Shown piece after piece: positions 1 through 64,000 of a DNA stretch of 64,000 nt. Position numbers and translations under genes: made by a program. The first letter of the stretch is position 1. The number at the start of each line of letters is the position of its first letter. The DNA is taken from contig NZ_AP025739.1 in NCBI RefSeq assembly GCF_003574315.2, positions 930,001 through 994,000 on the forward strand, written 5' to 3'. The notes beneath the pieces are model-generated. The model was not told where the DNA came from. It made no database searches and saw nothing but the letters and a program-made list of their open reading frames with translations. The DNA is from Capsulimonas corticalis (GTDB taxonomy: Bacteria > Armatimonadota > Armatimonadia > Armatimonadales > Capsulimonadaceae).

Positions 1-187
1 GGGCGGGGATGACGACCGCAAAACGCAGGCGCGGCGCCTCCGAGTGCTCCAGACGATGCTCGTTACGATCCGCGGAGCGTCCGAAGCGCGCCGCCGACGC
101 CGCCGCGAGCAACACCAGGAGATAGAGCACGCTTGAGGTCGTGACGACGCCAAGGGCGCCCAAAACGAGTGAAACGAGGAGTTGCAT
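1..187 (-). CDS. Probable glycosyltransferase, 5' part only (continues beyond window start)
   Basis: Reading leftward from an ATG at 187, the frame is open to the window edge. It encodes a hydrophobic N-terminal segment (about residues 4-30, rich in L, V and A), a short charged linker, and then the string RFAVVIPA. That string is the usual first beta-strand of family 2 glycosyltransferases, which begin with a VxIPxxNE motif. It follows the CpsD-like gene by 7 nt, so it is probably the fourth gene of the exopolysaccharide operon. Only about 62 residues are visible, so the call rests on the membrane anchor, the VVIPA string and the operon context. Other membrane-anchored enzymes with a similar first strand cannot be excluded. 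Confidence 0.55.
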   Translation of the reverse strand, partial: MQLLVSLVLGALGVVTTSSVLYLLVLLAAASAARFGRSADRNEHRLEHSEAPRLRFAVVIPA

Positions 188-194
188 AGAACGA

Positions 195-1010
195 TCAGAC
201 CTTTGTCAGCCGCTTGCGCAGCCAGTCAGGCACATAGGAGCGAGTGCGGTTTAGGACGACGCCGACGACCTTATCGCGGCCGAGCGTATCGATCGCGCTG
301 GCGACGACATCCGATGGCGTTGCTCCCGCGCGGGTGACCATCATCAGGCCATCGACGTGGCGGGAAAGCGGAAGAGCATTGTCCGAGGAAACAGCCGGCA
401 TATCGACGATTACGACATCGAAGGAGTGACGCGCGGAGATCAGCATCTTGGCGACCCGGGGCGAACGCGCGAGCTTCGCGGCGTTGTTCGGAGCGCGCCC
501 CGCCGGGATCACGACGAGGTTATCGCAGCCGGAGAGCTGCAGCGTGGGAACGATATTGTCCGAATCTTCCAGAGCGCCGACCAGACCCGCGCCGGCGGCG
601 ACGCCGAGGCGCGCGCCCAGGTCATCTTCGCCGAGGCTTAGGTCGATCAAGCAGACTTTCTTGAACGTATCACGGCTGATGGTCATCGCCAGATGGAGCG
701 CCGTGGTGGTCTTTCCTTCGCCGCGCACCGCGCTGCAGACGCCAAGGACATAAGGACGCTCAGCGCCCAAGGTCTCATCCGTGATCAGCGTGACTTCGCC
801 GATGCCGGACACCTGCCGCTCCAGCGATGCGTAAAGGTGTGAAAACTCCATGGGAGTGCGCTCAACGCGCAATTCGATCGGCGCGGCGAGCGCGGGCGAT
901 GTCTCGGGCTCCAGGCGGCTGAGAGCGGCGATATCGTTTTCATGCAGCACGCGGCGCTGCCAGTTCCCAACGGAAGTATCCTGTCCTGATCCAGGTTTGA
1001 TCGTACTCAT
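195..1010 (-). CDS. CpsD/CapB-type tyrosine-kinase-like ATPase of exopolysaccharide synthesis
   Basis: A cytoplasmic P-loop ATPase of the bacterial tyrosine kinase (BY-kinase) family that normally works with a Wzz-type membrane partner to control polysaccharide polymerisation and export. Visible motifs: Walker A with GEGKTTTALHLA near residue 98, a Walker A' strand CLIDLSLGE, and Walker B VVIVDMP. The protein is about 271 aa, the usual size for a CpsD partner lacking its own membrane domain. The tyrosine-rich C-terminal tail of classical BY-kinases is absent: the end reads SYVPDWLRKRLTKV with a single Tyr. Autophosphorylation may therefore be reduced or differ. I start at ATG 1010 because a GAGAGGA ribosome site lies just upstream; a TTG two codons earlier is the alternative. 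It sits 37 nt after the Wzz gene in the same operon. Confidence 0.85.
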   Translation of the reverse strand: MSTIKPGSGQDTSVGNWQRRVLHENDIAALSRLEPETSPALAAPIELRVERTPMEFSHLYASLERQVSGIGEVTLITDETLGAERPYVLGVCSAVRGEGKTTTALHLAMTISRDTFKKVCLIDLSLGEDDLGARLGVAAGAGLVGALEDSDNIVPTLQLSGCDNLVVIPAGRAPNNAAKLARSPRVAKMLISARHSFDVVIVDMPAVSSDNALPLSRHVDGLMMVTRAGATPSDVVASAIDTLGRDKVVGVVLNRTRSYVPDWLRKRLTKV

Positions 1011-1047
1011 ATCCAAATCCTCTCGCGAAGCGCGCTTCGCTTACCGG

Positions 1048-2613
1048 CTATCCATCCGCACGCGACGTCATGGCCGGCGAAGGAGCGCCTCCCGGCGCGC
1101 TGAGCACTCCCTTCGCTCCGCTGGCGGCTCCGGCAATTTTGCGGCCGGCGGCCCCGCCGGCCGCCGTGGGCATGTTCAGTTCCGAACTGTCGGGCAGTAC
1201 GGCGAGGACGGGGACGCCGAGCAGGCGCTCCGCATCTTCGGCATAGCGCAGAGATCGGTCGGCCCATTCACTCAGGATCAGCAGCAGCGCTCCGATGACC
1301 AGTCCGAGAACAACGCCTCCCAGCATCATCGTCATCTGCTTGGTTTTATTCATCGTCGGCTTGGCGATGATGTAACCCAGCGGCGTGATCGTGGAGCGCG
1401 CCGAGACCTGGTTCAGGTCGCTATCGATACGCACCTGTTCGCGCTTTGTGCGCAGCCTTTCATATTGATCTTTGAGGATCCGATAGTCGCGAGTGAAGTT
1501 ATTGAGCTCACGCTGCTTCTCCGGCACGGTCCGGGCGGCGGCGTTGTACTTTGCAATCGCTTTATCCAGATTCGCCATTTGAGAGCGCTGTGTTTGATCC
1601 GTGATGCGCGCTTCCGTCAGCTGTTGATTAAGGTTGAGATACTCAGGATTATCCTGAGTCTTCTCGCTCATAATGCCATGGGTCTCTTGAGAATTCTTGC
1701 GGACCTTATCATTCCACTGCTTTTGCAGACTGGCGATCACGGCGTTGATCTGCTCGACGGCGGGATGGGCGGGATAGTACTTCGCCAGCAATCCGTCGCG
1801 CTGCACCTTGGCGGCGTTGAGCTGCTGGAGGATCGGCGACTCCGCGCGGTTCTGCTCGATAACAGTCGTCGCCTTGACTTGCTTGAGCCGCGCTTCCAGC
1901 GCCGCCGTGCGGAGCGCGCTGTCCTGCTGCGCGATCATCAGGTTATCGCGCTGGGCCGTCAGACTCGCCAGCTGGCTAAGCTGGGAACTCTGCATGTCCG
2001 GCAGGTTATCCGTATTGCCGCTGCGGTACTTGATGAGCGCTTCTTCCGCGCGCTGCATCTGAGTTTGATAGATCTGGATCTGTGTATCTAAGAAGCGGCC
2101 GGCCGCGATCCCCTGAGCGGACTGGTCCAGACCGACTTCCTCGGCGTACCGATTTTGGAGGGCGGCGAGGATCTTTTCATCCTCCGTGGGATTGTCCCAG
2201 GTCAGACCGATCGCAAAAACACTTTCGCTGCGCGTGGTCGCGTTGAGGTTCTTGCGCAGCATGGCGAGACGCCGGTCGTTCGCCTTCGGATCCATGTTGA
2301 TCGGAACCGCCAGGTTCGCTTCCTTCAGCGCGGTGTCAAGGAATCCTCCAGGGAGGTCGTCATTGATCAGGTCCTGGAAGTGGTTGACGTTCTGCTGCGA
2401 CAGCGAGGTCCAGCTGCTTCGCCGCTCGCCAAGCGCGACCGCGACATGATCGACGCTCACCTGTGTCAACGCCGAAGCCGTATATGTATTCGACTTGGTG
2501 GTGAGCGCGGCGACCGTGACTCCGCTGACAATCACAACCGACACCAGGAACAGCCAGCGGTTGCGGAAAAACGAATCCGCAATACGCAGCGCCACCGGAT
2601 TCCTATGGGACAT
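1048..2613 (-). CDS. Wzz/GumC-type polysaccharide chain-length determinant
   Basis: An inner-membrane polysaccharide co-polymerase with the expected architecture: an N-terminal TM helix (about residues 17-38, RWLFLVSVVIVSGVTVAAL), a long periplasmic region of about 370 residues with extended coiled-coil heptads, the GNVR-like/tyrosine kinase adaptor region, and a second TM helix near residue 420 (MMLGGVVLGLVIGALLLIL). The C-terminal tail is short and Ala/Gly-rich, with no P-loop, so the ATPase is the separate downstream gene. Start at ATG 2613 is supported by AAGGAG six bases upstream; an in-frame ATG 14 codons earlier lacks such a site. It lies 78 nt after the sugar transferase stop. Expected role: control of chain length or export of the polymer started by the sugar transferase. 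Confidence 0.9.
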   Translation of the reverse strand: MSHRNPVALRIADSFFRNRWLFLVSVVIVSGVTVAALTTKSNTYTASALTQVSVDHVAVALGERRSSWTSLSQQNVNHFQDLINDDLPGGFLDTALKEANLAVPINMDPKANDRRLAMLRKNLNATTRSESVFAIGLTWDNPTEDEKILAALQNRYAEEVGLDQSAQGIAAGRFLDTQIQIYQTQMQRAEEALIKYRSGNTDNLPDMQSSQLSQLASLTAQRDNLMIAQQDSALRTAALEARLKQVKATTVIEQNRAESPILQQLNAAKVQRDGLLAKYYPAHPAVEQINAVIASLQKQWNDKVRKNSQETHGIMSEKTQDNPEYLNLNQQLTEARITDQTQRSQMANLDKAIAKYNAAARTVPEKQRELNNFTRDYRILKDQYERLRTKREQVRIDSDLNQVSARSTITPLGYIIAKPTMNKTKQMTMMLGGVVLGLVIGALLLILSEWADRSLRYAEDAERLLGVPVLAVLPDSSELNMPTAAGGAAGRKIAGAASGAKGVLSAPGGAPSPAMTSRADG

Positions 2614-2691
2614 CGAGTACTCCTTGGGTGCCGCCTGACGACAGAATTGAAACACGCAGGCGGGCGCGCGGCAGGGCGCGGCTTTTCTTGC

Positions 2692-3441
2692 TTAGTGGGC
2701 GCCGTCTCCCGTGAGGACGGCGGGGATGGTCATCAGCATGATTCTCAGGTTCAGGCCGAGGGATTGATGCTGAATGTAGTGAAGGTCCAGTTCGACGCTG
2801 CGCTCGAACGAGATGTTGGCGCGTCCGGAGACTTGCCAGAGACCGGTCACGCCGGGCATGACCGCCAGCCGCTGCGCCTGGCGGGGCGTGTAGAGCGCGA
2901 CCTCTCGGGGCAGCGCGGGGCGGGGTCCGATCAGGCTCATATCGCCCTTCAGGACGTTGAAGAGCTGCGGCAGCTCATCGAGCGAATAGCGACGCAATAC
3001 ACGTCCGACACGGGTGACCCGAGGGTCATTACGCATTTTGAACACCGGACCGTTCCGCTCATTTTGTTTTTCCAGGTCATTTCTCAGCGCTTCGGCGTTG
3101 GGGACCATGGAGCGGAACTTGTAAAAGGGGAATTCGACCCCGTCTTTGCCGACGCGGGCCTGGGTGAAAAGCACCGGGCCGGGGCTGTCAAACTTGATCA
3201 AAAGGGCGATCGCGACAAAGACCGGGAGAAAGATCAGGAGCATCAGAGCGGAAAAGACGACATCCAGCACACGCTGCGTCACCTGGGTCGCCCGGCTGCG
3301 CGGCGCGGCCACGCCCAGGACAACCACCTCTCCGCCCGCCGCGACCGATGCGCCGCCCGCTTTCGCCGGCGCATCGGACGCGGCGGTGGTCATGCCGGTC
3401 GGCAATTCCAAATCCGTGCCGCTATAACTTGAAGTGTTCAT
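2692..3441 (-). CDS. Undecaprenyl-phosphate sugar phosphotransferase (bacterial sugar transferase family)
   Basis: Starts exopolysaccharide repeat-unit synthesis by moving a sugar phosphate from a nucleotide sugar to undecaprenyl phosphate at the inner membrane. The 249-aa protein holds only the C-terminal catalytic type of domain: one membrane segment (about residues 57-82, with LMLLIFLPVFVAIALLI), then the conserved blocks SPGPVLFTQARVG, FYKFRSM, DELPQLFNVLKGDMSLIGPR and PGVTGLWQVSGR. These are diagnostic for PF02397 (WcaJ/WbaP C-terminal half). The N-terminal about 45 residues are Gly/Ala/Ser-rich and probably unstructured. It is the first gene of the operon. The ribosome site before ATG 3441 is poor, and a possible promoter lies about 190 nt upstream. 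Confidence 0.92.
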   Translation of the reverse strand: MNTSSYSGTDLELPTGMTTAASDAPAKAGGASVAAGGEVVVLGVAAPRSRATQVTQRVLDVVFSALMLLIFLPVFVAIALLIKFDSPGPVLFTQARVGKDGVEFPFYKFRSMVPNAEALRNDLEKQNERNGPVFKMRNDPRVTRVGRVLRRYSLDELPQLFNVLKGDMSLIGPRPALPREVALYTPRQAQRLAVMPGVTGLWQVSGRANISFERSVELDLHYIQHQSLGLNLRIMLMTIPAVLTGDGAH

Positions 3442-3634
3442 ATTTCTGGTCGACCCCGCTTACGGAAATCGGGGGCGCATAGATGCGCCTCACAGCACTC
3501 GTAGTACTGCATATTCCGTGCCAACTGCCTTTCGGCCCCGGTCCAGCGGCGACATTTCTCCTTACTATTGTGACAGATTTCACGAAAGTCTTTAGGGCGC
3601 CGCCGAAGAGAGGGCGCAAGGGGAAGACCATACT

Positions 3635-3640
3635 ATTATA
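3635..3640 (-). promoter_or_regulatory. Possible -10 element of the exopolysaccharide operon
   Basis: On the minus strand this reads TATAAT, which would place the transcription start near 3628 and give a leader of about 185 nt before the sugar transferase. No good -35 hexamer is seen at the usual distance, so this is tentative. Confidence 0.35.
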
Positions 3641-3840
3641 GCGCAGATTTGGGGAAGTCGAGGAAAAACGGAAGAAAAGTATACATTGTCAACTATCGAG
3701 CCGCACAGAAGCCCGTCTACCACGCGATCATACAGCCCTCATTCTCCACCCACGGCCGCGCCTCATTGGAGTAGGTTTTCTTTACTTCGCGTTTCTGATT
3801 GTCGTACCGGCCATAAATGACCGGCCTGCGGAGGAGCCCC

Positions 3841-3893
3841 GTGCCGGACGGAAGAGAGGCATCGATTGCGTTTATTGTTCTTCCGTCCGGCAC
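3841..3893. repeat. Perfect 15-bp inverted repeat, 23-base loop
   Basis: GTGCCGGACGGAAGA at 3841-3855 pairs exactly with 3879-3893. There is no T-tract on either side, so it is more likely a dispersed extragenic palindrome than a terminator. A count of this unit in the whole genome would settle that. Confidence 0.7.
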
Positions 3894-4017
3894 GGACGGC
3901 TGGTTGCGAAGCAACCCCCAGCCCTGTCGTTCACGGAGGGGAACTCAAAAACCTACCCCAATGAACACGACCGCGCCACTGGCTTCCCTGCCAGCGCCTG
4001 CCGCAGCGCATCTGATG

Positions 4018-4076
4018 ACAAAAATAAATTGTATGCGGTAGTTCTTTGTATTGTTACTCAAAGAACTACCGCATGC
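4018..4076 (-). terminator. Strong hairpin with T-tract, probable original terminator of the RHS gene
   Basis: 4033-4048 (ATGCGGTAGTTCTTTG) pairs perfectly with 4059-4074. Two further pairs (one G-T) extend the stem to 4031 and 4076, with a 10-base loop. On the minus strand the hairpin is followed by AATTTATTTTT, as in an intrinsic terminator. With the insertion sequence removed, it would lie about 60 nt downstream of the RHS stop codon. Confidence 0.65.
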
Positions 4077-4077
4077 G

Positions 4078-4085
4078 CTTGTCAA
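4078..4085. repeat. Target-site duplication, left copy
   Basis: CTTGTCAA, identical to 5422-5429 on the other side of the insertion sequence. An 8-bp duplication is normal for IS256-family elements. Confidence 0.85.
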
Positions 4086-4113
4086 GTTAGTGTATCATCG
4101 TTTCTGTAAATTG
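4086..4113 (+). repeat. IS256-family left terminal inverted repeat
   Basis: A 28-base end; the inner TTTCTGTAAATTG is identical to the reverse complement of the right end. Confidence 0.85.
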
Positions 4114-4179
4114 GCGTAGGCCAAAAAATAGTAGGCCACAGAGTATCCTTGAAGTTACCACACACCAAGGGGACCGACC

Positions 4180-5364
4180 ATGACCTACCAAAGCGATTGT
4201 ACTCTCTCGGAGCAGTTTTTAGATCAACTCTGCGGCCAAGGATTGGATGCCTTGCCCGAACTGATCCGCATCGTCCTCAACAACGCCATGCAGCTCGAAC
4301 GGCAGAAGTTCCTGGGAGCCGCGCCCCATGAGCGAACCGAACAGCGCACAGGCTACGCCAACGGCTACAAAGACAAGACGCTCGATCTGCGTGTCGGTCG
4401 TACCGTCGTGCAAGTCCCGCAGACGCGCGACGCTCAGTTCTCTTCTGGAGGCTCGAATTTCTATCCGCAAAGCCTGGAGAAAGGCACACGCTCCGAGCGG
4501 GCATTGAAGCTGGCCCTGGCCGAGATGTACATCCAAGGCGTCAGCACACGCAAGGTCGCTGCGATCACGGAGCAGCTTTGCGGCTTCGATGTCACCAGTT
4601 CCGCCGTCTCACGCGCCACGCAGGAACTCGACGCCATCCTCCAAGAATGGCGGGAACGCTCGCTGGGTGAGTTTGCCTATCTCTACTTGGATGCCCGTTA
4701 TGAAAGTGTTCGCCTGAGCGGTTTGCAGCGAAGGGCGGCTGTGCTCATCGCCATCGGCGTGGACCTGGAAGGAAAGCGCCAGGTGCTCGGTGTCTCGGTG
4801 GCCATCTCGGAGCAAGAAGTTCACTGGCGCTCGTTTCTGCAAAGCCTGCTGGCGCGGGGACTGTGTGGAGTGCGTCTTGTGACCAGTGACGCTCATCCAG
4901 GCATCCAATGTGCGGTGCGTTCGGTCTTGGGTGGTGTTCCATGGCAGCGCTGCCAGTTCCATTTACAACAGAACGCCAGCAAGTACGTTCCTAAGCAGGA
5001 ACTCAAAACTCCTGTCGCGGCGGACATTCGCGCGATCTTCAACGCTCAAGATCGTGTAGAGGCAGAGGCGCTGCTCAAACGAACCGTCCAGAAGTACGAG
5101 AAGAGCGCTCCGAAGCTTGCGGATTGGATGGAGCAAAATCTGCCCGAAGGACTGAGCGTGTTTGCCTTTCCTACTTCGCACCGTCGCCTGTTGCGCACCA
5201 CCAACGGCCTGGAGCGGGTGAACCGCGAACTGCGCCGTCGCACACGCGTGGCGAGCATCTTCCCGAACGAGGCGTCCTGCCTACGTCTTGTTTCGGCGCT
5301 GCTGATGGAGATCAGCGATGATTGGCAAAGCGACAAGGCTTATCTGACGTTCACGAACGAATAA
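4180..5364 (+). CDS. IS256/Mutator-family transposase
   Basis: A DDE transposase that cuts and joins the element's ends. At 394 aa it is full length for the family. The likely catalytic residues are visible in the usual order: Asp in YLYLDARYE (about residue 169), Asp in VTSDAHPG (about 231) and Glu in TNGLERVNRE (about 343). The CQFHLQQN block typical of the family lies between the second Asp and the Glu. The N-terminal part carries the family's RTGYANGYKDK and VPQTRD strings. ATG 4180 is preceded by AAGGGGACC. No frameshift or stop is seen. Confidence 0.95.
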   Translation: MTYQSDCTLSEQFLDQLCGQGLDALPELIRIVLNNAMQLERQKFLGAAPHERTEQRTGYANGYKDKTLDLRVGRTVVQVPQTRDAQFSSGGSNFYPQSLEKGTRSERALKLALAEMYIQGVSTRKVAAITEQLCGFDVTSSAVSRATQELDAILQEWRERSLGEFAYLYLDARYESVRLSGLQRRAAVLIAIGVDLEGKRQVLGVSVAISEQEVHWRSFLQSLLARGLCGVRLVTSDAHPGIQCAVRSVLGGVPWQRCQFHLQQNASKYVPKQELKTPVAADIRAIFNAQDRVEAEALLKRTVQKYEKSAPKLADWMEQNLPEGLSVFAFPTSHRRLLRTTNGLERVNRELRRRTRVASIFPNEASCLRLVSALLMEISDDWQSDKAYLTFTNE

Positions 5365-5393
5365 CAGCGCAAAGAATTCGAGGATGCTCCCAA

Positions 5394-5421
5394 CAATTTA
5401 CAGAAAAGATGTTGCATTATC
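5394..5421 (-). repeat. IS256-family right terminal inverted repeat
   Basis: The reverse complement matches the left end at 23 of 28 positions. Confidence 0.85.
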
Positions 5422-5429
5422 CTTGTCAA
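5422..5429. repeat. Target-site duplication, right copy
   Basis: CTTGTCAA, the second copy of the 8-bp direct repeat flanking the insertion sequence. Confidence 0.85.
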
Positions 5430-5481
5430 AACCCTATCATTGATATTTTTTCATAATGATGTGAGGCTTGACAATAAGCAT

Positions 5482-8400
5482 TTATTCATCAATCTGATCT
5501 ATATAATATTCTTCTCGCACATTATATCCTAAACATAACATCGCGAGACTTGCCCCGGTAATAGCACCAGATAGCACTGTAGACACAGTTCCGAGTATTT
5601 CACCCCCAATACCACTGTCTTCACTCAGTTGATCTACTCCCCAATCAAGCAATCCTGCTCCCATACTAATCTGCGTGCTGTTGTCACCAAGTATGCTAAT
5701 TGCCCAAGTCGCCATAAATGTGCCCCAATTTCTCTCGACATCAGCGGAATCTCTAATAGTGTCCATCATAGACATCAAAAAGTCACAGTATGCAAAGAAC
5801 ACATTGTATAAGTCGACCAAAGACAGTCCATTACTAGCCCACCCTATTACACTCTTACCGGACATATCCTTCCCATTTACTGGATTATCATTTGCATATT
5901 CGTACCAATTAAGGCCATTCCGCGAAGGATCCTCACTCGCAAACCGCCCTATCACTGGATCATAATATCGCGCCCGCATATAGACTAAGCCAGTATCATC
6001 AGTCAAGTGCCCCAATGAACCAACAAATCCTTGCTTACTTGTCGCCGTGCCCGTCGCCCCGCGCGCCACCCCATACACGTCCGTCTTGCGAGTCGAAGTC
6101 ACATTCCCATTGGGATCGACTTCCGCGACCACGCTCCCCAGCCCATCGTACACATACCAGCGAACCGTGCTGGCGTTGTCATCACGGCGGTATTCAGGGC
6201 CACGCGGTCCAGCGAGGTAGGTGGCGGTCGGAACGAGTATGTTGGAGGCGTTCTTCTGCATCTCACGCACCATCATGCTTCCGTCGTAGACGTAGTAGGT
6301 GGTGACGCCGGCGGTGGTGGCGCTGCGGCGCAGGCCGTCGGCTCCGTAGGTGTACGTGGTCGTGGCGCCGCCGGTGGTGCAGGAGACGAGGCGGTTCTGG
6401 CTGTCCCAGACATTGGTGCGACCGCTGCCGGTGAGGGTGTTACCGTTGGCGTCGTTGGTGTAGGCGTTGGCGTCCACGGCGGTGAGGCGGTTAGCGGCGT
6501 CGCAGGTGTAGTTGTTGGTCGTGGTCGTTCCGCTGACGATATCAGATTTGGTCAAACGGTTGCCCATGGGATCGAAGGTGTAGGACTGGGTTTCGCCGTC
6601 GCCGTAGTCCGCAGTGCTGAGGCGGTTGAGCTCATCGTAGCTGTACAACTCAGTGCGTGATGCTCCGATGTTATTGGTAATCGCATTTGTTAAGCGCTGA
6701 CCAGCGGTGTCGTATGTGTAGGCATTTTGATAAAGCGGATGCGAAATATTATTTGAATCGGACCAGTTGTTTTTGACTGTCGATAACCGCATTTGAGTGT
6801 AGCTTGCACCATTTACGGCAACATTTTGTGTGTAGTTAGCCTGGCAATAGCTGATCGGAGTTGAGGTATTGCCTCCAGAAAACACTTGGTTATATTTCGC
6901 GGACATCAAGGAGCCGCCGGTGCTGATGCTATAGTCAACACGTCTCCCTTGATCGTCCGTGATGCTGGCGAGCGTCAAACATACACTGCTAGGATCGTCC
7001 TTCGGCATCGAAAGATAAAGATCTGCATCCATGTAAGCATAGGTCCACGTCCCGCCCCCCGGAAGCGTCATGGTCGATCGTTCGCCGGTATTCAAATAAG
7101 TATAAGAGATCGTTCCTGTGATTGGATCCGTCACACTGTGTACACGATCAGAACCGGCTTCGTAGCTGATGGACGTGGTTCCACGATTGTTCGTGACGGT
7201 TTGCGTTCGACCATTGCCTTCGTACTGATAGGTAATAGTCTCGGCAGAAGCCCCCGAAGTCGATTGTGTCGCCACGGTCAAAGGCTGACCGAGGACATTA
7301 TAGGTAAACGTGGATGTCTTGCCGTTGGGATCGATGCTTGTGAGCACATGGCCGGCCGCATCATATGTCATCGTCGTAGTGCGGTTCAGGTGCGTTGCAT
7401 CGCCGGGATCCTGAACGACTTGTGTCAGATTGCCATACGAGTCACCGTATGTGTATTGCGTGACGATTCCGTTCTCATTTATTTCCGAGGTTTTCTGACC
7501 GTATTGATTGTAGGTGTAGGTAAATTGTTTTCCAGTGATAGAGTAACGCGCATCTCGGCTATATTTGACGTTGCCGCGATTGCCAAGATTGGGATCTTGA
7601 CTGTCGAAATAATCACACGTCGAAGTGTGACTATTCATATCCGTTACGCTTTGTTTTTGGAAATATTTGCTAGCGTCATAATATGTCGTCGTCTCAGTCC
7701 CTGGAAAATTCTGAATACTGTGGGTGAGGACGTTTCCATGGACACCATAGGTGTAGTTGTTGAAATAATTGGCGCTTGTTTGACCATTAACGTTTGCCGC
7801 GCCTACGGGTGTGGTTTCTGCAAGCTGTGTTAAATTGAGAGACGTGTCGTAGTAGTGATAGTATAGCGTTGAAACGCCGTCCACGGGATCAGGATATCCA
7901 TGTTCGTAAATAAACGTTGGAGCATGAGCGGAAGTGGCGAAATATTCGTAGCCATTCATGTGAACAAAATAACCGCAGGTATTGGATTCTGGTATAGTGT
8001 TCACGACCCCCATATCCCAGTGGATGGTCCTGGGATTATTATTGCTGTCAACACCTGCCGGTTCGGTTATTCCATCGACCCAAATTGTTCCCGTCGGAGA
8101 TGTACGCCCACTCACTGGACTGAGATACTCATAGGTGTAAGAGACTTGGTGTCCTAACGGATCGGTAACACTATTCAGCAGGGCATTTTCCGTGATGCTG
8201 TTATAAATAAGATGCGTATAGGTATAGCTCGTCGTTCGGTTCATCCCATCGGAATCCAGGTGAACTGCCTTCAGATTGTACAGGTTGTCCGCCGCATTAG
8301 GATCGCTCGTGCTCGTAAAGTACTCGTAAGTCACCTTGTACGACACACCCGCCACCGGCGAACCGCCCACCAAAGGCCCCTGCACCTGAGTGATGCGCCA

Positions 8401-9378
8401 CGCCGGATGCTGCGCGTCTCCGGCGTTCAAATTCGTCCACGTAAAAGCGAGAGAGCGGCCGCTCGGGTCGGTCACGCTTGTCAGAAGCTTGCGGGTGCTG
8501 CCATCGGGCTGGGTGATTGTTTGGGCGTACGCAAGCGTCGTCCGATTGCCATGGCGATCCTGAATGTAGTCGCATGCCCGCTCGTTACCGCTCGTGCCGT
8601 CCGCCAAAGTCACCACATCCACGTAGTGCTTGATCGTCCCGTCCTCTGCCTTCTCCGTGTCCGCCATCACCTTCGTGGGCCCAGTGGCAAGCACATTGGC
8701 GTAGTCGCTGGAGGTCTCGTCGAACATGTAGTTGGGCGGGGAGTAGAGGCCGTCGGCGTCCCGGTGGTAGGTGTGCTTGGCGCCGAAGAAGTCCGTGCGC
8801 TCGACGTTGTTGACCCCGGCGGGAACGTTTGTGTTTCCCGATTCGGTCTTGACGTCCGCCGCTTCCTGGATGCGGATGTCGTAGGCGTGGGTCCAGCCCA
8901 CGCCAAAGGGTCCAATGCGGCTGTCGTTGCTGTTGTAGGTGCGCTGGAGGACAAGACCGGCGCCGCGTCCCGGGGCAACCTGGATATCGGTGAAGCTCTT
9001 GAAGAGGTTTCCGTTGCAGATGTTGACGTCGTGGAAGGAGCGCTGCCAGGGGAGCGTGCCGTTGAAGTAAGGATTGCGGTAGGCGCCGCGACCACGCGCG
9101 CGCTGCATCTCGACAATGGTCATCACGCGCACATCGGGCTTGGGCCTGTGCGCTTTTGCCGACTCCAGAGCATCAATTTTACGCAGCTGGGCAGGAGTAA
9201 GCGTCTGCGTCCGGCCGGCGGGCAATTCCGAATAGGGCTTGCGGTGGCTGAGGGCGGCTTCCTGCCGCGCGACGCGGACGCAGGCGCCGTACGATGGGCT
9301 CATTTCCAGCCAGAACAGCGTCAGGGCCAGAAACCAAAGCATCCCATTTCGCCAAAAGCAGTTTTGAATTGTCCGCAT
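5482..9378 (-). CDS. RHS-repeat protein with core domain and variable hydrophobic C-terminus
   Basis: A secreted or surface protein of about 1298 aa. In order: a hydrophobic signal segment (WFLALTLFWLEMSPSYGA); a DUF6531-like entry domain (about 110-200, with LQRTYNSNDSRIGPFG); many YD repeats (YTYDxxGR/N type) forming the RHS cocoon; the RHS-associated core (DGLGSVV through RARYYDPVIGRF) near residue 1150; and a last segment of about 110 aa rich in membrane-like stretches. In polymorphic toxins the part after the core is the toxin. Here it resembles no toxin I know, and no immunity gene follows. Start at ATG 9378 is chosen because GGAGAAAA lies nearby, ten codons inside the longest frame. 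By eye, base composition is mosaic: the 3' end and the 6.7-8.3 kb stretch are clearly AT-richer. Confidence 0.88.
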   Translation of the reverse strand: MRTIQNCFWRNGMLWFLALTLFWLEMSPSYGACVRVARQEAALSHRKPYSELPAGRTQTLTPAQLRKIDALESAKAHRPKPDVRVMTIVEMQRARGRGAYRNPYFNGTLPWQRSFHDVNICNGNLFKSFTDIQVAPGRGAGLVLQRTYNSNDSRIGPFGVGWTHAYDIRIQEAADVKTESGNTNVPAGVNNVERTDFFGAKHTYHRDADGLYSPPNYMFDETSSDYANVLATGPTKVMADTEKAEDGTIKHYVDVVTLADGTSGNERACDYIQDRHGNRTTLAYAQTITQPDGSTRKLLTSVTDPSGRSLAFTWTNLNAGDAQHPAWRITQVQGPLVGGSPVAGVSYKVTYEYFTSTSDPNAADNLYNLKAVHLDSDGMNRTTSYTYTHLIYNSITENALLNSVTDPLGHQVSYTYEYLSPVSGRTSPTGTIWVDGITEPAGVDSNNNPRTIHWDMGVVNTIPESNTCGYFVHMNGYEYFATSAHAPTFIYEHGYPDPVDGVSTLYYHYYDTSLNLTQLAETTPVGAANVNGQTSANYFNNYTYGVHGNVLTHSIQNFPGTETTTYYDASKYFQKQSVTDMNSHTSTCDYFDSQDPNLGNRGNVKYSRDARYSITGKQFTYTYNQYGQKTSEINENGIVTQYTYGDSYGNLTQVVQDPGDATHLNRTTTMTYDAAGHVLTSIDPNGKTSTFTYNVLGQPLTVATQSTSGASAETITYQYEGNGRTQTVTNNRGTTSISYEAGSDRVHSVTDPITGTISYTYLNTGERSTMTLPGGGTWTYAYMDADLYLSMPKDDPSSVCLTLASITDDQGRRVDYSISTGGSLMSAKYNQVFSGGNTSTPISYCQANYTQNVAVNGASYTQMRLSTVKNNWSDSNNISHPLYQNAYTYDTAGQRLTNAITNNIGASRTELYSYDELNRLSTADYGDGETQSYTFDPMGNRLTKSDIVSGTTTTNNYTCDAANRLTAVDANAYTNDANGNTLTGSGRTNVWDSQNRLVSCTTGGATTTYTYGADGLRRSATTAGVTTYYVYDGSMMVREMQKNASNILVPTATYLAGPRGPEYRRDDNASTVRWYVYDGLGSVVAEVDPNGNVTSTRKTDVYGVARGATGTATSKQGFVGSLGHLTDDTGLVYMRARYYDPVIGRFASEDPSRNGLNWYEYANDNPVNGKDMSGKSVIGWASNGLSLVDLYNVFFAYCDFLMSMMDTIRDSADVERNWGTFMATWAISILGDNSTQISMGAGLLDWGVDQLSEDSGIGGEILGTVSTVLSGAITGASLAMLCLGYNVREEYYIDQIDE

Positions 9379-9441
9379 GGTCGTTTTCTCCGGAAAAGAT
9401 CGAGGCAATATCGTAAGGAACGATTGAAAAGACAGTGTGAG

Positions 9442-10575
9442 TTAGATCTGTGGAGCAGAGGGAACGGCGGCAAGCGCCAGAGCCGTCCCCCTCCACACGT
9501 GTGTCCATTCAGAAATCGGATAAATGTGCGCGCCGCCATGGCCGATTCCGTGCAGGTCGGGGTCCCAGACCGTAATCAGGGCCGGTGTGGCGGAGTCCAC
9601 AATCACGTAATGGCCAGGAGCAATCAACGCGATAAGAGGGAATTTCTGCTGAAGCAGTCCATTGACCGTTAGCGAAAGTCCGCTTGGGTTGTAACCCCTC
9701 TTTTGCGCCGCCTCGGCAAGCGCCTCCATACTCGCGCCTTGATCGGTGACGCCCATCGCTGTCGCGAGAGCGTGGACATCCGCCTCACCTCCCCGCCGAC
9801 GCAATAGCTCCGCCAAGCATTCGGGACCACAGAGCGACGCTTCCCGCTGCCGCGCCTTTTGGCGCGCCATTGCGATCTGGCCTGCCTGGCGCCATACCGC
9901 CTCGGCGGCGCCGGGAACATCTCCGCCATGCAGGCGCGCGATGCGTTTGATCGAGACCTGTACGAGCGGGCTTTCAGGGTACCGCCGCATAAACGCCATG
10001 TATTCCGACTCGGCGGCGGCTGCATGCCCTAGAGCGCCGGTGCAGACAGCATGCTCGTACGCGGCGTCTTCTTCCAGAGTTGGAGCGGGCATCCCCGGCT
10101 CGGTCGGCTGCACGCCTTTATCGGGCAGCTTGGCCGCCTCTAATCGCGCGGTTTCAAAGCGGCTGCGGGCAAGCGCGAGGTTATGCTGCCGGGCGGCGGC
10201 GTATGCGAGCAGGGAGTAAGCTTGCGCGGATTGTTCGTGCGCGGCCACGTCCGGACTATTCCGAGCGTGCGTGACAATCTGAGCGGCTCCAGTTTCCACG
10301 GACGCAAATCGGCCGGCGTTATAATCCTCAAGCAGCGGCTGTACAGGATCCAGTTTCACCATACTGGACTGCGGCGCTTTAGGCATAGGCTTGGAAGCCG
10401 CCACTGGCTTCGGGACAAATCCGCCATAGCCATGAGAGGTATAAACCATATTTGTCGGCGTCAGAGAATGACGCGAATGGCTGGAAACTCCATACCACAC
10501 ACCAGCGCCAATCATCAGGGGGATTGCGGATCCGAGCGCAAGCCTTGTGAAACGAGAGTTCATCGTGCTTTTCAT
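9442..10575 (-). CDS. C39-type papain-like cysteine peptidase with N-terminal anchor and helical repeats
   Basis: The 377-aa protein has an N-terminal membrane or signal segment (about residues 12-30, LALGSAIPLMIGAGVWYGV), a helical TPR-like middle (about 75-235) and a C-terminal domain resembling bacteriocin-type C39 peptidases. Candidate active site: Cys249 in LCGPEC, His322 in PGHYVIVD and Asp338 in VWDPD, matching the C-H-D order of the family. There is no ABC transporter part. It lies between the Ig-repeat gene and the RHS gene, all on one strand, so I infer that it processes or helps export one of these surface proteins. GGAAGG precedes ATG 10575. Some family members are inactive structural versions, so activity is not certain. 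Confidence 0.75.
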   Translation of the reverse strand: MKSTMNSRFTRLALGSAIPLMIGAGVWYGVSSHSRHSLTPTNMVYTSHGYGGFVPKPVAASKPMPKAPQSSMVKLDPVQPLLEDYNAGRFASVETGAAQIVTHARNSPDVAAHEQSAQAYSLLAYAAARQHNLALARSRFETARLEAAKLPDKGVQPTEPGMPAPTLEEDAAYEHAVCTGALGHAAAAESEYMAFMRRYPESPLVQVSIKRIARLHGGDVPGAAEAVWRQAGQIAMARQKARQREASLCGPECLAELLRRRGGEADVHALATAMGVTDQGASMEALAEAAQKRGYNPSGLSLTVNGLLQQKFPLIALIAPGHYVIVDSATPALITVWDPDLHGIGHGGAHIYPISEWTHVWRGTALALAAVPSAPQI

Positions 10576-10593
10576 GGATGACCTTCCGAGGCC

Positions 10594-10618
10594 CCCGCCG
10601 CGTGTAAAACGCGGCGGG
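10594..10618. repeat. GC-rich hairpin between the Ig-repeat gene and the peptidase gene
   Basis: CCCGCCGCGT (10594-10603) pairs perfectly with 10609-10618, with a 5-base loop. There is no T-tract on the minus strand. It lies just before the peptidase ribosome site and may act as a processing or partial termination point within the operon. Confidence 0.6.
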
Positions 10619-10638
10619 CTTTGTCGAGGGTATCGTTA

Positions 10639-13600
10639 CTAGGGATTGACGGTCATTGTGGCGGTCTTGGTCACGCCTCCGAATGTCGCTGTAATCGTCA
10701 CCGTAGTTTGACTGCTCGGCTTTGCCACATTCAAGACAAACGTGTTGCTCAAGCCGGTTACGGTCATTGCTTGCGCTTGCGTCCCGGATGCCTGGAACGT
10801 GACGTATGAACTGCTGCTCGAAAGCGAGACAACCGCGCTGCCTTGCAGGCCAACGCCATTCACCGCAAGCTGCCCGGTCGCCGATGTCGTCGCGGCGCCG
10901 CTCAGGTTGACCGTTGAAGGCACGGTCAGCTTCACGAGCGTCGGGATACTCCAAAGGTTCGTCACGTTTGGCCCTGCCGTGGAGCTGTACTCCGTTTTCG
11001 CGAAGTAGGCCCATCCGTTCGACGCTTCACTCATGCTCGCCCATTGGACTGCCATTGCATTCGTTCCGTCATGCGCGGAGTCATTGATCCCAAGGATCGC
11101 GTCCAGAATATCCGTGTTCAGCTTCCAGGACATCCACGCCGGAGTGGGCGGTGGAGACGCAGGGTTGTAATTGACCGTCACCGTCTGAGTCGCGAGGGTC
11201 GGATCCACAACCGGCGAGTTAGACCAGACAAGAGTGGCGGGGTCCCACGTTTTGTATCCTGGGATGGTTTTCGGAATGGCCTGGCAGCCGATCTGTAAAC
11301 CGCTGACAGGACCAAGATCTGTGTAGGCTGTTGTCAAGGATGCGTTGACACTGCCAGTCCGGAAGACACCGCCCGCAGGCGGCGGGTTGAGCGCAAATAG
11401 GGCGAAGCTACGGCCGACTTTCGAAGGATCGCTCGCGAACCCGGCGAATAGCCCGCCTTTATAAGCGGAAGTTCCGAAATTGTGATCGAGAAACACAGCC
11501 GTGCTATAGCGTGGGTCCAGCCGGCTGTCAACGGCCTGATTTTGCGTGGCGGCTACGAGATACGGCGCCGCTCGCTCGGAGGACAACAATTGTGCGGGGA
11601 TCGTATTGTCATCATACAAATCGTACTGATAAACCTGCCCGCTATTCCATTCAAAATACTCCGTATACGTCTGCGTTGTGTTCGGCAAAGTGGCGACCAG
11701 TACGCCATCACGCTTCAGCACATAATGTCCAACAGCAGGCATCGTCCACTGCAGAGTGATGCCTTTTGGCATCATGAGATCCACAGCGCGAATATTCGCC
11801 GGCGACAGGCTAATACTGCTCGTCACAAACTCCGTCGGATATGCATGGTTCGTTGCTGTGATGACTAATGTTGTGGCCGCATTTACGGTGCTGGTGGCGA
11901 GCTGGAATGTCCCGGAAGCTAGCCCCGCTGTGATTACGACACTTGTGGAAGGAAGGAAATTCTGTCCATTGGGGATCGAGCTGGACAGATCAACCGTAAC
12001 CCCTCCTGTCGGAGCCTTTCCGTTAAGCGTCAGAGTTCCTTGTGTGGTGTTACCTCCGGGCAGACTGCTTGGGGCAAAGTTGAGCGCGGTCAGCGAGGGA
12101 CGGTCCACGGTCACGTTCGCGGATCCAGTGGTGCTGTTGTAAGCGGCTGTGATAGCGGTCGTAGCCGTCGTCGCTGTGGGCAGAGTCGTAATTGTGAACG
12201 AACCCTGTGTCGCCCCAGGAGAAACGCTAATGCTCGAAAGAACTGTCGCGACGGCCGTATTGCCGCTGGAAAGCGACACCACCGCTCCAGAGGCAGGCGC
12301 TATGCTGGAAAGCGTCACTTGTCCCGTCATGTTATTGCCGCCGACCACCTCACTTAACCCGCTGATCGCCACCGTGGCGACGGTCGGCACGGGATAAACA
12401 TTCAGGGTCTTGCTTAACGCGACGCCTCCGTAAGATACGGTAATCGTCACTGGCGTCATAGTGGAAACAGCAGTGGACGTGATGGTAAATGACGAATTGG
12501 ACGCTCCGGTCGTCACGGGGAGTGTTGCCGGAACGCTGGCAACCGTGTTATTGCTGCTCGAAATCGTCAACGTTACGCCGGCAGGCGCATTGAGATTGAA
12601 CAAGATGCCGCCATTCGCAGTATCTCCGCCAACAATATTGGTTGGAGTAAGGGTCAGCGAACTCAGCAGAGGCTTCACGGTGAGAGTCGTCGAGACACTC
12701 GCGCCATTGTATGCGGCCGAAATCAGCGTCGTGCTGCTGGTGGTCACTGGACCTCCATTAACGGTAAATCCGCCGTTGTTCGATCCTGCGGGGATTGTCA
12801 GCACTCCGCCGCTCACATTGCCGATGTTGGCGATGGTAGCCGCGCCCGTTACGCTGCTGGTGAGCGTTACGCCGATGCCGCCAGTTGGCGCGGGACCAGC
12901 AAGAGTGACGGTACCCGTACCGCTTCCTCCTCCCACCAGCGGATTTGGGCTGACGGAAACGGAAGAGATTAGCGGGATTACCGTCAATGTTTGTGTGACG
13001 ACTTGGCTGGACGAGCCGCTCGTGTAAGTTGCAGAGATTACTGATGAGGCGCTGACGCTGACAGAAGATGTGTTGATAGTGAATGTCCCGATGCTCGATC
13101 CGGCAGGGATTGTCAGCACGCCGCCACTCACATTGCCCCCATTAAGGATGGTCGCGACCGAAGTCGTGGCGCTCGCCAGGGTGATGGCGACACCACCCGT
13201 CGGAGCTAATCCAGTAAGGGTAACCGTTCCCGTGGAGGTTCCGCCGCCGTACACGGATTGCGGATTCAGTCCCAGAGACTGAATCATAGGCCGAACAGTA
13301 AGCGTCGTGACGACGTTTGCACCGCCATAGCTCGCGGTAATCGTCGGCGCTTTATTCGTCGATACCGCAAAAGTCGTGACGGTGAAGGTTGCATTGGTCG
13401 CCCCCTGCGTCACAGGAATGCTGCTTGGGACTGTAGCCGCAGTAGTATCGTTACTGCTAAGCGTTAGGGATACTCCAGCGGGAGCCGGGCCATTCAGCGC
13501 CACCGTCCCTGTCGTGGTCACACCACCCACAACCGGATTGGGATTTATGGAAACGCTCGCTAATAGCGGCTTCACGGTCAAGGTCTGCGAAGACTGCAAT

Positions 13601-16392
13601 CCCCCATAGGCGGCCGTAATCGATCCTGATTGAGTGGATGTCACAGTCGTAGTGACAATGGAGAAGTGCGCGGACGAAGTCGCTCCAGCCGCGATGGTAA
13701 TTTGGCTGGGAACCGGGGCCACTGTCGCGTTGAATGTGCTCAAGGCGATGCTTAGGCCACCGGCCGGAGCCGCAGAACTGATCGTCACAACGCCGTCGAC
13801 AGTCGCGCCGCCCACAACACTCGGTGGTGTCAGTTGAAGAGTGACCTGTGTCGGATTGATTGTGAACGAAGCATGGGCAGTGACTCCGCCATACGCCGCG
13901 CTGAGGTTCACATTGGTTACGGACGTCACCGCATTGGTTGCGATTGTGAACGAGCCGCTGCTCACTCCCGCCGCAATCGTCAATACTCCGCCAGATACGC
14001 CGCCGCCATTGGGGAATGTCGCTGCGGCATTGTCGCTCCCGAGCGTGATCCCGACTCCGCCTGTGGGAGCAGGTCCATTGAGATAGACTGTTCCGGTCAG
14101 TGAAGTTCCGCCCGTCACCGAACTTGTACTGAGCTGTAAACGCTGCAGAAGAGTCTGGAGATTCAGTGTCTGGCTGAGAGTCAATCCACTGTAAGCGGCC
14201 GTAATGTTAACTGTTCCCGCCAATGCGACTGGTAGCGTATTCACAGTAAATACTGCGGTCGTTTTTCCGGCTGGAATCGTGAGTACGCCACTGGCGATAG
14301 TGCTGCCGTCAGCATTGGAAGCGTCAGGGATCGTGGCGGAACTGTTCGAGCAGCCAAGATTGATCGGCAGTCCGCCCACTGGAGCCACCTGATTCAATGT
14401 CAGTGTGGCAGTAGAATTGGCGCCGCCCACCAGCGTCCCTGGAGACAGACTTAGCTGATAAAGCCATGGGTTAACGGTAAGCGTGGCGGACAGCTTGCTG
14501 AAGCTGTAAACAGCGGAAATCGTAATGGCCTGTGTCGACGTGACATTAAAAGTGGTCGCGGCGAATGTAGTAGAAGTTGCGCCCGCAGGAATTGTAACCG
14601 TCGAAGGCACGGAGACAACGCCGGAATTGCTGCTCGCGAGGGCGATTACTACCCCGCCCACGGGTGCGGGACTGGTCAAAGTAACGGTTCCAGTCGAGTT
14701 GGTGCCGTTAGTCTGTGCTCCGATGACGGTGCTAGGATTTAGCACGATCGACTTGAGTGTGGCGGCGGGAGCAATATTCACAGACACATTAGCCGTTTTG
14801 CTATAGCCGCCATAAGCCGCCGTGACTGTGGCCGTCGTCAATGCGCTGACGCCCGCTGTGGTAATCGTGAAGTTTGCCGAGAAGCTCCCTTGTGGAACGA
14901 CCACACTCGCCGGTACATTCACGACTGTCGAATTGGTGCTCGTGAGCGATACCGTAATCCCGCCAGCAGGAGCCGCCCCCCGCAATGTGACGGTGCCAGT
15001 GGTGGAGATTCCTCCAGGAACCACCGAAGGCGATATTGCCAACGACACCAGCGTGCTCGCGCTCGCCGGCTGGATTATCAAACGCGATGTCTGGCTGCCA
15101 TTACTTGTCGCAGTAATATACGCCGAAGTCGCCGAAGCGACGCTCGTTGTATTCACCGTAAAACTTGAACTCGTCTGCCCCGCTAACACCGTGGTAGTTG
15201 CGGGCACAATCGCGGAAGGATCTCCGCTCGACAAAGCAACCGCTGTATCGACGGCAGGAGCAGTCCCGAGAGTAACCGTTCCACTTGACGCATTCGTTCC
15301 GGTTACTTGTACAGGGTTAAATGTCAGCGAAATAACACCGGAGGGAACTGTCGCTGGAACGACCGCCAGCTGCTGGTACATTGATGCGCCATTCAGAGTC
15401 GCGCCAATGTTTGCATAACCAACAGACGAGACGCTCAGTGTGTTGATTGTGAATCCAAAAGAGGTGCTGCCGGCAGGCACCGTCACTATGGACGGAACAG
15501 TGCAAACAGTCGTATTATTGGTGGCGATCGCCACGGCGGCGCCACCGTACGGAGCAGGACCGTCCAAATTGACTGTACCGGTAACGTTTGTTCCTCCGTG
15601 AACACTCGCAGGAGACACAAGAAATGTCAGCAAGTTGACTGGTTGCGCCGGCACAACATCGAAGTAGCCCCCATTATAACTTGAGGAATCAACCCCATAA
15701 GGTATACCGACGACGACGACGTAACCTGGAATAGGCTGCGCCGAAGCGGGGGCCGTTACCTGAACAAAGGCAATTTTCGTCGAATTACTGTTTAAATCAA
15801 AATACGTATAAACTTGGGCGCTCCAGCCATTGGCGCCTGGAGTTCCGGCCCCTACGCCGGCCACGACGGTTCCGTCGGGGCTAGAGACTGCCCAGCTAAC
15901 CGATGTCGGCACCGAAAAACTTGTTATAACAGACCCGCCGGCAGAGTTACCCGCCTGAACCGACGCATTGGTCGAACTCACAATCGTGGGATTAACATTG
16001 AGAATAGCAGTATTTGTCACACCGCCGAGAGTTGCTGAAATCGTGACTCTCTGTGTTGTGGCGACCGCTGTTGTACTAGCGGAGAACGTCGTGGTTATCG
16101 CTCCCGCTGGCACTGTAACGTTCGAGGACACGTTGGCGACAGAAGAATTGCTGCTCAGCGATACTACTGTACCGCCTGTTGGAGCAGACTGTGTAAGCGT
16201 GACTACTCCAGAAGCCGTAGCGCCGCCAGTAACGCCGGAAGGACTGAATGAGACGCTTGCTAGAGCAGCTTGAGCATTTGCGATCAAAGTAGTCATGCTT
16301 AGACATGTTAGGCAAATTAACACGACAAGCGCGGAGCGCATGATTTTTCGCAAAGACGAGGAGCAGCTAGGCTTAGTTAGCCACGGGTGCAT
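10639..16392 (-). CDS. Giant secreted Ig-like repeat protein (1917 aa)
   Basis: A signal-peptide-like segment (about 18-42, SALVVLICLTCL then ANAQA) is followed by a chain of about 14 tandem beta-sandwich repeats of 90-100 aa. Each opens with a xGGxxxTGTVTLxxPAPxGGxxVxL pattern and closes with a VPAG...F.V.T...ITAxYGG pattern. A non-repeat insert of about 110 aa lies between repeats 1 and 2. After repeat 14 come a fibronectin-like segment (LKRDGVLVATLPNT) and a DNRLRE-like region (about 1590-1810), then one more Ig-like repeat at the very C-terminus. No sortase, PEP-CTERM or type 9 sorting motif is visible; the protein ends in MTVNP. Probably an adhesin or surface stalk. GGAG precedes ATG 16392. 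It is first in the gene set leading into the peptidase and RHS genes. Confidence 0.85.
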   Translation of the reverse strand: MHPWLTKPSCSSSLRKIMRSALVVLICLTCLSMTTLIANAQAALASVSFSPSGVTGGATASGVVTLTQSAPTGGTVVSLSSNSSVANVSSNVTVPAGAITTTFSASTTAVATTQRVTISATLGGVTNTAILNVNPTIVSSTNASVQAGNSAGGSVITSFSVPTSVSWAVSSPDGTVVAGVGAGTPGANGWSAQVYTYFDLNSNSTKIAFVQVTAPASAQPIPGYVVVVGIPYGVDSSSYNGGYFDVVPAQPVNLLTFLVSPASVHGGTNVTGTVNLDGPAPYGGAAVAIATNNTTVCTVPSIVTVPAGSTSFGFTINTLSVSSVGYANIGATLNGASMYQQLAVVPATVPSGVISLTFNPVQVTGTNASSGTVTLGTAPAVDTAVALSSGDPSAIVPATTTVLAGQTSSSFTVNTTSVASATSAYITATSNGSQTSRLIIQPASASTLVSLAISPSVVPGGISTTGTVTLRGAAPAGGITVSLTSTNSTVVNVPASVVVPQGSFSANFTITTAGVSALTTATVTAAYGGYSKTANVSVNIAPAATLKSIVLNPSTVIGAQTNGTNSTGTVTLTSPAPVGGVVIALASSNSGVVSVPSTVTIPAGATSTTFAATTFNVTSTQAITISAVYSFSKLSATLTVNPWLYQLSLSPGTLVGGANSTATLTLNQVAPVGGLPINLGCSNSSATIPDASNADGSTIASGVLTIPAGKTTAVFTVNTLPVALAGTVNITAAYSGLTLSQTLNLQTLLQRLQLSTSSVTGGTSLTGTVYLNGPAPTGGVGITLGSDNAAATFPNGGGVSGGVLTIAAGVSSGSFTIATNAVTSVTNVNLSAAYGGVTAHASFTINPTQVTLQLTPPSVVGGATVDGVVTISSAAPAGGLSIALSTFNATVAPVPSQITIAAGATSSAHFSIVTTTVTSTQSGSITAAYGGLQSSQTLTVKPLLASVSINPNPVVGGVTTTGTVALNGPAPAGVSLTLSSNDTTAATVPSSIPVTQGATNATFTVTTFAVSTNKAPTITASYGGANVVTTLTVRPMIQSLGLNPQSVYGGGTSTGTVTLTGLAPTGGVAITLASATTSVATILNGGNVSGGVLTIPAGSSIGTFTINTSSVSVSASSVISATYTSGSSSQVVTQTLTVIPLISSVSVSPNPLVGGGSGTGTVTLAGPAPTGGIGVTLTSSVTGAATIANIGNVSGGVLTIPAGSNNGGFTVNGGPVTTSSTTLISAAYNGASVSTTLTVKPLLSSLTLTPTNIVGGDTANGGILFNLNAPAGVTLTISSSNNTVASVPATLPVTTGASNSSFTITSTAVSTMTPVTITVSYGGVALSKTLNVYPVPTVATVAISGLSEVVGGNNMTGQVTLSSIAPASGAVVSLSSGNTAVATVLSSISVSPGATQGSFTITTLPTATTATTAITAAYNSTTGSANVTVDRPSLTALNFAPSSLPGGNTTQGTLTLNGKAPTGGVTVDLSSSIPNGQNFLPSTSVVITAGLASGTFQLATSTVNAATTLVITATNHAYPTEFVTSSISLSPANIRAVDLMMPKGITLQWTMPAVGHYVLKRDGVLVATLPNTTQTYTEYFEWNSGQVYQYDLYDDNTIPAQLLSSERAAPYLVAATQNQAVDSRLDPRYSTAVFLDHNFGTSAYKGGLFAGFASDPSKVGRSFALFALNPPPAGGVFRTGSVNASLTTAYTDLGPVSGLQIGCQAIPKTIPGYKTWDPATLVWSNSPVVDPTLATQTVTVNYNPASPPPTPAWMSWKLNTDILDAILGINDSAHDGTNAMAVQWASMSEASNGWAYFAKTEYSSTAGPNVTNLWSIPTLVKLTVPSTVNLSGAATTSATGQLAVNGVGLQGSAVVSLSSSSSYVTFQASGTQAQAMTVTGLSNTFVLNVAKPSSQTTVTITATFGGVTKTATMTVNP

Positions 16393-16756
16393 ATGGATCT
16401 CCAGTACAACGGCAAGAGCGATGGAAAGACGACACGCAACAGTCCAACGAGACGGTGAACGATGAAAAAATCTTAACCATACCTGCTGTAACGCAGAATA
16501 TTGAAAATTCGATCATCATGAAGCAAGCGGGGTCAGGCGAATATTACCATTCGAATATTAACAGAATGTTAAGGAAACATAGTGTTAAGAGAATATACAG
16601 AGTTTGTTTGCTTACATTTTCCATTATTCTCCCATTTGCGCCCCCGCCTCCCAACCAGGTATAATCACCGGCGTTGTACAGTCGTCGCAATTTCATCAAA
16701 ATCGAGGAGGCAAGCCGTTCTTTGCGCCGTGGGCGCGGAGGGGGGCGCGCAAGCTT
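16393..16756. other. Divergent intergenic region
   Basis: 364 bases between the Ig-repeat gene and galE. The left half is AT-rich and should hold the promoter of the Ig-repeat/peptidase/RHS set, but I cannot pick a convincing hexamer pair there. The right half holds the galE promoter candidate. No gene is supported. Confidence 0.5.
16636..16665 (+). promoter_or_regulatory. Candidate galE promoter
   Basis: TTGCGC (16636-16641), an 18-base spacer, then a perfect TATAAT (16660-16665). The -35 matches only its first three bases. The start codon is about 90 nt downstream. Confidence 0.5.
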
Positions 16757-17761
16757 ATGGGATCCGTATTAGTGACCGGCGGCGCCGGATATATCGGCAG
16801 CCATACATCGAAACTGCTGCTCAAGAAGGGCTATGACGTCGTCATTTACGACAGTCTGGAGCTGGGGCACAAGGAAGTCTTGAAGTATCTTCCGGGCGCG
16901 AAGTTCGTGCAGGGGGATATCGGCGACGGTCAACTGGTGGCGGATACGGTCAAGAAGTACGATGTCGACTCGATGATCCACTTCGCCGCGTATGCGTCCG
17001 TGCCGGAGAGCGTGGGCGATCCCGTCAAGTACTACCAGAACAATATCGTCAAGACCCTCACGCTGCTTGACGCGATCAATAGTCAGGGCGTCAAGCATGT
17101 CCTCTTCTCGTCGTCCGCCGCGACCTTCGGCGAGACGCAGTACGTTCCGATCGATGAGAAGCACCCGCAGAAACCGACCAACCCCTACGGACAGACCAAG
17201 CTGGACGCCGAGTACATCCTGCACTGGTACGATGTCGCGTTCGGCATCAAGAGCGTCGCCCTGCGCTACTTCTGCGCCGCCGGCGCGGATCCCGAAGGCG
17301 AGCTGGGCGAGGACCATACTCCCGAGACGCACATGATCCCGCTGACCCTGTTCGCGGCTCTGGGACGACGCCCCGACATCAAGATCTTCGGCACGGACTA
17401 TCCCACCCACGACGGCACCGGCGTCCGCGACTACATTCACGTCACCGACCTCGGCCACGCGCACATTCTTGGCCTGGAAGCCCTGAAGAACGGCGCGGAA
17501 ACCACCGCCTATAACCTGGGCAACGGCAAGGGCTACTCGGTCCGCGAAGTGATCGAAACCGGACGCAAAGTCACCGGCAAGACCATCGTCGCGACGGAAT
17601 CCCCGCGCCGCCCCGGCGACCCGGCCGAGCTAGTCGCCTCCAGCGCCAAGATCGAAAAAGAGCTGGGCTGGAAGCCGCAGTTCGGCGACATCGAAACCAT
17701 CATGCGCACAGCGTATGAGTGGTTCGAGAAGCATCCCAAGGGATACGCTTCGGAAGAGTAA
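16757..17761 (+). CDS. galE: UDP-glucose 4-epimerase
   Basis: Interconverts UDP-glucose and UDP-galactose with bound NAD, supplying galactose units for polysaccharide. The 334-aa protein is full length for the short-chain dehydrogenase-type epimerases. It begins VLVTGGAGYIGSH (Rossmann NAD motif). The catalytic Ser-Tyr-Lys is visible as SSSAATFG and NPYGQTKLDAE, and the C-terminal substrate region has DGTGVRDYIHVTDL. ATG 16757 is chosen because the Rossmann motif starts four residues later and a GAGGGGGG stretch lies upstream; longer in-frame starts only add unrelated sequence. It stands alone but may serve the exopolysaccharide operon 13 kb away. Confidence 0.95.
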   Translation: MGSVLVTGGAGYIGSHTSKLLLKKGYDVVIYDSLELGHKEVLKYLPGAKFVQGDIGDGQLVADTVKKYDVDSMIHFAAYASVPESVGDPVKYYQNNIVKTLTLLDAINSQGVKHVLFSSSAATFGETQYVPIDEKHPQKPTNPYGQTKLDAEYILHWYDVAFGIKSVALRYFCAAGADPEGELGEDHTPETHMIPLTLFAALGRRPDIKIFGTDYPTHDGTGVRDYIHVTDLGHAHILGLEALKNGAETTAYNLGNGKGYSVREVIETGRKVTGKTIVATESPRRPGDPAELVASSAKIEKELGWKPQFGDIETIMRTAYEWFEKHPKGYASEE

Positions 17762-17768
17762 GAGACAG

Positions 17769-17817
17769 CCCTCACCCGGCCCTTCGGGCCACCCTCTCCC
17801 AAAGGTCTGGGCAAGGG
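17769..17817. repeat. Extragenic palindromic-type repeat, unit 1
   Basis: A CCCTCACCCGGCCC...CTCTCCCA unit downstream of galE with an inner GGCCC/GGGCC hairpin. Its second half resembles one arm of the palindrome at 17862-17889, suggesting a pair of related dispersed repeats. No T-tract follows. Confidence 0.55.
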
Positions 17818-17861
17818 TTAAGAATTGGATCAAAGATCCAAATAAAAAACTCCCTCTAACT

Positions 17862-17889
17862 CCCCCTCTCCCAATTTTGGGAGAGGGGG
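17862..17889. repeat. Extragenic palindrome, unit 2
   Basis: CCCCCTCTCCCAA pairs perfectly with its complement across a 2-base centre, a 28-base near-perfect palindrome, followed by GGCCGGGGGGTGAGGG. With unit 1 it lies between galE and corA. REP-like elements of this look are common between genes in GC-rich genomes. Confidence 0.65.
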
Positions 17890-17919
17890 CCGGGGGGTGA
17901 GGGCCTCCTCCAAATCCCC

Positions 17920-18990
17920 ATGATCAAACTCGAACACTTCGCCGAGCCGGGGAAGCCGCCGCTGCCTTTGGAGCCGACGCGTATCAGCGACGCGCTGAAG
18001 AATCCGAACGGGATGGTGTGGCTGGATCTGGAAGATCCTTCGGAAGAGGACTTTCAGCTGCTGGTCGACGAGTTCCAGTTCCATCAGCTCGCCATGGACG
18101 ATCTTCGCCAGAGGGATCAGCGGGCGAAAGTGGTGGACTACGCTGGATATACCTTCGTCGTCATGCACGAACTGCGGCCGGGGAAAAACCGCAGCGACCT
18201 GAACATGCCCTGCCTGGAGCGCGGCGCGGAAGTGAATACGTTTACCGGCCCAAACTTCTGCGTCACCGTTCACAACGGCCATTCGCCCGCCGTGGAGACC
18301 GCCCGGCAACGCTGGGAAGCGAGCCGGGAGATGCAGGATCATGGGCCCTACGCCTTCCTCTATCTCATTTTGGATTCCCTGGTCGACGACTACTACCCCA
18401 CCCTCGACGCCTTCGACGAGCGGATCGACTCGCTGGAGGAGATCATCCTGAAGCCCGCCGGCGAGGAAGTCGATCTGACAAACAAGAATTCCAACGCCGA
18501 AGACCAGCGCAAGCCTCTCAAGACCCTGCTGGGCGTGCGCCGCGAGCTGCTGGAGATGCGGCGCTATGTCGCTCCCATGCGCGACGCCGTCAACACCATG
18601 CTGCGCCATGTCGAGGCGATGCAGGATCCGGAGCGCGCCGGCGAGCAGCGCCGCGCCGACCGCGCCCGCGCGCTCTACGCGTATTATCAGGACGTCTACG
18701 ACCATACCATTCGCATTGTCGAGACGATCGACACCTATCGCGACTTGCTGGCCGGCACCTTGGACGCGCATCTCGCCGTCGCCTCCAACCGGCTCAACGA
18801 GGTCGTCAAAGTTCTCACCAGCGTCTCGATCATTATGATGAGCTGGGCGACCATCAGCGGCATTTACGGCATGAACTTCGAGCATATGCCCGAGCTGCAC
18901 TGGCATTACGGCTATGTCTATGTTTGGGCGCTGTTCATCCTCGTCACCGTCGCCGAATACATTTACTTCCGCAAGCGCAAGTGGCTCTGA
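17920..18990 (+). CDS. corA: CorA-family magnesium/divalent cation channel
   Basis: A pentameric inner-membrane channel for Mg2+ and related metals. The 356-aa protein has the large cytoplasmic N-terminal funnel domain with long helices (about residues 150-290), then two C-terminal TM helices. The signature [10 protein letters not shown] follows the first TM at about residues 316-325, with Gly-Met-Asn at 317-319; the acidic loop MPELHW matches the family's selectivity loop. The C-terminus is Lys/Arg-rich (YFRKRKWL), as usual. The next gene, a Ca2+/H+ exchanger, starts 36 nt later, so this looks like a cation-homeostasis pair. Confidence 0.93.
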
Positions 18991-19026
18991 ATTTGCCTTG
19001 ATCTCAGAATAAGGTAAAATACGCCC

Positions 19027-20109
19027 ATGCGCTCCCTACTCGGATTTTTCAAGGGCCTGAACACCCTTCTCCTGTTCATTCCCGTCAGTATTGTCCTCCA
19101 TTTCACTCCCGGTATGAACCCGCTCTGGGTCTTCGCGGCCGCCGCTCTGGCGATTGTCCCTCTGGCCGGGATGATGGGCGAAGCGACGGAGGAACTCGCG
19201 AAGCGGCTCGGGAGCGCTATGGGCGGCCTGCTCAACGCGACCTTTGGAAATGCGACGGAGCTAATCATCGGCCTTTTCGCCATCCATGAAGGGCTGATCG
19301 ATCTGGTCAAGGCAAGCATCGTCGGCTCGATCATCGGCAACATTCTGCTGGTTCTGGGGGCGAGCATTCTGGCCGGCGGCATCAAGCACAAAACCCAGAG
19401 CTTCAATCAAGATCAGGCCGAATCCCACGCGATCAACCTGCTGCTCGCCACGCTTTCGCTGGCGGTCCCGGCGATGATCGCCTCGCACTATCATCAGCTC
19501 AACACCACGCAAAACAACGACATCGTCAACCTCTCCATCGGCGTCGCGGGCGTCATGCTGATTACATACCTTGCGTCCCTCTTCTTTTCGCTCAAAACGC
19601 ACGAAAAGATCTTCCGCAGCAACGACGCCGAGGAAAACGAGGAGCCGCACTGGTCCAAGGCCAAAGCGTTCCTCGTCCTCGGGATCTCCACCGTGCTGGT
19701 GGCGCTGGAGAGCGAATTCCTGGTCAAGAGCGTCGAGGGCGCCGCGAAGTCCATGGGCGTCAACGAAGTGTTTATCGGCATCATCATCGTCGCCATTATC
19801 GGCAACGCCGCCGAGCACTCCACGGCGGTCATGATGGCGCTGAAGAACAAGATGGACATCACCATCAACATCGCGATCGGATCCTCCATCCAGATCGCCA
19901 TGTTCGTCGCCCCCGTCCTGGTCTTCGCCGGCCTTCTGATGGGCCACCCGATGACCTTCATCTTCAACATGGCCGAACTGGCCGTCATCGGCCTCAGCGC
20001 CATCATCGTCGCTTTCATCGCCACTGACGGCAAATGCCACTGGCTCGAAGGCGCCCAGCTCCTCGCCGCCTACGTGGTGATCGCGCTCGCGTTCTACTTC
20101 CTGCCGTGA
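19027..20109 (+). CDS. Ca2+/H+ antiporter (CAX/ChaA type)
   Basis: A cation exchanger of the CaCA superfamily in the inner membrane, exporting Ca2+ for protons. The 360-aa protein has about 10-11 hydrophobic segments and both alpha-repeat signatures: [16 protein letters not shown] (about residues 75-90) and [19 protein letters not shown] (about 260-278), each with the ion-binding Glu. A Glu/Asp-rich cytoplasmic stretch ([12 protein letters not shown], about 198-209) separates the two halves. It closely follows corA and is probably co-transcribed. Confidence 0.93.
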
Positions 20110-20160
20110 TAGATTCTGACAATCCTTGTTACGCGCATGAGAAATGGAAGATCATAAACC

Positions 20161-20784
20161 ATGGACAAATTATGGAAGCGATTGGAAGACTATCTTGAAG
20201 TGAATGCTCCTGTCATGCGCGAGTGCCTCGCGAACGGGGCGACTGAAGCCGAACTCACGGAATTGGAAGCAGCCGTGGGACACACTCTTCCAAGCGATGT
20301 GCGATTGTCTCTCCTGCGCCATAATGGCCAGAATCTCGTCAATGGCGATCCCGGCGGCGGCACATTGATCCCGTGTGGATTCCGCCTGCTTACCCTCTCG
20401 GATATGCTCGTGGAGTGGACCGAACATCGGAATGTTGCGGAATATCTCAAAGGCGAGCGAGATCCCGAGATCGCTAATCCGGGAGTGAAACCTTTCTTTC
20501 ACCATCCTGCATGGATTCCCATCGCCGCCGACATCGGCGGCAACAGTATTTGCGTCGATCTCGATCCCGGCGAAGGCGGCTCGGTCGGTCAGATCATCGA
20601 ATTCAATCATGACCTCGACACCCCAACGCGCATCGCCGCCGACTACAAATCATGGCTGATGGAAATCACAGACGGGCTAGAGGCCGGACAATACATCTAC
20701 GAGAACAACAGCTATTACCCAGGCTTCTTTTTGCCCGAGGACTTAAGTTCGTTTGGAGTGGCCTATTCGCCGACAAATCCGTAA
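20161..20784 (+). CDS. SMI1/KNR4 family protein
   Basis: The 207-aa protein has the family's features: an N-terminal helix, then GATEAELTELEAAVGHTLP (selecting the ExxLGxxLP pattern), the RHNGQ segment and FHHPAWIPIAADIGGNSICVDLDP, where the strand plus DLDP is typical. In other bacteria this superfamily often supplies immunity proteins against contact-dependent toxins, but many members have unknown roles. No toxin gene is adjacent. Its C-terminal half has been duplicated immediately downstream as a broken copy. A second, distant family member lies at 36.3 kb. Confidence 0.85.
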   Translation: MDKLWKRLEDYLEVNAPVMRECLANGATEAELTELEAAVGHTLPSDVRLSLLRHNGQNLVNGDPGGGTLIPCGFRLLTLSDMLVEWTEHRNVAEYLKGERDPEIANPGVKPFFHHPAWIPIAADIGGNSICVDLDPGEGGSVGQIIEFNHDLDTPTRIAADYKSWLMEITDGLEAGQYIYENNSYYPGFFLPEDLSSFGVAYSPTNP

Positions 20785-20891
20785 CCAGGCGTGGCGCTGG
20801 CGACACATGTCATCATTGCGGAAGACAGAACTCCCGAGCAGACGTGCGGCGATGTTTTGACGGCGATTGATAAGGTTATCGCTCTCGCTCA

Positions 20892-21079
20892 GTTGATCTC
20901 GATCCCGGCGAAAGCGGAACGGATGATCAGATCATCGAATTCGGTCATGATCTTGATACTCCAACGCGCATCGCCGCCAATTATCGATCGTGGCCGGCAA
21001 AGATCATCACCGAACTTGCGGTAGGGTAATATCTCTTCAGACACGATAGTTATTACCCGGGTTTCTTTCCCAAAGAAAT
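20892..21079 (+). pseudogene. Decayed partial copy of the preceding SMI1/KNR4 gene
   Basis: Translation from 20892 gives VDLDPGESG, then DQIIEFGHDLDTPTRIAANY, an in-frame stop, and then SYYPGFFPKE. The intact gene has VDLDPGEGG, GQIIEFNHDLDTPTRIAADY and SYYPGFFLPED in the same order. The copy lacks the N-terminal half and has an internal stop (TAA after LAVG) and a shorter linker. Sequence between 20785 and 20891 shows no clear match. It looks like a tandem duplication that decayed. Confidence 0.85.
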
Positions 21080-21139
21080 AATCCCGCACCCTCATCATCG
21101 TCACTCAAATACGCGTACTCATTCTCCAGGAGACCATGG

Positions 21140-22936
21140 ATGCAATTTCGGAACCTGCCCTGCCTCACAGTTCTTGCTTGCTTGCTCGTCGGCGCCGAGG
21201 CGCATGGCGATGCGGCGCCGGATAAGGCGCTGACACAGACGATTGATGGGGTGACGGTCGCAATCGACCATGTCGATTGGGGAGGTTCACCGGGCGAGGA
21301 TGGGCGGTGCGTGCGCAATTTGGGGATTGGGTATTCGATCACGACAGATCCCGCCGCGACGTTTCCGCAAGGCGGCGGGCCGACGGACTATCTCCATACC
21401 GTCAACGCCTGCGATCCCGACGGCGCTCGATTTTATTCGTCCGATGGAAACAGCCGATATTCGGCGACGACCGGCAGCGTCTACTTCGCGGATGTGAACG
21501 CCGCCTGGCCTTATATCACTGTCAATCTGGATTATACCGATCCTGGCAGCCCGGCGACGGCGCTTGGCAAGTCTCAGGGGTTGATCGAAATCGGGTCGAT
21601 CCCGCTTCCGACGCAGCCTGCGGATTCCATCGATACCAATGCGGAGGGAAAATCGCCGCTGGGAACGACCGTGCGCGTAACGCATGTCCAGTACAGTCGC
21701 GCACCCAACCCGCCGGCGATGATCCTCACCGTCAAAGTCATCCCCGACCCCACTGCCCCGGACCTTCGCTTCGTCTGCTGGGAGCAGATCAAGGCCGTCG
21801 CCGATACCGGCGCAGCGCTGGACGCGGCGACAGCCCAGGTGCAGCCGCCGGCGACGTCGGCGCGTGACTTTACGGTCACGATCCCCGCTCTCCCGCCGGC
21901 GGAGGCAAAGTCGCTGAGTGTCACGCTGAACGCGACCGAATCTTCCAATATGGTGGTTCCGGAAAAGTCACTGCGTCACTTTCATTTCCAGATCCCAGTC
22001 TCGTCGATGCCGCCGGCCCGCCGCTGGGATCGCAGTCCGCTGCAAACCGCGTCGGGGAAGAATGTGGAAGTCACCTGGGAGTACACGGACGCCGGCGGCA
22101 AGAGTTCTCCGTATGCAACCGCGCACTTCCGGCTGCGTGACCGCAGCGATCCCTCCACGCAGTGGACGATCACGTCGGTTACCGGGACAAACGACCAGCG
22201 TGCGCCGGTCAATGGGGTGGCGACAGGCGTCTCCACCTATCCCCCAAACGCCTTCCAGCAGGACAAGCTTTGGCTCGTCGACGGCGCGCCAATTTCCGAC
22301 GGAGATATCACGCGATTTGTCCTTCTTGGCGGCGAGACCGACAAGACAAAGGATCCCGCCATCGCCGAATTCCCGCCGTCCAAGACGGTGACGCTGACGG
22401 TGACCGCGCACGCCATCAAACAGATCCTGCATCGTATGGATTTCCCGGATCTGCCGATCCCCAAGGACGGCCAATCGGTAACCGTCAATAAGATGGTTAT
22501 CGATAAAACGGGCGACTGGCTGGAAGTCTGCAAAATCGTCGCGTTCGACCAGGATCATCCCCTTCCAGACATCGTCGGCCGCCCCGCCAACCTGGAGAAA
22601 CCCCTGTGCGGCGTCGCGCTAATGTGCGCCGAGCCGTTCGACCCCAAGCGTCCCGGCCGCCGCTTCGACTACTGGCCCTATAGCTGCGTCGATTCCCTTG
22701 GTCGCCACATGGACAACGACCTCGGACTCCCCTTTGTCCAGGCCGATCCGATGCATCTCATGGACCCCAAACTGAACAGGACCCGCCCCCGCAAACGCAC
22801 CTTCCTGATCCCCTTGAAGGACATCGCCTCCGACACGTTCGACTTACGGATGGAGCGGTTCGAAACAATCGACCTGCCCGGTCAAGAAGACGTGACGTTC
22901 ACCAACGTTCCCGTTCCCGGGGGCTCTACCCCATAA
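21140..22936 (+). CDS. Secreted protein of unknown function
   Basis: A 598-aa protein with a clear signal peptide (LPCLTVLACLLVGAEAHG, cleavage probably near residue 24). The rest is soluble, rich in beta-strand-like alternation and prolines, with no TM segment. The string LTQTIDGVTVAIDHVDWGG and several repeats of the type KTVTLTVTAHAIKQI suggest stacked beta domains. I recognise no catalytic motif. Cysteines are few. A short leader separates it from the SMI1/KNR4 pseudogene; the ribosome site is modest (CAGGAGACC about ten bases upstream). Confidence 0.75.
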   Translation: MQFRNLPCLTVLACLLVGAEAHGDAAPDKALTQTIDGVTVAIDHVDWGGSPGEDGRCVRNLGIGYSITTDPAATFPQGGGPTDYLHTVNACDPDGARFYSSDGNSRYSATTGSVYFADVNAAWPYITVNLDYTDPGSPATALGKSQGLIEIGSIPLPTQPADSIDTNAEGKSPLGTTVRVTHVQYSRAPNPPAMILTVKVIPDPTAPDLRFVCWEQIKAVADTGAALDAATAQVQPPATSARDFTVTIPALPPAEAKSLSVTLNATESSNMVVPEKSLRHFHFQIPVSSMPPARRWDRSPLQTASGKNVEVTWEYTDAGGKSSPYATAHFRLRDRSDPSTQWTITSVTGTNDQRAPVNGVATGVSTYPPNAFQQDKLWLVDGAPISDGDITRFVLLGGETDKTKDPAIAEFPPSKTVTLTVTAHAIKQILHRMDFPDLPIPKDGQSVTVNKMVIDKTGDWLEVCKIVAFDQDHPLPDIVGRPANLEKPLCGVALMCAEPFDPKRPGRRFDYWPYSCVDSLGRHMDNDLGLPFVQADPMHLMDPKLNRTRPRKRTFLIPLKDIASDTFDLRMERFETIDLPGQEDVTFTNVPVPGGSTP

Positions 22937-23132
22937 ACTTGTAATCATCAATCATGTCTCTCTATGTCGTCGCAACATTATCCACGCACGCAGGTCTCAC
23001 CCAATAGAACATAGTTCGCAAGGCGCTCAAGCCATGTCGAGAATTTCGGTCGCAGAGCGCATGCAGAAAATTATCGATCGCGCTGTGCGATTTCCACACT
23101 GAGAGCGCACCTATGATCAGAGGTGAACGAGA

Positions 23133-24632
23133 GTGACGGAGAATGGGCGCTTGCTGCGCCGTTATGTGGAGGAAAATTCGCAGGCCGCTTTCGCGGAGTT
23201 GGCGAAGCGCCACTTGCGACTGGTTTTTGGGACGTGTCTGCGCGAACTGCACGATCCGGTTTTGGCGGAGGACGCCACGCAGGTGGTGTTTCTGGTGCTG
23301 GCGCGCAAGGCGTCCAGCATTCGATCCGAGGCGTCTCTGCCGTGCTGGCTTTTCACAACAGCGCGGCTGACGGCGCGGCAGATTCGCAGACGGGAGCAAA
23401 TGCGCCAGGAGCGTGAGCGGCAGGCATTCGAGCAGAGTTGGCGGGACGAAGACAGCGCCGTCTGGGCGCGCATCGCGGACCGAGTCAACGACGCCGTTGC
23501 GGCGCTGGGCGAACAGGATCGCGAGGCGGTCCTGATGCGGTTCTTTGACGGGATGAGCTTGAAGGAAATCGGAGAGCTGCTCGGTGTCCCGGAGAACACG
23601 GCGCGGATGCGCGTACAGCGGGCGGTCGTCAAGCTGAGGCGGCGTCTGGCCCCGGCCGGCGCCACACTGAGCATCGCCGCATTGACCGCCGCGCTCACAG
23701 CGGAAGCAGCGCGCGCGACACCTGACATCTCCCAAATTGGGGAGCGAATATTAGATTCGCATCAGGCCGGTTCGGCGCCGATGGGAGCAGATATTTTCAC
23801 TCGCGACTCCGCCCCTCTCAGTCATTCTCTGAGTCAAATGGCCCAAGGAGTTATTCAGCAGATGATCATCAATAAATTACGCACAGCCCTCGTGACAGCG
23901 AGTGTTGGCGCTCTCGGCGTCTCCGGTATTTATACGGTCGCCAGTCATGCAGCGGCTTCTGGAAAATCCCGAGCCGCACACACTCGCCCCGCAATCGCGT
24001 CCACGAGCGCCGCGACAACGCCCGGAAGTTCTACGACGGATCCGAAAGCGCTGGAGATTCTGCGTCAATGCCAAGACGCCTATGGCTCCATGACAACGTT
24101 CGACGAGACGGTCGAGGCGCAAATCAATGGCGCAATGTCCGCGTCGGCGCACATTTCTTTCCAAAGCCCGGACAAGCTGCGAGTGGTGGGAAAGACACTC
24201 GGTCAGGCGCCGGCGATGGGCTTACCGTATGACATGCTGTCCAACAGTCAAACCCGCCGCGTCTTGATGGATGGCAAGCCATTTGATTATCCGATGCCGC
24301 AATCGGATATGGCGATCGCCGCCATCACCGGCGTTTCCGGCCTCTCCGGGGCGATCGTCCCATCGCTGCTCACCCATTCCAAAACCTGGGATTTCTCGGA
24401 GCAAGCCAAAGGCAGCCCTCTCACGCTCTCCACGGAGACCGTAAACGGCGCCGCGACATACCGAATATTCAGTTCTCCGCCTACGGGAAACACGACCTAT
24501 TGGATTGATCGCAAGAGCTACTTTCTTGTAAAGATGGCGATGGATATGCGAGGCAAAAACTTTCATACAATCCTGACGTTTGACAACCCTACGGTCAACG
24601 GGCCGATAGATCCGGCGACCTTCACTCCCTAA
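23133..24632 (+). CDS. ECF sigma factor fused by a membrane segment to a LolA/DUF2092-like extracytoplasmic domain
   Basis: A 499-aa protein with GTG start. Residues 1-75 are sigma region 2 (LAEDATQVVFLVLARK) and about 115-172 are region 4 with the helix-turn-helix (MSLKEIGELLGVPENTARMRVQRAV). A short hydrophobic stretch (176-195) and a clear TM segment (about 249-272, after INKLR) follow. A Ser/Thr/Pro-rich linker (280-305) leads to a domain of about 195 aa resembling the LolA-like lipoprotein fold (DALGxM-type opening QDAYGSMTTFDETVEAQI, then INRKSYFLVKM-like and LTFDNPTVNGPIDPATF endings). Positive charges before the TM predict sigma inside, C-terminal domain outside. The protein could release sigma on an envelope cue. 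A second sigma fusion follows. The C-terminal family assignment is less certain than the sigma part. Confidence 0.85.
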   Translation: MTENGRLLRRYVEENSQAAFAELAKRHLRLVFGTCLRELHDPVLAEDATQVVFLVLARKASSIRSEASLPCWLFTTARLTARQIRRREQMRQERERQAFEQSWRDEDSAVWARIADRVNDAVAALGEQDREAVLMRFFDGMSLKEIGELLGVPENTARMRVQRAVVKLRRRLAPAGATLSIAALTAALTAEAARATPDISQIGERILDSHQAGSAPMGADIFTRDSAPLSHSLSQMAQGVIQQMIINKLRTALVTASVGALGVSGIYTVASHAAASGKSRAAHTRPAIASTSAATTPGSSTTDPKALEILRQCQDAYGSMTTFDETVEAQINGAMSASAHISFQSPDKLRVVGKTLGQAPAMGLPYDMLSNSQTRRVLMDGKPFDYPMPQSDMAIAAITGVSGLSGAIVPSLLTHSKTWDFSEQAKGSPLTLSTETVNGAATYRIFSSPPTGNTTYWIDRKSYFLVKMAMDMRGKNFHTILTFDNPTVNGPIDPATFTP

Positions 24633-24666
24633 CGCTTGAGACAGCTTCGGGCGGAGCCGGCCATCG

Positions 24667-24708
24667 CTCACGGCCTGACCCTCATCAGGCCGTGAGTCTC
24701 TCCTTCCT
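24667..24708 (+). terminator. Probable terminator after the first sigma fusion gene
   Basis: CTCACGGCCTGA (24667-24678) pairs perfectly with 24685-24696 across a 6-base loop, followed by the pyrimidine-rich TCTCTCCTTCCTC. This suggests the two sigma fusion genes are separate transcripts. Confidence 0.65.
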
Positions 24709-24777
24709 CATCTTCCCTCAGAAAAACAATTTCCCATTCGTCTGTCGGATTCTTTCCCTGGATGGCCATGATTAAGT

Positions 24778-26217
24778 ATGCAAACACGACAGAGGCATGA
24801 CTGGGATCTGGTCCGGCAGTATGCGCGGCATGGGTCGCAGGCGGCGTTCGATGAGCTGGTGCGGCGGCATATGAAGCTGGTTTACACCACTTGCCGCCGG
24901 GAGCTTGGGGATCCTTGGCTTGCGGAGGATGTCACGCAGGTCGTCTTCTTGATCCTGTCCAGAAAAGCGGGCATGCTGCCGCCCGGCGCGATTGTTTCCC
25001 GATGGCTGTTCAAAACCGCGCGCTTTGCGTCTCAAGACGTGCGGAAACGAGAAGCCCGGCGATTGGCCCGGGAAGCGAGTCTGCGCGCGCAGGCGTCCGC
25101 TTCCGCCGAAGTCGATAGCGGTGATGTCTCGGCGCTGGACATGGCGCTGCTGTCGGCGCTCGGTTCGCTGGGACGCAGCGACTGGGAGGCCGTGCAGTTC
25201 CGGTTCTACGAGGAAATGAGTTTTCATGAGATCGGAGAGAGGTACGGTATTTCCGACGACGCGGCGCAGAAACGCGTGTCCCGGGCGGTCGATCGGATAC
25301 GCCGGGCTATCGCCCATGAGGGGATCTGTCTCACGGCGGCGACAATCGCGGCGCTGATCGGATCGGAGAATTCTCAAGCCGCGCCCAACACGGCGCTTCA
25401 ACGGATCGAACAGGCTTCTTCTCTTCCGGGGAGCGTCCATTCCGGCGCGCTGGCCGTCCAATCGAAAATCTACGGACTGACAAAAGGAGTGCTCACCGCA
25501 ATGGCTCTCAAAAATATGGCGACCGCCGCCCTCGTACTGGTCGTCGCGCTGACCGCCGGCGCGCCGCTGATCGTTCAGGGACAAAGCAATCCATCGGCGG
25601 CGACGCCTGCCGTCACGGCGCCCGCCGGCAGCGCGGACTCGAACTCGCTCCCCTTCACAATCGTCCTCGACCCCGGCCATGGCGGCAGCGACTCTGGGGC
25701 CACTTCGAGCGGCCCCGGTCGAGTCCTGGAGAAAGATTTGGATCTGGCGATCGCCCTCAAGCTGCGTGATCTGCTCGCGGCAAAAGGCGCCCGGGTATTC
25801 CTCACACGCGACAGCGACGTCTATTCGATTCCCAGCAAACGGGCGCGAATCGGCGTCAACCACCACACGGATTTCTTCCTCTCCATCCATTGCGGCAGCA
25901 CGTCGCGGGAAACCATTTCCGGAACCACCGTCTATTATCATGCGCAAAATAAGGCCGCCCAGTCGCTGGCGGTCAGCGTGCTCAACGGCGTCGCCCAGCA
26001 ATCCGTCCTGCCCGCCTACGGCGCCATGTCCGACACCACTCGTTTCACAAACGGGTTTTCCATCCTTCGAGAGCAGCCAAGCAACGCCATCTTGATTCAG
26101 TGCGGATTTATGTCCAATCCCCTCGACCTCTCCGCTCTCACAGACCCGGAAAAGCAAACACGGATCGCGCAGGGGATCGTGGACGGGCTTACTGCGGCGG
26201 CCTCAAGTCGGAAATAG
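24778..26217 (+). CDS. ECF sigma factor fused by a membrane segment to an Amidase_3 (N-acetylmuramoyl-L-alanine amidase-like) domain
   Basis: A 479-aa protein. Residues about 15-80 form sigma region 2 (LAEDVTQVVFLILSRK) and 118-175 region 4 (SFHEIGERYGISDDAAQKRVSRAVDR). A TM segment (about 246-266, NMATAALVLVVALTAGAPLIV) follows, then a Pro/Ala linker and an Amidase_3 domain (about 293-475). Zinc-ligand positions fit the family: His301 in DPGHGG, Glu318 in VLEKD, His371 in SIHCGS. The second catalytic position, normally Glu before CGFMSN or TGFxSN, is Gln441 (IQCGFMSNP). So the domain may bind but not cut peptidoglycan. Topology predicts sigma in the cytoplasm and amidase outside. The 3' end overlaps the convergent next gene by 29 nt. 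Confidence 0.88.
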   Translation: MQTRQRHDWDLVRQYARHGSQAAFDELVRRHMKLVYTTCRRELGDPWLAEDVTQVVFLILSRKAGMLPPGAIVSRWLFKTARFASQDVRKREARRLAREASLRAQASASAEVDSGDVSALDMALLSALGSLGRSDWEAVQFRFYEEMSFHEIGERYGISDDAAQKRVSRAVDRIRRAIAHEGICLTAATIAALIGSENSQAAPNTALQRIEQASSLPGSVHSGALAVQSKIYGLTKGVLTAMALKNMATAALVLVVALTAGAPLIVQGQSNPSAATPAVTAPAGSADSNSLPFTIVLDPGHGGSDSGATSSGPGRVLEKDLDLAIALKLRDLLAAKGARVFLTRDSDVYSIPSKRARIGVNHHTDFFLSIHCGSTSRETISGTTVYYHAQNKAAQSLAVSVLNGVAQQSVLPAYGAMSDTTRFTNGFSILREQPSNAILIQCGFMSNPLDLSALTDPEKQTRIAQGIVDGLTAAASSRK

Positions 26218-26827
26218 ACGCGCTGGCGCTTCGATCCCTGAGACTTCCTTGGGCTGACGGGGAAGCATGAGCAAGGATCTCGTCGCTTCGCTGGAGTACG
26301 GCTTGCCGCTGGGAACATGAGATTTCTTCGACATGCCCATCGGCAAAGCCAATGGCGATGCTGCTTCCATGGCGCGCCGCGCAGGGAGGCAAAGCGCCGG
26401 CGATATCCGATGGAGAGGGGCTTTGCGCGGCTGCCTCATAGATCAAAATCACTCGGTCGGAATGCGGCAGCTTTGTCAGATCGCGCAGGGATAAGGCGGG
26501 GTTGAAAGCGAATTTTCTTGGCCGCTCCCAGAAATACGTGGAGGCCCGTAAGGTCACACCGCCAGCAGCATCAGCCGAAACGGCGTTTTCCCAATTTTGA
26601 ACGCCTGGGAGATGACCTCCATGGTCCTGAGCGTACGCCAACAAGACCTCTTCGACCGTGTGAGCCCTCAGCATCGTTTCCCCTTGAGCGCTTCTGTCGA
26701 TTCGGTTTTGCCCGAGCAGAAAGCCGGCCGTCACGGCGACAATTCCGGCGCCCAGGATACTCAGAACCGTCGTCCGAGAATGGGCTCCCCGCCCAGGCTG
26801 GGAAGTTGGCTGAATTCTGGAAGGCAT
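26189..26827 (-). CDS. Single-pass membrane protein with pseudopilin-like ectodomain (paralog of next gene)
   Basis: A 212-aa protein with an N-terminal TM (about residues 21-40, TVLSILGAGIVAVTAGFLL) and an outside domain with VLLAYAQDHGGHLPGVQNWENAV and, near the end, IGFADGHVEEIS. The pattern LxxYAxDHxGxLPxxxxW and the terminal FADGHV are shared with DUF1559/type II pseudopilin ectodomains, but the prepilin FTLIE signal is absent. It is clearly related to the adjacent gene at 26890-27390. It converges on the sigma-amidase gene with overlapping ends. Function unknown. Confidence 0.7.
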   Translation of the reverse strand: MPSRIQPTSQPGRGAHSRTTVLSILGAGIVAVTAGFLLGQNRIDRSAQGETMLRAHTVEEVLLAYAQDHGGHLPGVQNWENAVSADAAGGVTLRASTYFWERPRKFAFNPALSLRDLTKLPHSDRVILIYEAAAQSPSPSDIAGALPPCAARHGSSIAIGFADGHVEEISCSQRQAVLQRSDEILAHASPSAQGSLRDRSASASISDLRPPQ

Positions 26828-26889
26828 TTAGGAGTTCTCCAGATCATGTCGGCTGCGCATTTTCTGCTCGTGATATTGAAAATCAGCCG

Positions 26890-27390
26890 CTATTTCTTAG
26901 GCGCTGTAAACATTATCTCCGGGCCTTCCGCATAGGAAGCCGACCACCCGCTTGCAAAAACAATCATCCTCGACCCTGGCGCTGAACTTGAGCATTGATG
27001 ATATTGCTTCCAAGGGAAAATCCCATGTGCGTTTTTTGTGTCTGAGTGGCTTTCATAAAGAACAACAGAGGTATCAGGGGAGATCTGACGCAATTTCAAT
27101 CCAGAGAACCTGTCGTTCATGGTAAGCCGGTCACCAGGATGCCGCGCCATTAGCACAGTGGAATCTTTTTCCGGCCAATCACTCTTGATGCTCTCTTCCC
27201 AATGACGAGAAGCAGGCAATTGCCCGTGATGTTTTTCGGCGTAATCCAGTATGGCGAGACCTGCGGACTGAGCGACGCGCAAATCGGAGCGGTACGCAGA
27301 GCCTTGCGATTCGCTATGCGTGCGTGTATGGAGAGCAAATATAGAAACACTCACCCCGAGCGCCAAAGAAACGAGCAGACAGTGATTCAT
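26890..27390 (-). CDS. Single-pass membrane/secreted protein with pseudopilin-like ectodomain
   Basis: A 166-aa protein with an N-terminal hydrophobic segment (LLVSLALGVSVSIFAL) and an ectodomain with AILDYAEKHHGQLPASRHW, LKLRQISPDTSVVLYES and a degraded FASGWSASY ending. It aligns through its length with the 26189-26827 protein (for example YAEKHHGQLPASRHWEESIKSD against YAQDHGGHLPGVQNWENAVSAD), so the pair is a tandem duplication. It lacks the conserved DGH of its neighbour. The ribosome site is weak and a second, out-of-frame ATG overlaps upstream. Confidence 0.65.
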   Translation of the reverse strand: MNHCLLVSLALGVSVSIFALHTRTHSESQGSAYRSDLRVAQSAGLAILDYAEKHHGQLPASRHWEESIKSDWPEKDSTVLMARHPGDRLTMNDRFSGLKLRQISPDTSVVLYESHSDTKNAHGIFPWKQYHQCSSSAPGSRMIVFASGWSASYAEGPEIMFTAPKK

Positions 27391-27454
27391 GATTCATTTT
27401 AGCTTTCAGTGGATTTCCATCGGGCTCGCGTTAAAGAATGTACCGTTTTTTAGC

Positions 27455-27500
27455 AACGAAAATTCTTAAGCACATATTAAATTACGATTAAATTTTCGTT
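27455..27500. repeat. AT-rich perfect 10-bp inverted repeat
   Basis: AACGAAAATT (27455-27464) pairs with 27491-27500 across 26 AT-rich bases, between the stop of the esterase gene and the start of the next minus-strand gene. It could be a regulator site or part of a terminator. Confidence 0.45.
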
Positions 27501-27519
27501 ATCTTTGTCTTGAACACTT

Positions 27520-28593
27520 TTATGACACGATCACCCGCAGCGAGGCCGTGTATCCCTGATAAACCGACGAAAGAATCGTTTCTCCTGGCGATACTCCGTG
27601 CAGCAGGAGCGGGTCTTGCTCGTCGAAGGTCACAATGTCTGGGTCCGCAATTGTGAAATTCGGATGCGGGACCGTGAGGCGAAGGCCGTTTTCGCGCCAC
27701 GCTTCCGCGGCGATGATGCGCTGTTCACCGACATGGAGACGCACCACATCTCTTGTGGGGTCACTCGCGCAGATCAGTCGGTAATCCACGAGTTTGAGAG
27801 GCTCTCGGCGCAGCAAAAAGCTGAGCATCTCACGCATCCGGTCCCGCTGAGCGGCCGGTTCATGGGCGGCGGCGTAGTCGAAAAAGGCAGCGAGGTTCTC
27901 ACCCGGGGTCCATCCCTGCCGCTCCAGCAGATCGTAGGCGTGGGCGGCGTCCCGCCACACCTCATATTCTTCGCCGCCGCCGTCCACCCAGATGCGGATC
28001 GGCTTCGCGGCGCCCCCATCGCTTTCGATCCGACGGAACGCGTATCCATGATCCCAGCTCCATGAAGAAGACATGCAGCCCGCCATGCCGAACGTTTCCG
28101 GATGCTCGTAGGCGATCAAGAACGCCGCCAGGCCGCCCAGCGACGCGCCGGCGATCCCGGTCGAGGCCGCCTCGGGCTGGGTGCGATATTGAAGGTCCAT
28201 CGAGGGCTTGAGGCGCTGGGCGATGAATTGGTAGTAGCCTTCGAGACCGCCGCCGGTTTCCGAAAAATCCGGGTAGCCGCTTTCTTCCGTGGGCGTGAGA
28301 TCCCGGGCTCTGCCGGCGGACGAGGTGTTCGTAATCCCGACAAGAATTACCGGGCTAATAGATCCATCTTGAACGAGCCGGTCGTGCGCCAAGTCCACGT
28401 CCATGCTGTATGGCCCGGAATTGGAAAACACGATGCCGCCATCGCTGAAATAGACGACGGGATAACAATCGCGGCTTTCGCCATAACCTTCCGGAAGATG
28501 AATCTCGATTCTTCGCGGCCCCGAGGCGAGACCGCCGTCATCAAAATTTTCGAGCGTGATCCGGCGACTCGATGTGTCCAATCGCATTTCCAT
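27520..28593 (-). CDS. Alpha/beta-hydrolase esterase (enterochelin esterase/Fes-like family)
   Basis: A serine esterase of about 357 aa without a signal peptide, so probably cytoplasmic. The hydrolase domain covers about residues 20-245: YPVVYFSDGG strand, nucleophile Ser in GASLGGLAAFLIAY, likely acid in IRIWVDGGGEE and His in AAAHEPAAQRDRM. This layout fits the putative esterase (Fes/YieL, PF00756) group. A C-terminal extension of about 100 aa (beta-rich, DYRLICASDPTRDVVRLHV) is not part of the standard domain. ATG 28593 follows AAGAAAGAG; a GTG one codon earlier is possible. Substrate unknown. Confidence 0.8.
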   Translation of the reverse strand: MEMRLDTSSRRITLENFDDGGLASGPRRIEIHLPEGYGESRDCYPVVYFSDGGIVFSNSGPYSMDVDLAHDRLVQDGSISPVILVGITNTSSAGRARDLTPTEESGYPDFSETGGGLEGYYQFIAQRLKPSMDLQYRTQPEAASTGIAGASLGGLAAFLIAYEHPETFGMAGCMSSSWSWDHGYAFRRIESDGGAAKPIRIWVDGGGEEYEVWRDAAHAYDLLERQGWTPGENLAAFFDYAAAHEPAAQRDRMREMLSFLLRREPLKLVDYRLICASDPTRDVVRLHVGEQRIIAAEAWRENGLRLTVPHPNFTIADPDIVTFDEQDPLLLHGVSPGETILSSVYQGYTASLRVIVS

Positions 28594-28678
28594 CACTCTT
28601 TCTTTACGGCGAAGTAGGGTTGATGAGAGAACTACTATATCACATTGTCCCAGGCGCTGCTACTTCAATCCAAGTCAT

Positions 28679-29968
28679 TTACGGCCCCGGCGGCAGCGGC
28701 CGCTCGACTTTGATCCTTGGCTCCGTCACGCGCAGGGTCAGCAGCAAACTGATCAAGGCAAGTATGGCCGAGAGTGCGAAGCCGACGCGGTATCCATGGG
28801 TGGCGGAGGCAACAGCGCCGCCGAGGAGGGTGGCGACGGTGCGGGGGAGCGCGGTCATGATATTGGCGATGCTCATGTAGAGGGCGATTTCGTGCGCTTC
28901 GCTGGCGAACTCCATCACGATGTTCGCGCCGGCGATGTTGCTCGCGGAGGCGAGCAGCGCGAGCAGGATGAAGACGGAGTAGAAGGTGACGGGCGCGTGG
29001 GCTCCCAGGGCGGCGAGGGGCGCAAGGACGGCGCAGAGGGAGGCGGCCAGCAAGATGATTTTGTTGCCGGCGCGGTCGGCCCATGCGCCCCACCCCAGGC
29101 CGCCGAAGGCGGTCACGCAGACCATGACGCCGGTGAACGCCGCGACGGCCGTCGTGTTCGCGCCAATATCACGCTGGGCGTAGAGGATGTAAAAAGGCGT
29201 CACGCCGGCCGCCAGTTGAAAGGCGGTCTGTGCGTAGAGGAAGTTTCGGAAGCTCCGATTGCCGCGCAGAACACGGGTGAGCTCACGCGCGAACGGCGGG
29301 TGCGCGTCTTTGTCCACGACAACCGGGCTGTCGGGTTCGCGCAGAAATCCCAGCGGCAGCACGGTGAATGTCAGAATCAAGAACCCGATCAAGAACCCCT
29401 GGCTATACCCTTCCGGAAATCCCCCGCTCGGTCCGGACAGCAGATGACTGAGCAGCCGCTCCACCCCCACGCTCAGCACGCCGCCAATCCCGCCGGCCAC
29501 GCCGTAAAGACGACCGCGCCAGTGACTCGGAATCGTTTTTCCCACCGCCATCCAGTACGCCGGCTGGTTCAGTCCCATCATCGTCGCGTGAACGGTCAGA
29601 CAGCCAAAAAGCGCGGCGATCATCCATTTGGGATGCGACACGCCCAGGATCAGCGTCAGCGGAACCAAAGGAAACAGGGCGAAGCGCTCCAACAGGGCGA
29701 TCCAAATCAGAAACCCGCGCGCGCGTTTCCGGCGGCTAAGATAGGGAACGACCAGAAACCCCGGCAGGGTGATCAGCAGGTTCATCAGCGCGGGAACGCA
29801 GCCGACAAGCAGGTCCGACGCGCCCAGATGCGCCAGAAAGACCGGCAGAATGATGGTGTTCGAAAAGAACGCCATCCCCAGCGGCCATCCGATCGAATCG
29901 ATCACACAGGAAAAAAAGTTATAGATGCGGTCGGCCCGCGATGCGCCGAGGGGCAAGACGTTACTCAT
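28679..29968 (-). CDS. Major facilitator superfamily transporter
   Basis: About 429 aa with roughly 12 hydrophobic helices split by a central cytoplasmic loop (REPDSPVVVDKDAHPPFARELTRVL, about residues 210-235). The helix 2-3 loop has SRRKRARG and the helix 4-5 region has PSHWRGRLYG, acceptable forms of MFS loop motifs. The substrate cannot be told from sequence. The start is either ATG 29968 or TTG 29974. It lies upstream of the esterase on the same strand, 85 nt apart, and may be co-transcribed with it. Confidence 0.85.
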   Translation of the reverse strand: MSNVLPLGASRADRIYNFFSCVIDSIGWPLGMAFFSNTIILPVFLAHLGASDLLVGCVPALMNLLITLPGFLVVPYLSRRKRARGFLIWIALLERFALFPLVPLTLILGVSHPKWMIAALFGCLTVHATMMGLNQPAYWMAVGKTIPSHWRGRLYGVAGGIGGVLSVGVERLLSHLLSGPSGGFPEGYSQGFLIGFLILTFTVLPLGFLREPDSPVVVDKDAHPPFARELTRVLRGNRSFRNFLYAQTAFQLAAGVTPFYILYAQRDIGANTTAVAAFTGVMVCVTAFGGLGWGAWADRAGNKIILLAASLCAVLAPLAALGAHAPVTFYSVFILLALLASASNIAGANIVMEFASEAHEIALYMSIANIMTALPRTVATLLGGAVASATHGYRVGFALSAILALISLLLTLRVTEPRIKVERPLPPGP

Positions 29969-30055
29969 CTCCAAATTATCTTTTCACGATCGTATTTCAT
30001 AGCATTGTCTATGGAGTGAGAACCAACATTCCGACAGCTTCTTCTCTTGCAGTGG

Positions 30056-30385
30056 TTACACAAAGTAAACCATCAGAACAACAAAGGCAAAAAGTAACAG
30101 CGAGGAGCCGATGAGCCCGATTTTCCCTTGCCAATGCCTCCAGCCACGTATCCCAAACCCAATGCCTGCAAACATCACCATTAGGGAGCCCAATTCCACG
30201 ACACTCGGGCGCACTCCCATGGATGTTTCACCTAATGACGTCGTAACGATCCATGCAAAGACCAGAAATATGTACGTAATGAAACAGGTGAGCGAGATTA
30301 TCGCCGAGCGCACATGGTTGGGCGGCAGCGATATCGGCGGCTCGTTCGTTGACGGCGGAGGCCAAACAGCATTGGGGTCACTCAT
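30056..30385 (-). CDS. Small three-helix membrane protein (paralog of upstream gene)
   Basis: A 109-aa protein with a short Pro-rich N-terminus (SDPNAVWPPPSTNEPP) and three hydrophobic segments (about 30-50, 60-80, 90-109). The string GIGFGIRGWRHWQGKIGLIG matches GIALGVRGVRSWRGKCGLYG in the gene just upstream, so the two are tandem paralogs. ATG 30385 is used because the upstream gene ends 10 nt before it; a longer frame would run into that gene. Function unknown. Confidence 0.65.
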   Translation of the reverse strand: MSDPNAVWPPPSTNEPPISLPPNHVRSAIISLTCFITYIFLVFAWIVTTSLGETSMGVRPSVVELGSLMVMFAGIGFGIRGWRHWQGKIGLIGSSLLLFAFVVLMVYFV

Positions 30386-30395
30386 ATCACTTCGC

Positions 30396-30725
30396 CTAAA
30401 TATTAACCATGACGCCGACAATAATCCACGCCATGAAAATGACAATGGCGACCATCAGGATTGAGCCGTACAGTCCGCATTTGCCCCGCCAAGATCGGAC
30501 TCCGCGCACTCCAAGCGCGATGCCTCTCACAGTTAATATCAGTTGACCGATCAGCCAAATCCCAATAAATGCAAAGACATTTGAGCCTATCAGTATAAAA
30601 CCTAGCCGCGCGATGATGGCAAACGTTAATGCCAACGCGACACTCGCGCCGAGATAACGCAGTGACACAATGCCCTCGTACGGCTCGTCGGATGAAGGCG
30701 CCTCTTCCTCGTAAGAATCAGTCAT
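30396..30725 (-). CDS. Small three-helix membrane protein
   Basis: A 109-aa protein with an acidic N-terminus (TDSYEEEAPSSDEPYEG) and three hydrophobic segments ending in MVAIVIFMAWIIVGVMV. It is paralogous to the next gene downstream. Its ATG overlaps the stop of the methyltransferase gene by 4 nt (ATGA), so it is translationally coupled to that gene. Function unknown; an enzyme active site is not visible. Confidence 0.7.
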   Translation of the reverse strand: MTDSYEEEAPSSDEPYEGIVSLRYLGASVALALTFAIIARLGFILIGSNVFAFIGIWLIGQLILTVRGIALGVRGVRSWRGKCGLYGSILMVAIVIFMAWIIVGVMVNI

Positions 30726-31939
30726 AATCGTTTCTCCTCTTGCACCCTTCGGCAGAGAATGGCGATCTGTTTGTCGCCCATGCGGGTGAGCACGACGGTC
30801 ATTTCTTCCGTTCCTTTGAGCTTGAGCTGCTTGATCACGGCTTCGGGCTCGTGGGGCACGCCGCGTTTTTTGACGACCACGCGGCCGACGCCGCGCGCGT
30901 TTAATGCCTTTTGCAGTGTCTTGAAGTGGTAAGGAAAGCGCTCGACGATCTCGTACGCGGTGGCGAAGGGCGTGGAGATGAGTTCGGGGGCGATGAGGTA
31001 GGCGATCTGCGGGTCGACAGGCGCGGCGTTCAAATCGTGCGCGAGCGTTCGGACGAGGTGCGCGCGGATGACGGCGGGGTCGGGTTCGTAGAAGTAACCG
31101 CCTTCGTCGGAGGACGCCGGCGGGATGTAGTCCGTATCTTCGTCAGGCGTTCCCGCGAGCGCATGTATTGCGTGCGGGGTGAGCACGGTGGCGCGGACGG
31201 GCTCGGGCGCGCGCAGGCGTCCCGTCCAGAAGAGGGATTCTTTGCACTCGCCTTCGTCGGAGAGAAACTCCAAACCCGCGTCCATTTGCGCGGCGACATC
31301 GTGATCGATTCCCGGCGCGAGCTTGATTCCGATGTGCGCCACGCCCAGATCGCGCAGGTCGTTCACCAGAGAGAGCGGCGGCGAGTAGTCTTCAGGAGCG
31401 ACAACGCGGCGTTTGTCCACGCGGCGGGCGGGGTCGAACCAGACGGCTTCCGTCGTCACGGAAAATTCGGCGGCGTCGGCGCAGTGGACGGTGATCTTCG
31501 TTTCTAAGTTCAGCGCCCGCGCGTTTTCGGCGGCGAAGAGTGCGCGGGCGGGATCGCGCTCCACGACGGTCACTTGCAGGCCGGCGCGGGCAAACGCGAT
31601 GGCGTCGCCGCCGACGCCGCCGCAAAGGTCCGTTAGCGCGGTGACGCCCGCCTCCACGAAGCGCGCGGCGTGATACGCGGCGGCGCCGGCGCTCGACGCC
31701 TGCTCCAGCGCTTCCCCGACAAAATACATCGCCTCAGCGGATTCCCCGAACTTGCGCGCGCCCTTGCGGCGCGAAGCCGCCATTTCCCAGGCCGCCGCCG
31801 CGATCTCCGGCGCGGCGGTCTTGCGCAGGCGTGTCAGCGCGACGACCGGCTCGGCCTTCGCCGCCAGAAGCGCGCCGGCTTCGGCCAGCAGCAGGCGTCC
31901 CGGTTCGGTCAGTAAATATTGGGCGGTGAGAAGATCCAT
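30722..31939 (-). CDS. SAM-dependent methyltransferase with THUMP-like C-terminal domain
   Basis: A 405-aa cytoplasmic enzyme. A helical N-terminal part (1-90) precedes a Rossmann methyltransferase core: SAM motif LTDLCGGVGGDAIAFA (about 102-117), acidic residue in VTVVERDPARA, and a catalytic-type loop VWFDPARR (about 165-172). The last about 80 residues (PYHFKTLQKALNARGVGRVVVKKRG) match the small THUMP-like domain found after this core in related proteins, which suggests an RNA substrate. It is the first gene of a set leading into two small membrane proteins. Confidence 0.82.
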   Translation of the reverse strand: MDLLTAQYLLTEPGRLLLAEAGALLAAKAEPVVALTRLRKTAAPEIAAAAWEMAASRRKGARKFGESAEAMYFVGEALEQASSAGAAAYHAARFVEAGVTALTDLCGGVGGDAIAFARAGLQVTVVERDPARALFAAENARALNLETKITVHCADAAEFSVTTEAVWFDPARRVDKRRVVAPEDYSPPLSLVNDLRDLGVAHIGIKLAPGIDHDVAAQMDAGLEFLSDEGECKESLFWTGRLRAPEPVRATVLTPHAIHALAGTPDEDTDYIPPASSDEGGYFYEPDPAVIRAHLVRTLAHDLNAAPVDPQIAYLIAPELISTPFATAYEIVERFPYHFKTLQKALNARGVGRVVVKKRGVPHEPEAVIKQLKLKGTEEMTVVLTRMGDKQIAILCRRVQEEKRL

Positions 31940-32021
31940 AAGCGGATTCTATTGTAGCATGCGCGCGTGCATACCGAATGGCGGCGTGAAGCGAGCAGCC
32001 GGAAGCGGAAAACAATTCGGG

Positions 32022-32027
32022 TATAAT
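32022..32027 (+). promoter_or_regulatory. -10 element for the small membrane protein/lexA transcript
   Basis: TATAAT preceded by GGG, about 20 nt before ATG 32048. No strong -35 is seen. The region is divergent from the methyltransferase gene. I looked for a direct or inverted LexA-type box here and found none that I would defend. Confidence 0.45.
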
Positions 32028-32047
32028 CAGGGCCGGAATACAAACAT

Positions 32048-32293
32048 ATGCTCGAAAGCGACAAATGGGCGCTGCTGCTCGGCGCACCGGTCATCGTTCT
32101 GCTGGTAATTTCCATTCGTCGGCGCATTGCGGCGCTGAACCGAAGGATCTCGGAGATCAAGAGCGCGGACGAAAACGGCCCGCGCAATCCGTATCAAGAC
32201 ATGGCCGACTTGCTCCCAAATCACAGCGAGCAGCCGACACGACGCGCTTTCGAGAGCCGCCCGCGTGGCGATAGTAAGGACAACGATGGCTAA
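32048..32293 (+). CDS. Small single-pass membrane protein upstream of lexA
   Basis: An 81-aa protein: one TM helix (about residues 8-24, ALLLGAPVIVLLVISI), then a basic Arg-rich helix (RRRIAALNRRISEIKS) and a polar tail. The stop overlaps the lexA start by 8 nt, so the two are translationally coupled. It is too short for family assignment; its shape recalls small membrane proteins that sit at the division site or bind other inner-membrane proteins. Being made with lexA suggests SOS co-regulation, such as a damage-induced division inhibitor, but that is inference only. Confidence 0.65.
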   Translation: MLESDKWALLLGAPVIVLLVISIRRRIAALNRRISEIKSADENGPRNPYQDMADLLPNHSEQPTRRAFESRPRGDSKDNDG

Positions 32294-32942
32294 AGGATTG
32301 ACGGATCGGCAGCAGGAAGTATTCAACTTCATCGTCGCCTTTGTGGAAGAAAAAGGATACCCGCCCACCATTCGCGAGATGCAGCTGGGCCTGAATATCG
32401 GTTCGCTTCGCGGAGTGACGATCCATCTCGACGCCCTGCACAAAAAGGGCTTCATCGAGCGCCTTTCCAGCAAAAACGGCCCACGCACCTCGCGCGGCAT
32501 CCGTATCCTGGCGCGCGTCTCGGAACGTTCCGCCGATGAAGTCAGCGGCATGGTCCGCCTGCCCCTGATCGGCACCATCGCCGCCGGCACGCCCCTGCTC
32601 GCCACCCAAAACATTGAGGACATCGTCCCGGTCCCGCTCCAGCTCCTGAAATCATCCCAGCAGGAGTGCTTCCTGCTGCGTGTCCAGGGCGAAAGCATGA
32701 CCGGCGCGCACATCCTGCCCGGCGACCTCGTCATCATCCAGCCGCAGATCACGGCCGAAAACGGCGACATCGTCGCCGCCCGCATCGGCGAAGAAGCCAC
32801 CGTCAAACGCTTCCGCCGCCACGGCAACCGCATCGAATTGCAGGCCCAAAACCCCAACTACGCCCCCATCCCCCTGCGCAAATCCGACAACGCCGCCATC
32901 ATCGGCAAAGTCGTCGGTCTGCTGCGGGGGTATATAGGTTAA
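32286..32942 (+). CDS. lexA: LexA repressor (S24 peptidase)
   Basis: The SOS repressor: it binds damage-gene operators and cleaves itself when RecA filaments form. The 218-aa protein has an N-terminal winged HTH (LTDRQQEVFNFIVAFVEEKGYPPTIREM), a linker, and a C-terminal protease. The self-cleavage bond is Ala100-Gly101 in GTIAAGTPLL; the catalytic pair is Ser137 in QGESMTGAHI and Lys174 in EEATVKRF. The recognition region (GLNIGSLRGVTIHLDALHKKG) departs from the E. coli-type sequence, so its operator probably differs. ATG 32286 is chosen because LTDRQQ is the usual start and TAAGGA lies upstream. Confidence 0.94.
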   Translation: MAKGLTDRQQEVFNFIVAFVEEKGYPPTIREMQLGLNIGSLRGVTIHLDALHKKGFIERLSSKNGPRTSRGIRILARVSERSADEVSGMVRLPLIGTIAAGTPLLATQNIEDIVPVPLQLLKSSQQECFLLRVQGESMTGAHILPGDLVIIQPQITAENGDIVAARIGEEATVKRFRRHGNRIELQAQNPNYAPIPLRKSDNAAIIGKVVGLLRGYIG

Positions 32943-33056
32943 AGCGGCCACGGATGCAATCGTCTGGGGAGGAATTTGCTCCGCTTGGGGATGCCGCCTT
33001 CGCAGGCGATTGGACGTGGGTTCGACACGAAATTGCAGGATGGCGCTGAACTTGTC

Positions 33057-34010
33057 CTATTCGCTGCGGCGCAAGGCGCTGGGCGGTGAGCCGATGACGC
33101 GTTTGAAGGCGCGGCTGAATGAGGCTTCGGATTCATATCCGAGACGGGCGGCCGCTTCGGCGACGGTGACGCGCTCGTTTCGCAGCCAAACGCTTGCGAC
33201 GCGCATCCGGCGGCGCGCCAGATAATGCGCGGGCGGCTCGCCGACAACGGCGGTGAAGCGCTCCGAAAACATCGATCGGGACGAACCCGCGATCTTTGCC
33301 AGAGATGCGACCGACCAGGGATGTCCCGGATCCCGATGCATCGCCGCCAGGGTTTTCCCGATCTTCGGATCGCGGATCGCCGCCAGCCATCCCGTCGTTC
33401 CCTCTTCCTTCCCCTCCACCCACGCGCGAATCACCCGCGTGGTGACGACATCGGCGAGGCGCGTCATTACCGTGGCGGCGCCCACGCGCTGATCGACGAC
33501 TTCATCCGCCATGATCTCCAGCAGCGCCAGCAGCGCAGGGTCGCCGTTCGCCGCGCCGCGCACCAAGAGCGCCGGCGGCATCAAATCCAGCAAGGGGTGA
33601 ATGGACGGATCCGCAAAATTCAAGCTGCAGCAGAACAAAAGCGACCGGTCGCCCCCACCGCCGCCGCGCACTCGGTATGTCCGATCGCCAATCACCTGCT
33701 TCGGCAGGTCCTCCAACAATATCGCCGCGCCCCCACGACTGTCCGAGAGCGCATGCGCCGTTCCCAGGGGCAGCAGCATGACATCTCCCGCATGCAGGGC
33801 GATCTCTCCCAGTTCCGGGCCGCGCGCCCAGCATTCTCCCTCCGCCACAAAATGAAACCGCGCCGCCGCCTGGGCTCGCAGTTCGATTCCCCAGGGCCGC
33901 GTCATCTCGCAGCGCCCGTAAGACACCCCAGAAAGCCGCAGGTCTTGAAGTATCTCACTTAAGGGATCGAGAACCGGCGCATTCCCGACATCGGATGAAT
34001 TGGTAAGCAT
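33057..34010 (-). CDS. AraC-family transcriptional regulator with cupin sensor domain
   Basis: A 317-aa protein: an N-terminal cupin (AraC-type, Cupin_6) sensor at about residues 20-190, with FHFVAEGECWARG and LHAGDVMLLPLGTAHAL, then a C-terminal double HTH at about 215-310 with FSERFTAVVGEPPAHYLARR and LGYESEASFSRAFKR. The cupin strand residues for metal or ligand are partly kept. It is divergent from the DUF1579 gene, 66 nt apart, which is its most likely target. GRAVY-type exporter motifs are absent, so it is a soluble DNA-binding protein. Confidence 0.88.
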   Translation of the reverse strand: MLTNSSDVGNAPVLDPLSEILQDLRLSGVSYGRCEMTRPWGIELRAQAAARFHFVAEGECWARGPELGEIALHAGDVMLLPLGTAHALSDSRGGAAILLEDLPKQVIGDRTYRVRGGGGGDRSLLFCCSLNFADPSIHPLLDLMPPALLVRGAANGDPALLALLEIMADEVVDQRVGAATVMTRLADVVTTRVIRAWVEGKEEGTTGWLAAIRDPKIGKTLAAMHRDPGHPWSVASLAKIAGSSRSMFSERFTAVVGEPPAHYLARRRMRVASVWLRNERVTVAEAAARLGYESEASFSRAFKRVIGSPPSALRRSE

Positions 34011-34076
34011 TAACGATAAATTATCATAGATTTACCGAACGTGTCAAGCCCATAATCACTATTAAGGAGATTATCG

Positions 34077-34697
34077 ATGAAACACATGACGGCAATTCGG
34101 ACTTTCGCGGCCCTCGCCGTTCTGACCGGCGGCTTGACTGCGCATACGCTCGCGGACGCGCCCCAGCCCGTGTTCCTGCGGAATAATCAACCAGGAGCGA
34201 TGCATCAGCGCTTGAACGCGCTCGTCGGCGATTGGAGCGTCCGGAAATTCACTTACATCATCGGCGGCGCGCCCAGCAAACCGCTGGTTGCCGACAGCAT
34301 TACCTGTCACCGCGAGTGGATCGCCGGAACGGGCGGCCGCCACTTACTCGACATCACGCAGGGGCCGCTGGGCAAGGATCACTATTACCGGATGGGCGTT
34401 CTGAGCTACTCGACGATGGATAAGCGTTACGAGTGGAACACGGTGGATATGCTCAACACGATGATGATGACCTACAAAGGCGCCCAAAACAGCGGCGCCA
34501 AGACGGGCGATATCGTGATGCGCGGCGAGTTCACGGACGCAGGGCTCCTGGGCGACAAGTCCGTGGGCAAAACCATAAAGCAGCGCACAGTGATCCATAT
34601 TTTGTCTCCAGACCGCCACGTGTTCGATCTCTACTTCACGCCGCCGGGCGGAAAAGAGCGGCTGATCGATCACGCGGTTTACACGCGCCGCAAATAA
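34077..34697 (+). CDS. Secreted DUF1579-family protein
   Basis: A 206-aa protein with a signal peptide (TFAALAVLTGGLTAHTLA, cleavage near residue 28). The mature part has NALVGDWSVRKFTYI near its start and the repeated small-beta-barrel pattern of DUF1579 (CHREWIAGTGGRHLLDITQG, EWNTVDMLNTMMMTY, DLYFTPPGGKERLIDHAVYTR). Family members are thought to bind small or lipid-like ligands, but the role is unknown. AAGGAGATTATCG gives an excellent ribosome site. Divergent from the AraC regulator. Confidence 0.8.
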   Translation: MKHMTAIRTFAALAVLTGGLTAHTLADAPQPVFLRNNQPGAMHQRLNALVGDWSVRKFTYIIGGAPSKPLVADSITCHREWIAGTGGRHLLDITQGPLGKDHYYRMGVLSYSTMDKRYEWNTVDMLNTMMMTYKGAQNSGAKTGDIVMRGEFTDAGLLGDKSVGKTIKQRTVIHILSPDRHVFDLYFTPPGGKERLIDHAVYTRRK

Positions 34698-34761
34698 GCC
34701 GCGCCATCATTTGATCGCAATCACGCAATCGCTCGGTCGGCGTTCGCGGCCGCGCCTCCAT

Positions 34762-34793
34762 CCGCCCATCCGTTTGCACAAACGGATGGGCGG
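34762..34793. terminator. Perfect 14-bp hairpin after the DUF1579 gene
   Basis: CCGCCCATCCGTTT (34762-34775) pairs exactly with 34780-34793, loop GCAC. It lacks a T-tract, so it may be a factor-dependent or extragenic repeat type end rather than a classic intrinsic terminator. Confidence 0.5.
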
Positions 34794-34924
34794 CCCCCCG
34801 ATATCCACAGTATGGTCACTCGTATCTTGGCGCCATATTTGCATCGCGTAAGAGTGTCCTGGCGTTCTTGCGATGACGCGGCTGCCGGCGAGTCAATTTT
34901 TGAAACGAAACTCGTGATTGACTC

Positions 34925-34933
34925 TCTGGTATA
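34925..34933 (+). promoter_or_regulatory. Extended -10 promoter of the acyltransferase gene
   Basis: TGGTATAAT: a perfect TATAAT with the upstream TGn of extended -10 promoters. No -35 is needed or seen at the normal distance. Confidence 0.55.
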
Positions 34934-35095
34934 ATATAAAGCCGGGCGCCGAACGGATTGTGAGCTTGTTAGCCTCCTCAGGAGCCTCAATCGTTAGCTT
35001 CTTCGTTCTAAAACAACTTCTTTCAACCCGCGAGACTTTCACAGGATCGTACTACCCTATATCGCCGTATTCGGCGAAATCGAGGATCACAGTGT

Positions 35096-36262
35096 ATGGC
35101 GGCGATCGTTTCTGACACAATATCACCATCTCCCCCCGAGAATTCGACAAATCCAAAAAACCGGCTGGATTTTATCGACGCTCTTCGGGCGCTCCCGGCG
35201 CTTTATGTCATGATGGCTCATACGATTGGCCGTATCGCCGTCGACCACGCTCCTCATGGCCTCATCAAATTCTTATTCAAGTTTCTGGCGGAAGGACACC
35301 TCGCCGTCGCCGTATTCATCATCCTTTCCGGCTTTTGTTTGATGCTGCCCACTCTGAAGCACGATACACACTTGAAGGGCGGACCTATACGCTTCTTCAA
35401 ACGAAGAGCGCTGCGGATCCTGCCGCCGCTTTATATTACGTTTTTGCTGGAGATCGTTGTTCTTTGCTTCTATGTCAACCCCGCGACCAACACGATCTAT
35501 GGGCTGCGCCTCCCAGGCGACTGGGTCAACCACAAAGTCTTTTTGAGCAATCTCTTCCTTTTGATCGATATCTTCCCGTCGCATTCCCTTCCCAGCAGCG
35601 CCGTATTCTGGTCCATCGCCGTGGAGTGGAGAATTTACTTTTTGTTTCCCGTCATTCTCTATGCATGGCGAAAGTTTGGCGGCGCAAAAACCGTCCTGAG
35701 CACGGTCGCGATCGCTTACTTGCTGGCGTGGTGCTGGCGTAACACGATCCTGTTCGGCGCCACCGTGCAGTTTCTCGGGCTTTTCGCGCTTGGCATGTAT
35801 GCGGCGGAGATTTGTTACCGGCCGACCCAGCAATGGCGCCAATGGCGAGATAAGCTGCCCTGGACCGCGCTGGCGATGGTGTTCTTTGGCATGATCGGCT
35901 TCGGCAGCCTCATTTTTGGCTGGAAACGCCTCGTCTCGGTAATGCCGATCGCCGATCTCGTGACGGGATTGGGCGCGTGCTGCCTGCTGATCGCGGCGTC
36001 CCAGGCAAGATCCGGCGTGGTGACGCGGATTCTATCGCTGCGCCCTCTGGTCGCCATCGGCAGCTTCTCCTACAGTCTCTATCTCATTCACTGGCCCATC
36101 CTTGAGCTTGCGCAGCAGCATCTCATCGACCCATCCCATCTTTCCGACACCGGTAAATTTCTGGCGTACGCCATCGCGATCTGGCCGCCGATCATTGGCG
36201 TCTCCTATCTTTACTACCGATGTTTCGAACTGCCGTTCCATAAAATGGCGCAGCGGCTTTAG
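35096..36262 (+). CDS. Membrane-bound O-acyltransferase (acyltransferase 3/OafA family)
   Basis: A 388-aa protein with about 10 TM helices. It begins with the family signature RLDFIDALRALPALYVMMAH (catalytic-type His in MMAHTIG), then KRRALRILPPLYI with the conserved Arg cluster and FWSIAVEWRIYFLFPV. Members acetylate or succinylate sugars of surface polysaccharides, O-antigen, or peptidoglycan. It lacks an SGNH domain. It is probably a polysaccharide-modifying enzyme, but the target is unknown. A long, possibly structured leader precedes it. Confidence 0.88.
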   Translation: MAAIVSDTISPSPPENSTNPKNRLDFIDALRALPALYVMMAHTIGRIAVDHAPHGLIKFLFKFLAEGHLAVAVFIILSGFCLMLPTLKHDTHLKGGPIRFFKRRALRILPPLYITFLLEIVVLCFYVNPATNTIYGLRLPGDWVNHKVFLSNLFLLIDIFPSHSLPSSAVFWSIAVEWRIYFLFPVILYAWRKFGGAKTVLSTVAIAYLLAWCWRNTILFGATVQFLGLFALGMYAAEICYRPTQQWRQWRDKLPWTALAMVFFGMIGFGSLIFGWKRLVSVMPIADLVTGLGACCLLIAASQARSGVVTRILSLRPLVAIGSFSYSLYLIHWPILELAQQHLIDPSHLSDTGKFLAYAIAIWPPIIGVSYLYYRCFELPFHKMAQRL

Positions 36263-36306
36263 CCGCAACGATGAGTTTCACAACAGCAAAGAACGGATCA
36301 AATCCC

Positions 36307-36933
36307 ATGGACATCGACACATTGATCGCGCAAATTCGCGCGCGCGCGCAGGATGCGAACCTCGCGACGGACGACGGGCGGGCTCCGGGCAAGGTCGCCG
36401 CGCCGCCCGCGACGGAGGCGCAGGTTTCGGCGGCGGTGGTGCAGCTCGGCTTCCTGCTCCCCTCGCTCCTGCGGCGGCTCTATTTGGAAATCGGCGCGGG
36501 CGGCTTCGGCCCCGGGCATGGTCTCTTCTCGGTCATTGTTGATACGGACACACTCGCCGACCAGTACAAGGCGCGCCGTGAGCCTGGCAAGGATCGCCGG
36601 CCCACCAACTGGCCCGACGGGCTGCTCCCGATCGTGGACTGGGGCAGCGGCATCCTCTCCGCCGTCGACTGCATGAAGCCCGATCTGCCCGTAATCCGCC
36701 TGGACGCCAATATGCCGAAGGTCGACGTGCTCACGCGCGTCCCCTCCGAGTGGCACTATGAGAAGGCGGGCCGGGTCTCCGAAGCGTGCTGGGTGGAATC
36801 GGCGTCGCTGCAGCGCTGGCTGGAAGACTGGGTGGAAGGACGTCAGCTGTTCTACCGGGCCTATAGCCTGGCGACGCTGGACGTGGATCTGGAAGGCGAT
36901 GACGACGAGGAAGAAGAGAGCGACGAAGAATAA
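36307..36933 (+). CDS. SMI1/KNR4 family-like protein
   Basis: A protein of about 208 aa. It has the family pattern: ATEAQVSAAVVQLGFLLPSLLRRLYLEIGAGGFGPGHG, LLPIVDWGSGILSAVDC, and then CWVESASLQRWLEDWVEG. The C-terminus is very acidic (GDDDEEEESDEE). ATG 36307 seems likely because the domain helix follows directly, but an ATG 12 codons earlier is also possible; neither has a strong ribosome site. The N-terminal basic region has R-rich repeats of ARARAQ type. Function not predictable; family members can be immunity proteins. Confidence 0.75.
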   Translation: MDIDTLIAQIRARAQDANLATDDGRAPGKVAAPPATEAQVSAAVVQLGFLLPSLLRRLYLEIGAGGFGPGHGLFSVIVDTDTLADQYKARREPGKDRRPTNWPDGLLPIVDWGSGILSAVDCMKPDLPVIRLDANMPKVDVLTRVPSEWHYEKAGRVSEACWVESASLQRWLEDWVEGRQLFYRAYSLATLDVDLEGDDDEEEESDEE

Positions 36934-36964
36934 ACGAACGCGCGTAAATTCGCGCGCCCTCGTC

Positions 36965-36994
36965 TTGACAGGCGAAATTATTATGTGCTATCCT
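36965..36994 (+). promoter_or_regulatory. Promoter of the pseudopilin gene at 37277
   Basis: A perfect TTGACA (36965-36970), an 18-base spacer, and TATCCT (36989-36994). It gives a leader of about 275 nt containing two hairpins. Confidence 0.65.
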
Positions 36995-37021
36995 AATCTC
37001 CGACAGAGTTAGTCGGAGATT
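36995..37021 (+). promoter_or_regulatory. Perfect 10-bp inverted repeat at the transcription start
   Basis: AATCTCCGAC pairs with GTCGGAGATT across 7 bases, directly after the -10. The position suits a repressor operator or a 5' mRNA-protecting hairpin. Confidence 0.55.
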
Positions 37022-37049
37022 CACTCCGCACTCGTCCGATCAGGAAAAT

Positions 37050-37083
37050 GCGCCCCCAGACGCCTGCAAGCGTCCGGGGGCGC
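37050..37083 (+). other. GC-rich leader hairpin
   Basis: GCGCCCCCAGACGC at 37050-37063 pairs with 37070-37083 with one mismatch and a 6-base loop, in the leader of the pseudopilin gene. No T-tract directly follows, so it is not obviously an attenuator. Nothing else supportable is seen in 36934-37276. Confidence 0.5.
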
Positions 37084-37276
37084 GGAGCGGGATGTGATAC
37101 GATCTCACCCTCTGCCAGAGGTATCGTACCCCAAACCCCTCCTCCTGTACAACCCATGCGCGGCGTCGCGGCGCCGGCGCGCGTCCGCCCGTCATGCCCT
37201 CCTTTGTGAGAGGCGCAAAACGCCGGCCCGAGACGCGCCGCCGCGCATGGGATCATTCAGATCAAGGAGATTACAT

Positions 37277-38065
37277 ATGCCAGGCGCCCCTTCCGCCGTC
37301 CGCGCGCGGACCGGCTTTACGTTGATTGAGCTGCTCGTCGTGATAGCCATCATCGCGATTCTCGCGGCTGTCCTATTTCCCGTTTTCGCACAGGCTCGCG
37401 ACAAAGCGCGCCAAACCGGCTCGCAGTCCAATCTGCGCCAGCTGGCCCTCGCGTTCCAGATGTATGCACAGGACGCCGACGAAATATTCCCTCCCGCCTC
37501 CTCCACCGGTCCAGCGGGCGTCACGCACCCGGATAACCTCGGCGCCAATCGCTGGCCCTGGCTGACACTGCCGTATGTAAAGTCCATGGCGCTGTACCGC
37601 TCGGCGTCGGATACCGGAACATACAGCAATTACCGCGACGTCTCCGGCCCAAACTACGGCTACTTCTGGGGCCTCTTCCCTTCCTACGGATACAATTGGC
37701 GTTACCTCGCTCCCGCGACAAAAGACGCGGGCGGCGCCGATGTCAGCGCCATGAGCGACAGCGCCAGCTCCTCTTACAGCCGGGGCGTCTCCCTGGCGTT
37801 CATTCAAGCTCCCACCGACACCATCCTGCTCGCCGACACCACCTGGGCGCCATCGCCCGGACAAACGCAGCTCGTCATGGGCTATTTCCTGATCAACCCT
37901 CCGCAAAAATGGACGGGCTCTACCCCGCTGACCAGCCTGTCGTTCGGATACGTCATGCCGCGCCATCAAGGCAAAGCCAACGTCGCATTCGCAGACGGCC
38001 ACGTCAAGGCGATGAGCGTCGGCGCTCTCTCTCATGAGACGCTCTGGAACGGCCTGGGGGCGTAA
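37277..38065 (+). CDS. DUF1559-type major pseudopilin-like protein
   Basis: A protein of about 262 aa with a type IV prepilin leader: short basic N-terminus (ARTGF, cleavage Gly-Phe), then [20 protein letters not shown] as the TM/assembly helix with Glu at position +5. The ectodomain includes FAQARDKARQTGSQSNLRQL and ends near FADGHVKAMSVGA, the H-x-DG region of the family. These proteins are often present in dozens of copies in Planctomycetes, Verrucomicrobia and Armatimonadota, with unclear roles at the cell surface. ATG 37277 has AAGGAGA six bases upstream. A 56-aa gene follows with no gap. Confidence 0.92.
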   Translation: MPGAPSAVRARTGFTLIELLVVIAIIAILAAVLFPVFAQARDKARQTGSQSNLRQLALAFQMYAQDADEIFPPASSTGPAGVTHPDNLGANRWPWLTLPYVKSMALYRSASDTGTYSNYRDVSGPNYGYFWGLFPSYGYNWRYLAPATKDAGGADVSAMSDSASSSYSRGVSLAFIQAPTDTILLADTTWAPSPGQTQLVMGYFLINPPQKWTGSTPLTSLSFGYVMPRHQGKANVAFADGHVKAMSVGALSHETLWNGLGA

Positions 38066-38236
38066 ATGAGCCGCCGACCGATGGACTGGCGCCACTACAC
38101 CGCCGCCGCCCTTTTCCTCATCGCTCTCTGCGCGCTGCTCTGGCGTAACACCATCGGCGCTCCGACCGGCATCCCAGCCGACGTAAAAGCCCCCGCCGGC
38201 GCGAACGCGATGACGCATGATCCGAATAGTCCTTAG
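38066..38236 (+). CDS. Small single-pass membrane protein (56 aa)
   Basis: The ATG follows immediately after the pseudopilin stop (TAA ATG). One TM helix (AALFLIALCALLWR) is preceded by basic residues and followed by a short polar tail rich in Pro, Ala and Gly. Its placement directly behind the pseudopilin gene suggests a co-translated accessory, for example an assembly or membrane partner. No homolog recognised. Confidence 0.55.
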   Translation: MSRRPMDWRHYTAAALFLIALCALLWRNTIGAPTGIPADVKAPAGANAMTHDPNSP

Positions 38237-38313
38237 GCGTGAATGACCTATCCCCGCGCTTCGCGCGATCCTACCCGGGGCAAAATTCACAGACACTCAA
38301 CGGTAACCAACAC

Positions 38314-39072
38314 ATGAACACAAAATTATTCTTCACTCTCACGGCGCTCACACTCAGCATCGCCGCTTCCACGGCGCTTCGCGCCGAGACTTCGAATGTC
38401 GTCATCGAGAACGCGCCGGCGGCGAACGTCAAAAACGATCCGGCCGCCTGGGATTTATTGAAGGCCGCGCACGATTCACGCCAGACGTTCTCGCGCGATT
38501 TCCCCGGTCTGACCGCCGATGTCACGGTAAACGATAATGGCGAGATCCACGAAGGCGCTCTCTCTTATGACAAAGGCGGCGAAGTCAAATCGAACATCGC
38601 CGGGCTGAGCGCGGACGCCCGGGAGTGGGCGGAGGAGCAGGCGAGCAGTTTGATCGACCATCGAATCGAAAGCGACTTCGCGAAGGGCGAGGGCAAAAAC
38701 CCGATCACATTCGGCGTGGACGACCACAGCCCGCTCGGGCGCGCGGTGCGGCTCAACGACCGGATGCAGTCGAGCTACCGCGTTCGGGACAATCAGGTGA
38801 CGGAAGTCACGAGAACCATGTCCGGGCAGAAGTTCACGATCACGATGATGGCGACAACCAGGACGGAGTCCGGCAAGTATTTGCCCCAGCAATTTCTGGT
38901 GACCTACTTCGATAAGGCCGGAGGCGTAGAGCATGTGGACGCCTATACCGACTCCTTCGCGAATCAGGACGGCTACTGGCTACCGACATCGCGCCGCGTC
39001 GTGACCACCGTGAACGGCGGCTTCACCACGCGCATTCTCACCTTCCATCACATTCGCATTCAGAAGCCGTAA
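38314..39072 (+). CDS. Secreted DUF3386-family protein
   Basis: A 252-aa protein with a signal peptide (FTLTALTLSIAASTALRA). The mature part follows the DUF3386 pattern: WDLLKAAHDSRQTFSRDFPGLTADVTV, then SLIDHRIESDF, NQVTEVTRTM and a C-terminal GYWLPTSRRVVTT. This domain is best known from cyanobacteria and is of unknown function. Here it carries its own secretion signal. ATG 38314 is chosen because it directly precedes the signal peptide; a longer in-frame start adds an unrelated N-terminus. Confidence 0.7.
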   Translation: MNTKLFFTLTALTLSIAASTALRAETSNVVIENAPAANVKNDPAAWDLLKAAHDSRQTFSRDFPGLTADVTVNDNGEIHEGALSYDKGGEVKSNIAGLSADAREWAEEQASSLIDHRIESDFAKGEGKNPITFGVDDHSPLGRAVRLNDRMQSSYRVRDNQVTEVTRTMSGQKFTITMMATTRTESGKYLPQQFLVTYFDKAGGVEHVDAYTDSFANQDGYWLPTSRRVVTTVNGGFTTRILTFHHIRIQKP

Positions 39073-39105
39073 CCACTCGGCGGTTTACACACGAGGAGAG
39101 ACGTT

Positions 39106-39276
39106 ATGATCCGAGCATCCAACACGACACAAGAGGCGCTGCGCGCCGCGCTCCGATGGGGCCATGTTCATATCTGCGTTCTGGGCCAGATTACCGTCAC
39201 CTGCGGCGCCATGCGGCTCTGCTTTTCCACGGTCACGGACTATCTGAATCTGACGCAGAAGATGCTCGGACGATAA
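39106..39276 (+). CDS. Small protein of unknown function (56 aa)
   Basis: GAGGAGAG seven bases upstream gives one of the strongest ribosome sites in the window. The peptide is hydrophobic in its middle (VHICVLGQITVTCGAMRLCF) with three cysteines. It ends 35 nt before rpsD and may be a leader peptide or a small independent protein. No family recognised. Confidence 0.45.
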   Translation: MIRASNTTQEALRAALRWGHVHICVLGQITVTCGAMRLCFSTVTDYLNLTQKMLGR

Positions 39277-39311
39277 ATGTCGCAATCAAAGCCTGAGGAG
39301 GCAAATCAGTT

Positions 39312-39932
39312 ATGGGAAGATATCTCGGTCCGGTCGGCAAGGTCAGCCGGCGGCTTGGCGTGGGGATTTCGCCGAAGGGCGAACGGATTTTGGAGCGTCG
39401 GCCTTACCCGCCCGGCCAGCATGGCCGCAATGAGCGGCGCAAGCAGCCGTCAGAATATGGACAGCAGCTCATGGAAAAGCAAAAAGCGCGCTTTTTGTAT
39501 GGCCTCATGGAACGGCAGTTCCGCAATCTCTTTCAAGAGGCCGAGCGCCGCACGGGAGTGACGGGCGACAATCTGCTTTCGCTGCTGGAGCGCCGTCTGG
39601 ACAATGTCGTCTACCGGATGGGTCTCGCCAAAAGCCGCGCGCAGGCGCGCCAGCTTGTCAATCATGGACATATCACCGTCAACGGCCGCCGTCTCGACAT
39701 CCCCTCAGCGCGCGTCAAAGTCGGCGACGTCATCGGCGTACACGCGGGCAGCCGCCCCAGCGCCTTCTTCAAGACGCTGACGGGATCCGGCGACTTGATC
39801 CGCCACCGCGCGCCCGAATGGCTCGCCTTCAGCGCCATTCCCATCGAGGCGACGGTGCTGGATATTCCGCGCCCCGAGCACGCGGAGCCGGCGATCGATC
39901 CGCAAAGCATCGTGGAGTTCTACAGTCGATAG
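39312..39932 (+). CDS. rpsD: 30S ribosomal protein S4 (zinc-free, C-minus type)
   Basis: The 206-aa protein nucleates 30S assembly by binding 16S rRNA. The S4 N-domain reads [18 protein letters not shown], where the zinc-binding cysteines of C-plus S4 are absent. The S4 RNA-binding fold is clear: [33 protein letters not shown] (about 92-124). The C-terminal block ends [19 protein letters not shown] lies about 12 bases upstream. It stands apart from any ribosomal operon: none of rpsM, rpsK, rpoA or rplQ is in the window, so this is either a relocated gene or a second, zinc-independent copy. Confidence 0.95.
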
Positions 39933-39949
39933 AATAGAAAGGAAACGTG

Positions 39950-40027
39950 ATGACGCCCCAGCAAAATTGGACCTCACCGGAAGAGGAAGGAATGAGTCCA
40001 CGGCCGCAGGCGCATTACGTGAATTGA
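39950..40027 (+). CDS. Possible 25-aa peptide after rpsD
   Basis: ATG 39950 is preceded by AAAGGAAA with good spacing, and the frame encodes 25 residues (polar, with EEEGMSPRPQ). It may be a small peptide, a decayed gene start, or chance. Nothing else is supported between 39933 and 40133. Confidence 0.25.
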   Translation: MTPQQNWTSPEEEGMSPRPQAHYVN

Positions 40028-40133
40028 GGCGGCCTGCCTCAGTGCCCCGCCCCTATTTCTCTCCCAAGCAGGATTGCCGGGCCATCGACGCGAATACGAC
40101 GGCATCTCTTTTTACGCCAAAGGCTCACAATAC

Positions 40134-40889
40134 ATGGCAGTCTGCGAAATCCATTTCAATAGCGACAACGCGCTGGAGCGCATGGTCAGCGTCAACGTCA
40201 TTTTGCCGGAGACGGGGACCGGTCCGTTTCCCGTCTACTATCTGCTGCATGGTCTCTCCGACGATCACACGGCGTGGCAGCGACGGACGAGCGTGGAGCG
40301 GTACGCGGAGAACCTGCCGCTGATCATCGTGATGCCCAACAGCGGGCGCGGGTTCTATACGGACTCGGCGCTGAATCCCAAGGACAAATATGAGACGTTC
40401 GTGACGCGCGATCTGATCCAGCGTGTCGATACGCTGTTCCGGACGATCCCCACCCGCGAGGGCCGGGCGATCGGAGGGCTTTCGATGGGCGGCTATGGGG
40501 CGGTCAAGCTTGCGCTCAAGCACCCGGATCTGTACAGCGCGGCCGTCAGCCACTCCGGCGTTCTGGCCATGATCACGCATAACGTACAGAGTCAGGAGCC
40601 CTGGGCGCGGGAATTCGCAGATCTCTTCGGTCCCAACGCCATCGGCGGTCCGAACGATGTCCACACGCTTGCGGAGAAGTCCGACCCGGCGACCCGGCCG
40701 GCGCTCTGGATCGACTGCGGGACGGAAGATTTCCTCTTCAACCAGAACGAAGAGATGCACGCGTACTTCCAAACCCTGGGGATTGCGCACGAGTACTTCA
40801 CCATGCCCGGCGATCACAACTGGGCGTTCTGGGACCAGCAGATTCAAGAAGCGCTGCCGTGGGTCGCGAAGAATCTCGGCATTGGTTAA
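40134..40889 (+). CDS. Serine esterase, EstA/S-formylglutathione hydrolase-like
   Basis: A 251-aa alpha/beta hydrolase. The N-terminus AVCEIHFNSDNALERMVSVNVILPE matches the EstA/esterase D opening. Catalytic triad candidates: Ser in GGLSMGGYGAV, Asp in CGTEDFLF, and His in MPGDHNWAFW. The layout suits short-chain esters such as tributyrin-type or formyl-thioesters. ATG 40134 fits the family's N-terminus; an upstream in-frame ATG adds non-matching residues. No good ribosome site is seen. The next gene starts inside its last codons. Confidence 0.88.
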   Translation: MAVCEIHFNSDNALERMVSVNVILPETGTGPFPVYYLLHGLSDDHTAWQRRTSVERYAENLPLIIVMPNSGRGFYTDSALNPKDKYETFVTRDLIQRVDTLFRTIPTREGRAIGGLSMGGYGAVKLALKHPDLYSAAVSHSGVLAMITHNVQSQEPWAREFADLFGPNAIGGPNDVHTLAEKSDPATRPALWIDCGTEDFLFNQNEEMHAYFQTLGIAHEYFTMPGDHNWAFWDQQIQEALPWVAKNLGIG

Positions 40890-42078
40890 GCCCCACGTTC
40901 CCGGCCCGCCTCTGTTCCTTCAGGCAGAGACCACGGGGACAAGTCTCTGGTACGATCGCGCAGTCATGATCGGATGGGACACGGGAGGGCGGTACGAAGT
41001 CGCCTTCCCCGAATCTGGCGACGACCGGCTGGCGGAGGCGCTCGCCTCCGCCGGCGCTCTTGTCACTTTTGACGGCTTTCGGCTCGATCTCCCGTTTCTC
41101 AAACAGCACTCTCCCCATCTTCCCCTGCCCGAGCATCAGATCGACTTGCGAACGCTGATGCGGCGAAAATACGGCGCGGCAAAGACTCCCTCGGCGAAAG
41201 AACATCGAGGCGAACGGGCTCCTAACCTCTGGTATGGCTACCGCGCGGGCGATCCCGGCGCGCTGCGCCGGCTGATCGAGAATAACCATGCGGCCATTCA
41301 GCGCCTGAAGGCGATGTGGCGTGACTGCGCGGGGCAGCCTGCGCATCAAACGCCGCCGCTCAGTTCGCGGTATCTGGACCTATGGATCGCGCAAGCCGGC
41401 GCGCCCACGCCCTTATTCACCTACGATCGACTCCGTCTCGATCCCAATCTGCGCGTCGTGGGAATCGATTTGACGGGAAGTGAAACGCGCCCGTCGGGCT
41501 GGTGCCTTTTGGAAGGGGCGCGCGCCGAAACGCGGCGCATCAAAACCGATGACGAGATGTTGGCCCGAATCGCGGACGCCGCGCCGGCCATCGTCTCCCT
41601 CGACTCTCCTCTTTCCCTCCCGGCGGGCAGGCTTCGGGTGGACGATCGGGACCCGACACGCGCCCAGTTCGGCATCAATCGGGAGTGCGAGCGGGTGCTT
41701 CGGCGGCGCGGAGTCGGCGTCTACCCTCCCCTGCTGCCCAGCATGCAGGCGCTGACGACGCGCGGGATCGCGCTCGCGGACCATATTCGCCGGATGGGTT
41801 TCCCCGTGATTGAAGGCTTTCCCGGCGCGGCGCAGGACATTCTCGGGATCCCGCGCAAGAAGGCGAGCGTCGAATATCTGCGGGACGGCCTCACGAGATT
41901 TGGGGTGATGGGCGAGTTTCGGCAGGGACGCGTCAGTCACGACGAGCTGGACGCGATCACCGTCGCAATTGTGGGACTGTTCTATATCGCAGGCCGCTAC
42001 GAGGCGCTGGGCGACGAACAAGAAGGCTGCTTGATCGTTCCCGATCTGCGCGAGAGCGCCGAAATCATGATACAATAA
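40882..42078 (+). CDS. Fusion of a YprB-type RNase H-like exonuclease domain with DUF429
   Basis: About 398 aa from a TTG at 40882 that overlaps the esterase stop by 8 nt; ATG 40966 would cut off the first domain's opening strand. Residues about 12-140 resemble the YprB ribonuclease H-like family: ETTGTSLWYDRAVMIGW, then TFDGFRLDLPFLKQH and a DPGALRRLIENNHAAI helix. The usual first catalytic Asp (D-x-E-T-T-G) is Gln here (QAETTG). Residues about 190-375 resemble DUF429, a predicted RNase H-fold nuclease: VVGIDLTGSE, IVSLDSPLSLP, IEGFPGAAQDIL and HDELDAITVAIVGL. The DUF429 acidic residues look kept. Two RNase H folds in one chain suggest nucleic acid processing. Confidence 0.72.
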   Translation: MVKPHVPGPPLFLQAETTGTSLWYDRAVMIGWDTGGRYEVAFPESGDDRLAEALASAGALVTFDGFRLDLPFLKQHSPHLPLPEHQIDLRTLMRRKYGAAKTPSAKEHRGERAPNLWYGYRAGDPGALRRLIENNHAAIQRLKAMWRDCAGQPAHQTPPLSSRYLDLWIAQAGAPTPLFTYDRLRLDPNLRVVGIDLTGSETRPSGWCLLEGARAETRRIKTDDEMLARIADAAPAIVSLDSPLSLPAGRLRVDDRDPTRAQFGINRECERVLRRRGVGVYPPLLPSMQALTTRGIALADHIRRMGFPVIEGFPGAAQDILGIPRKKASVEYLRDGLTRFGVMGEFRQGRVSHDELDAITVAIVGLFYIAGRYEALGDEQEGCLIVPDLRESAEIMIQ

Positions 42079-42114
42079 CGACAGACTAAGAGATTGATAT
42101 AGGATCGTGACGTA

Positions 42115-43200
42115 ATGATCAGATTTTCGTGGAAGACCGCCGCCCTCGCCGCCGTGGCGCTTGCGTCCTTCCCGCACAGCTCCCATGCCGAAGAACAGCC
42201 GCAGGGCATCTTTATCGAGCCCTCGGACAGCACGGGCAAGCGCGTCTATGTCGCCCCGATGGATGGGGCGCAGCACGACACGCCCGAAGGCTCCGTGGTC
42301 GTCACGGCGCCGCCTGTCGACACCAAGAAGTTTCCCTTCTTCGGCCACCGCAACGCGGTTCGGTGCGAGGTGACGGACGTCAAGACCGATGCGCCCAAGA
42401 CCGAGCAGAACGGTCACACGAGCGTCGCGTACCACATCAAAATCAAGGTCGTGGAGACGCTGCGTCCGCTCGCCCAGCCCGAAAGCTCCATCGATGTCGA
42501 TATCGAAAAGCCCTCCAACTCCCATTCGTTTCTAAGCCAGTGGCTCCCGATCGCGATGGGCGCGCAGTTTGTCGCCGCCTTCGACAACGATCAAGTGCAG
42601 GACGCCTTCGATCAAGACGCGCAGTCCGATTCCAAGCAGCTCACTCCCCTCGCCTTCGACCATACGGTCAAGCCGAACTGGCGGGATCTGACGCTATTCA
42701 ACACCGCCATCACGCAGACCGCGGCGCCCGTCCCCGCCGCGCTCGCGCAGCCGGTCCGGCAGGGCGCGGCCGGGCATCTGTTTTTCCAGCTCGTCGGCGG
42801 TTACAACGACAAGATCTACGGCTCCGGCGCCTTCTCTAGCGCCTTCGCGCATTGGCTGCGCGACGCGAAAGTCTCGCCGGCGGCGAAGGCTGAGATTCTC
42901 ATCAACTACCTGAACGCCCCCATCGACGTCACCAAAGCGTCGAATGTCGCCGCCAACCAGTCCCTCGCCGTTTCCGGCGCCGACGCCATTCTCAGCGTCA
43001 GCCGCAGCGCCGACAAGGACGCCAAGGATCAGCTGGGCGAAATGCTGCGCGCTTACAGCGATCTCTTCCTGATGAACGACCGCCCGCGCGGCGTCACCGC
43101 CTCCCTAATCGCTCCCAGCGACCGCCGACAGCTCCTGACTCTCGCGGAGCGCAAAGCCGGTCCGGAAACACGCGACGCGTTCCGGGCGTGGCTGAAATAA
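42115..43200 (+). CDS. Secreted protein of unknown function
   Basis: A 361-aa protein with a signal peptide (TAALAAVALASFPHSSHA, cut near residue 25). The mature part has a beta-rich first half (VRCEVTDVKTDAPK, HIKIKVVETLRPL) and a helical second half (LRDAKVSPAAKAEILINYL, LGEMLRAYSDLFLM). No motif identified. It starts 36 nt after the previous gene. A TACAAT close to the upstream stop codon could be its -10. Confidence 0.7.
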   Translation: MIRFSWKTAALAAVALASFPHSSHAEEQPQGIFIEPSDSTGKRVYVAPMDGAQHDTPEGSVVVTAPPVDTKKFPFFGHRNAVRCEVTDVKTDAPKTEQNGHTSVAYHIKIKVVETLRPLAQPESSIDVDIEKPSNSHSFLSQWLPIAMGAQFVAAFDNDQVQDAFDQDAQSDSKQLTPLAFDHTVKPNWRDLTLFNTAITQTAAPVPAALAQPVRQGAAGHLFFQLVGGYNDKIYGSGAFSSAFAHWLRDAKVSPAAKAEILINYLNAPIDVTKASNVAANQSLAVSGADAILSVSRSADKDAKDQLGEMLRAYSDLFLMNDRPRGVTASLIAPSDRRQLLTLAERKAGPETRDAFRAWLK

Positions 43201-43210
43201 GAGGCGGCCC

Positions 43211-43804
43211 TCACACATACATTCCATTCACCACCAGTTGCCGCTCGGCCGGCCAGGCGTTCGTCGGGGTCTTCGGCTTGGGTGAGAATGAGTAGCTGAG
43301 CATCTGCGCGCGGTTCCAGATCGAAACGCCGCCGCCCATGCGGCGGCAAACGACGGTCGGGGGCGCGAAGGTATTGTGCAGCATCTGGCGCTCCTGAAGG
43401 CCCATCGCCGCTTCGCTCACATGCGCCTTCAGCCAGAGTTTCAGACCGCTGCTGAACCCGATCTCGCTCAGCATCACGAAGGGGCGGCCTTCGATGATGG
43501 GGGCGGCGCGGCGGCGTTCGAACTGATAGTCTTCCTCAGAGATCTGCTCCATCAAGCCATGCGGGTCCAGCCGCAGCAGCTCCTCCGGAACCGGATCGAT
43601 CACGACCCCGATTCCATTGAGCGCGGAGCCCGGATAGGCCGTCGCGACATCATCCCCGTGAATCAGCAGCGCCGGCTGCGCGAAGACTTTATGATTGATC
43701 TGAGACAGCGTCTGCCGGATCAGCTCCGGGTCATGCTGCACGAACTTGTGCGTATCGCCGTTCTTCAGGTACAGGTGCAGCTCCAGTTTGGGTGAATTCC
43801 ACAT
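43211..43804 (-). CDS. Conserved-looking hypothetical protein
   Basis: A 197-aa soluble protein with no signal peptide or TM. It opens with SPKLELHLYLKNGDTHKFVQHDPELIRQTLSQI, a layout seen in small beta-grasp/ferredoxin-like domains, and later has FVMLSEIGFSSGLKLWLKAHVSE. Base composition matches the neighbours. It is convergent with the previous gene, 10 nt apart. Function unknown. Confidence 0.6.
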   Translation of the reverse strand: MWNSPKLELHLYLKNGDTHKFVQHDPELIRQTLSQINHKVFAQPALLIHGDDVATAYPGSALNGIGVVIDPVPEELLRLDPHGLMEQISEEDYQFERRRAAPIIEGRPFVMLSEIGFSSGLKLWLKAHVSEAAMGLQERQMLHNTFAPPTVVCRRMGGGVSIWNRAQMLSYSFSPKPKTPTNAWPAERQLVVNGMYV

Positions 43805-44021
43805 TTCCCGATCTCCTCTATCTAAAAATCGTTCTCAAATCGTTTGCTGGCGTCGTGTTTGTATCGATATGCTACACGCAGGACATGAAAACGTTATGAA
43901 GACGCAAAAAGTTTTCTGAGGTTTCAGCGGCCGATTTCTCCGGGTAAATACCGTCGAATCTCCACGCCGACCGGCGTCGCGGGAGTCCATTTGTCACGTG
44001 TTATCCGGAAAGGAACGCCGC

Positions 44022-45161
44022 ATGGAACATGGCGTCGCTGCAGCTTGCCCGCTCGATTCCGCGCTCAAACCGGGATCGCTCGCGCCCGATTTTCGTCTCG
44101 CACACCCACGAAACGCCTCCCTTTCTCTTTCCGACTTGCGCGGCCAGCCCGTCGTCCTGGCGTTTTATCCGCCGGGCTGGGACCCGAGTCGCGGGGAGCA
44201 GATCGCGCAGTACAACAAGATCCTCACGCAACTGCCGAACCTGCACGCCGAGCTGATGGACTTCGCCGTCGACGGCGACTGGTATGACCTGCGCTTCGCC
44301 CGCGAGCAGATGCGCCTGCCCTTTCTCGCGAACCCCGCGCCACAGGCGGAGATCGCCCGTCTTTACGGCGCTGAAGGGTGCGAAGCGCTGTTCGTGATCG
44401 ACTCCGAAGGCAGAATCCAGTGGAGCTACCGCGCCCCCATCGGCGTGCCGCCCAGAGCCGAGGAGCTTGTGGAGGCGCTGCGGTCGATCGCGCCGCCCCT
44501 CAGAGAACAGATCGTCCCGGCGCAGGCTTCCCGAATGACGCTCACACGGCGCGACTTCATCGCCGCCACGCTCGCGACCGCGTTCGCCCTGACTCTCGGC
44601 GCGCGCGCCGCGCAGGCGGAGCCGGAAGCGGCGAAGATCGGCGCGAAGCCGATGGCGACCGCTCCGGCTTCCGCAGGCGGCGACACGATGCCGATCACGC
44701 TCAATGTGAACGGCGCGGCGCACGATCTCGCCATCGATCCACGCGCGACGCTGCTGGACGCCCTGCGCGAACGGATCGGCATGACGGGATCTAAGAAAGG
44801 CTGTGACCACGGCCAGTGCGGCGCCTGCACGGTGCTGGCGGATGGACGGCGCGTGCTTTCGTGCTTGTCCCTCGCGGTCGCGCAGCAGGGGAAAGCGATC
44901 ACGACCATTGAGGGGCTGGCGCAGGGCGAAACGCTGCACCCGATGCAGCAGGCGTTCCTCTCGCATGACGGCTTCCAGTGCGGCTACTGCACGCCGGGGC
45001 AGATCATGAGCGCCGTCGGGCTTCTCACCGAGCCGGTCGGCCCGGAAGACGCCGACGTGCGCGAAAACATGAGCGGCAATATCTGCCGCTGCGGCGCGTA
45101 TCCCAATATCGTCGCCGCCATTCAGGACGTACGAAAGGCGAACACGAATGCACCCGTTTAG
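44022..45161 (+). CDS. Molybdenum hydroxylase [2Fe-2S] subunit with N-terminal redoxin domain
   Basis: A 379-aa protein: residues about 15-165 form an AhpC/TSA-like redoxin domain ([34 protein letters not shown]), in which the peroxidatic Cys is missing. A twin-arginine motif ([20 protein letters not shown], about 172-191) follows, then a [2Fe-2S] subunit with cluster cysteines in [16 protein letters not shown] and a second set in CGYCTPGQ and [10 protein letters not shown]. The closest known layout is PaoA of periplasmic aldehyde oxidoreductase, in which the Tat signal is at the N-terminus. Here it is internal, after the redoxin domain. ATG 44022 has GGAAAGGAAC upstream. The FAD subunit gene overlaps the 3' end by 14 nt. 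Confidence 0.87.
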
Positions 45162-46134
45162 CTACCGGCAGGCGAGCGACGAACAGGCGGCGATCGGCGC
45201 CGTGGGCCAGCCCGGCGCCATGTTTCTGGCCGGCGGAACGACCCTGATCGATTTGATGAAGCTGGACGTGCAGACGCCGTCCCAGCTCATCGATATCACG
45301 CCTCTCCCATTGACGAAAATCACGGAGTTGCCCGGCGGCGGCGTGAGTATCGGCGCGATGGTCCGCAACAGCGATCTGGCCCACAGCGAGCTGATCATGA
45401 CCCGCTATCCCGTGCTGAGCGAGGCTCTGCTCTCCGGCGCGTCGCCGCAATTACGCAACATGGCGACCACCGGGGGGAATTTACTCCAGCGCACGCGCTG
45501 CTACTACTTCCGGGATGTCACCACGCCCTGCAACAAGCGCGAGCCGGGCTCGGGCTGCTCGGCGATCGACGGCTATCACCGAATCCACGCCGTCTTGGGG
45601 ACGAGCAGACACTGCATCGCCACGCATCCCTCGGATATGTGCGTTGCCCTGACCGCGCTGGACGCCGTGATCTTGGCGCGCGGCGCCGGCGGCGAGCGTC
45701 GTATTCCCATCAATGACTTCTATCTTGTTCCCGGCGATCACCCGGAGCGGGAGAATGTGCTGGCGCCGGGCGAATTGATCACCGCCGTTGAGCTGCCCGC
45801 CATGCCCTTCGCCGCGCGCTCGCATTACCGCAAGGTGCGCGACCGGGCCTCCTACGCCTTCGCGCTGGCGTCGGCCGCCGTGGCTCTGGATATCCAGGGC
45901 GGCGCAATCCACGACGCGCGCGTGGCGCTCGGCGGCGTCGGAACCAAGCCCTGGCGTTCGCACGACGCCGAAAAGGCGCTGATCGGCAAGGCGCCCGGTC
46001 CCGACGCCTACCGAGCCGCCGCCGAGGCGGCGCTGCGCGGGGCGAAGCCGCACAAAGACAATGCGTTTAAAGTGGAGCTCGCGAAACGCACGCTCGTCCG
46101 GACGCTCACGATGACCGCGCAGAAGACGGTCTGA
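45148..46134 (+). CDS. Molybdenum hydroxylase FAD-binding subunit (PaoB/XDH medium-like)
   Basis: The 328-aa FAD subunit, passing electrons between the molybdenum and iron-sulfur subunits and FAD. FAD motifs visible: [16 protein letters not shown] (about 27-42) and [15 protein letters not shown] (about 109-123). The insert with [15 protein letters not shown] has the two cysteines that hold an extra [4Fe-4S] cluster in PaoB-type subunits. It overlaps the upstream gene by 14 nt and is part of the same operon. Confidence 0.9.
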
Positions 46135-46180
46135 CGAACGTCCCGGCGGGAGTTTGTTAAGATTTTGGAAGGATCGATTC

Positions 46181-48445
46181 ATGAACGACACCACGAACGC
46201 GGCCGGCGCTCCGATGGACACCGCCTCTGTCGGCAAGCCGATGGACCGCGTGGACGGGCGCCTTAAGGTCACCGGCGGCGCGAAGTACGCCGCCGAGTTT
46301 CCGCTTCCAAACCTGGCGCACGCCGTCATCATCACCAGCACGATCGCCAAAGGGCGCATTGCGAAGATGGACACGAGCGCGGCCGACGCCGCGCCGGGCG
46401 TCATCAAGATCCTGACGCCCATGAACGCCCCGCGCCTGCCGCACGATCCGAGCGCCGGCCCGGGCGGGGAATCTGGCAGCCCGCAAAACCGCAAGCTGAA
46501 CGTGCTGCAAAACGACAGCGTCAGCTACAACAACCAGCCCATCGGTCTCGCGATCGCGGAGACGCTGGAGCAGGCCATGCACGCGGCGGCGCTGGTTCAG
46601 GTGGAGTACGCCGAAGAGAAGCCTCTTCTAGACATGAAACGCGAGAAAACAAACGCGTATCAGCCCAAGTCGGCGAACCAGGAGCCGGCCGACACCCAGC
46701 GCGGCGATCTCCATGCGGGAAAGCGCGACGCGAGCAAGAGCGTCGAGCAAACATACACCACTCCGATGGAGAACCACAATCCCATGGAGCCGCACGCGAC
46801 GACGGCGGTTTGGGACGGCGACGACCATCTGACGGTGTATGACGCCACCCAGGGCGTGTTCGGCGTCCAAAGCGTGCTGTCGCATATCTTCGGCCTGCCC
46901 AAAACCAATGTCCGCTGCGTCTCCTACTTCGTCGGCGGCGGCTTCGGCAGCAAAGGGTCCGTGTGGTCGCACATTCCCCTCGCCGCGCTCGCGGCGAAAA
47001 CGATCCAGCGGCCGGTCAAGCTCTCGCTCACGCGGGCGCAGATGTTCGGCATGGTCGGCTATCGCCCGCAAACAGAGCAGCATCTGATGCTCGCGGCGAA
47101 GTCCGACGGCGCGATTACCGCCTCGCGCCACGCAAGCTGGTCTCAGACCTCCACGTTCGATGAGTTCGTGGAGCCGACCGCCGCCGCGACGCGGATTCTG
47201 TACGAAAGCCCGGCGCAGGAGACATCGCATCGCCTGATCCGCTTGAACTACGGCACGCCGACCTACATGCGCGCGCCCGGCGAGTCCTCAGGCACCTACG
47301 CCGTCGAGACGGCGATGGACGAACTGGCCTACGCGCTGAAGATGGACCCGATCCAATTGCGCCTGCGCAACTACGCCGAAGCCGATCCCGAAAGCAAGAA
47401 GCCCTGGTCGAGCAAGTCCCTGCGCGAGTGTTATCAAGTGGGCGCGGACAAATTTGCCTGGAGCCGCCGAACGCCGGAACCGCGCTCGATGCGCGCGCCG
47501 GACGGCCGGCTGCTCGGCCTGGGAATGGCGACCGCCACCTATCCCGCGCGCCGCAGCGCCGCGTCCGCCCTGGCCCGTCTGCTGCCCGACGGAACGGCGT
47601 ATGTCCAGGCCGGCACGCAGGACATCGGCACAGGAACCTACACAATCATGACCCAGATCGCCGCCGACGCGCTGGGCCTGCCCCCGGAGCGCGTCCGCTT
47701 CGAGCTGGGCGACACCGAGATGCCGGAAACACCGGTCTCCGGCGGCTCCCAGACAGCCGCCAGCACCGGCTCGGCGGTGAAACAGGCGGGAATGGACACG
47801 CGCGACCAGGCGATCCAGATCGCGATCGCCGACCCAGCGTCGCCGCTGCACGGTCTCACGGCGTCCGACATCGACGTAAAAAACGGCATGATGTTCGTCA
47901 AGAGCCAGCCGAACAAGGGCGAGACATACGCCGAGCTGATCGCCCGCCAGAAGCTGCCCAAGATCGAGGTCAAATCGCAAAGCAAGCCCGGCGCGGAGAA
48001 GGACCAGTACGCCATGCACTCCTTCGGCGCCGTATTCGTGGAGGCGCTCGTCGATCCGGACCTGTGCGAGGTTCGCCTGAACCGGGTCGTCGGCGCCTAT
48101 GATGTCGGGCGCATCTTGAACGCCAAAACCGCGCGCAGCCAGCTCATCGGCGGCGTGGTCTACGGCGTCGGCATGGCGCTGATGGAGCAGACCGTTCCCG
48201 ATCCGCGCACCGGGCGGATCGTCAACCGCGACCTGGCCGAATACCATGTCCCGATCAACGCCGATATCCCGGAGATCGACATCGAATTTATCAATCAGCC
48301 GGATACGATCTTCAACCCTATCGGGGCAAGGGGCGTCGGCGAAATCGGCATCACGGGTGTCGTCGCCGCCATCGGCAACGCCGTCTATCACGCCACGGGC
48401 GTCCGCGTGCGTGACCTTCCGATCACACTGGATAAACTGATTTGA
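46181..48445 (+). CDS. Molybdenum hydroxylase catalytic subunit (PaoC/XDH large-like)
   Basis: The 754-aa catalytic subunit binding molybdopterin (probably the cytosine dinucleotide form, given the MocA-like gene next door) and oxidising an aldehyde or heterocycle. Conserved blocks: GRLKVTGGAKYAAEF at the N-terminus, FVGGGFGSKG, RAPGESSGTYAVE, and the active-site loop GARGVGEIGITG with the base Glu. The mature length is near that of PaoC. No signal peptide is seen, so export would be by piggyback on the Tat partner. GGAAGGA precedes ATG 46181. The following gene overlaps its stop. Confidence 0.92.
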   Translation: MNDTTNAAGAPMDTASVGKPMDRVDGRLKVTGGAKYAAEFPLPNLAHAVIITSTIAKGRIAKMDTSAADAAPGVIKILTPMNAPRLPHDPSAGPGGESGSPQNRKLNVLQNDSVSYNNQPIGLAIAETLEQAMHAAALVQVEYAEEKPLLDMKREKTNAYQPKSANQEPADTQRGDLHAGKRDASKSVEQTYTTPMENHNPMEPHATTAVWDGDDHLTVYDATQGVFGVQSVLSHIFGLPKTNVRCVSYFVGGGFGSKGSVWSHIPLAALAAKTIQRPVKLSLTRAQMFGMVGYRPQTEQHLMLAAKSDGAITASRHASWSQTSTFDEFVEPTAAATRILYESPAQETSHRLIRLNYGTPTYMRAPGESSGTYAVETAMDELAYALKMDPIQLRLRNYAEADPESKKPWSSKSLRECYQVGADKFAWSRRTPEPRSMRAPDGRLLGLGMATATYPARRSAASALARLLPDGTAYVQAGTQDIGTGTYTIMTQIAADALGLPPERVRFELGDTEMPETPVSGGSQTAASTGSAVKQAGMDTRDQAIQIAIADPASPLHGLTASDIDVKNGMMFVKSQPNKGETYAELIARQKLPKIEVKSQSKPGAEKDQYAMHSFGAVFVEALVDPDLCEVRLNRVVGAYDVGRILNAKTARSQLIGGVVYGVGMALMEQTVPDPRTGRIVNRDLAEYHVPINADIPEIDIEFINQPDTIFNPIGARGVGEIGITGVVAAIGNAVYHATGVRVRDLPITLDKLI

Positions 48446-49062
48446 AAAACATCAACCCACCCATGGAAGCATCTATCGGCGTCGTGATCCTCGCGGCCGG
48501 CGGTTCGTCGCGCCTCGGCGAGCCCAAGCAGCTCGTCCCCTACCAGGGACGCACGCTCCTGCGCCACGCCGCCGAAACCGCCGCCGCCAGCGGCTGCCGT
48601 CCTATCATCGCCGTCCTCGGCGCGAACGCGGGCGCCCTGCGCGCCGAGCTCGCGGGCCTGCCCGTCTGGGCCGTCGAAAACGAAGATTGGGAATCCGGCA
48701 TGGGAAGCAGCATCGCCGCCGGCGTGCAGCCCCTGACCGACCTGAACCATCTCGACGGCGCGATCATCCTGCTCGCCGACCAGCCCCTCATCAGCCCGGA
48801 GTTTTTGCGCGAACTCGTCTTCCAATTTGAAGAAACACTCGCGCCCATCGTCGCATCCGAGTACGACGGAACCCTCGGCGTTCCCGCCCTCTTCGCCGAA
48901 ACACTCTTCCCGGAACTTCTGGCGTTAGATGGCGCGGGCGGCGCCAAACAATTGATTCAGCAGTACCGCAGCCGCGCGGCCAGCGTGGCGTTCGAAGGGG
49001 GATCGGTGGATATCGATACGCCCGAAGACGTGGAAGTGCTGTACCGGATGGCGGCGGGGTAG
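48442..49062 (+). CDS. MocA-like molybdenum cofactor cytidylyltransferase
   Basis: A 206-aa nucleotidyltransferase. The signature LAAGGSSRLGEPKQLVPYQG (residues about 17-36) is the GT-A-like loop that binds the nucleotide, and LADQPLIS is the metal-binding block. In MocA/NTP_transf_3 proteins this links CTP to molybdopterin, giving MCD for the XDH-family catalytic subunit. TTG 48442 overlaps the upstream stop (TTGA), which favours coupling; ATG 48463 is the alternative. Confidence 0.85.
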   Translation: MKNINPPMEASIGVVILAAGGSSRLGEPKQLVPYQGRTLLRHAAETAAASGCRPIIAVLGANAGALRAELAGLPVWAVENEDWESGMGSSIAAGVQPLTDLNHLDGAIILLADQPLISPEFLRELVFQFEETLAPIVASEYDGTLGVPALFAETLFPELLALDGAGGAKQLIQQYRSRAASVAFEGGSVDIDTPEDVEVLYRMAAG

Positions 49063-49091
49063 CGGGGCGGTCCCTATTCCCAAACAAAACC

Positions 49092-50267
49092 ATGAAAGAA
49101 CTACAATCTATCCTCTCCGCATATCGCGACATCACCCGCGTCGCGGCGCCGGCCGCGCTCGCCACGGTCGTCAAGACTGAAGGCAGCGCTTATCGTCGTC
49201 CCGGCGCGCGAATGCTGGTGCGTGACGATGGATCGCGCGTCGGCGCGATCAGCGGCGGATGCCTGGAGGCCGATGTCGTGGAGCGGGCGAAGCAAGTCAT
49301 AGCGACGGGAGTTTCGCAGTTTGTGCGATACGACGCGCGCGGCTCGAACGGAGATCTGATCTTTGAAGCGGGATGCGATGGGGCGATTGGGATTCTGATC
49401 GAGCCGATCGACCGCGCCGCGCGGGCTCTGGACTATATCGCGCACTGTATGGACGCGCGGAAGTCAGGCGCGATGGCGACGGTCTTTCAAGCCGGCGGCG
49501 AGTGGAGCGAGACCATCGGCGCGCGCGTCACCGTCGATTCGGATGGGGTGATCTCCAGCGATATCGACGACCCCGAACTCGTATTGGCGATCCAGTACAA
49601 CGCATGGGAGGCCATGAAGGACGGCGTACGGCGCACCTGCGTCCATGAAACGCCGAAGGGCGTTCAGGAGATTTTGATCGAGCCGATCGAGCCGCCGGTG
49701 GCGCTGGTAATCTGCGGCGCCGCGCCGGGGTCCATTCCGCTCGCGCGCCTCGCCGCGCAGATGGGATGGCGCGTCACCATCGCCGACACGCGCGCGGATA
49801 CGATCGACCCGGAAACCGTCCCCGACGCAGCCCTCGTCACCGCGCCACGCCTCAATCTTCTGAACGCCGTAACCATCGATGCGCGGACCGCCGCCGTGGT
49901 GATGACGCACAACTACGAATGGGATTTAGCGCTGCTCACGCATCTGCTCCCCTCGCCCGCGCGATATGTCGGGCTGCTGGGATCGCGGAAACGCGCTGCG
50001 CGCGTTTCCGGCGATCTGCTGGACGCGCGCCTCGCGCTGACATCACGGCAGCAAGACCGCTTTCACAGCCCGGCGGGACTGGACATCGGCTCCGAAACGC
50101 CCGAAGAGATCGCCCTCTCCATCATCGCCGAAATCCAAGCCGCGATGTCCGACCGCGCGGGCGGAGCCCTGCGCGACCGGCGCGAACCGATCCACTCCTT
50201 TGAGACGAAAGGCGAATTATTGGTTGCCAACCGGCCCGCCGGACAAGATCATGCTTGCGCCAGATAG
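49092..50267 (+). CDS. XdhC-family molybdenum hydroxylase maturation protein
   Basis: A 391-aa protein required to load sulfurated molybdenum cofactor on the catalytic subunit. The XdhC/CoxI N-terminal domain shows TVVKTEGSAYRRPGARMLV and GAISGGCLEADV (about 40-65); the Rossmann C-terminal domain begins ALVICGAAPGSIPLARLAAQ (about 205-224) and later has VMTHNYEWDLALLTHLL and YVGLLGSRKR. It ends the five-gene operon with a complete set of structural and accessory genes. Confidence 0.9.
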   Translation: MKELQSILSAYRDITRVAAPAALATVVKTEGSAYRRPGARMLVRDDGSRVGAISGGCLEADVVERAKQVIATGVSQFVRYDARGSNGDLIFEAGCDGAIGILIEPIDRAARALDYIAHCMDARKSGAMATVFQAGGEWSETIGARVTVDSDGVISSDIDDPELVLAIQYNAWEAMKDGVRRTCVHETPKGVQEILIEPIEPPVALVICGAAPGSIPLARLAAQMGWRVTIADTRADTIDPETVPDAALVTAPRLNLLNAVTIDARTAAVVMTHNYEWDLALLTHLLPSPARYVGLLGSRKRAARVSGDLLDARLALTSRQQDRFHSPAGLDIGSETPEEIALSIIAEIQAAMSDRAGGALRDRREPIHSFETKGELLVANRPAGQDHACAR

Positions 50268-50285
50268 GCGCGCCATCATCGACGA

Positions 50286-51983
50286 TTATGGCTTCGGAAA
50301 CCACAACTCGTCGTCTTTGACGGAAGGATCGTCCGGGTTAAAGTAGCGATCCTGCCATTTATCAATCCGTTTGAGACCCGAGAACGCATTTGTCCCGAAC
50401 TTGTCGATAATAAAACGGAAGCGATAGTGATCGTAGACATCAAGGATATTGACCGCATATGCTCGCGCCAGCTCCTGATGCCCACGGACAATCAGGAGGT
50501 TCTCATCGTTGTTGTAAGATGCTCGGAAGCCATGGTTATGACTGCCTGTCACTACCACGCACTCCGGCGACATCGGATCGATCACGACGATCTTACTGTG
50601 TATGATCGCGTGGGCTTCCGGTCCTGACTTCAATAATTCCTGCTGCCAGAAGGCGAACTGATCGTTGATCGCGCTTGCGGCGGCCACCCGGACGTCGTCG
50701 CCGCCACGATGCGTGAGCGTGGTGGTAAAATCGCCGACCGCCTTAGGATCGGTCACAGCGCCGCGCACGAATAGCTGGGGGTTATTGTTCAAACACGTCG
50801 CGGCAAACCCTACCACACTGGGCGTTCCCGGCTGAAACTCAAGAAACAAAATGGCGTGTTTCGCCAGAGACATCAGGTGAAACACTTCATCCAAATCCGG
50901 CGGCGTTGCTTCATCGTCTCCAGGGCGCGACGCTCGCGCACGCGGCGTATTCGGCGAAAACCACAGTGTGGCGAAACCGCCGTCAATCGGCAGGTCACGG
51001 ACTCCAGGCTGTGCATTGCTGTTTCGAAACTCCGGGCTCTGGCGAGCGTTATTGTCGAGAGTGTCTGCTTTGAGACGGTTCCAATAATCGAAGTAAGCTG
51101 CGGCAAGATCGCTATTTTCGACGACAAGCGCATTGTTCGACTGAGCGCAAAGGCCGGTGTCTGTCCAGTTGGTGCTGCCAAGCAATACAGCCTGTGGCTT
51201 CCCATCCTTATCGATATAGATTACGAACTTATTGTGACCGATATGTCCGCTCGGCACGAAGCGATCGATGATATCGATGCCTTCTTTTGCGTGCAGATCT
51301 TGTCGCGCTCCTCGATTAGTCGCATCGTTCGGCGCGGTATCGGAGAGGATCAGATGCAGATTGGGTTCATCCAGAAGCATCGCCAGCAGCTCGGTGTCGT
51401 TGAGTTCATAAAGAGCGGCGAAGCATGAGCCGCCCTCATCTGCGGCGCGCTTGAGCAATAACTCCAATCCTTCGATGATCTGCCCAGCCAGAGAAATGCG
51501 CAGCGGGCTGCCGGGCTGATCGATACGGTCTTTCAGCACGGCGAAGTTAGGCGCTCCGCTGGGTCCGGCGGGCAAAGCATGGGCGAGGGATTGTGTCGAA
51601 AGGATACCGAGGTTAAAGTAGGTTCGAAAGCTGCCGCGAAGCGGCGTCAGGGTTACGAGATTGGTTTCAACCGCTTGATCTTCCGCAGGCGTCAGTGCGC
51701 CGGGCTCCCCAACCATCGGGACAACGCGGTAAGTGTAGGAGAAGCCGCGCGCGGCGGTCAAGTCGCGCCACTCGAACTTTTGAACCGGCCATTCGTCAGT
51801 TGAGTGCTGGGTCCAAGCCGGGTTGCTATCGCCTTCGAATCCCACCCAAGCCGGCAGAGTCACCCATATCCCGTCTCCTTGCTTGCGCTGAACGGAAAAT
51901 CCCAGGCATTGCGGGATCTTGTTCTCATACCGCCAAACGATTTGCGCGACACTATTGTTCGCGAGAGCGATTGCCTTGGGCAT
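50286..51983 (-). CDS. Phospholipase D-like phosphodiesterase
   Basis: A 565-aa protein with two HKD-type motifs: HNKFVIYIDKDGKPQAVLLG with STNWT (about 250-275) and HSKIVVIDPM with TGSHNH (about 463-485). An N-terminal fibronectin-like domain (about 10-110, with WRYENKIPQCLGFSVQRK and YTYRVVPMVG) precedes them. No signal peptide or TM. It may cut lipids or nucleic acids, or act in interbacterial or phage defence as many stand-alone PLD proteins do. Start at ATG 51983 is supported by GGAGGAG; an ATG 5 codons earlier overlaps that site. It is alone on its strand. Confidence 0.85.
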   Translation of the reverse strand: MPKAIALANNSVAQIVWRYENKIPQCLGFSVQRKQGDGIWVTLPAWVGFEGDSNPAWTQHSTDEWPVQKFEWRDLTAARGFSYTYRVVPMVGEPGALTPAEDQAVETNLVTLTPLRGSFRTYFNLGILSTQSLAHALPAGPSGAPNFAVLKDRIDQPGSPLRISLAGQIIEGLELLLKRAADEGGSCFAALYELNDTELLAMLLDEPNLHLILSDTAPNDATNRGARQDLHAKEGIDIIDRFVPSGHIGHNKFVIYIDKDGKPQAVLLGSTNWTDTGLCAQSNNALVVENSDLAAAYFDYWNRLKADTLDNNARQSPEFRNSNAQPGVRDLPIDGGFATLWFSPNTPRARASRPGDDEATPPDLDEVFHLMSLAKHAILFLEFQPGTPSVVGFAATCLNNNPQLFVRGAVTDPKAVGDFTTTLTHRGGDDVRVAAASAINDQFAFWQQELLKSGPEAHAIIHSKIVVIDPMSPECVVVTGSHNHGFRASYNNDENLLIVRGHQELARAYAVNILDVYDHYRFRFIIDKFGTNAFSGLKRIDKWQDRYFNPDDPSVKDDELWFPKP

Positions 51984-52140
51984 TTGCGTCTCCTCCATTG
52001 AGACCAGAAGAATATCGGAATCTGTTTGTCAGGATAGTGCAGATTAGCCGTTCCCTTTACTTGCAGCATCGTAGCCAGCGTCAGCAATAAGTATGCCAAT
52101 CTCTCATAACCGAGAGGCGCGAATCTCCGTCAATATGTCC

Positions 52141-52146
52141 TATAAT
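52141..52146 (+). promoter_or_regulatory. -10 element upstream of the LOG gene
   Basis: A perfect TATAAT about 35 nt before ATG 52180, without a convincing -35. Confidence 0.4.
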
Positions 52147-52179
52147 AAATGAGAGATCTTTGTACGGCTAAAGACGACC

Positions 52180-52767
52180 ATGAACAGCATTTGTGTTTTC
52201 TGCGGATCCAATGAAGGAGCGCGGCCGGAGTACCGGCAGGCGGCGACGGCGCTTGGGCGGCTGCTGGCGCGGCGTGGGCAGACGCTGGTTTATGGCGGCG
52301 CGGATGTGGGGCTGATGGGCGCGGTCGCGGACGCCGCGCTGGCGGAGGGCGGGCGTGTGGTCGGCGTCATTCCTCACTCGCTGGTCGCCAAGGAGATCGC
52401 GCACAAAGGGCTGACGGAGCTCCATACCGTCGGCACGCTGCATGAGCGCAAAGTGATGATGGCGGAGATGTCCGACGCCTTTATCTCCTTGCCCGGCGGA
52501 TACGGCACGCTGGATGAGATGTTCGAGATGCTCACCTGGAGCCAGATTGGAACGCATCTCAAGCCTTCGGGCCTGCTCAATATCGCCCGCTATTTCGATC
52601 CCCTGCTCGCGCTCCTGGACCACGCCGTTGCGGAGCGTTTCCTGCACGCCAAGCATCGCGCCATGCTGCTGACGGACGCCGATCCGGCCCGTCTGCTCGA
52701 TCTCCTCGCGGCGAACCCGCCCGGGCATTATGACAAGTGGATCGACCGTAAACCCGGCGCGGAATAA
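52180..52767 (+). CDS. LOG-family nucleoside 5'-monophosphate phosphoribohydrolase
   Basis: The 195-aa protein has the Rossmann fold of the family (TIGR00730). Signatures: [12 protein letters not shown] at the N-terminus, [39 protein letters not shown], and the catalytic [20 protein letters not shown]. Plant members make active cytokinins; bacterial ones may cut purine nucleotides (PpnN-like) or have unknown roles. The full set of key residues (Arg in HERK, Glu in TLDE) is kept. Confidence 0.92.
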
Positions 52768-52878
52768 ATCCATGGGCAAACCATCTCATCGTCGAGTTCA
52801 GAATTCTGGATGACATGGGTAACATCTTAGCAGTCAATTTCTTACGCTCTTTCAATTTGCAGGAAGGCCCTTTTTTCT

Positions 52879-54198
52879 TTGGCTACGCCGTTCAATCGCG
52901 CAGATATCGCCGACGCCGTCATCTCGAGCATGACGGAAGGATTGATGGTTGGCGACGCCGCCGGGAATATCCTCGATATGAACCCGGTGTCGCTTCGTTT
53001 GCATGGCTTTCCGAGTGTCGCGGAGGCAAGACGGCATCTGCGAGAGTTTCCGGATACGTTTGAGTTCTGGAGCACGGACGGGCGCTTTATCCCCGTGGAC
53101 GAATGGCCGCTGGCCCGCGCCCTCGCCGGAGAACGTTTCACGGATTGCGTGATCGATGTCCGGCGCACCGACACCGGCCTTCAGCGCTGGATCAATTACG
53201 GCGGCGCTCCGGTTCTGGATGAGGCCGGCCGTTTGGAGTACGTCGTGCTGACCGCGCGCGACATCACGGCTCAGAGGGAAACGGAGCGCGCGCTCCAGGC
53301 GAGCGAGCTGCGCCGGCGCCAGGCGCAGGAGAGCGTCACGACCATTCTGGAATCCATCAGCGACGCTTTCTTTGGGCTGGATCGCAAATGGCGCTTCACC
53401 TATTTGAATCCGCAGACCGAGCCGCTGCTCCAGCGCCGGCGCGCGGATCTTCTGGGAAAGAACGTTTGGGATGAGTTTCCAGCGGCGGTGGGAAGTGATT
53501 TTTATAAGCAGTACCATCGCGCGATGGGCAAAAACATCGCAGTCGAGTTTACCGAGTTTTATTCTCCGCTGAATAAATGGTTCGAAGTGCACGCTTATCC
53601 CACCTCGGAGGGTCTGGGCGTGTACTTCCGGGATGTATCGCAGCAATTGCTTTTGAAGGCGCAGCAGCAGGAAGCCGCCGGGCGCCAGCGCGCTTTTGTG
53701 CGGGATGTGCTGGCGAGCGTCACCGATGGCCGCTTGCGTCTGTGCGAAACATCGGCGGAGCTGCCCGACCCGATCGGCGGATCGGGCGACTGGATTCCTC
53801 TGCTGCCGGCGAGCGGCATGCGGCGGCTGCGCGATGGGGTCAAGGAAGCCGTGCGCGTGTCGGGCTTCGGCGACGACCGCGGCGACAATCTGGCGACGGC
53901 GGCCAGCGAGGCGGCGATGAACGCGATCGTCCACGCCGGCGATGGATTGGGCCGGGTCTGCCGGAACGACGACCGCGTGCAGGTATGGGTCGTCGATCAG
54001 GGCCAGGGAATTGCGGTCGAGCATCTGCCGCGCGCCACGCTGGAAAAGGGATACACGACGGCCGGAACGCTGGGCCAGGGGTTCAAATTGATGCTTGCGT
54101 CGGTGGATCGCCTCTGGCTGCTAACGGGATCCACCGGAACCACGATCGTGATGGAGCAGGACCGGATCCGCCCCGGCGCGAGATGGCTTGCGGGATAG
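52879..54198 (+). CDS. PAS-PAS-HATPase protein (RsbW/RsbT-like serine kinase type)
   Basis: A 439-aa cytoplasmic protein with a TTG start. Two PAS domains (about 10-135 and 150-265: NILDMNPVSLRLHGF, and SISDAFFGLDRKWRFTYLNPQT) precede a GHKL ATPase domain of the anti-sigma kinase type (about 280-435): N box AASEAAMNAIVHAGDG, G1 VWVVDQGQGIAV and G2 GTLGQGFKLMLASVD. There is no His phosphoacceptor domain, so it is not a classic sensor histidine kinase. Next to the PP2C-type phosphatase gene, it fits a partner-switch kinase. No STAS antagonist lies in the window. Confidence 0.85.
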   Translation: MATPFNRADIADAVISSMTEGLMVGDAAGNILDMNPVSLRLHGFPSVAEARRHLREFPDTFEFWSTDGRFIPVDEWPLARALAGERFTDCVIDVRRTDTGLQRWINYGGAPVLDEAGRLEYVVLTARDITAQRETERALQASELRRRQAQESVTTILESISDAFFGLDRKWRFTYLNPQTEPLLQRRRADLLGKNVWDEFPAAVGSDFYKQYHRAMGKNIAVEFTEFYSPLNKWFEVHAYPTSEGLGVYFRDVSQQLLLKAQQQEAAGRQRAFVRDVLASVTDGRLRLCETSAELPDPIGGSGDWIPLLPASGMRRLRDGVKEAVRVSGFGDDRGDNLATAASEAAMNAIVHAGDGLGRVCRNDDRVQVWVVDQGQGIAVEHLPRATLEKGYTTAGTLGQGFKLMLASVDRLWLLTGSTGTTIVMEQDRIRPGARWLAG

Positions 54199-54282
54199 CT
54201 CCCACGCGCTCAAAAATCGAAAGCCGGCGGCCCGGCGTGAAGTCCGTGCGAATTCCGCTCGAACCATGGAATAAACAGTCAA

Positions 54283-57200
54283 ATGAATCCAGAAGAGTTT
54301 TCGGGAAAGACAGCGGACGGAGGAGGCGCCAGGTCTCCAGGCGGTTCCGTCCCTCATTCCCAGGCTGCTTCCTATCCCCTCCACGCCATTCTTTCCGCGC
54401 TCACCGATCAAATCTTCGTCGTCAACCGGCAGGGGCGGCATCTCTTCGCCAACGCCGCCGGCGCGGCGGCGCTGAAATGCGATCCTGGTGAGATCATCGG
54501 CAAAACCGGCGCGGAGCTCGGACTTCCTCCCAATCTGGTCGCGATGATCGAAGAAAGCTGCGGTCACGCCTTCGCCTCCCGACAGACCGTGCATGAGATG
54601 GCGATTTTAGAAACGCCTGCAGGCCCCGTGGAGCTCGCCTTTACCTTCAGCCCGATCTTGCCTTCGGACGGCTCGCCCCCGAACGAACTCGTGGTTACCA
54701 TCCGCGAAGCCGCGCAGGATCAAGAAGCCGTGGAGCAGCTCTGGGCGCGCGTCCATCAATTGCACCATATCATCGACGCCGCGCCGACTCTGATCGCCTA
54801 TATCGATCGAGACGAACGCTATCTTTTCTCCAACACGAGCTACGCCGGATGGTTTGGCAAACGGCCGCAGGATATCTACGGGCTTGCCGTCAGCGAAGTG
54901 GTCGAGCCGGCGCTTTACGATCGCCTGCGGGAGCATCTCCAGGCGGCGCTGCGCGGAGAATACGTCTCCTATGAGCGCCAATGGCGCGCGCTGGACGGCG
55001 CCCTGCGGACGCTGCACGTCGTCTACGTGCCGGAAGTCGACGCGCTGGGCGATGTGCTCGGCTTCGTCGCGGTAGTCAACGACATCACCGACCGCGCCAA
55101 GATCGGCGAGGCGCTGCGGCAGAGCGAGTTGCAGTACCGGCTGCTGGCCGAAACGATCCCCCATATCGTCTGGATGACCGACCCAGGCGGCGTCATGCAG
55201 TACTTGAATCATCGGTGGACGGACTATACCGGGCATCATTTCCAGGACGCTTCCCAGGCGCAAGAAGTGGCCGCCTTTATTCATCCGGAGGACCTGCCGG
55301 CGCTGGACGCCGCGTGGGCCGCCGCCGCTCACACCTTGTCCCCGTTTCGCACGGAATACCGCCTGCGCGGCGCCGACGGGCAGTACCGCTGGTTCCTCGT
55401 TCATGGCTCGCCGCTCGTTGACAGCAAAGGCGCCATTACCCGCTGGTTCGGCACGTCCACGGACATTCACGAACAGAAACGGGCGAACGAAGAGCAGGCG
55501 TTTATGGCCGACCTGATCGACCGCCTCCGCCGCCATCCCGGCGATCCGGAGGAGCTGCTGTGGCAGGTGGTCAATGCCGTCGGCAGGCACCTAAAAGTCG
55601 CCCGGTGCACTTATGCGGAGATCGATGTCGCCCGCGATCTGGTGTACGGCTACCGCGATTATCGGGACGGCTATTCGGTCGGCGCCACCGGAGAGTTTCC
55701 GCTGTCCCGCTTCGGGCCGGGGCCTCTCGCGGCTCTGATGTCGGGAGAAACGAGCGTGAATCCGGATGTGACGACCTCGCCGATCACCCCCGGCGACTAT
55801 GGCAAGGTCTTCACGCAAATCGGCATCCACGCATATATCACCATTCCGATGATGAAGGACGGCGTGCCCGTCAGCACATTGTCCGTGCTCTCGGCCGCGC
55901 CGCGCGAATGGACGGCGCGGGAGATCGCGCTGCTGGAGGAAGTCGCGGAGCGGACATGGTTCGCGGTGGAAAACGCCCGCCTGAACCGCGCCGCCCAGGA
56001 CGAGCTCAAGGAACGGCGGCGCGCCGAAGCGGAGATTCTGCGGCTGAATGACGAGCTGCGACGCCGTGTCACGCAGTTCGAGACTTTATTTGACGTGATT
56101 CCCATCCCCATTGGCGTCTCCTTCGACCCGGAATGCCAGGTTATTAACGTCAACAAGGTCTTGTCCGAGATCCTCGCGATTCCCGTCGACCAAAACGCAT
56201 CACTGACGGCTCCGCTTGAGGAGCGCCCCACCGGATATAAAATGCTGCATCAGGGCGTGGAGATTCCTGGGGAAGACCTGCCCATGCAAAACGCCATGCG
56301 GCAAAACAACACGGTTCGCGACGTCGAGTTCGATATCGTCCGCGCGGACGGCGCCGTGTTCAACCTGCTGGGTTACGCCACCCCGTTTCACGACGGCGCG
56401 GGCCGCGTGACGGGCGGCGTCGGCGCGTTCGTCGATATCACCGAGCGCAAGCGCGCGCAGGAACAGCTCGAAGCTTCCTACGCCCGCGAAGTCCTGCTCA
56501 ACCAGATCGGCCAGGCGGCGCGCGTCTCCACAGATCCCGATGTCGTGCAGGAAAAGACTCTGGAAACGCTGGGCCAGGGGCTCGGCGTCGATCGCGCGTT
56601 CCTGAGTTTCGTCGATTCCGCGCACGATGTGATCCGCACCGGGCAGGACTGGCGCGCCGGCGGGATTCCCTCCATCGCCGGCGAGTATTCCCTTTCCGCG
56701 CACAAATTTGTGCTGGACGAGATCTATCGGCAGTATTCGACCATCACGATTAACGACGTACGCCAGGCCGGTCTCACTCCGACGACAGCGGCGGCGTTTC
56801 AGTCGGCCGGCACGAAGGCCTTCATCAGCGTCCCGTTCTTCGACGATACGCGCCTGACCGCCTTTCTGACGGTGGCCATGAGCTCCCGTGAGCGCGTCTG
56901 GACGCGTGACGAGGTCAGCATCGTCGAGACCGCAGCGACTCAGGTGCGCCTCGCCGTGGAGTCCGCGCGCATCAATCAGCGCGAGCATACGATCGCCGCC
57001 ACGCTTCAGGAAGCCCTGCAGCCCTCGATCCCGCAGAACGTTTATGGCTTGGACGTCGGTTCTTATTACAAGGCCGCGCTTCAAGAATCGCGGATCGGCG
57101 GGGATTTCTACGATCTGTTCGCCATCGACGAGCATACGCACGCGGTGGTGATCGGGGATGTCTCCGGCAAGGGCCTGGCCGCCGCCGCCCAGGTCGCGAC

Positions 57201-57720
57201 GGTGCGCAATATGCTGCGCTGCGTTCTCTACGGCAAGCAAAGCCTCGTGGAGGCGATTACCGATCTGAACGAGACGCTGACGACGCGCGAGCTGCTCTCG
57301 GGATTTGTCACCCTCTTCGTCGGGCTTTACGACGCTAACACGGGCGTTCTCACCTATGTCTCCTGCGGACACGAACCGGCGCTGGCGCGCCGCGCCGAAA
57401 CCGGGGTTACCGAGCGGCTCACTTCGCCCGCGCCGCCGCTCGGCGTTTCGGAGACGGCGGTGTACCAGGAGCAAACCGCGCGCCTCCATGCGGGCGACGC
57501 GCTCGTTCTTTACACGGACGGAATCTCCGAAGCCGGTCCCACTCGTCAGGATCTGCTCAACACACGGGGTATCATTGAACTGCTCAACGCGACGCCGTCC
57601 GACGCCGGCGCGGTCGCCATCGCACAGCAGATCATCGCCGGGGTGGAGAAACACGCGCAGGGTCGCCAGCGAGACGACATCTGCCTGCTGGTCCTGGTCG
57701 CGCGGAGCACGACGCATTAA
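54283..57720 (+). CDS. Multi-PAS/GAF SpoIIE (RsbU-like) phosphatase
   Basis: A 1145-aa signal-integrating PP2C phosphatase. In order: three PAS domains (about 25-145, 155-280, 285-400), GAF-like (about 405-570), PAS (about 597-725), GAF (about 735-905), and a C-terminal SpoIIE domain (about 916-1140). The metal-binding motifs of the phosphatase are intact: IGGDFYD, IGDVSGKG, YTDGISEA and RDDICLLVL. No TM segment is seen, so it senses cytoplasmic cues or small molecules through PAS/GAF. It follows the PAS-HATPase gene by 84 nt. The pair probably sets the phosphorylation state of an anti-sigma antagonist coded elsewhere. Confidence 0.92.
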   Translation: MNPEEFSGKTADGGGARSPGGSVPHSQAASYPLHAILSALTDQIFVVNRQGRHLFANAAGAAALKCDPGEIIGKTGAELGLPPNLVAMIEESCGHAFASRQTVHEMAILETPAGPVELAFTFSPILPSDGSPPNELVVTIREAAQDQEAVEQLWARVHQLHHIIDAAPTLIAYIDRDERYLFSNTSYAGWFGKRPQDIYGLAVSEVVEPALYDRLREHLQAALRGEYVSYERQWRALDGALRTLHVVYVPEVDALGDVLGFVAVVNDITDRAKIGEALRQSELQYRLLAETIPHIVWMTDPGGVMQYLNHRWTDYTGHHFQDASQAQEVAAFIHPEDLPALDAAWAAAAHTLSPFRTEYRLRGADGQYRWFLVHGSPLVDSKGAITRWFGTSTDIHEQKRANEEQAFMADLIDRLRRHPGDPEELLWQVVNAVGRHLKVARCTYAEIDVARDLVYGYRDYRDGYSVGATGEFPLSRFGPGPLAALMSGETSVNPDVTTSPITPGDYGKVFTQIGIHAYITIPMMKDGVPVSTLSVLSAAPREWTAREIALLEEVAERTWFAVENARLNRAAQDELKERRRAEAEILRLNDELRRRVTQFETLFDVIPIPIGVSFDPECQVINVNKVLSEILAIPVDQNASLTAPLEERPTGYKMLHQGVEIPGEDLPMQNAMRQNNTVRDVEFDIVRADGAVFNLLGYATPFHDGAGRVTGGVGAFVDITERKRAQEQLEASYAREVLLNQIGQAARVSTDPDVVQEKTLETLGQGLGVDRAFLSFVDSAHDVIRTGQDWRAGGIPSIAGEYSLSAHKFVLDEIYRQYSTITINDVRQAGLTPTTAAAFQSAGTKAFISVPFFDDTRLTAFLTVAMSSRERVWTRDEVSIVETAATQVRLAVESARINQREHTIAATLQEALQPSIPQNVYGLDVGSYYKAALQESRIGGDFYDLFAIDEHTHAVVIGDVSGKGLAAAAQVATVRNMLRCVLYGKQSLVEAITDLNETLTTRELLSGFVTLFVGLYDANTGVLTYVSCGHEPALARRAETGVTERLTSPAPPLGVSETAVYQEQTARLHAGDALVLYTDGISEAGPTRQDLLNTRGIIELLNATPSDAGAVAIAQQIIAGVEKHAQGRQRDDICLLVLVARSTTH

Positions 57721-57741
57721 TATCGACACAGGAGTGCGAAA

Positions 57742-58263
57742 ATGATCAAGTCGGAAATGAAGCCCCACCTTCAGGGGAACAGCGTCAACGCGCTCATCGA
57801 GATCCCTCGCGGGAGCAAAAATAAATACGAATGGGATGAAGAGATGGGCGGAGTCGCCCTGTCGCGCGTCCTTTACCAGTCGGTCGCCTACCCGGCCGAA
57901 TACGGCTTCATCCCCGGCACGATCGCCGAGGACGGCGACGCGCTGGACGTGGTCGTGCTGATCGACCAGCCCACCTTCCCCGGCTGCATCATGCGCGTCC
58001 GCCCCATCGGCATCCTTCGCCTGCGCCAGGAAGGCGAGCGCGACGACAAAGTCCTCTGCGTCGCCGTCGCCGACCCGCTCTACGCCGAGACCTTCGACAT
58101 CGACGACATCCCCTCCCACCGACTCCTGGAAATCCGCCACTTCTTCGCCACCTACACCGAACTGGAAGGCCGCGAAGTCGAGGTCGGAGACTGGGAAGAC
58201 GCCAAGGCCGCCATGGAAGAAATCCATGAATGCCTCCTCCCGGAGTACCGCGCGGAAGCCTGA
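57742..58263 (+). CDS. ppa: Inorganic pyrophosphatase
   Basis: The 173-aa family I enzyme hydrolyses pyrophosphate to phosphate. Motifs: IEIPRGSKNKYEWDEE, LYQSVAYPAEYGFIPGTIAEDGDALDVVVLI, with the metal-binding DGDALDVVV, and MRPIGILRLRQEGERDDKVLCVAV. It is close behind the SpoIIE phosphatase gene (21 nt), perhaps by chance rather than function. Confidence 0.95.
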   Translation: MIKSEMKPHLQGNSVNALIEIPRGSKNKYEWDEEMGGVALSRVLYQSVAYPAEYGFIPGTIAEDGDALDVVVLIDQPTFPGCIMRVRPIGILRLRQEGERDDKVLCVAVADPLYAETFDIDDIPSHRLLEIRHFFATYTELEGREVEVGDWEDAKAAMEEIHECLLPEYRAEA

Positions 58264-58274
58264 TCCGAGATCAT

Positions 58275-59558
58275 CTAGCCCAAAAACACCCTTAGCGCCG
58301 CCCAGAGGCCCAAAGCGGCGGCGAGAAGAATTATCGGCGTCGCGATCGACCCCACCTGGAAGAAGTCGGCGGCGCCGATGTCCTCGCCGCGCTTGCGGGC
58401 GTTGGAGATGACGAGCATGGTGGCGAGCGAGCCCGCCACCGTGAGGTTCGGCCCCAGATTGCAGCCGAGGAGCGCGCCGTACTGGGCGGCGGGGCCGGCG
58501 TGCGCGGCGCGCAGCGAGGAGATCGCGAGCAGCGCCATGGGAATATTGTTCACGACGTTGCTTCCCATCCCCGCCCCGAACGCCGTCACGCCGATCTGCG
58601 CCGCCGAAGCGCCGCCCGCCGCCGCAAGCCCCCGCGCGGCCAGCGCGGGCAGCGCGGGCAAGCCCAGATTCTCCACACCGCGCACGACGACGAAAAGTCC
58701 TACGACAAACGGAAACAGAGACCAGGAGATATGCATCGAAAGCCGGCGCAGCGACACACGCCGTCGCCATTTGCCCCAGACGATCAAGACAAGGCACCCG
58801 GCGAAGGCGATCACATACGGAAGAATGCCGGCCAAAGCGCCGATGAAGTATCCGATCAGCACGCCGGCGAGCACAAACAGCGCGGCGCGGAAGTAGGAAG
58901 GATCGGAAATCGCTTCGGACGGGCGCGGCAGTCCTTCGAGCGCATATTCCTTGGGAATCTCCCGGCGAAAGAGCCGGCGGAACAGCGCGTAATTGGCGGC
59001 GAGCGCGGCGATCTGCGGCAGCGCCATCCGTAATACAAACGCGCCGAAGCTCCAGTGAAATGCGCCGACAAAGAGAAGGTTCGTGAGGTTGCTCACCGGC
59101 AGCAGCAGCGACCCGGTGTTGGCGACAAAGGCGCAGGCGATCAAGAACGGGCGGGCGCTCAGCTTGAGTCGCCCGACAAACGAGAGCACGATCGGCGTGA
59201 GAATCACGGCGGTGGTGTCGAGCGAAAGCAGCATCGTGACGACGGCGCCCAGGATAAAGACATTGCGGTACAACACCCCGCCGTCGCCCCGCGCCATTCG
59301 CGCCGCGTGCAGCGCCGCCCAGGCGAAGAATCCCGAAAGATCGATCAGCGCCGAAAGCGCCATCAGCGCCAAAAGAAACGCCAGCACGTCCGCGCCTTGC
59401 GCCACCGTTCGCCACGCCTGCCCTGGCGTCTCCAGTCCCAGCAGCAGCATCGCCGCTCCGCCCATCCCGGTCGCCCACGCCTCATTCATCCCGCGCGGGC
59501 GCAGGAGGATCAGCGTCAGGGTGAGGAGAAAGACGCCGAGGGTCAGAACAAGATGCAT
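58275..59558 (-). CDS. ArsB/NhaD-type anion or ion permease
   Basis: A 427-aa protein with about 11 hydrophobic helices of the ion transporter superfamily. Signature stretches: LDTTAVILTPIVLSFV (helix region about 113-128), ANTGSLLLPVSNLTNLLF (about 149-166) and GMGSNVVNNIPMALLAISSL (about 349-368), as in the arsenite pump and related SLC13 permeases. No ars regulator or arsenate reductase gene is nearby, so the substrate is unproven. It converges with ppa, 11 nt apart. Confidence 0.85.
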   Translation of the reverse strand: MHLVLTLGVFLLTLTLILLRPRGMNEAWATGMGGAAMLLLGLETPGQAWRTVAQGADVLAFLLALMALSALIDLSGFFAWAALHAARMARGDGGVLYRNVFILGAVVTMLLSLDTTAVILTPIVLSFVGRLKLSARPFLIACAFVANTGSLLLPVSNLTNLLFVGAFHWSFGAFVLRMALPQIAALAANYALFRRLFRREIPKEYALEGLPRPSEAISDPSYFRAALFVLAGVLIGYFIGALAGILPYVIAFAGCLVLIVWGKWRRRVSLRRLSMHISWSLFPFVVGLFVVVRGVENLGLPALPALAARGLAAAGGASAAQIGVTAFGAGMGSNVVNNIPMALLAISSLRAAHAGPAAQYGALLGCNLGPNLTVAGSLATMLVISNARKRGEDIGAADFFQVGSIATPIILLAAALGLWAALRVFLG

Positions 59559-59639
59559 GGCGGGATTTTACCCGGTTCTGGGCGACGCGAAGCCCCCGCT
59601 CTAGGTCTTTCGACCTATGCGCGATCCACGCTCCTCTGC

Positions 59640-59645
59640 TACAAT
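59640..59645 (+). promoter_or_regulatory. -10 element of the lnt gene
   Basis: TACAAT 29 nt before ATG 59675. A small hairpin (TAGGTC/GACCTA) lies just upstream, at about 59602-59617. No clear -35. Confidence 0.35.
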
Positions 59646-59674
59646 GTCATTACCTTGTCCATTGGAGACCAACG

Positions 59675-61090
59675 ATGATCCCGCTGCTTTGTGCTTTACT
59701 ATCCGGCGGGCTCTTCGCCGCCGCGCTCCCGCCATATGATTGGGAATGGATTGCCTGGTTCGCGCTGGCCCCGCTGCTCGTGGCCGCGCATGGGCGGCGG
59801 CCGCTGGAGGCGGCGGGTCTCGGAGTTGTCGCGGGCGTGACGTGCGGAGCGCTGCATGCGGGCTGGAACCAGGATACGTCGCGGCTGATGTGGGCTTATA
59901 TTCCGTTCCTCTGGCTGACGATGCTGTTCGTCGTCACGGCGACGGCGTCGGCCGCCGCACGGAAGCGATGGGAGGGAATGCGCTGGGTTGTCTTAGTCGC
60001 CTGCCTGGGCGTCTCGGGCGAATGGCTGACGACGCTCCTTCCGATCCCGATCCACCTGGCGATTTCCCAGTACAAACAGATCACGCTGATACAAATCGCG
60101 TCGCTCACGGGCATCTGGGGCGTCTCGCTTCTTCTCTGGCTCACGAACGCCGCGATAGCCGACGCCGTACTGCGCCGATCGGGCCGCACGAAGCCCCTGG
60201 CGATCGCCGCCGCGTCAATCGCCGCCGCGATGGCGTTTGGCTGGTGGACGCTGCGCGCCGAGAAAGCCGGGCCGTCGCTGCGCGTGGCGGCCATACAGGA
60301 TTTCTCCGGCGATGAGACGGGTGATCTGGCTCCGCCCCCGCCGCCGAACGTGGAGATCGACCGTGAAAAGATGACTCGCGCGGCCGCCGCGCAGGGCGCG
60401 AAGCTGATCGTCTGGTCCGAGGAGTGTCTGGGGTCGGGCTTTAACCCGGATAACCCGCGCGACGGAACCACCGCCCTCGCGCGCCAGACAGGCGCGTTTC
60501 TCGCCGTCGGCTACTCCGACGCGCATCGTCCGAAGCCGTACAACTGCGCCGGCCTTGTCTCGCCCGAAGGGAAGCTGCTCGGCGCGCACCACAAAGTTCA
60601 TCTTTACCTGGGCGAAAGCGAAAGCGTCACGGTCGGCGGCCGTCCCACGTCTTACGCCTCCCCGCTGGGCCGTATCGGAATGGAAGTCTGTTTCGATAGC
60701 TGCTACACCAACATCACGCGCGCCGTCGCCGCTTCCGGCGCGCAGCTCATCGCCATGCCGAACTACGACCCGCCGACGCCGCGCGGCGTCCTGCACGATC
60801 TCCATGTCGCTTTCCTGCCGTTTCGCGCCGTCGAAAACCATGTCCCCTTCGTGCGCTCCGATTCCAACGGCCATTCGCAAGTGGTGGATGCGTATGGACG
60901 AATGATCGGCCTTTCCCCGCTCTACGCCCCCGACATCCTGGTCCGCAACGTCGCGATGGGCGACGGCGGCGGGACGCCGTTCACACGCTGGGGCGACTGG
61001 CTGGCGTACCTTTGCCTGGCGGGAAGCGCGGCGTTTTTGATCCGTTCGTTTTCGCGAAAAAACAGCGCCAGCCAGCAAATAAAATCATGA
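59675..61090 (+). CDS. lnt: Apolipoprotein N-acyltransferase
   Basis: A 471-aa membrane enzyme that adds the third acyl chain to lipoproteins. About six N-terminal TM helices (1-205) are followed by a carbon-nitrogen hydrolase domain (about 208-440) and a final TM. The catalytic triad is visible: Glu in VWSEECLG, Lys in AHHKVHLYLGE and Cys in EVCFDSCYTN. FRAVENHVPFVRSDSNG is the usual substrate-loop string. The sulfatase at the window end is a lipoprotein and would be a client. Confidence 0.9.
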   Translation: MIPLLCALLSGGLFAAALPPYDWEWIAWFALAPLLVAAHGRRPLEAAGLGVVAGVTCGALHAGWNQDTSRLMWAYIPFLWLTMLFVVTATASAAARKRWEGMRWVVLVACLGVSGEWLTTLLPIPIHLAISQYKQITLIQIASLTGIWGVSLLLWLTNAAIADAVLRRSGRTKPLAIAAASIAAAMAFGWWTLRAEKAGPSLRVAAIQDFSGDETGDLAPPPPPNVEIDREKMTRAAAAQGAKLIVWSEECLGSGFNPDNPRDGTTALARQTGAFLAVGYSDAHRPKPYNCAGLVSPEGKLLGAHHKVHLYLGESESVTVGGRPTSYASPLGRIGMEVCFDSCYTNITRAVAASGAQLIAMPNYDPPTPRGVLHDLHVAFLPFRAVENHVPFVRSDSNGHSQVVDAYGRMIGLSPLYAPDILVRNVAMGDGGGTPFTRWGDWLAYLCLAGSAAFLIRSFSRKNSASQQIKS

Positions 61091-61248
61091 CTGGCCGCAT
61101 TTGTATAAAAATTATCCGAAGACATCTTGACTCTGGTTTCTGTTCCGGGTACTATTCACCAGTAAGTCTATGGTAATTCATAACTTTCACGAAGTAAGAC
61201 ACAAGAGCAACTTTTCGCCTGCCTTCCATTGACTGTTAAATCGTCTGC

Positions 61249-61277
61249 TTGACAAAAGGACCATGGGGTCCTATAAT
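61249..61277 (+). promoter_or_regulatory. Consensus promoter of the LacI-type regulator gene
   Basis: A perfect TTGACA (61249-61254), a 17-base spacer and a perfect TATAAT (61272-61277): a full housekeeping consensus. The predicted start of transcription is near 61284. Confidence 0.85.
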
Positions 61278-61291
61278 TGTTCAGGTTTTGG

Positions 61292-61304
61292 TTTTACAGT
61301 AAAA
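61292..61304. promoter_or_regulatory. Palindromic operator candidate at the LacI gene
   Basis: TTTTACAGTAAAA, a perfect odd palindrome centred on 61298, about +8 to +20 from the predicted transcription start. The same motif recurs at 62424-62438. The position suits repression by the gene's own product. Confidence 0.7.
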
Positions 61305-61321
61305 TTGCTGATTGCAGGCAA

Positions 61322-62380
61322 ATGGAGTTCTTGTTGCGCGCTTCCATCAGACAGGTGGCCCAGGCCGCCGGCGTTTCGCCGATGACCGTCTCGAACGTAC
61401 TTCGCGGACGGACGGATATCGTCGTGGAGCAGACGCGGGAGCGGGTTCTTCAGGCGGCGCGTGACCTGAATTATGTTCCGGTCCGGACTTCGACGCAAAA
61501 TCGGCATGTCCGAACGAACGCCATCGGCGTGGTCTTTCTGCATTCGCATCGGCCGGATGGCCCCATTGGCTATCCCACCTTTCTGGGGATGTACGACCGC
61601 GCCCGCGAGCTGGATCACGATCTGACGATCTTTCTGCGCGCGGAGCCGGACTGGGTAAAACCCGGCACGGAGGCGCAGTTTCTGGATCGCCGGTGCGACG
61701 GATTTATCTTTGTCGGCAGCAATCGTCCCGAGATCACGACGGCGCTGACGGAAAACAAAGTGCCGTCCGTCGAATGCTACAGCGTCGCTCCCGCGCCCGG
61801 CGCCGCCCGTGTGGTGGCGGACAACGCCGGGGGCATACGCCAGGCGGTCATGCATCTGGCGAACCATGGGCACAAGCGCATCGCCCATATCGCCGGGCCG
61901 CAATGGAATCTGGAGGCGCAGGAACGCCTGAAAGGCTTCCGCGCCGCCATGCAGGAGCAGTTTGGCCCGGACTGCTGGGATTGCGTCATCCACGCCGAAA
62001 CCTGGGGCCAGATCCAGCGGTTCCATAACGCCAACGGCGCCGTGGACGATGTGACGCTCCCCATCGTCGAAGCGGCCCTGGCGACCGGCGCCACGGCGTT
62101 CGTATGCGCCAACGACCTGCTGGCTCTGGCGCTGTGGCAATTTGCCGAAGATCGCGGTCTGCGCATTCCGCGAGACCTGTCCATTATTGGAGTAGATAAT
62201 ATCTTGCAGGCGGATTATCAAGGTCTGACCAGCATCGATATTCCATTTGAAGAAATCGGGCGAGCGGCGGTCGACGCCGTTTTAGCGCTCGAAAAAGGCG
62301 ATTCGACCGGCGAAGCTAGCCGGATTCTCCCGGTCGAACTCATTCCACGATCTTCCGTGACGGTTCCCTCCGAGCGGTAA
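61322..62380 (+). CDS. LacI-family transcriptional regulator
   Basis: A 352-aa protein: N-terminal HTH (SIRQVAQAAGVSPMTVSNVLRGRTDI), hinge helix (about 45-60, QAARDLNYVPVRT) and a periplasmic-binding-protein-like sensor domain (about 70-345, ending with DLSIIGVDNILQADYQGLTSIDIPFEEIG). These fit the family exactly. ATG 61322 is used; longer frames overlap the promoter and operator, and TTG codons 3-4 codons later are alternatives. The gene is driven by a consensus promoter with a palindrome in its leader. A sugar or glycan fragment is the likely inducer, given the sulfatase downstream. Confidence 0.93.
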   Translation: MEFLLRASIRQVAQAAGVSPMTVSNVLRGRTDIVVEQTRERVLQAARDLNYVPVRTSTQNRHVRTNAIGVVFLHSHRPDGPIGYPTFLGMYDRARELDHDLTIFLRAEPDWVKPGTEAQFLDRRCDGFIFVGSNRPEITTALTENKVPSVECYSVAPAPGAARVVADNAGGIRQAVMHLANHGHKRIAHIAGPQWNLEAQERLKGFRAAMQEQFGPDCWDCVIHAETWGQIQRFHNANGAVDDVTLPIVEAALATGATAFVCANDLLALALWQFAEDRGLRIPRDLSIIGVDNILQADYQGLTSIDIPFEEIGRAAVDAVLALEKGDSTGEASRILPVELIPRSSVTVPSER

Positions 62381-62423
62381 AAAACCATCCGACCAATCAC
62401 CGGTATTGTTCTTTCCCGTGATT

Positions 62424-62438
62424 ATTTTACTGTAAAAT
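62424..62438. promoter_or_regulatory. Palindromic operator candidate at the pseudopilin gene
   Basis: ATTTTACTGTAAAAT, a 15-base perfect odd palindrome, 15 nt upstream of ATG 62454. It matches the palindrome at 61292-61304 except for the central base pair orientation. A ribosome site AGGAG follows at once. Confidence 0.7.
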
Positions 62439-62453
62439 TTAGGAGTATCCTTC

Positions 62454-63209
62454 ATGAAGCATCACAAATACCGTTCCGCCGCATTTACTTTGATTGAATT
62501 GCTCGTCGTCATCGCCATTATAGCGATTCTCGCAGCGATACTCTTTCCCGTGTTCGCCAAAGCGCGCGAGAAGGCGCGGCAGACCACGTGCCTTTCCAAT
62601 GAGAAGCAAATCGGGCTGGGTTTTCTGCAATATATTCAGGACTTCGATGAACGATTCCCGCTCTCGGTCGTCAGCACCGTCAGTCCTCCTCCCCCGGGCC
62701 TTGCGGTCGGCTGGGCGGACGCCATTCAGCCTTACATCAAGAGCCGTCCGATCTTTCAGTGCCCGAGCGAGCCGTTTCCCGCCAACGATGTCGCGCAGAA
62801 CGCTGGGTATACGGACTACTGGATGAACAAAAACGCCGGCGATGGAGATCAGACCTACCCGCTCTGCAATAACCCGTCGCTGACGATCATGATCGGCGAG
62901 GGCGGCGCGTTCAACGGAACAATCATCGCGAACTCAACGGCGCGCTTCCGCACTAACGGCTGCAACGGCGCGGGCGACGCCTCCGCCACCGGCCTGAACC
63001 GCTACCAGCCCGTCTGCCCCAGTCCCGGCCTCGCGACCAATCTGGGCGGCGGCGGCCTTCGCCATACCGACGGCGCCAATTACGGCTTCGTGGACGGTCA
63101 CGCCCGGTGGATCAAAAACTCCACCGCTCAGATCAGCGCCCGTATCTGGAACGGCTTGACGCCGTTCTCCCAATCGGGAAGTGATCCGACGCTCCATTTG
63201 AAGGACTAA
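62454..63209 (+). CDS. DUF1559-type pseudopilin-like protein
   Basis: A 251-aa protein: prepilin leader ([15 protein letters not shown]; cleavage near Ala-Phe rather than the usual Gly-Phe), then the TM helix [20 protein letters not shown] and [20 protein letters not shown]. The C-terminal half contains the H-x-DG region, [19 protein letters not shown]. It lies between the LacI regulator and the sulfatase gene, behind the shared palindrome. The neighbouring gene at 37.3 kb codes for another member. Its role in the sulfatase locus is unclear; it may form or decorate a surface filament for glycan capture. Confidence 0.92.
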
Positions 63210-63331
63210 CGAACAAAACCGAGCGCCGCGCGTCACCATGAAGGCCGACTTCGTGCGACGCGCGGCCTTCCGATTCTCACGGCGCCATGCGTCCGTGAAG
63301 TTACGCAATCCGCAAAGCAAGGAAAGTATTC

Positions 63332-64000
63332 GTGATATCGAACACAAGAATCCGGTGGAAAACAAGGTCCGCAGCGCTCGGGTGGATCGCCCTGATCGGC
63401 CTTTCGGGGTGCGCGCACGGAGCGCCGCCCGCCGGGAAATCGCAGCCACAGCGGCCCAATGTCCTGATTATTCTGGCGGACGACGTCGGCTGGTCGGACA
63501 TCGGCTGCTATGGCGGCGAGATTCAGACGCCCAACCTTGACGCTCTGGCGGGCGACGGCCTGCGGTTCAAGCAGTTCTATAACTCCGCGCGGTGCAGCCC
63601 CTCGCGCGCGTCGCTGCTCACCGGCCTGCATCCGCATGAAGCCGGCGTGCCGGTGCTGGGGACGCCGCTCAACGATCGCTGCGTCACCCTCGCGGAAGTC
63701 CTGAAACCCGCCGGCTATCACACCTACATGGTCGGCAAGTGGCATTTAGGCGAACAGCACACCCCGGTCTCGCGCGGTTTCGATGAGTTCTACGGGATGC
63801 TCGGCGGCTTCAACACCTACTGGAAAGAAGATCCATTTTACACGCGTCTGCCCGCCGATCATCCCAAGCGCGTTTACCAGCCCGGCGAGTTTTACTCCAC
63901 CAACGTCTTTGGCGATTACGCGCTGGACTTCATGGACGAAGGGCAAAAAACCGGCGGTCCCTGGATGATGTACCTCGCGTTCAACGCGGCGCACTTCCCG
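63332..64000 (+). CDS. Lipoprotein sulfatase, 5' part (cut by window end)
   Basis: GTG 63332 with AAGGAAAG upstream opens a frame that runs off the window end. Residues 1-32 form a lipoprotein signal with LIGLSGC as lipobox. After a Pro-rich linker, the sulfatase fold begins: RPNVLIILADDVGWSDIGCYGG with the metal-binding aspartates, and CSPSRASLLTG, the formylglycine site of Cys-type sulfatases (C-x-P-x-R). KWHLG and SRGFDEFYG also match. It removes sulfate esters from glycans at the cell surface; an external maturase would be needed. It sits 122 nt after the pseudopilin gene. Confidence 0.93.
   Translation, partial: MISNTRIRWKTRSAALGWIALIGLSGCAHGAPPAGKSQPQRPNVLIILADDVGWSDIGCYGGEIQTPNLDALAGDGLRFKQFYNSARCSPSRASLLTGLHPHEAGVPVLGTPLNDRCVTLAEVLKPAGYHTYMVGKWHLGEQHTPVSRGFDEFYGMLGGFNTYWKEDPFYTRLPADHPKRVYQPGEFYSTNVFGDYALDFMDEGQKTGGPWMMYLAFNAAHFP

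Follow-up and report, generated by a model that had tools for sequence, protein, structure and literature searches.

We propose, with slightly less than even confidence, that many ECF sigma genes of Armatimonadota, Verrucomicrobiota and Planctomycetota are nested two-product genes, in each of which a single mRNA yields both a membrane-tethered sigma-receptor and, through a conserved internal start, a secreted, soluble copy of the receptor domain, and that in the gene described here the organism's own wall enzyme has supplied this domain, as an amidase that is now disabled. The gene lies on the plus strand at 24778-26217 of a 64,000-nucleotide stretch of Capsulimonas corticalis DNA (the window), to which positions refer unless another locus is named.

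The gene is one unbroken frame of 479 aa. Pfam places ECF sigma region 2 at residues 27-94 (24856..25059; PF04542, Sigma70_r2, 36.1 bits against a cut-off of 24) and region 4 at residues 127-175 (25156..25302; PF04545, Sigma70_r4, 35.0 bits, cut-off 24.1). Region 3 is absent, as in ECF (group 4) sigma factors; the NCBIfam sigma70-ECF model (TIGR02937) matches at 74.4 bits (cut-off 42.9), and Foldseek matches the sigma half to SigW, SigK, SigE and SigH. Region 4 is followed by a family-specific linker (approximately residues 181-235, 25318..25483) with the conserved sequence LTAATIAAL...QAAP, by a hydrophobic segment (residues 238-256, 25489..25545) recognised in a hydropathy scan, in the family alignment and as a helix in the AlphaFold2 (AF2) model, and by an Amidase_3 domain (residues 295-472, 25660..26193; Pfam 144.9 bits, cut-off 27). 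The sigma and amidase halves were modelled separately. AF2 models the amidase half confidently as an Amidase_3 fold (mean pLDDT 90.3, from an alignment with 54 viral-contig homologues), with Foldseek matches to CwlD, LytH, CwlV, Cwp6, AmiC2 and 4rn7. The model of the linker is of low confidence (pLDDT 43-67 beyond residue 200). The first-pass annotation of this DNA had read sigma regions 2 and 4, a membrane helix and Amidase_3 in one chain, with no anti-sigma gene adjacent. This reading holds: the Pfam domains and one hydrophobic segment (about 238-256) lie in a single uninterrupted frame, with no frameshift dividing it into two genes; Pfam finds no anti-sigma domain in the protein, and no anti-sigma gene is recognisable among the scanned neighbours. 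The hydrophobic segment, with Lys at its flank, leads us to infer that the Amidase_3 domain lies outside the cell; the segment may act as the signal anchor of the long form and possibly as the signal peptide of a short form. Convergent with the sigma gene, on the minus strand at 26189-27390, two small secreted-looking proteins of 166 and 212 aa are encoded, alike in build and without a Pfam match; the first listed ORF overlaps the 3' end of the sigma gene.

A search with the N-terminal 270 residues identified six further sigma-linker-TM proteins in the same genome, giving seven in total. The 479-aa protein is about 34-40% identical to most of these paralogs and has the linker in common with them, while their C-termini match CarboxypepD_reg, give no more than a weak match to DUF3887 or DUF2092, or have no Pfam assignment. 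Members in Abditibacteriaceae carry WD40 and FG-GAP domains, and Verrucomicrobiota and Planctomycetota have members too, many per genome. In alignments, a conserved segment after region 4, ending in AAP, is common to the family, and the hydropathy of several family membrane segments is marginal. The 479-aa protein has the sigma domain, the linker ending in AAP, the hydrophobic segment and the variable C-terminus that mark the family. Judged by its sequence, the gene is thus one of a sigma-linker-TM-X family that extends over Armatimonadota, Verrucomicrobiota and Planctomycetota and in which the outer domains are interchangeable. The earlier interpretation of the protein as a tethered sigma factor serving as a receptor is accordingly retained in part: sigma factor and amidase fold do share one chain with a membrane segment, but the tether is general to a paralogous family rather than particular to this protein.

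One paralog, of 499 aa, is the gene immediately upstream (23133..24632, plus strand; identified by ORF, Pfam and the N-terminal search). Its C-terminal domain has no Pfam match, and it has an AAGGAG (23845-23850) and an internal ATG (23862) of its own. Sigma-TM-X genes are often in tandem or closely paired in Verrucomicrobiota and Planctomycetota, as they are in the window (L090 5986-12033; L097 3703-7425; L099; L103; L106). In single Planctomycetota genomes (G292, G823, G853, G758) the number of strong family members reaches about 10 or more; most have open frames of 450-1200 aa, and they form a large unexplored set of outer domains.

The evidence for a second product lies in the nucleotide sequence just 5' of the hydrophobic segment, which reads AAAAGGAG-TGCTCACCGCA-ATG, with the Shine-Dalgarno sequence AAGGAG at 25484..25489 within the coding frame and the ATG of Met242 at 25501. 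The arrangement AAGGAG-N11-ATG before the hydrophobic segment is shared by 6 of the 7 genome paralogs and by Abditibacteriaceae, same-genus, Verrucomicrobiota and Planctomycetota members, and it is kept through the choice among synonymous codons, despite proteins that are only about 35-40% identical and a GC-rich genome. Where members have [KQE]-G-...-M, 15 of 18 use an A-ending codon followed by GGA, compared with 1.7 predicted by the codon usage of the individual genes (P ~6e-14) and with 21 of 300 [KQE]-G dipeptides at other places in these proteins. Matches of at least 6 nt to the anti-Shine-Dalgarno complement were found in 19 of 62 members versus 4.7 expected (P ~1e-10); in the later-fetched Planctomycetota set alone, at a threshold of 5 nt, there were 11 versus 5.5 expected (P = 0.001). 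Likewise, 21 of 96 Met codons in the n-region interval have such a match versus 25 of 831 Met codons lying elsewhere inside these genes (odds ratio 9, P = 2e-10); all of these P-values treat members as independent and, because the members are related, overstate that independence, and the signal has the same direction in all three subsets. The codon-conditioned counts replaced a first test by duplex energy, which gave no discrimination, G-rich synonymous alternatives also scoring well. Within the gene itself, no sequence before the annotated start matches as well as the internal AAGGAG does. The 11-nt spacer is long, and paralog L006 and many Verrucomicrobiota and Planctomycetota members have no internal Shine-Dalgarno sequence. 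The conservation of AAGGAG-N11-ATG points to an internal start, from which the nested in-frame ORF (25501..26217, plus strand) would give a 238-aa protein with a signal-peptide-like N-terminus (MALKNMATAALVLVVALTAGAPLIVQGQS) and the Amidase_3 fold beside the membrane-held sigma factor. In other words, the outer amidase-fold domain may also be made alone.

The same nucleotides could instead act as a programmed pause before the hydrophobic segment that aids membrane targeting, with only the full-length tethered sigma factor being made. Shine-Dalgarno-like sequences inside genes can slow ribosomes, AAGGAG directly precedes the hydrophobic segment, and some family members have no ATG at the right place. 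However, pausing has no need of an ATG and leaves it unexplained that nearly all members with AAGGAG have one 11 nt on, that a Met falls in the interval before the hydrophobic segment in 62 of 83 members versus about 22% expected from Met frequency, and that the sequence after the ATG resembles a complete signal peptide. We consider a pause unlikely, though not far-fetched. A simpler receptor with a single product, whose disabled amidase would respond to peptidoglycan or muropeptides and whose sigma factor would be freed by a proteolytic cut within the membrane or close to it, would suit the domain order, the disabled active site and the kept zinc ligands. It would also suit the precedents of IutY, which is released proteolytically, and SCO4117, for which such release is proposed (PMC8999054). 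But it leaves the internal start unexplained, and the outer domains of the paralogs (WD40, FG-GAP, CarboxypepD_reg) are unrelated to peptidoglycan; we find it rather unlikely.

We therefore keep to the reading with two products, for which the upstream region of the gene suggests a mode of regulation. A promoter-like element, TGTCGGATTC-N13-CCATGA (24743..24771, plus strand), which is common to other family members, was identified in a two-block motif search (leave-one-out p = 0.003). In Armatimonadota members the motif reads TGTCSGNTTT-N13-ACATTA, usually 16-27 nt 5' of the start, and has a content of 13.7 bits versus 10.3-10.7 for shuffles. Several Verrucomicrobiota and Phycisphaerae genes outside the training set score p <= 0.003, and 0 of 30 in a later, broader and more distant Planctomycetota set reach p <= 0.01. 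In the sigma-Amidase_3 gene the element is unusually near the ATG, ending 6 nt before it, so that the mRNA would be nearly leaderless; the annotated start may deserve a re-check. A short out-of-frame ATG ORF (MIKYANTTEA, 24769-24801), possibly meaningless, lies over this annotated start. Between the two sigma genes, the inverted repeat TCACGGCCTGA-CCCTCA-TCAGGCCGTGA (24668..24695, plus strand), followed by a pyrimidine-rich stretch, is terminator-like; it was seen in the sequence and not called by the scan. Positive self-regulation is common for ECF sigma factors, and the family promoter motif together with the inverted repeat suggests it for the sigma-Amidase_3 gene, the promoter being a statistical assignment. 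A genome scan with the family motif gave 16 matches versus 5 for a reversed control, and apart from two genes of the family itself the 16 have no clear functional theme; with a stricter gapped pattern the numbers were 7 versus 4, with one family gene among the 7. Thus, genome-wide there are few convincing targets beyond the family's own genes. Matches also lie 5' of a probable ribosomal protein S7 gene (L184, G000:C1:3991532) and of the gene for a secreted-looking protein (L189, G000:C1:2424822); these may be regulon members or chance.

The fusion of this sigma architecture to Amidase_3 was encountered once. The first-pass annotation had suggested looking for other proteins with the same sigma-TM-Amidase_3 order and for conservation of a Glu-to-Gln change in their amidase domains. 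No second fusion was found in 291 Armatimonadota, 388 sampled Verrucomicrobiota and 392 sampled Planctomycetota genomes, in searches that could miss split matches and weaker candidates, and a single-protein related-locus search of genome contigs returned no relatives of the 479-aa protein. Because this is the only fusion found, there is no ortholog in which the change could be conserved, and it cannot be called so. One candidate for a second fusion, in G004 (C95), was rejected; its amidase frame is cut by the contig end, and the available sequence has no sigma part.

As to where the domain came from, a tree of 42 amidase domains (IQ-TREE, LG+C20) places it within a clade of own-family AMIN-amidases with support of 99/97, with a terminal branch length of 1.6 changes per site versus a median of 0.14; support for its exact place inside the clade is weak (87/58), and trees can go astray on long branches. 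The relative resident in the same genome, L001, has 620 aa and the order AMIN-Amidase_3, and its amidase domain retains the Glu. Nesting among these amidases on a long branch points to capture from a resident amidase; the domain was thus probably captured from the lineage's own wall amidase and then changed fast. The very long branch, the single occurrence among 291 genomes of the phylum and the alteration of several otherwise conserved positions would also be expected of a decaying passenger, captured by recombination and drifting without a role in sensing. Against this, the frame is open across the whole domain, for which the chance is about 0.002 in a random 189-codon stretch, the zinc ligands and fold residues are kept, and GC3 is coding-like (0.73 in the amidase half versus 0.72 in the sigma half). 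Because the frame is open and its GC3 equals that of the sigma half, the domain does not appear to be drifting freely, and we regard a passenger as improbable.

In the amidase domain, His301 (25678..25680), Glu318 (25729..25731) and His371 (25888..25890) all align with zinc-ligand positions and are kept. By contrast, Gln441 (CAG, 26098..26100) stands where all 98 other amidases compared have Glu (Amidase_3 domains from Armatimonadota, 43 of 43, and from viruses, 55 of 55). The first-pass annotation had noted both the intact ligands and this Gln, and the alignment bears it out; it also reveals a second active-site loss, Gly373 (25894..25896), which replaces the Asp/Asn of the H-x-D/N motif present in 98 of the 98 others. 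Thr364, Asn436 and several further conserved positions are changed as well. The domain is therefore a member of Amidase_3 by fold and by its His/Glu/His zinc ligands, and not a predicted active enzyme, because Gln441 and Gly373 depart from the C-terminal catalytic Glu (E-x-G-[FY]) and H-x-[DN] of all 98 amidases compared. In AmiA of E. coli, the Asp of H-x-D (Asp135), which is equivalent to Gly373, binds zinc in the resting enzyme (PMC10268282), and work cited in PMC4946905 reports the equivalent of the lost Glu as required in related amidases. These residues suggest that the domain probably no longer works as an amidase. The three intact zinc ligands and the intact fold might be taken to mean that Gln441 and Gly373 lower rather than abolish activity, so that the protein would serve both as a membrane-bound amidase and as a sigma factor; but with Glu invariant in all 98 relatives and reportedly required, and with the second active-site position lost too, this is quite improbable. 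CAG and GAG differ by one base, but that the domain is in fact active and Gln441 was misread in sequencing is hardly credible, since the genome is a single 7.65-Mb contig and Gly373, Thr364 and Asn436 also differ from strongly conserved residues.

In the model that we favor, the long product would be a signal-anchored membrane protein with the sigma factor in the cytoplasm and the disabled Amidase_3 fold outside. There, the outer domain would most likely bind peptidoglycan or an amidase partner, without cutting. The sigma factor is probably kept off RNA polymerase by the membrane and the linker until regulated proteolysis (site-1/site-2) frees it; the freed sigma factor would then activate its own gene via the family promoter. 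The internal start probably also gives the outer domain alone as an exported, soluble copy, which could take up ligand or partner in competition with the tethered receptor, or could dampen the loop of self-activation. As a whole, with tethering, a disabled outer amidase, proteolytic release, a self-promoter and a second internal start all taken together, we judge this model to be evenly balanced between right and wrong. M50/S2P-family proteases are present in the genome, which says little because, to our knowledge, M50-family proteases are present in nearly all bacteria.

If the model is correct, a large and poorly studied group of sigma factors would be transmembrane receptors, each encoded by one gene and able to exchange its sensor domain, and a cell-wall enzyme would be recruitable as such a domain. 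Many of these genes would hold an unannotated second gene inside the first, and it would in part be explained why these genomes have so many orphan ECF sigma factors that lack an anti-sigma partner. The model can be tested at precise sites: a single start codon, a single promoter motif and a single active-site residue.

Several known systems share elements of this design, IutY and SCO4117/ECF52 being the nearest to it. In SCO4117 and the ECF48, ECF52 and ECF53 groups of Actinobacteria, as here, an ECF sigma factor is joined via one or more TM helices to an outer domain, which is carbohydrate-binding in SCO4117; for SCO4117/ECF52, a membrane-held sigma factor with proteolytic release has been proposed (PMC8999054). 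However, ECF48, ECF52 and ECF53 carry a zinc-finger anti-sigma (ZAS-type) domain, whereas the 479-aa protein has no such Pfam domain and no H-x3-C-x2-C in its linker, and phylum and linker differ. IutY (ECF243) of Pseudomonas putida similarly combines sigma factor and membrane part in one chain and is released by Prc and RseP (PMC8999054), but its C-terminus is a FecR-type anti-sigma domain that works with a TonB receptor, while here Pfam finds C-terminally only Amidase_3. ECF57 and the planctomycete WD40 ECF sigma factors likewise have long C-terminal extensions, WD40 being also among the outer domains of the present family. The WD40 ECF sigma factors of the planctomycete Tuwongella fractionate with membranes, being recovered in detergent-soluble fractions (PMC8567305), in line with membrane association; in a literature search of limited reach, we found neither an Amidase_3 member nor an internal start described for these groups. 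On the amidase side, L001, AmiC, CwlD, LytH and CwlV have the same fold, and the sigma-bound domain branches with own-family amidases, but all of these keep the Glu and H-x-D/N and have no sigma factor joined to them. CwlM, a mycobacterial amidase homologue with a degenerate active site that acts as a regulator (PMC4946905), is a precedent for a disabled amidase in such a role; it differs in being cytoplasmic, in lacking the zinc ligands, in acting on MurA and in not being fused to a transcription factor. Thus, the fusion itself is a variant of known extension-bearing ECF sigma factors, and the more surprising features are the family pattern and the conserved internal start.
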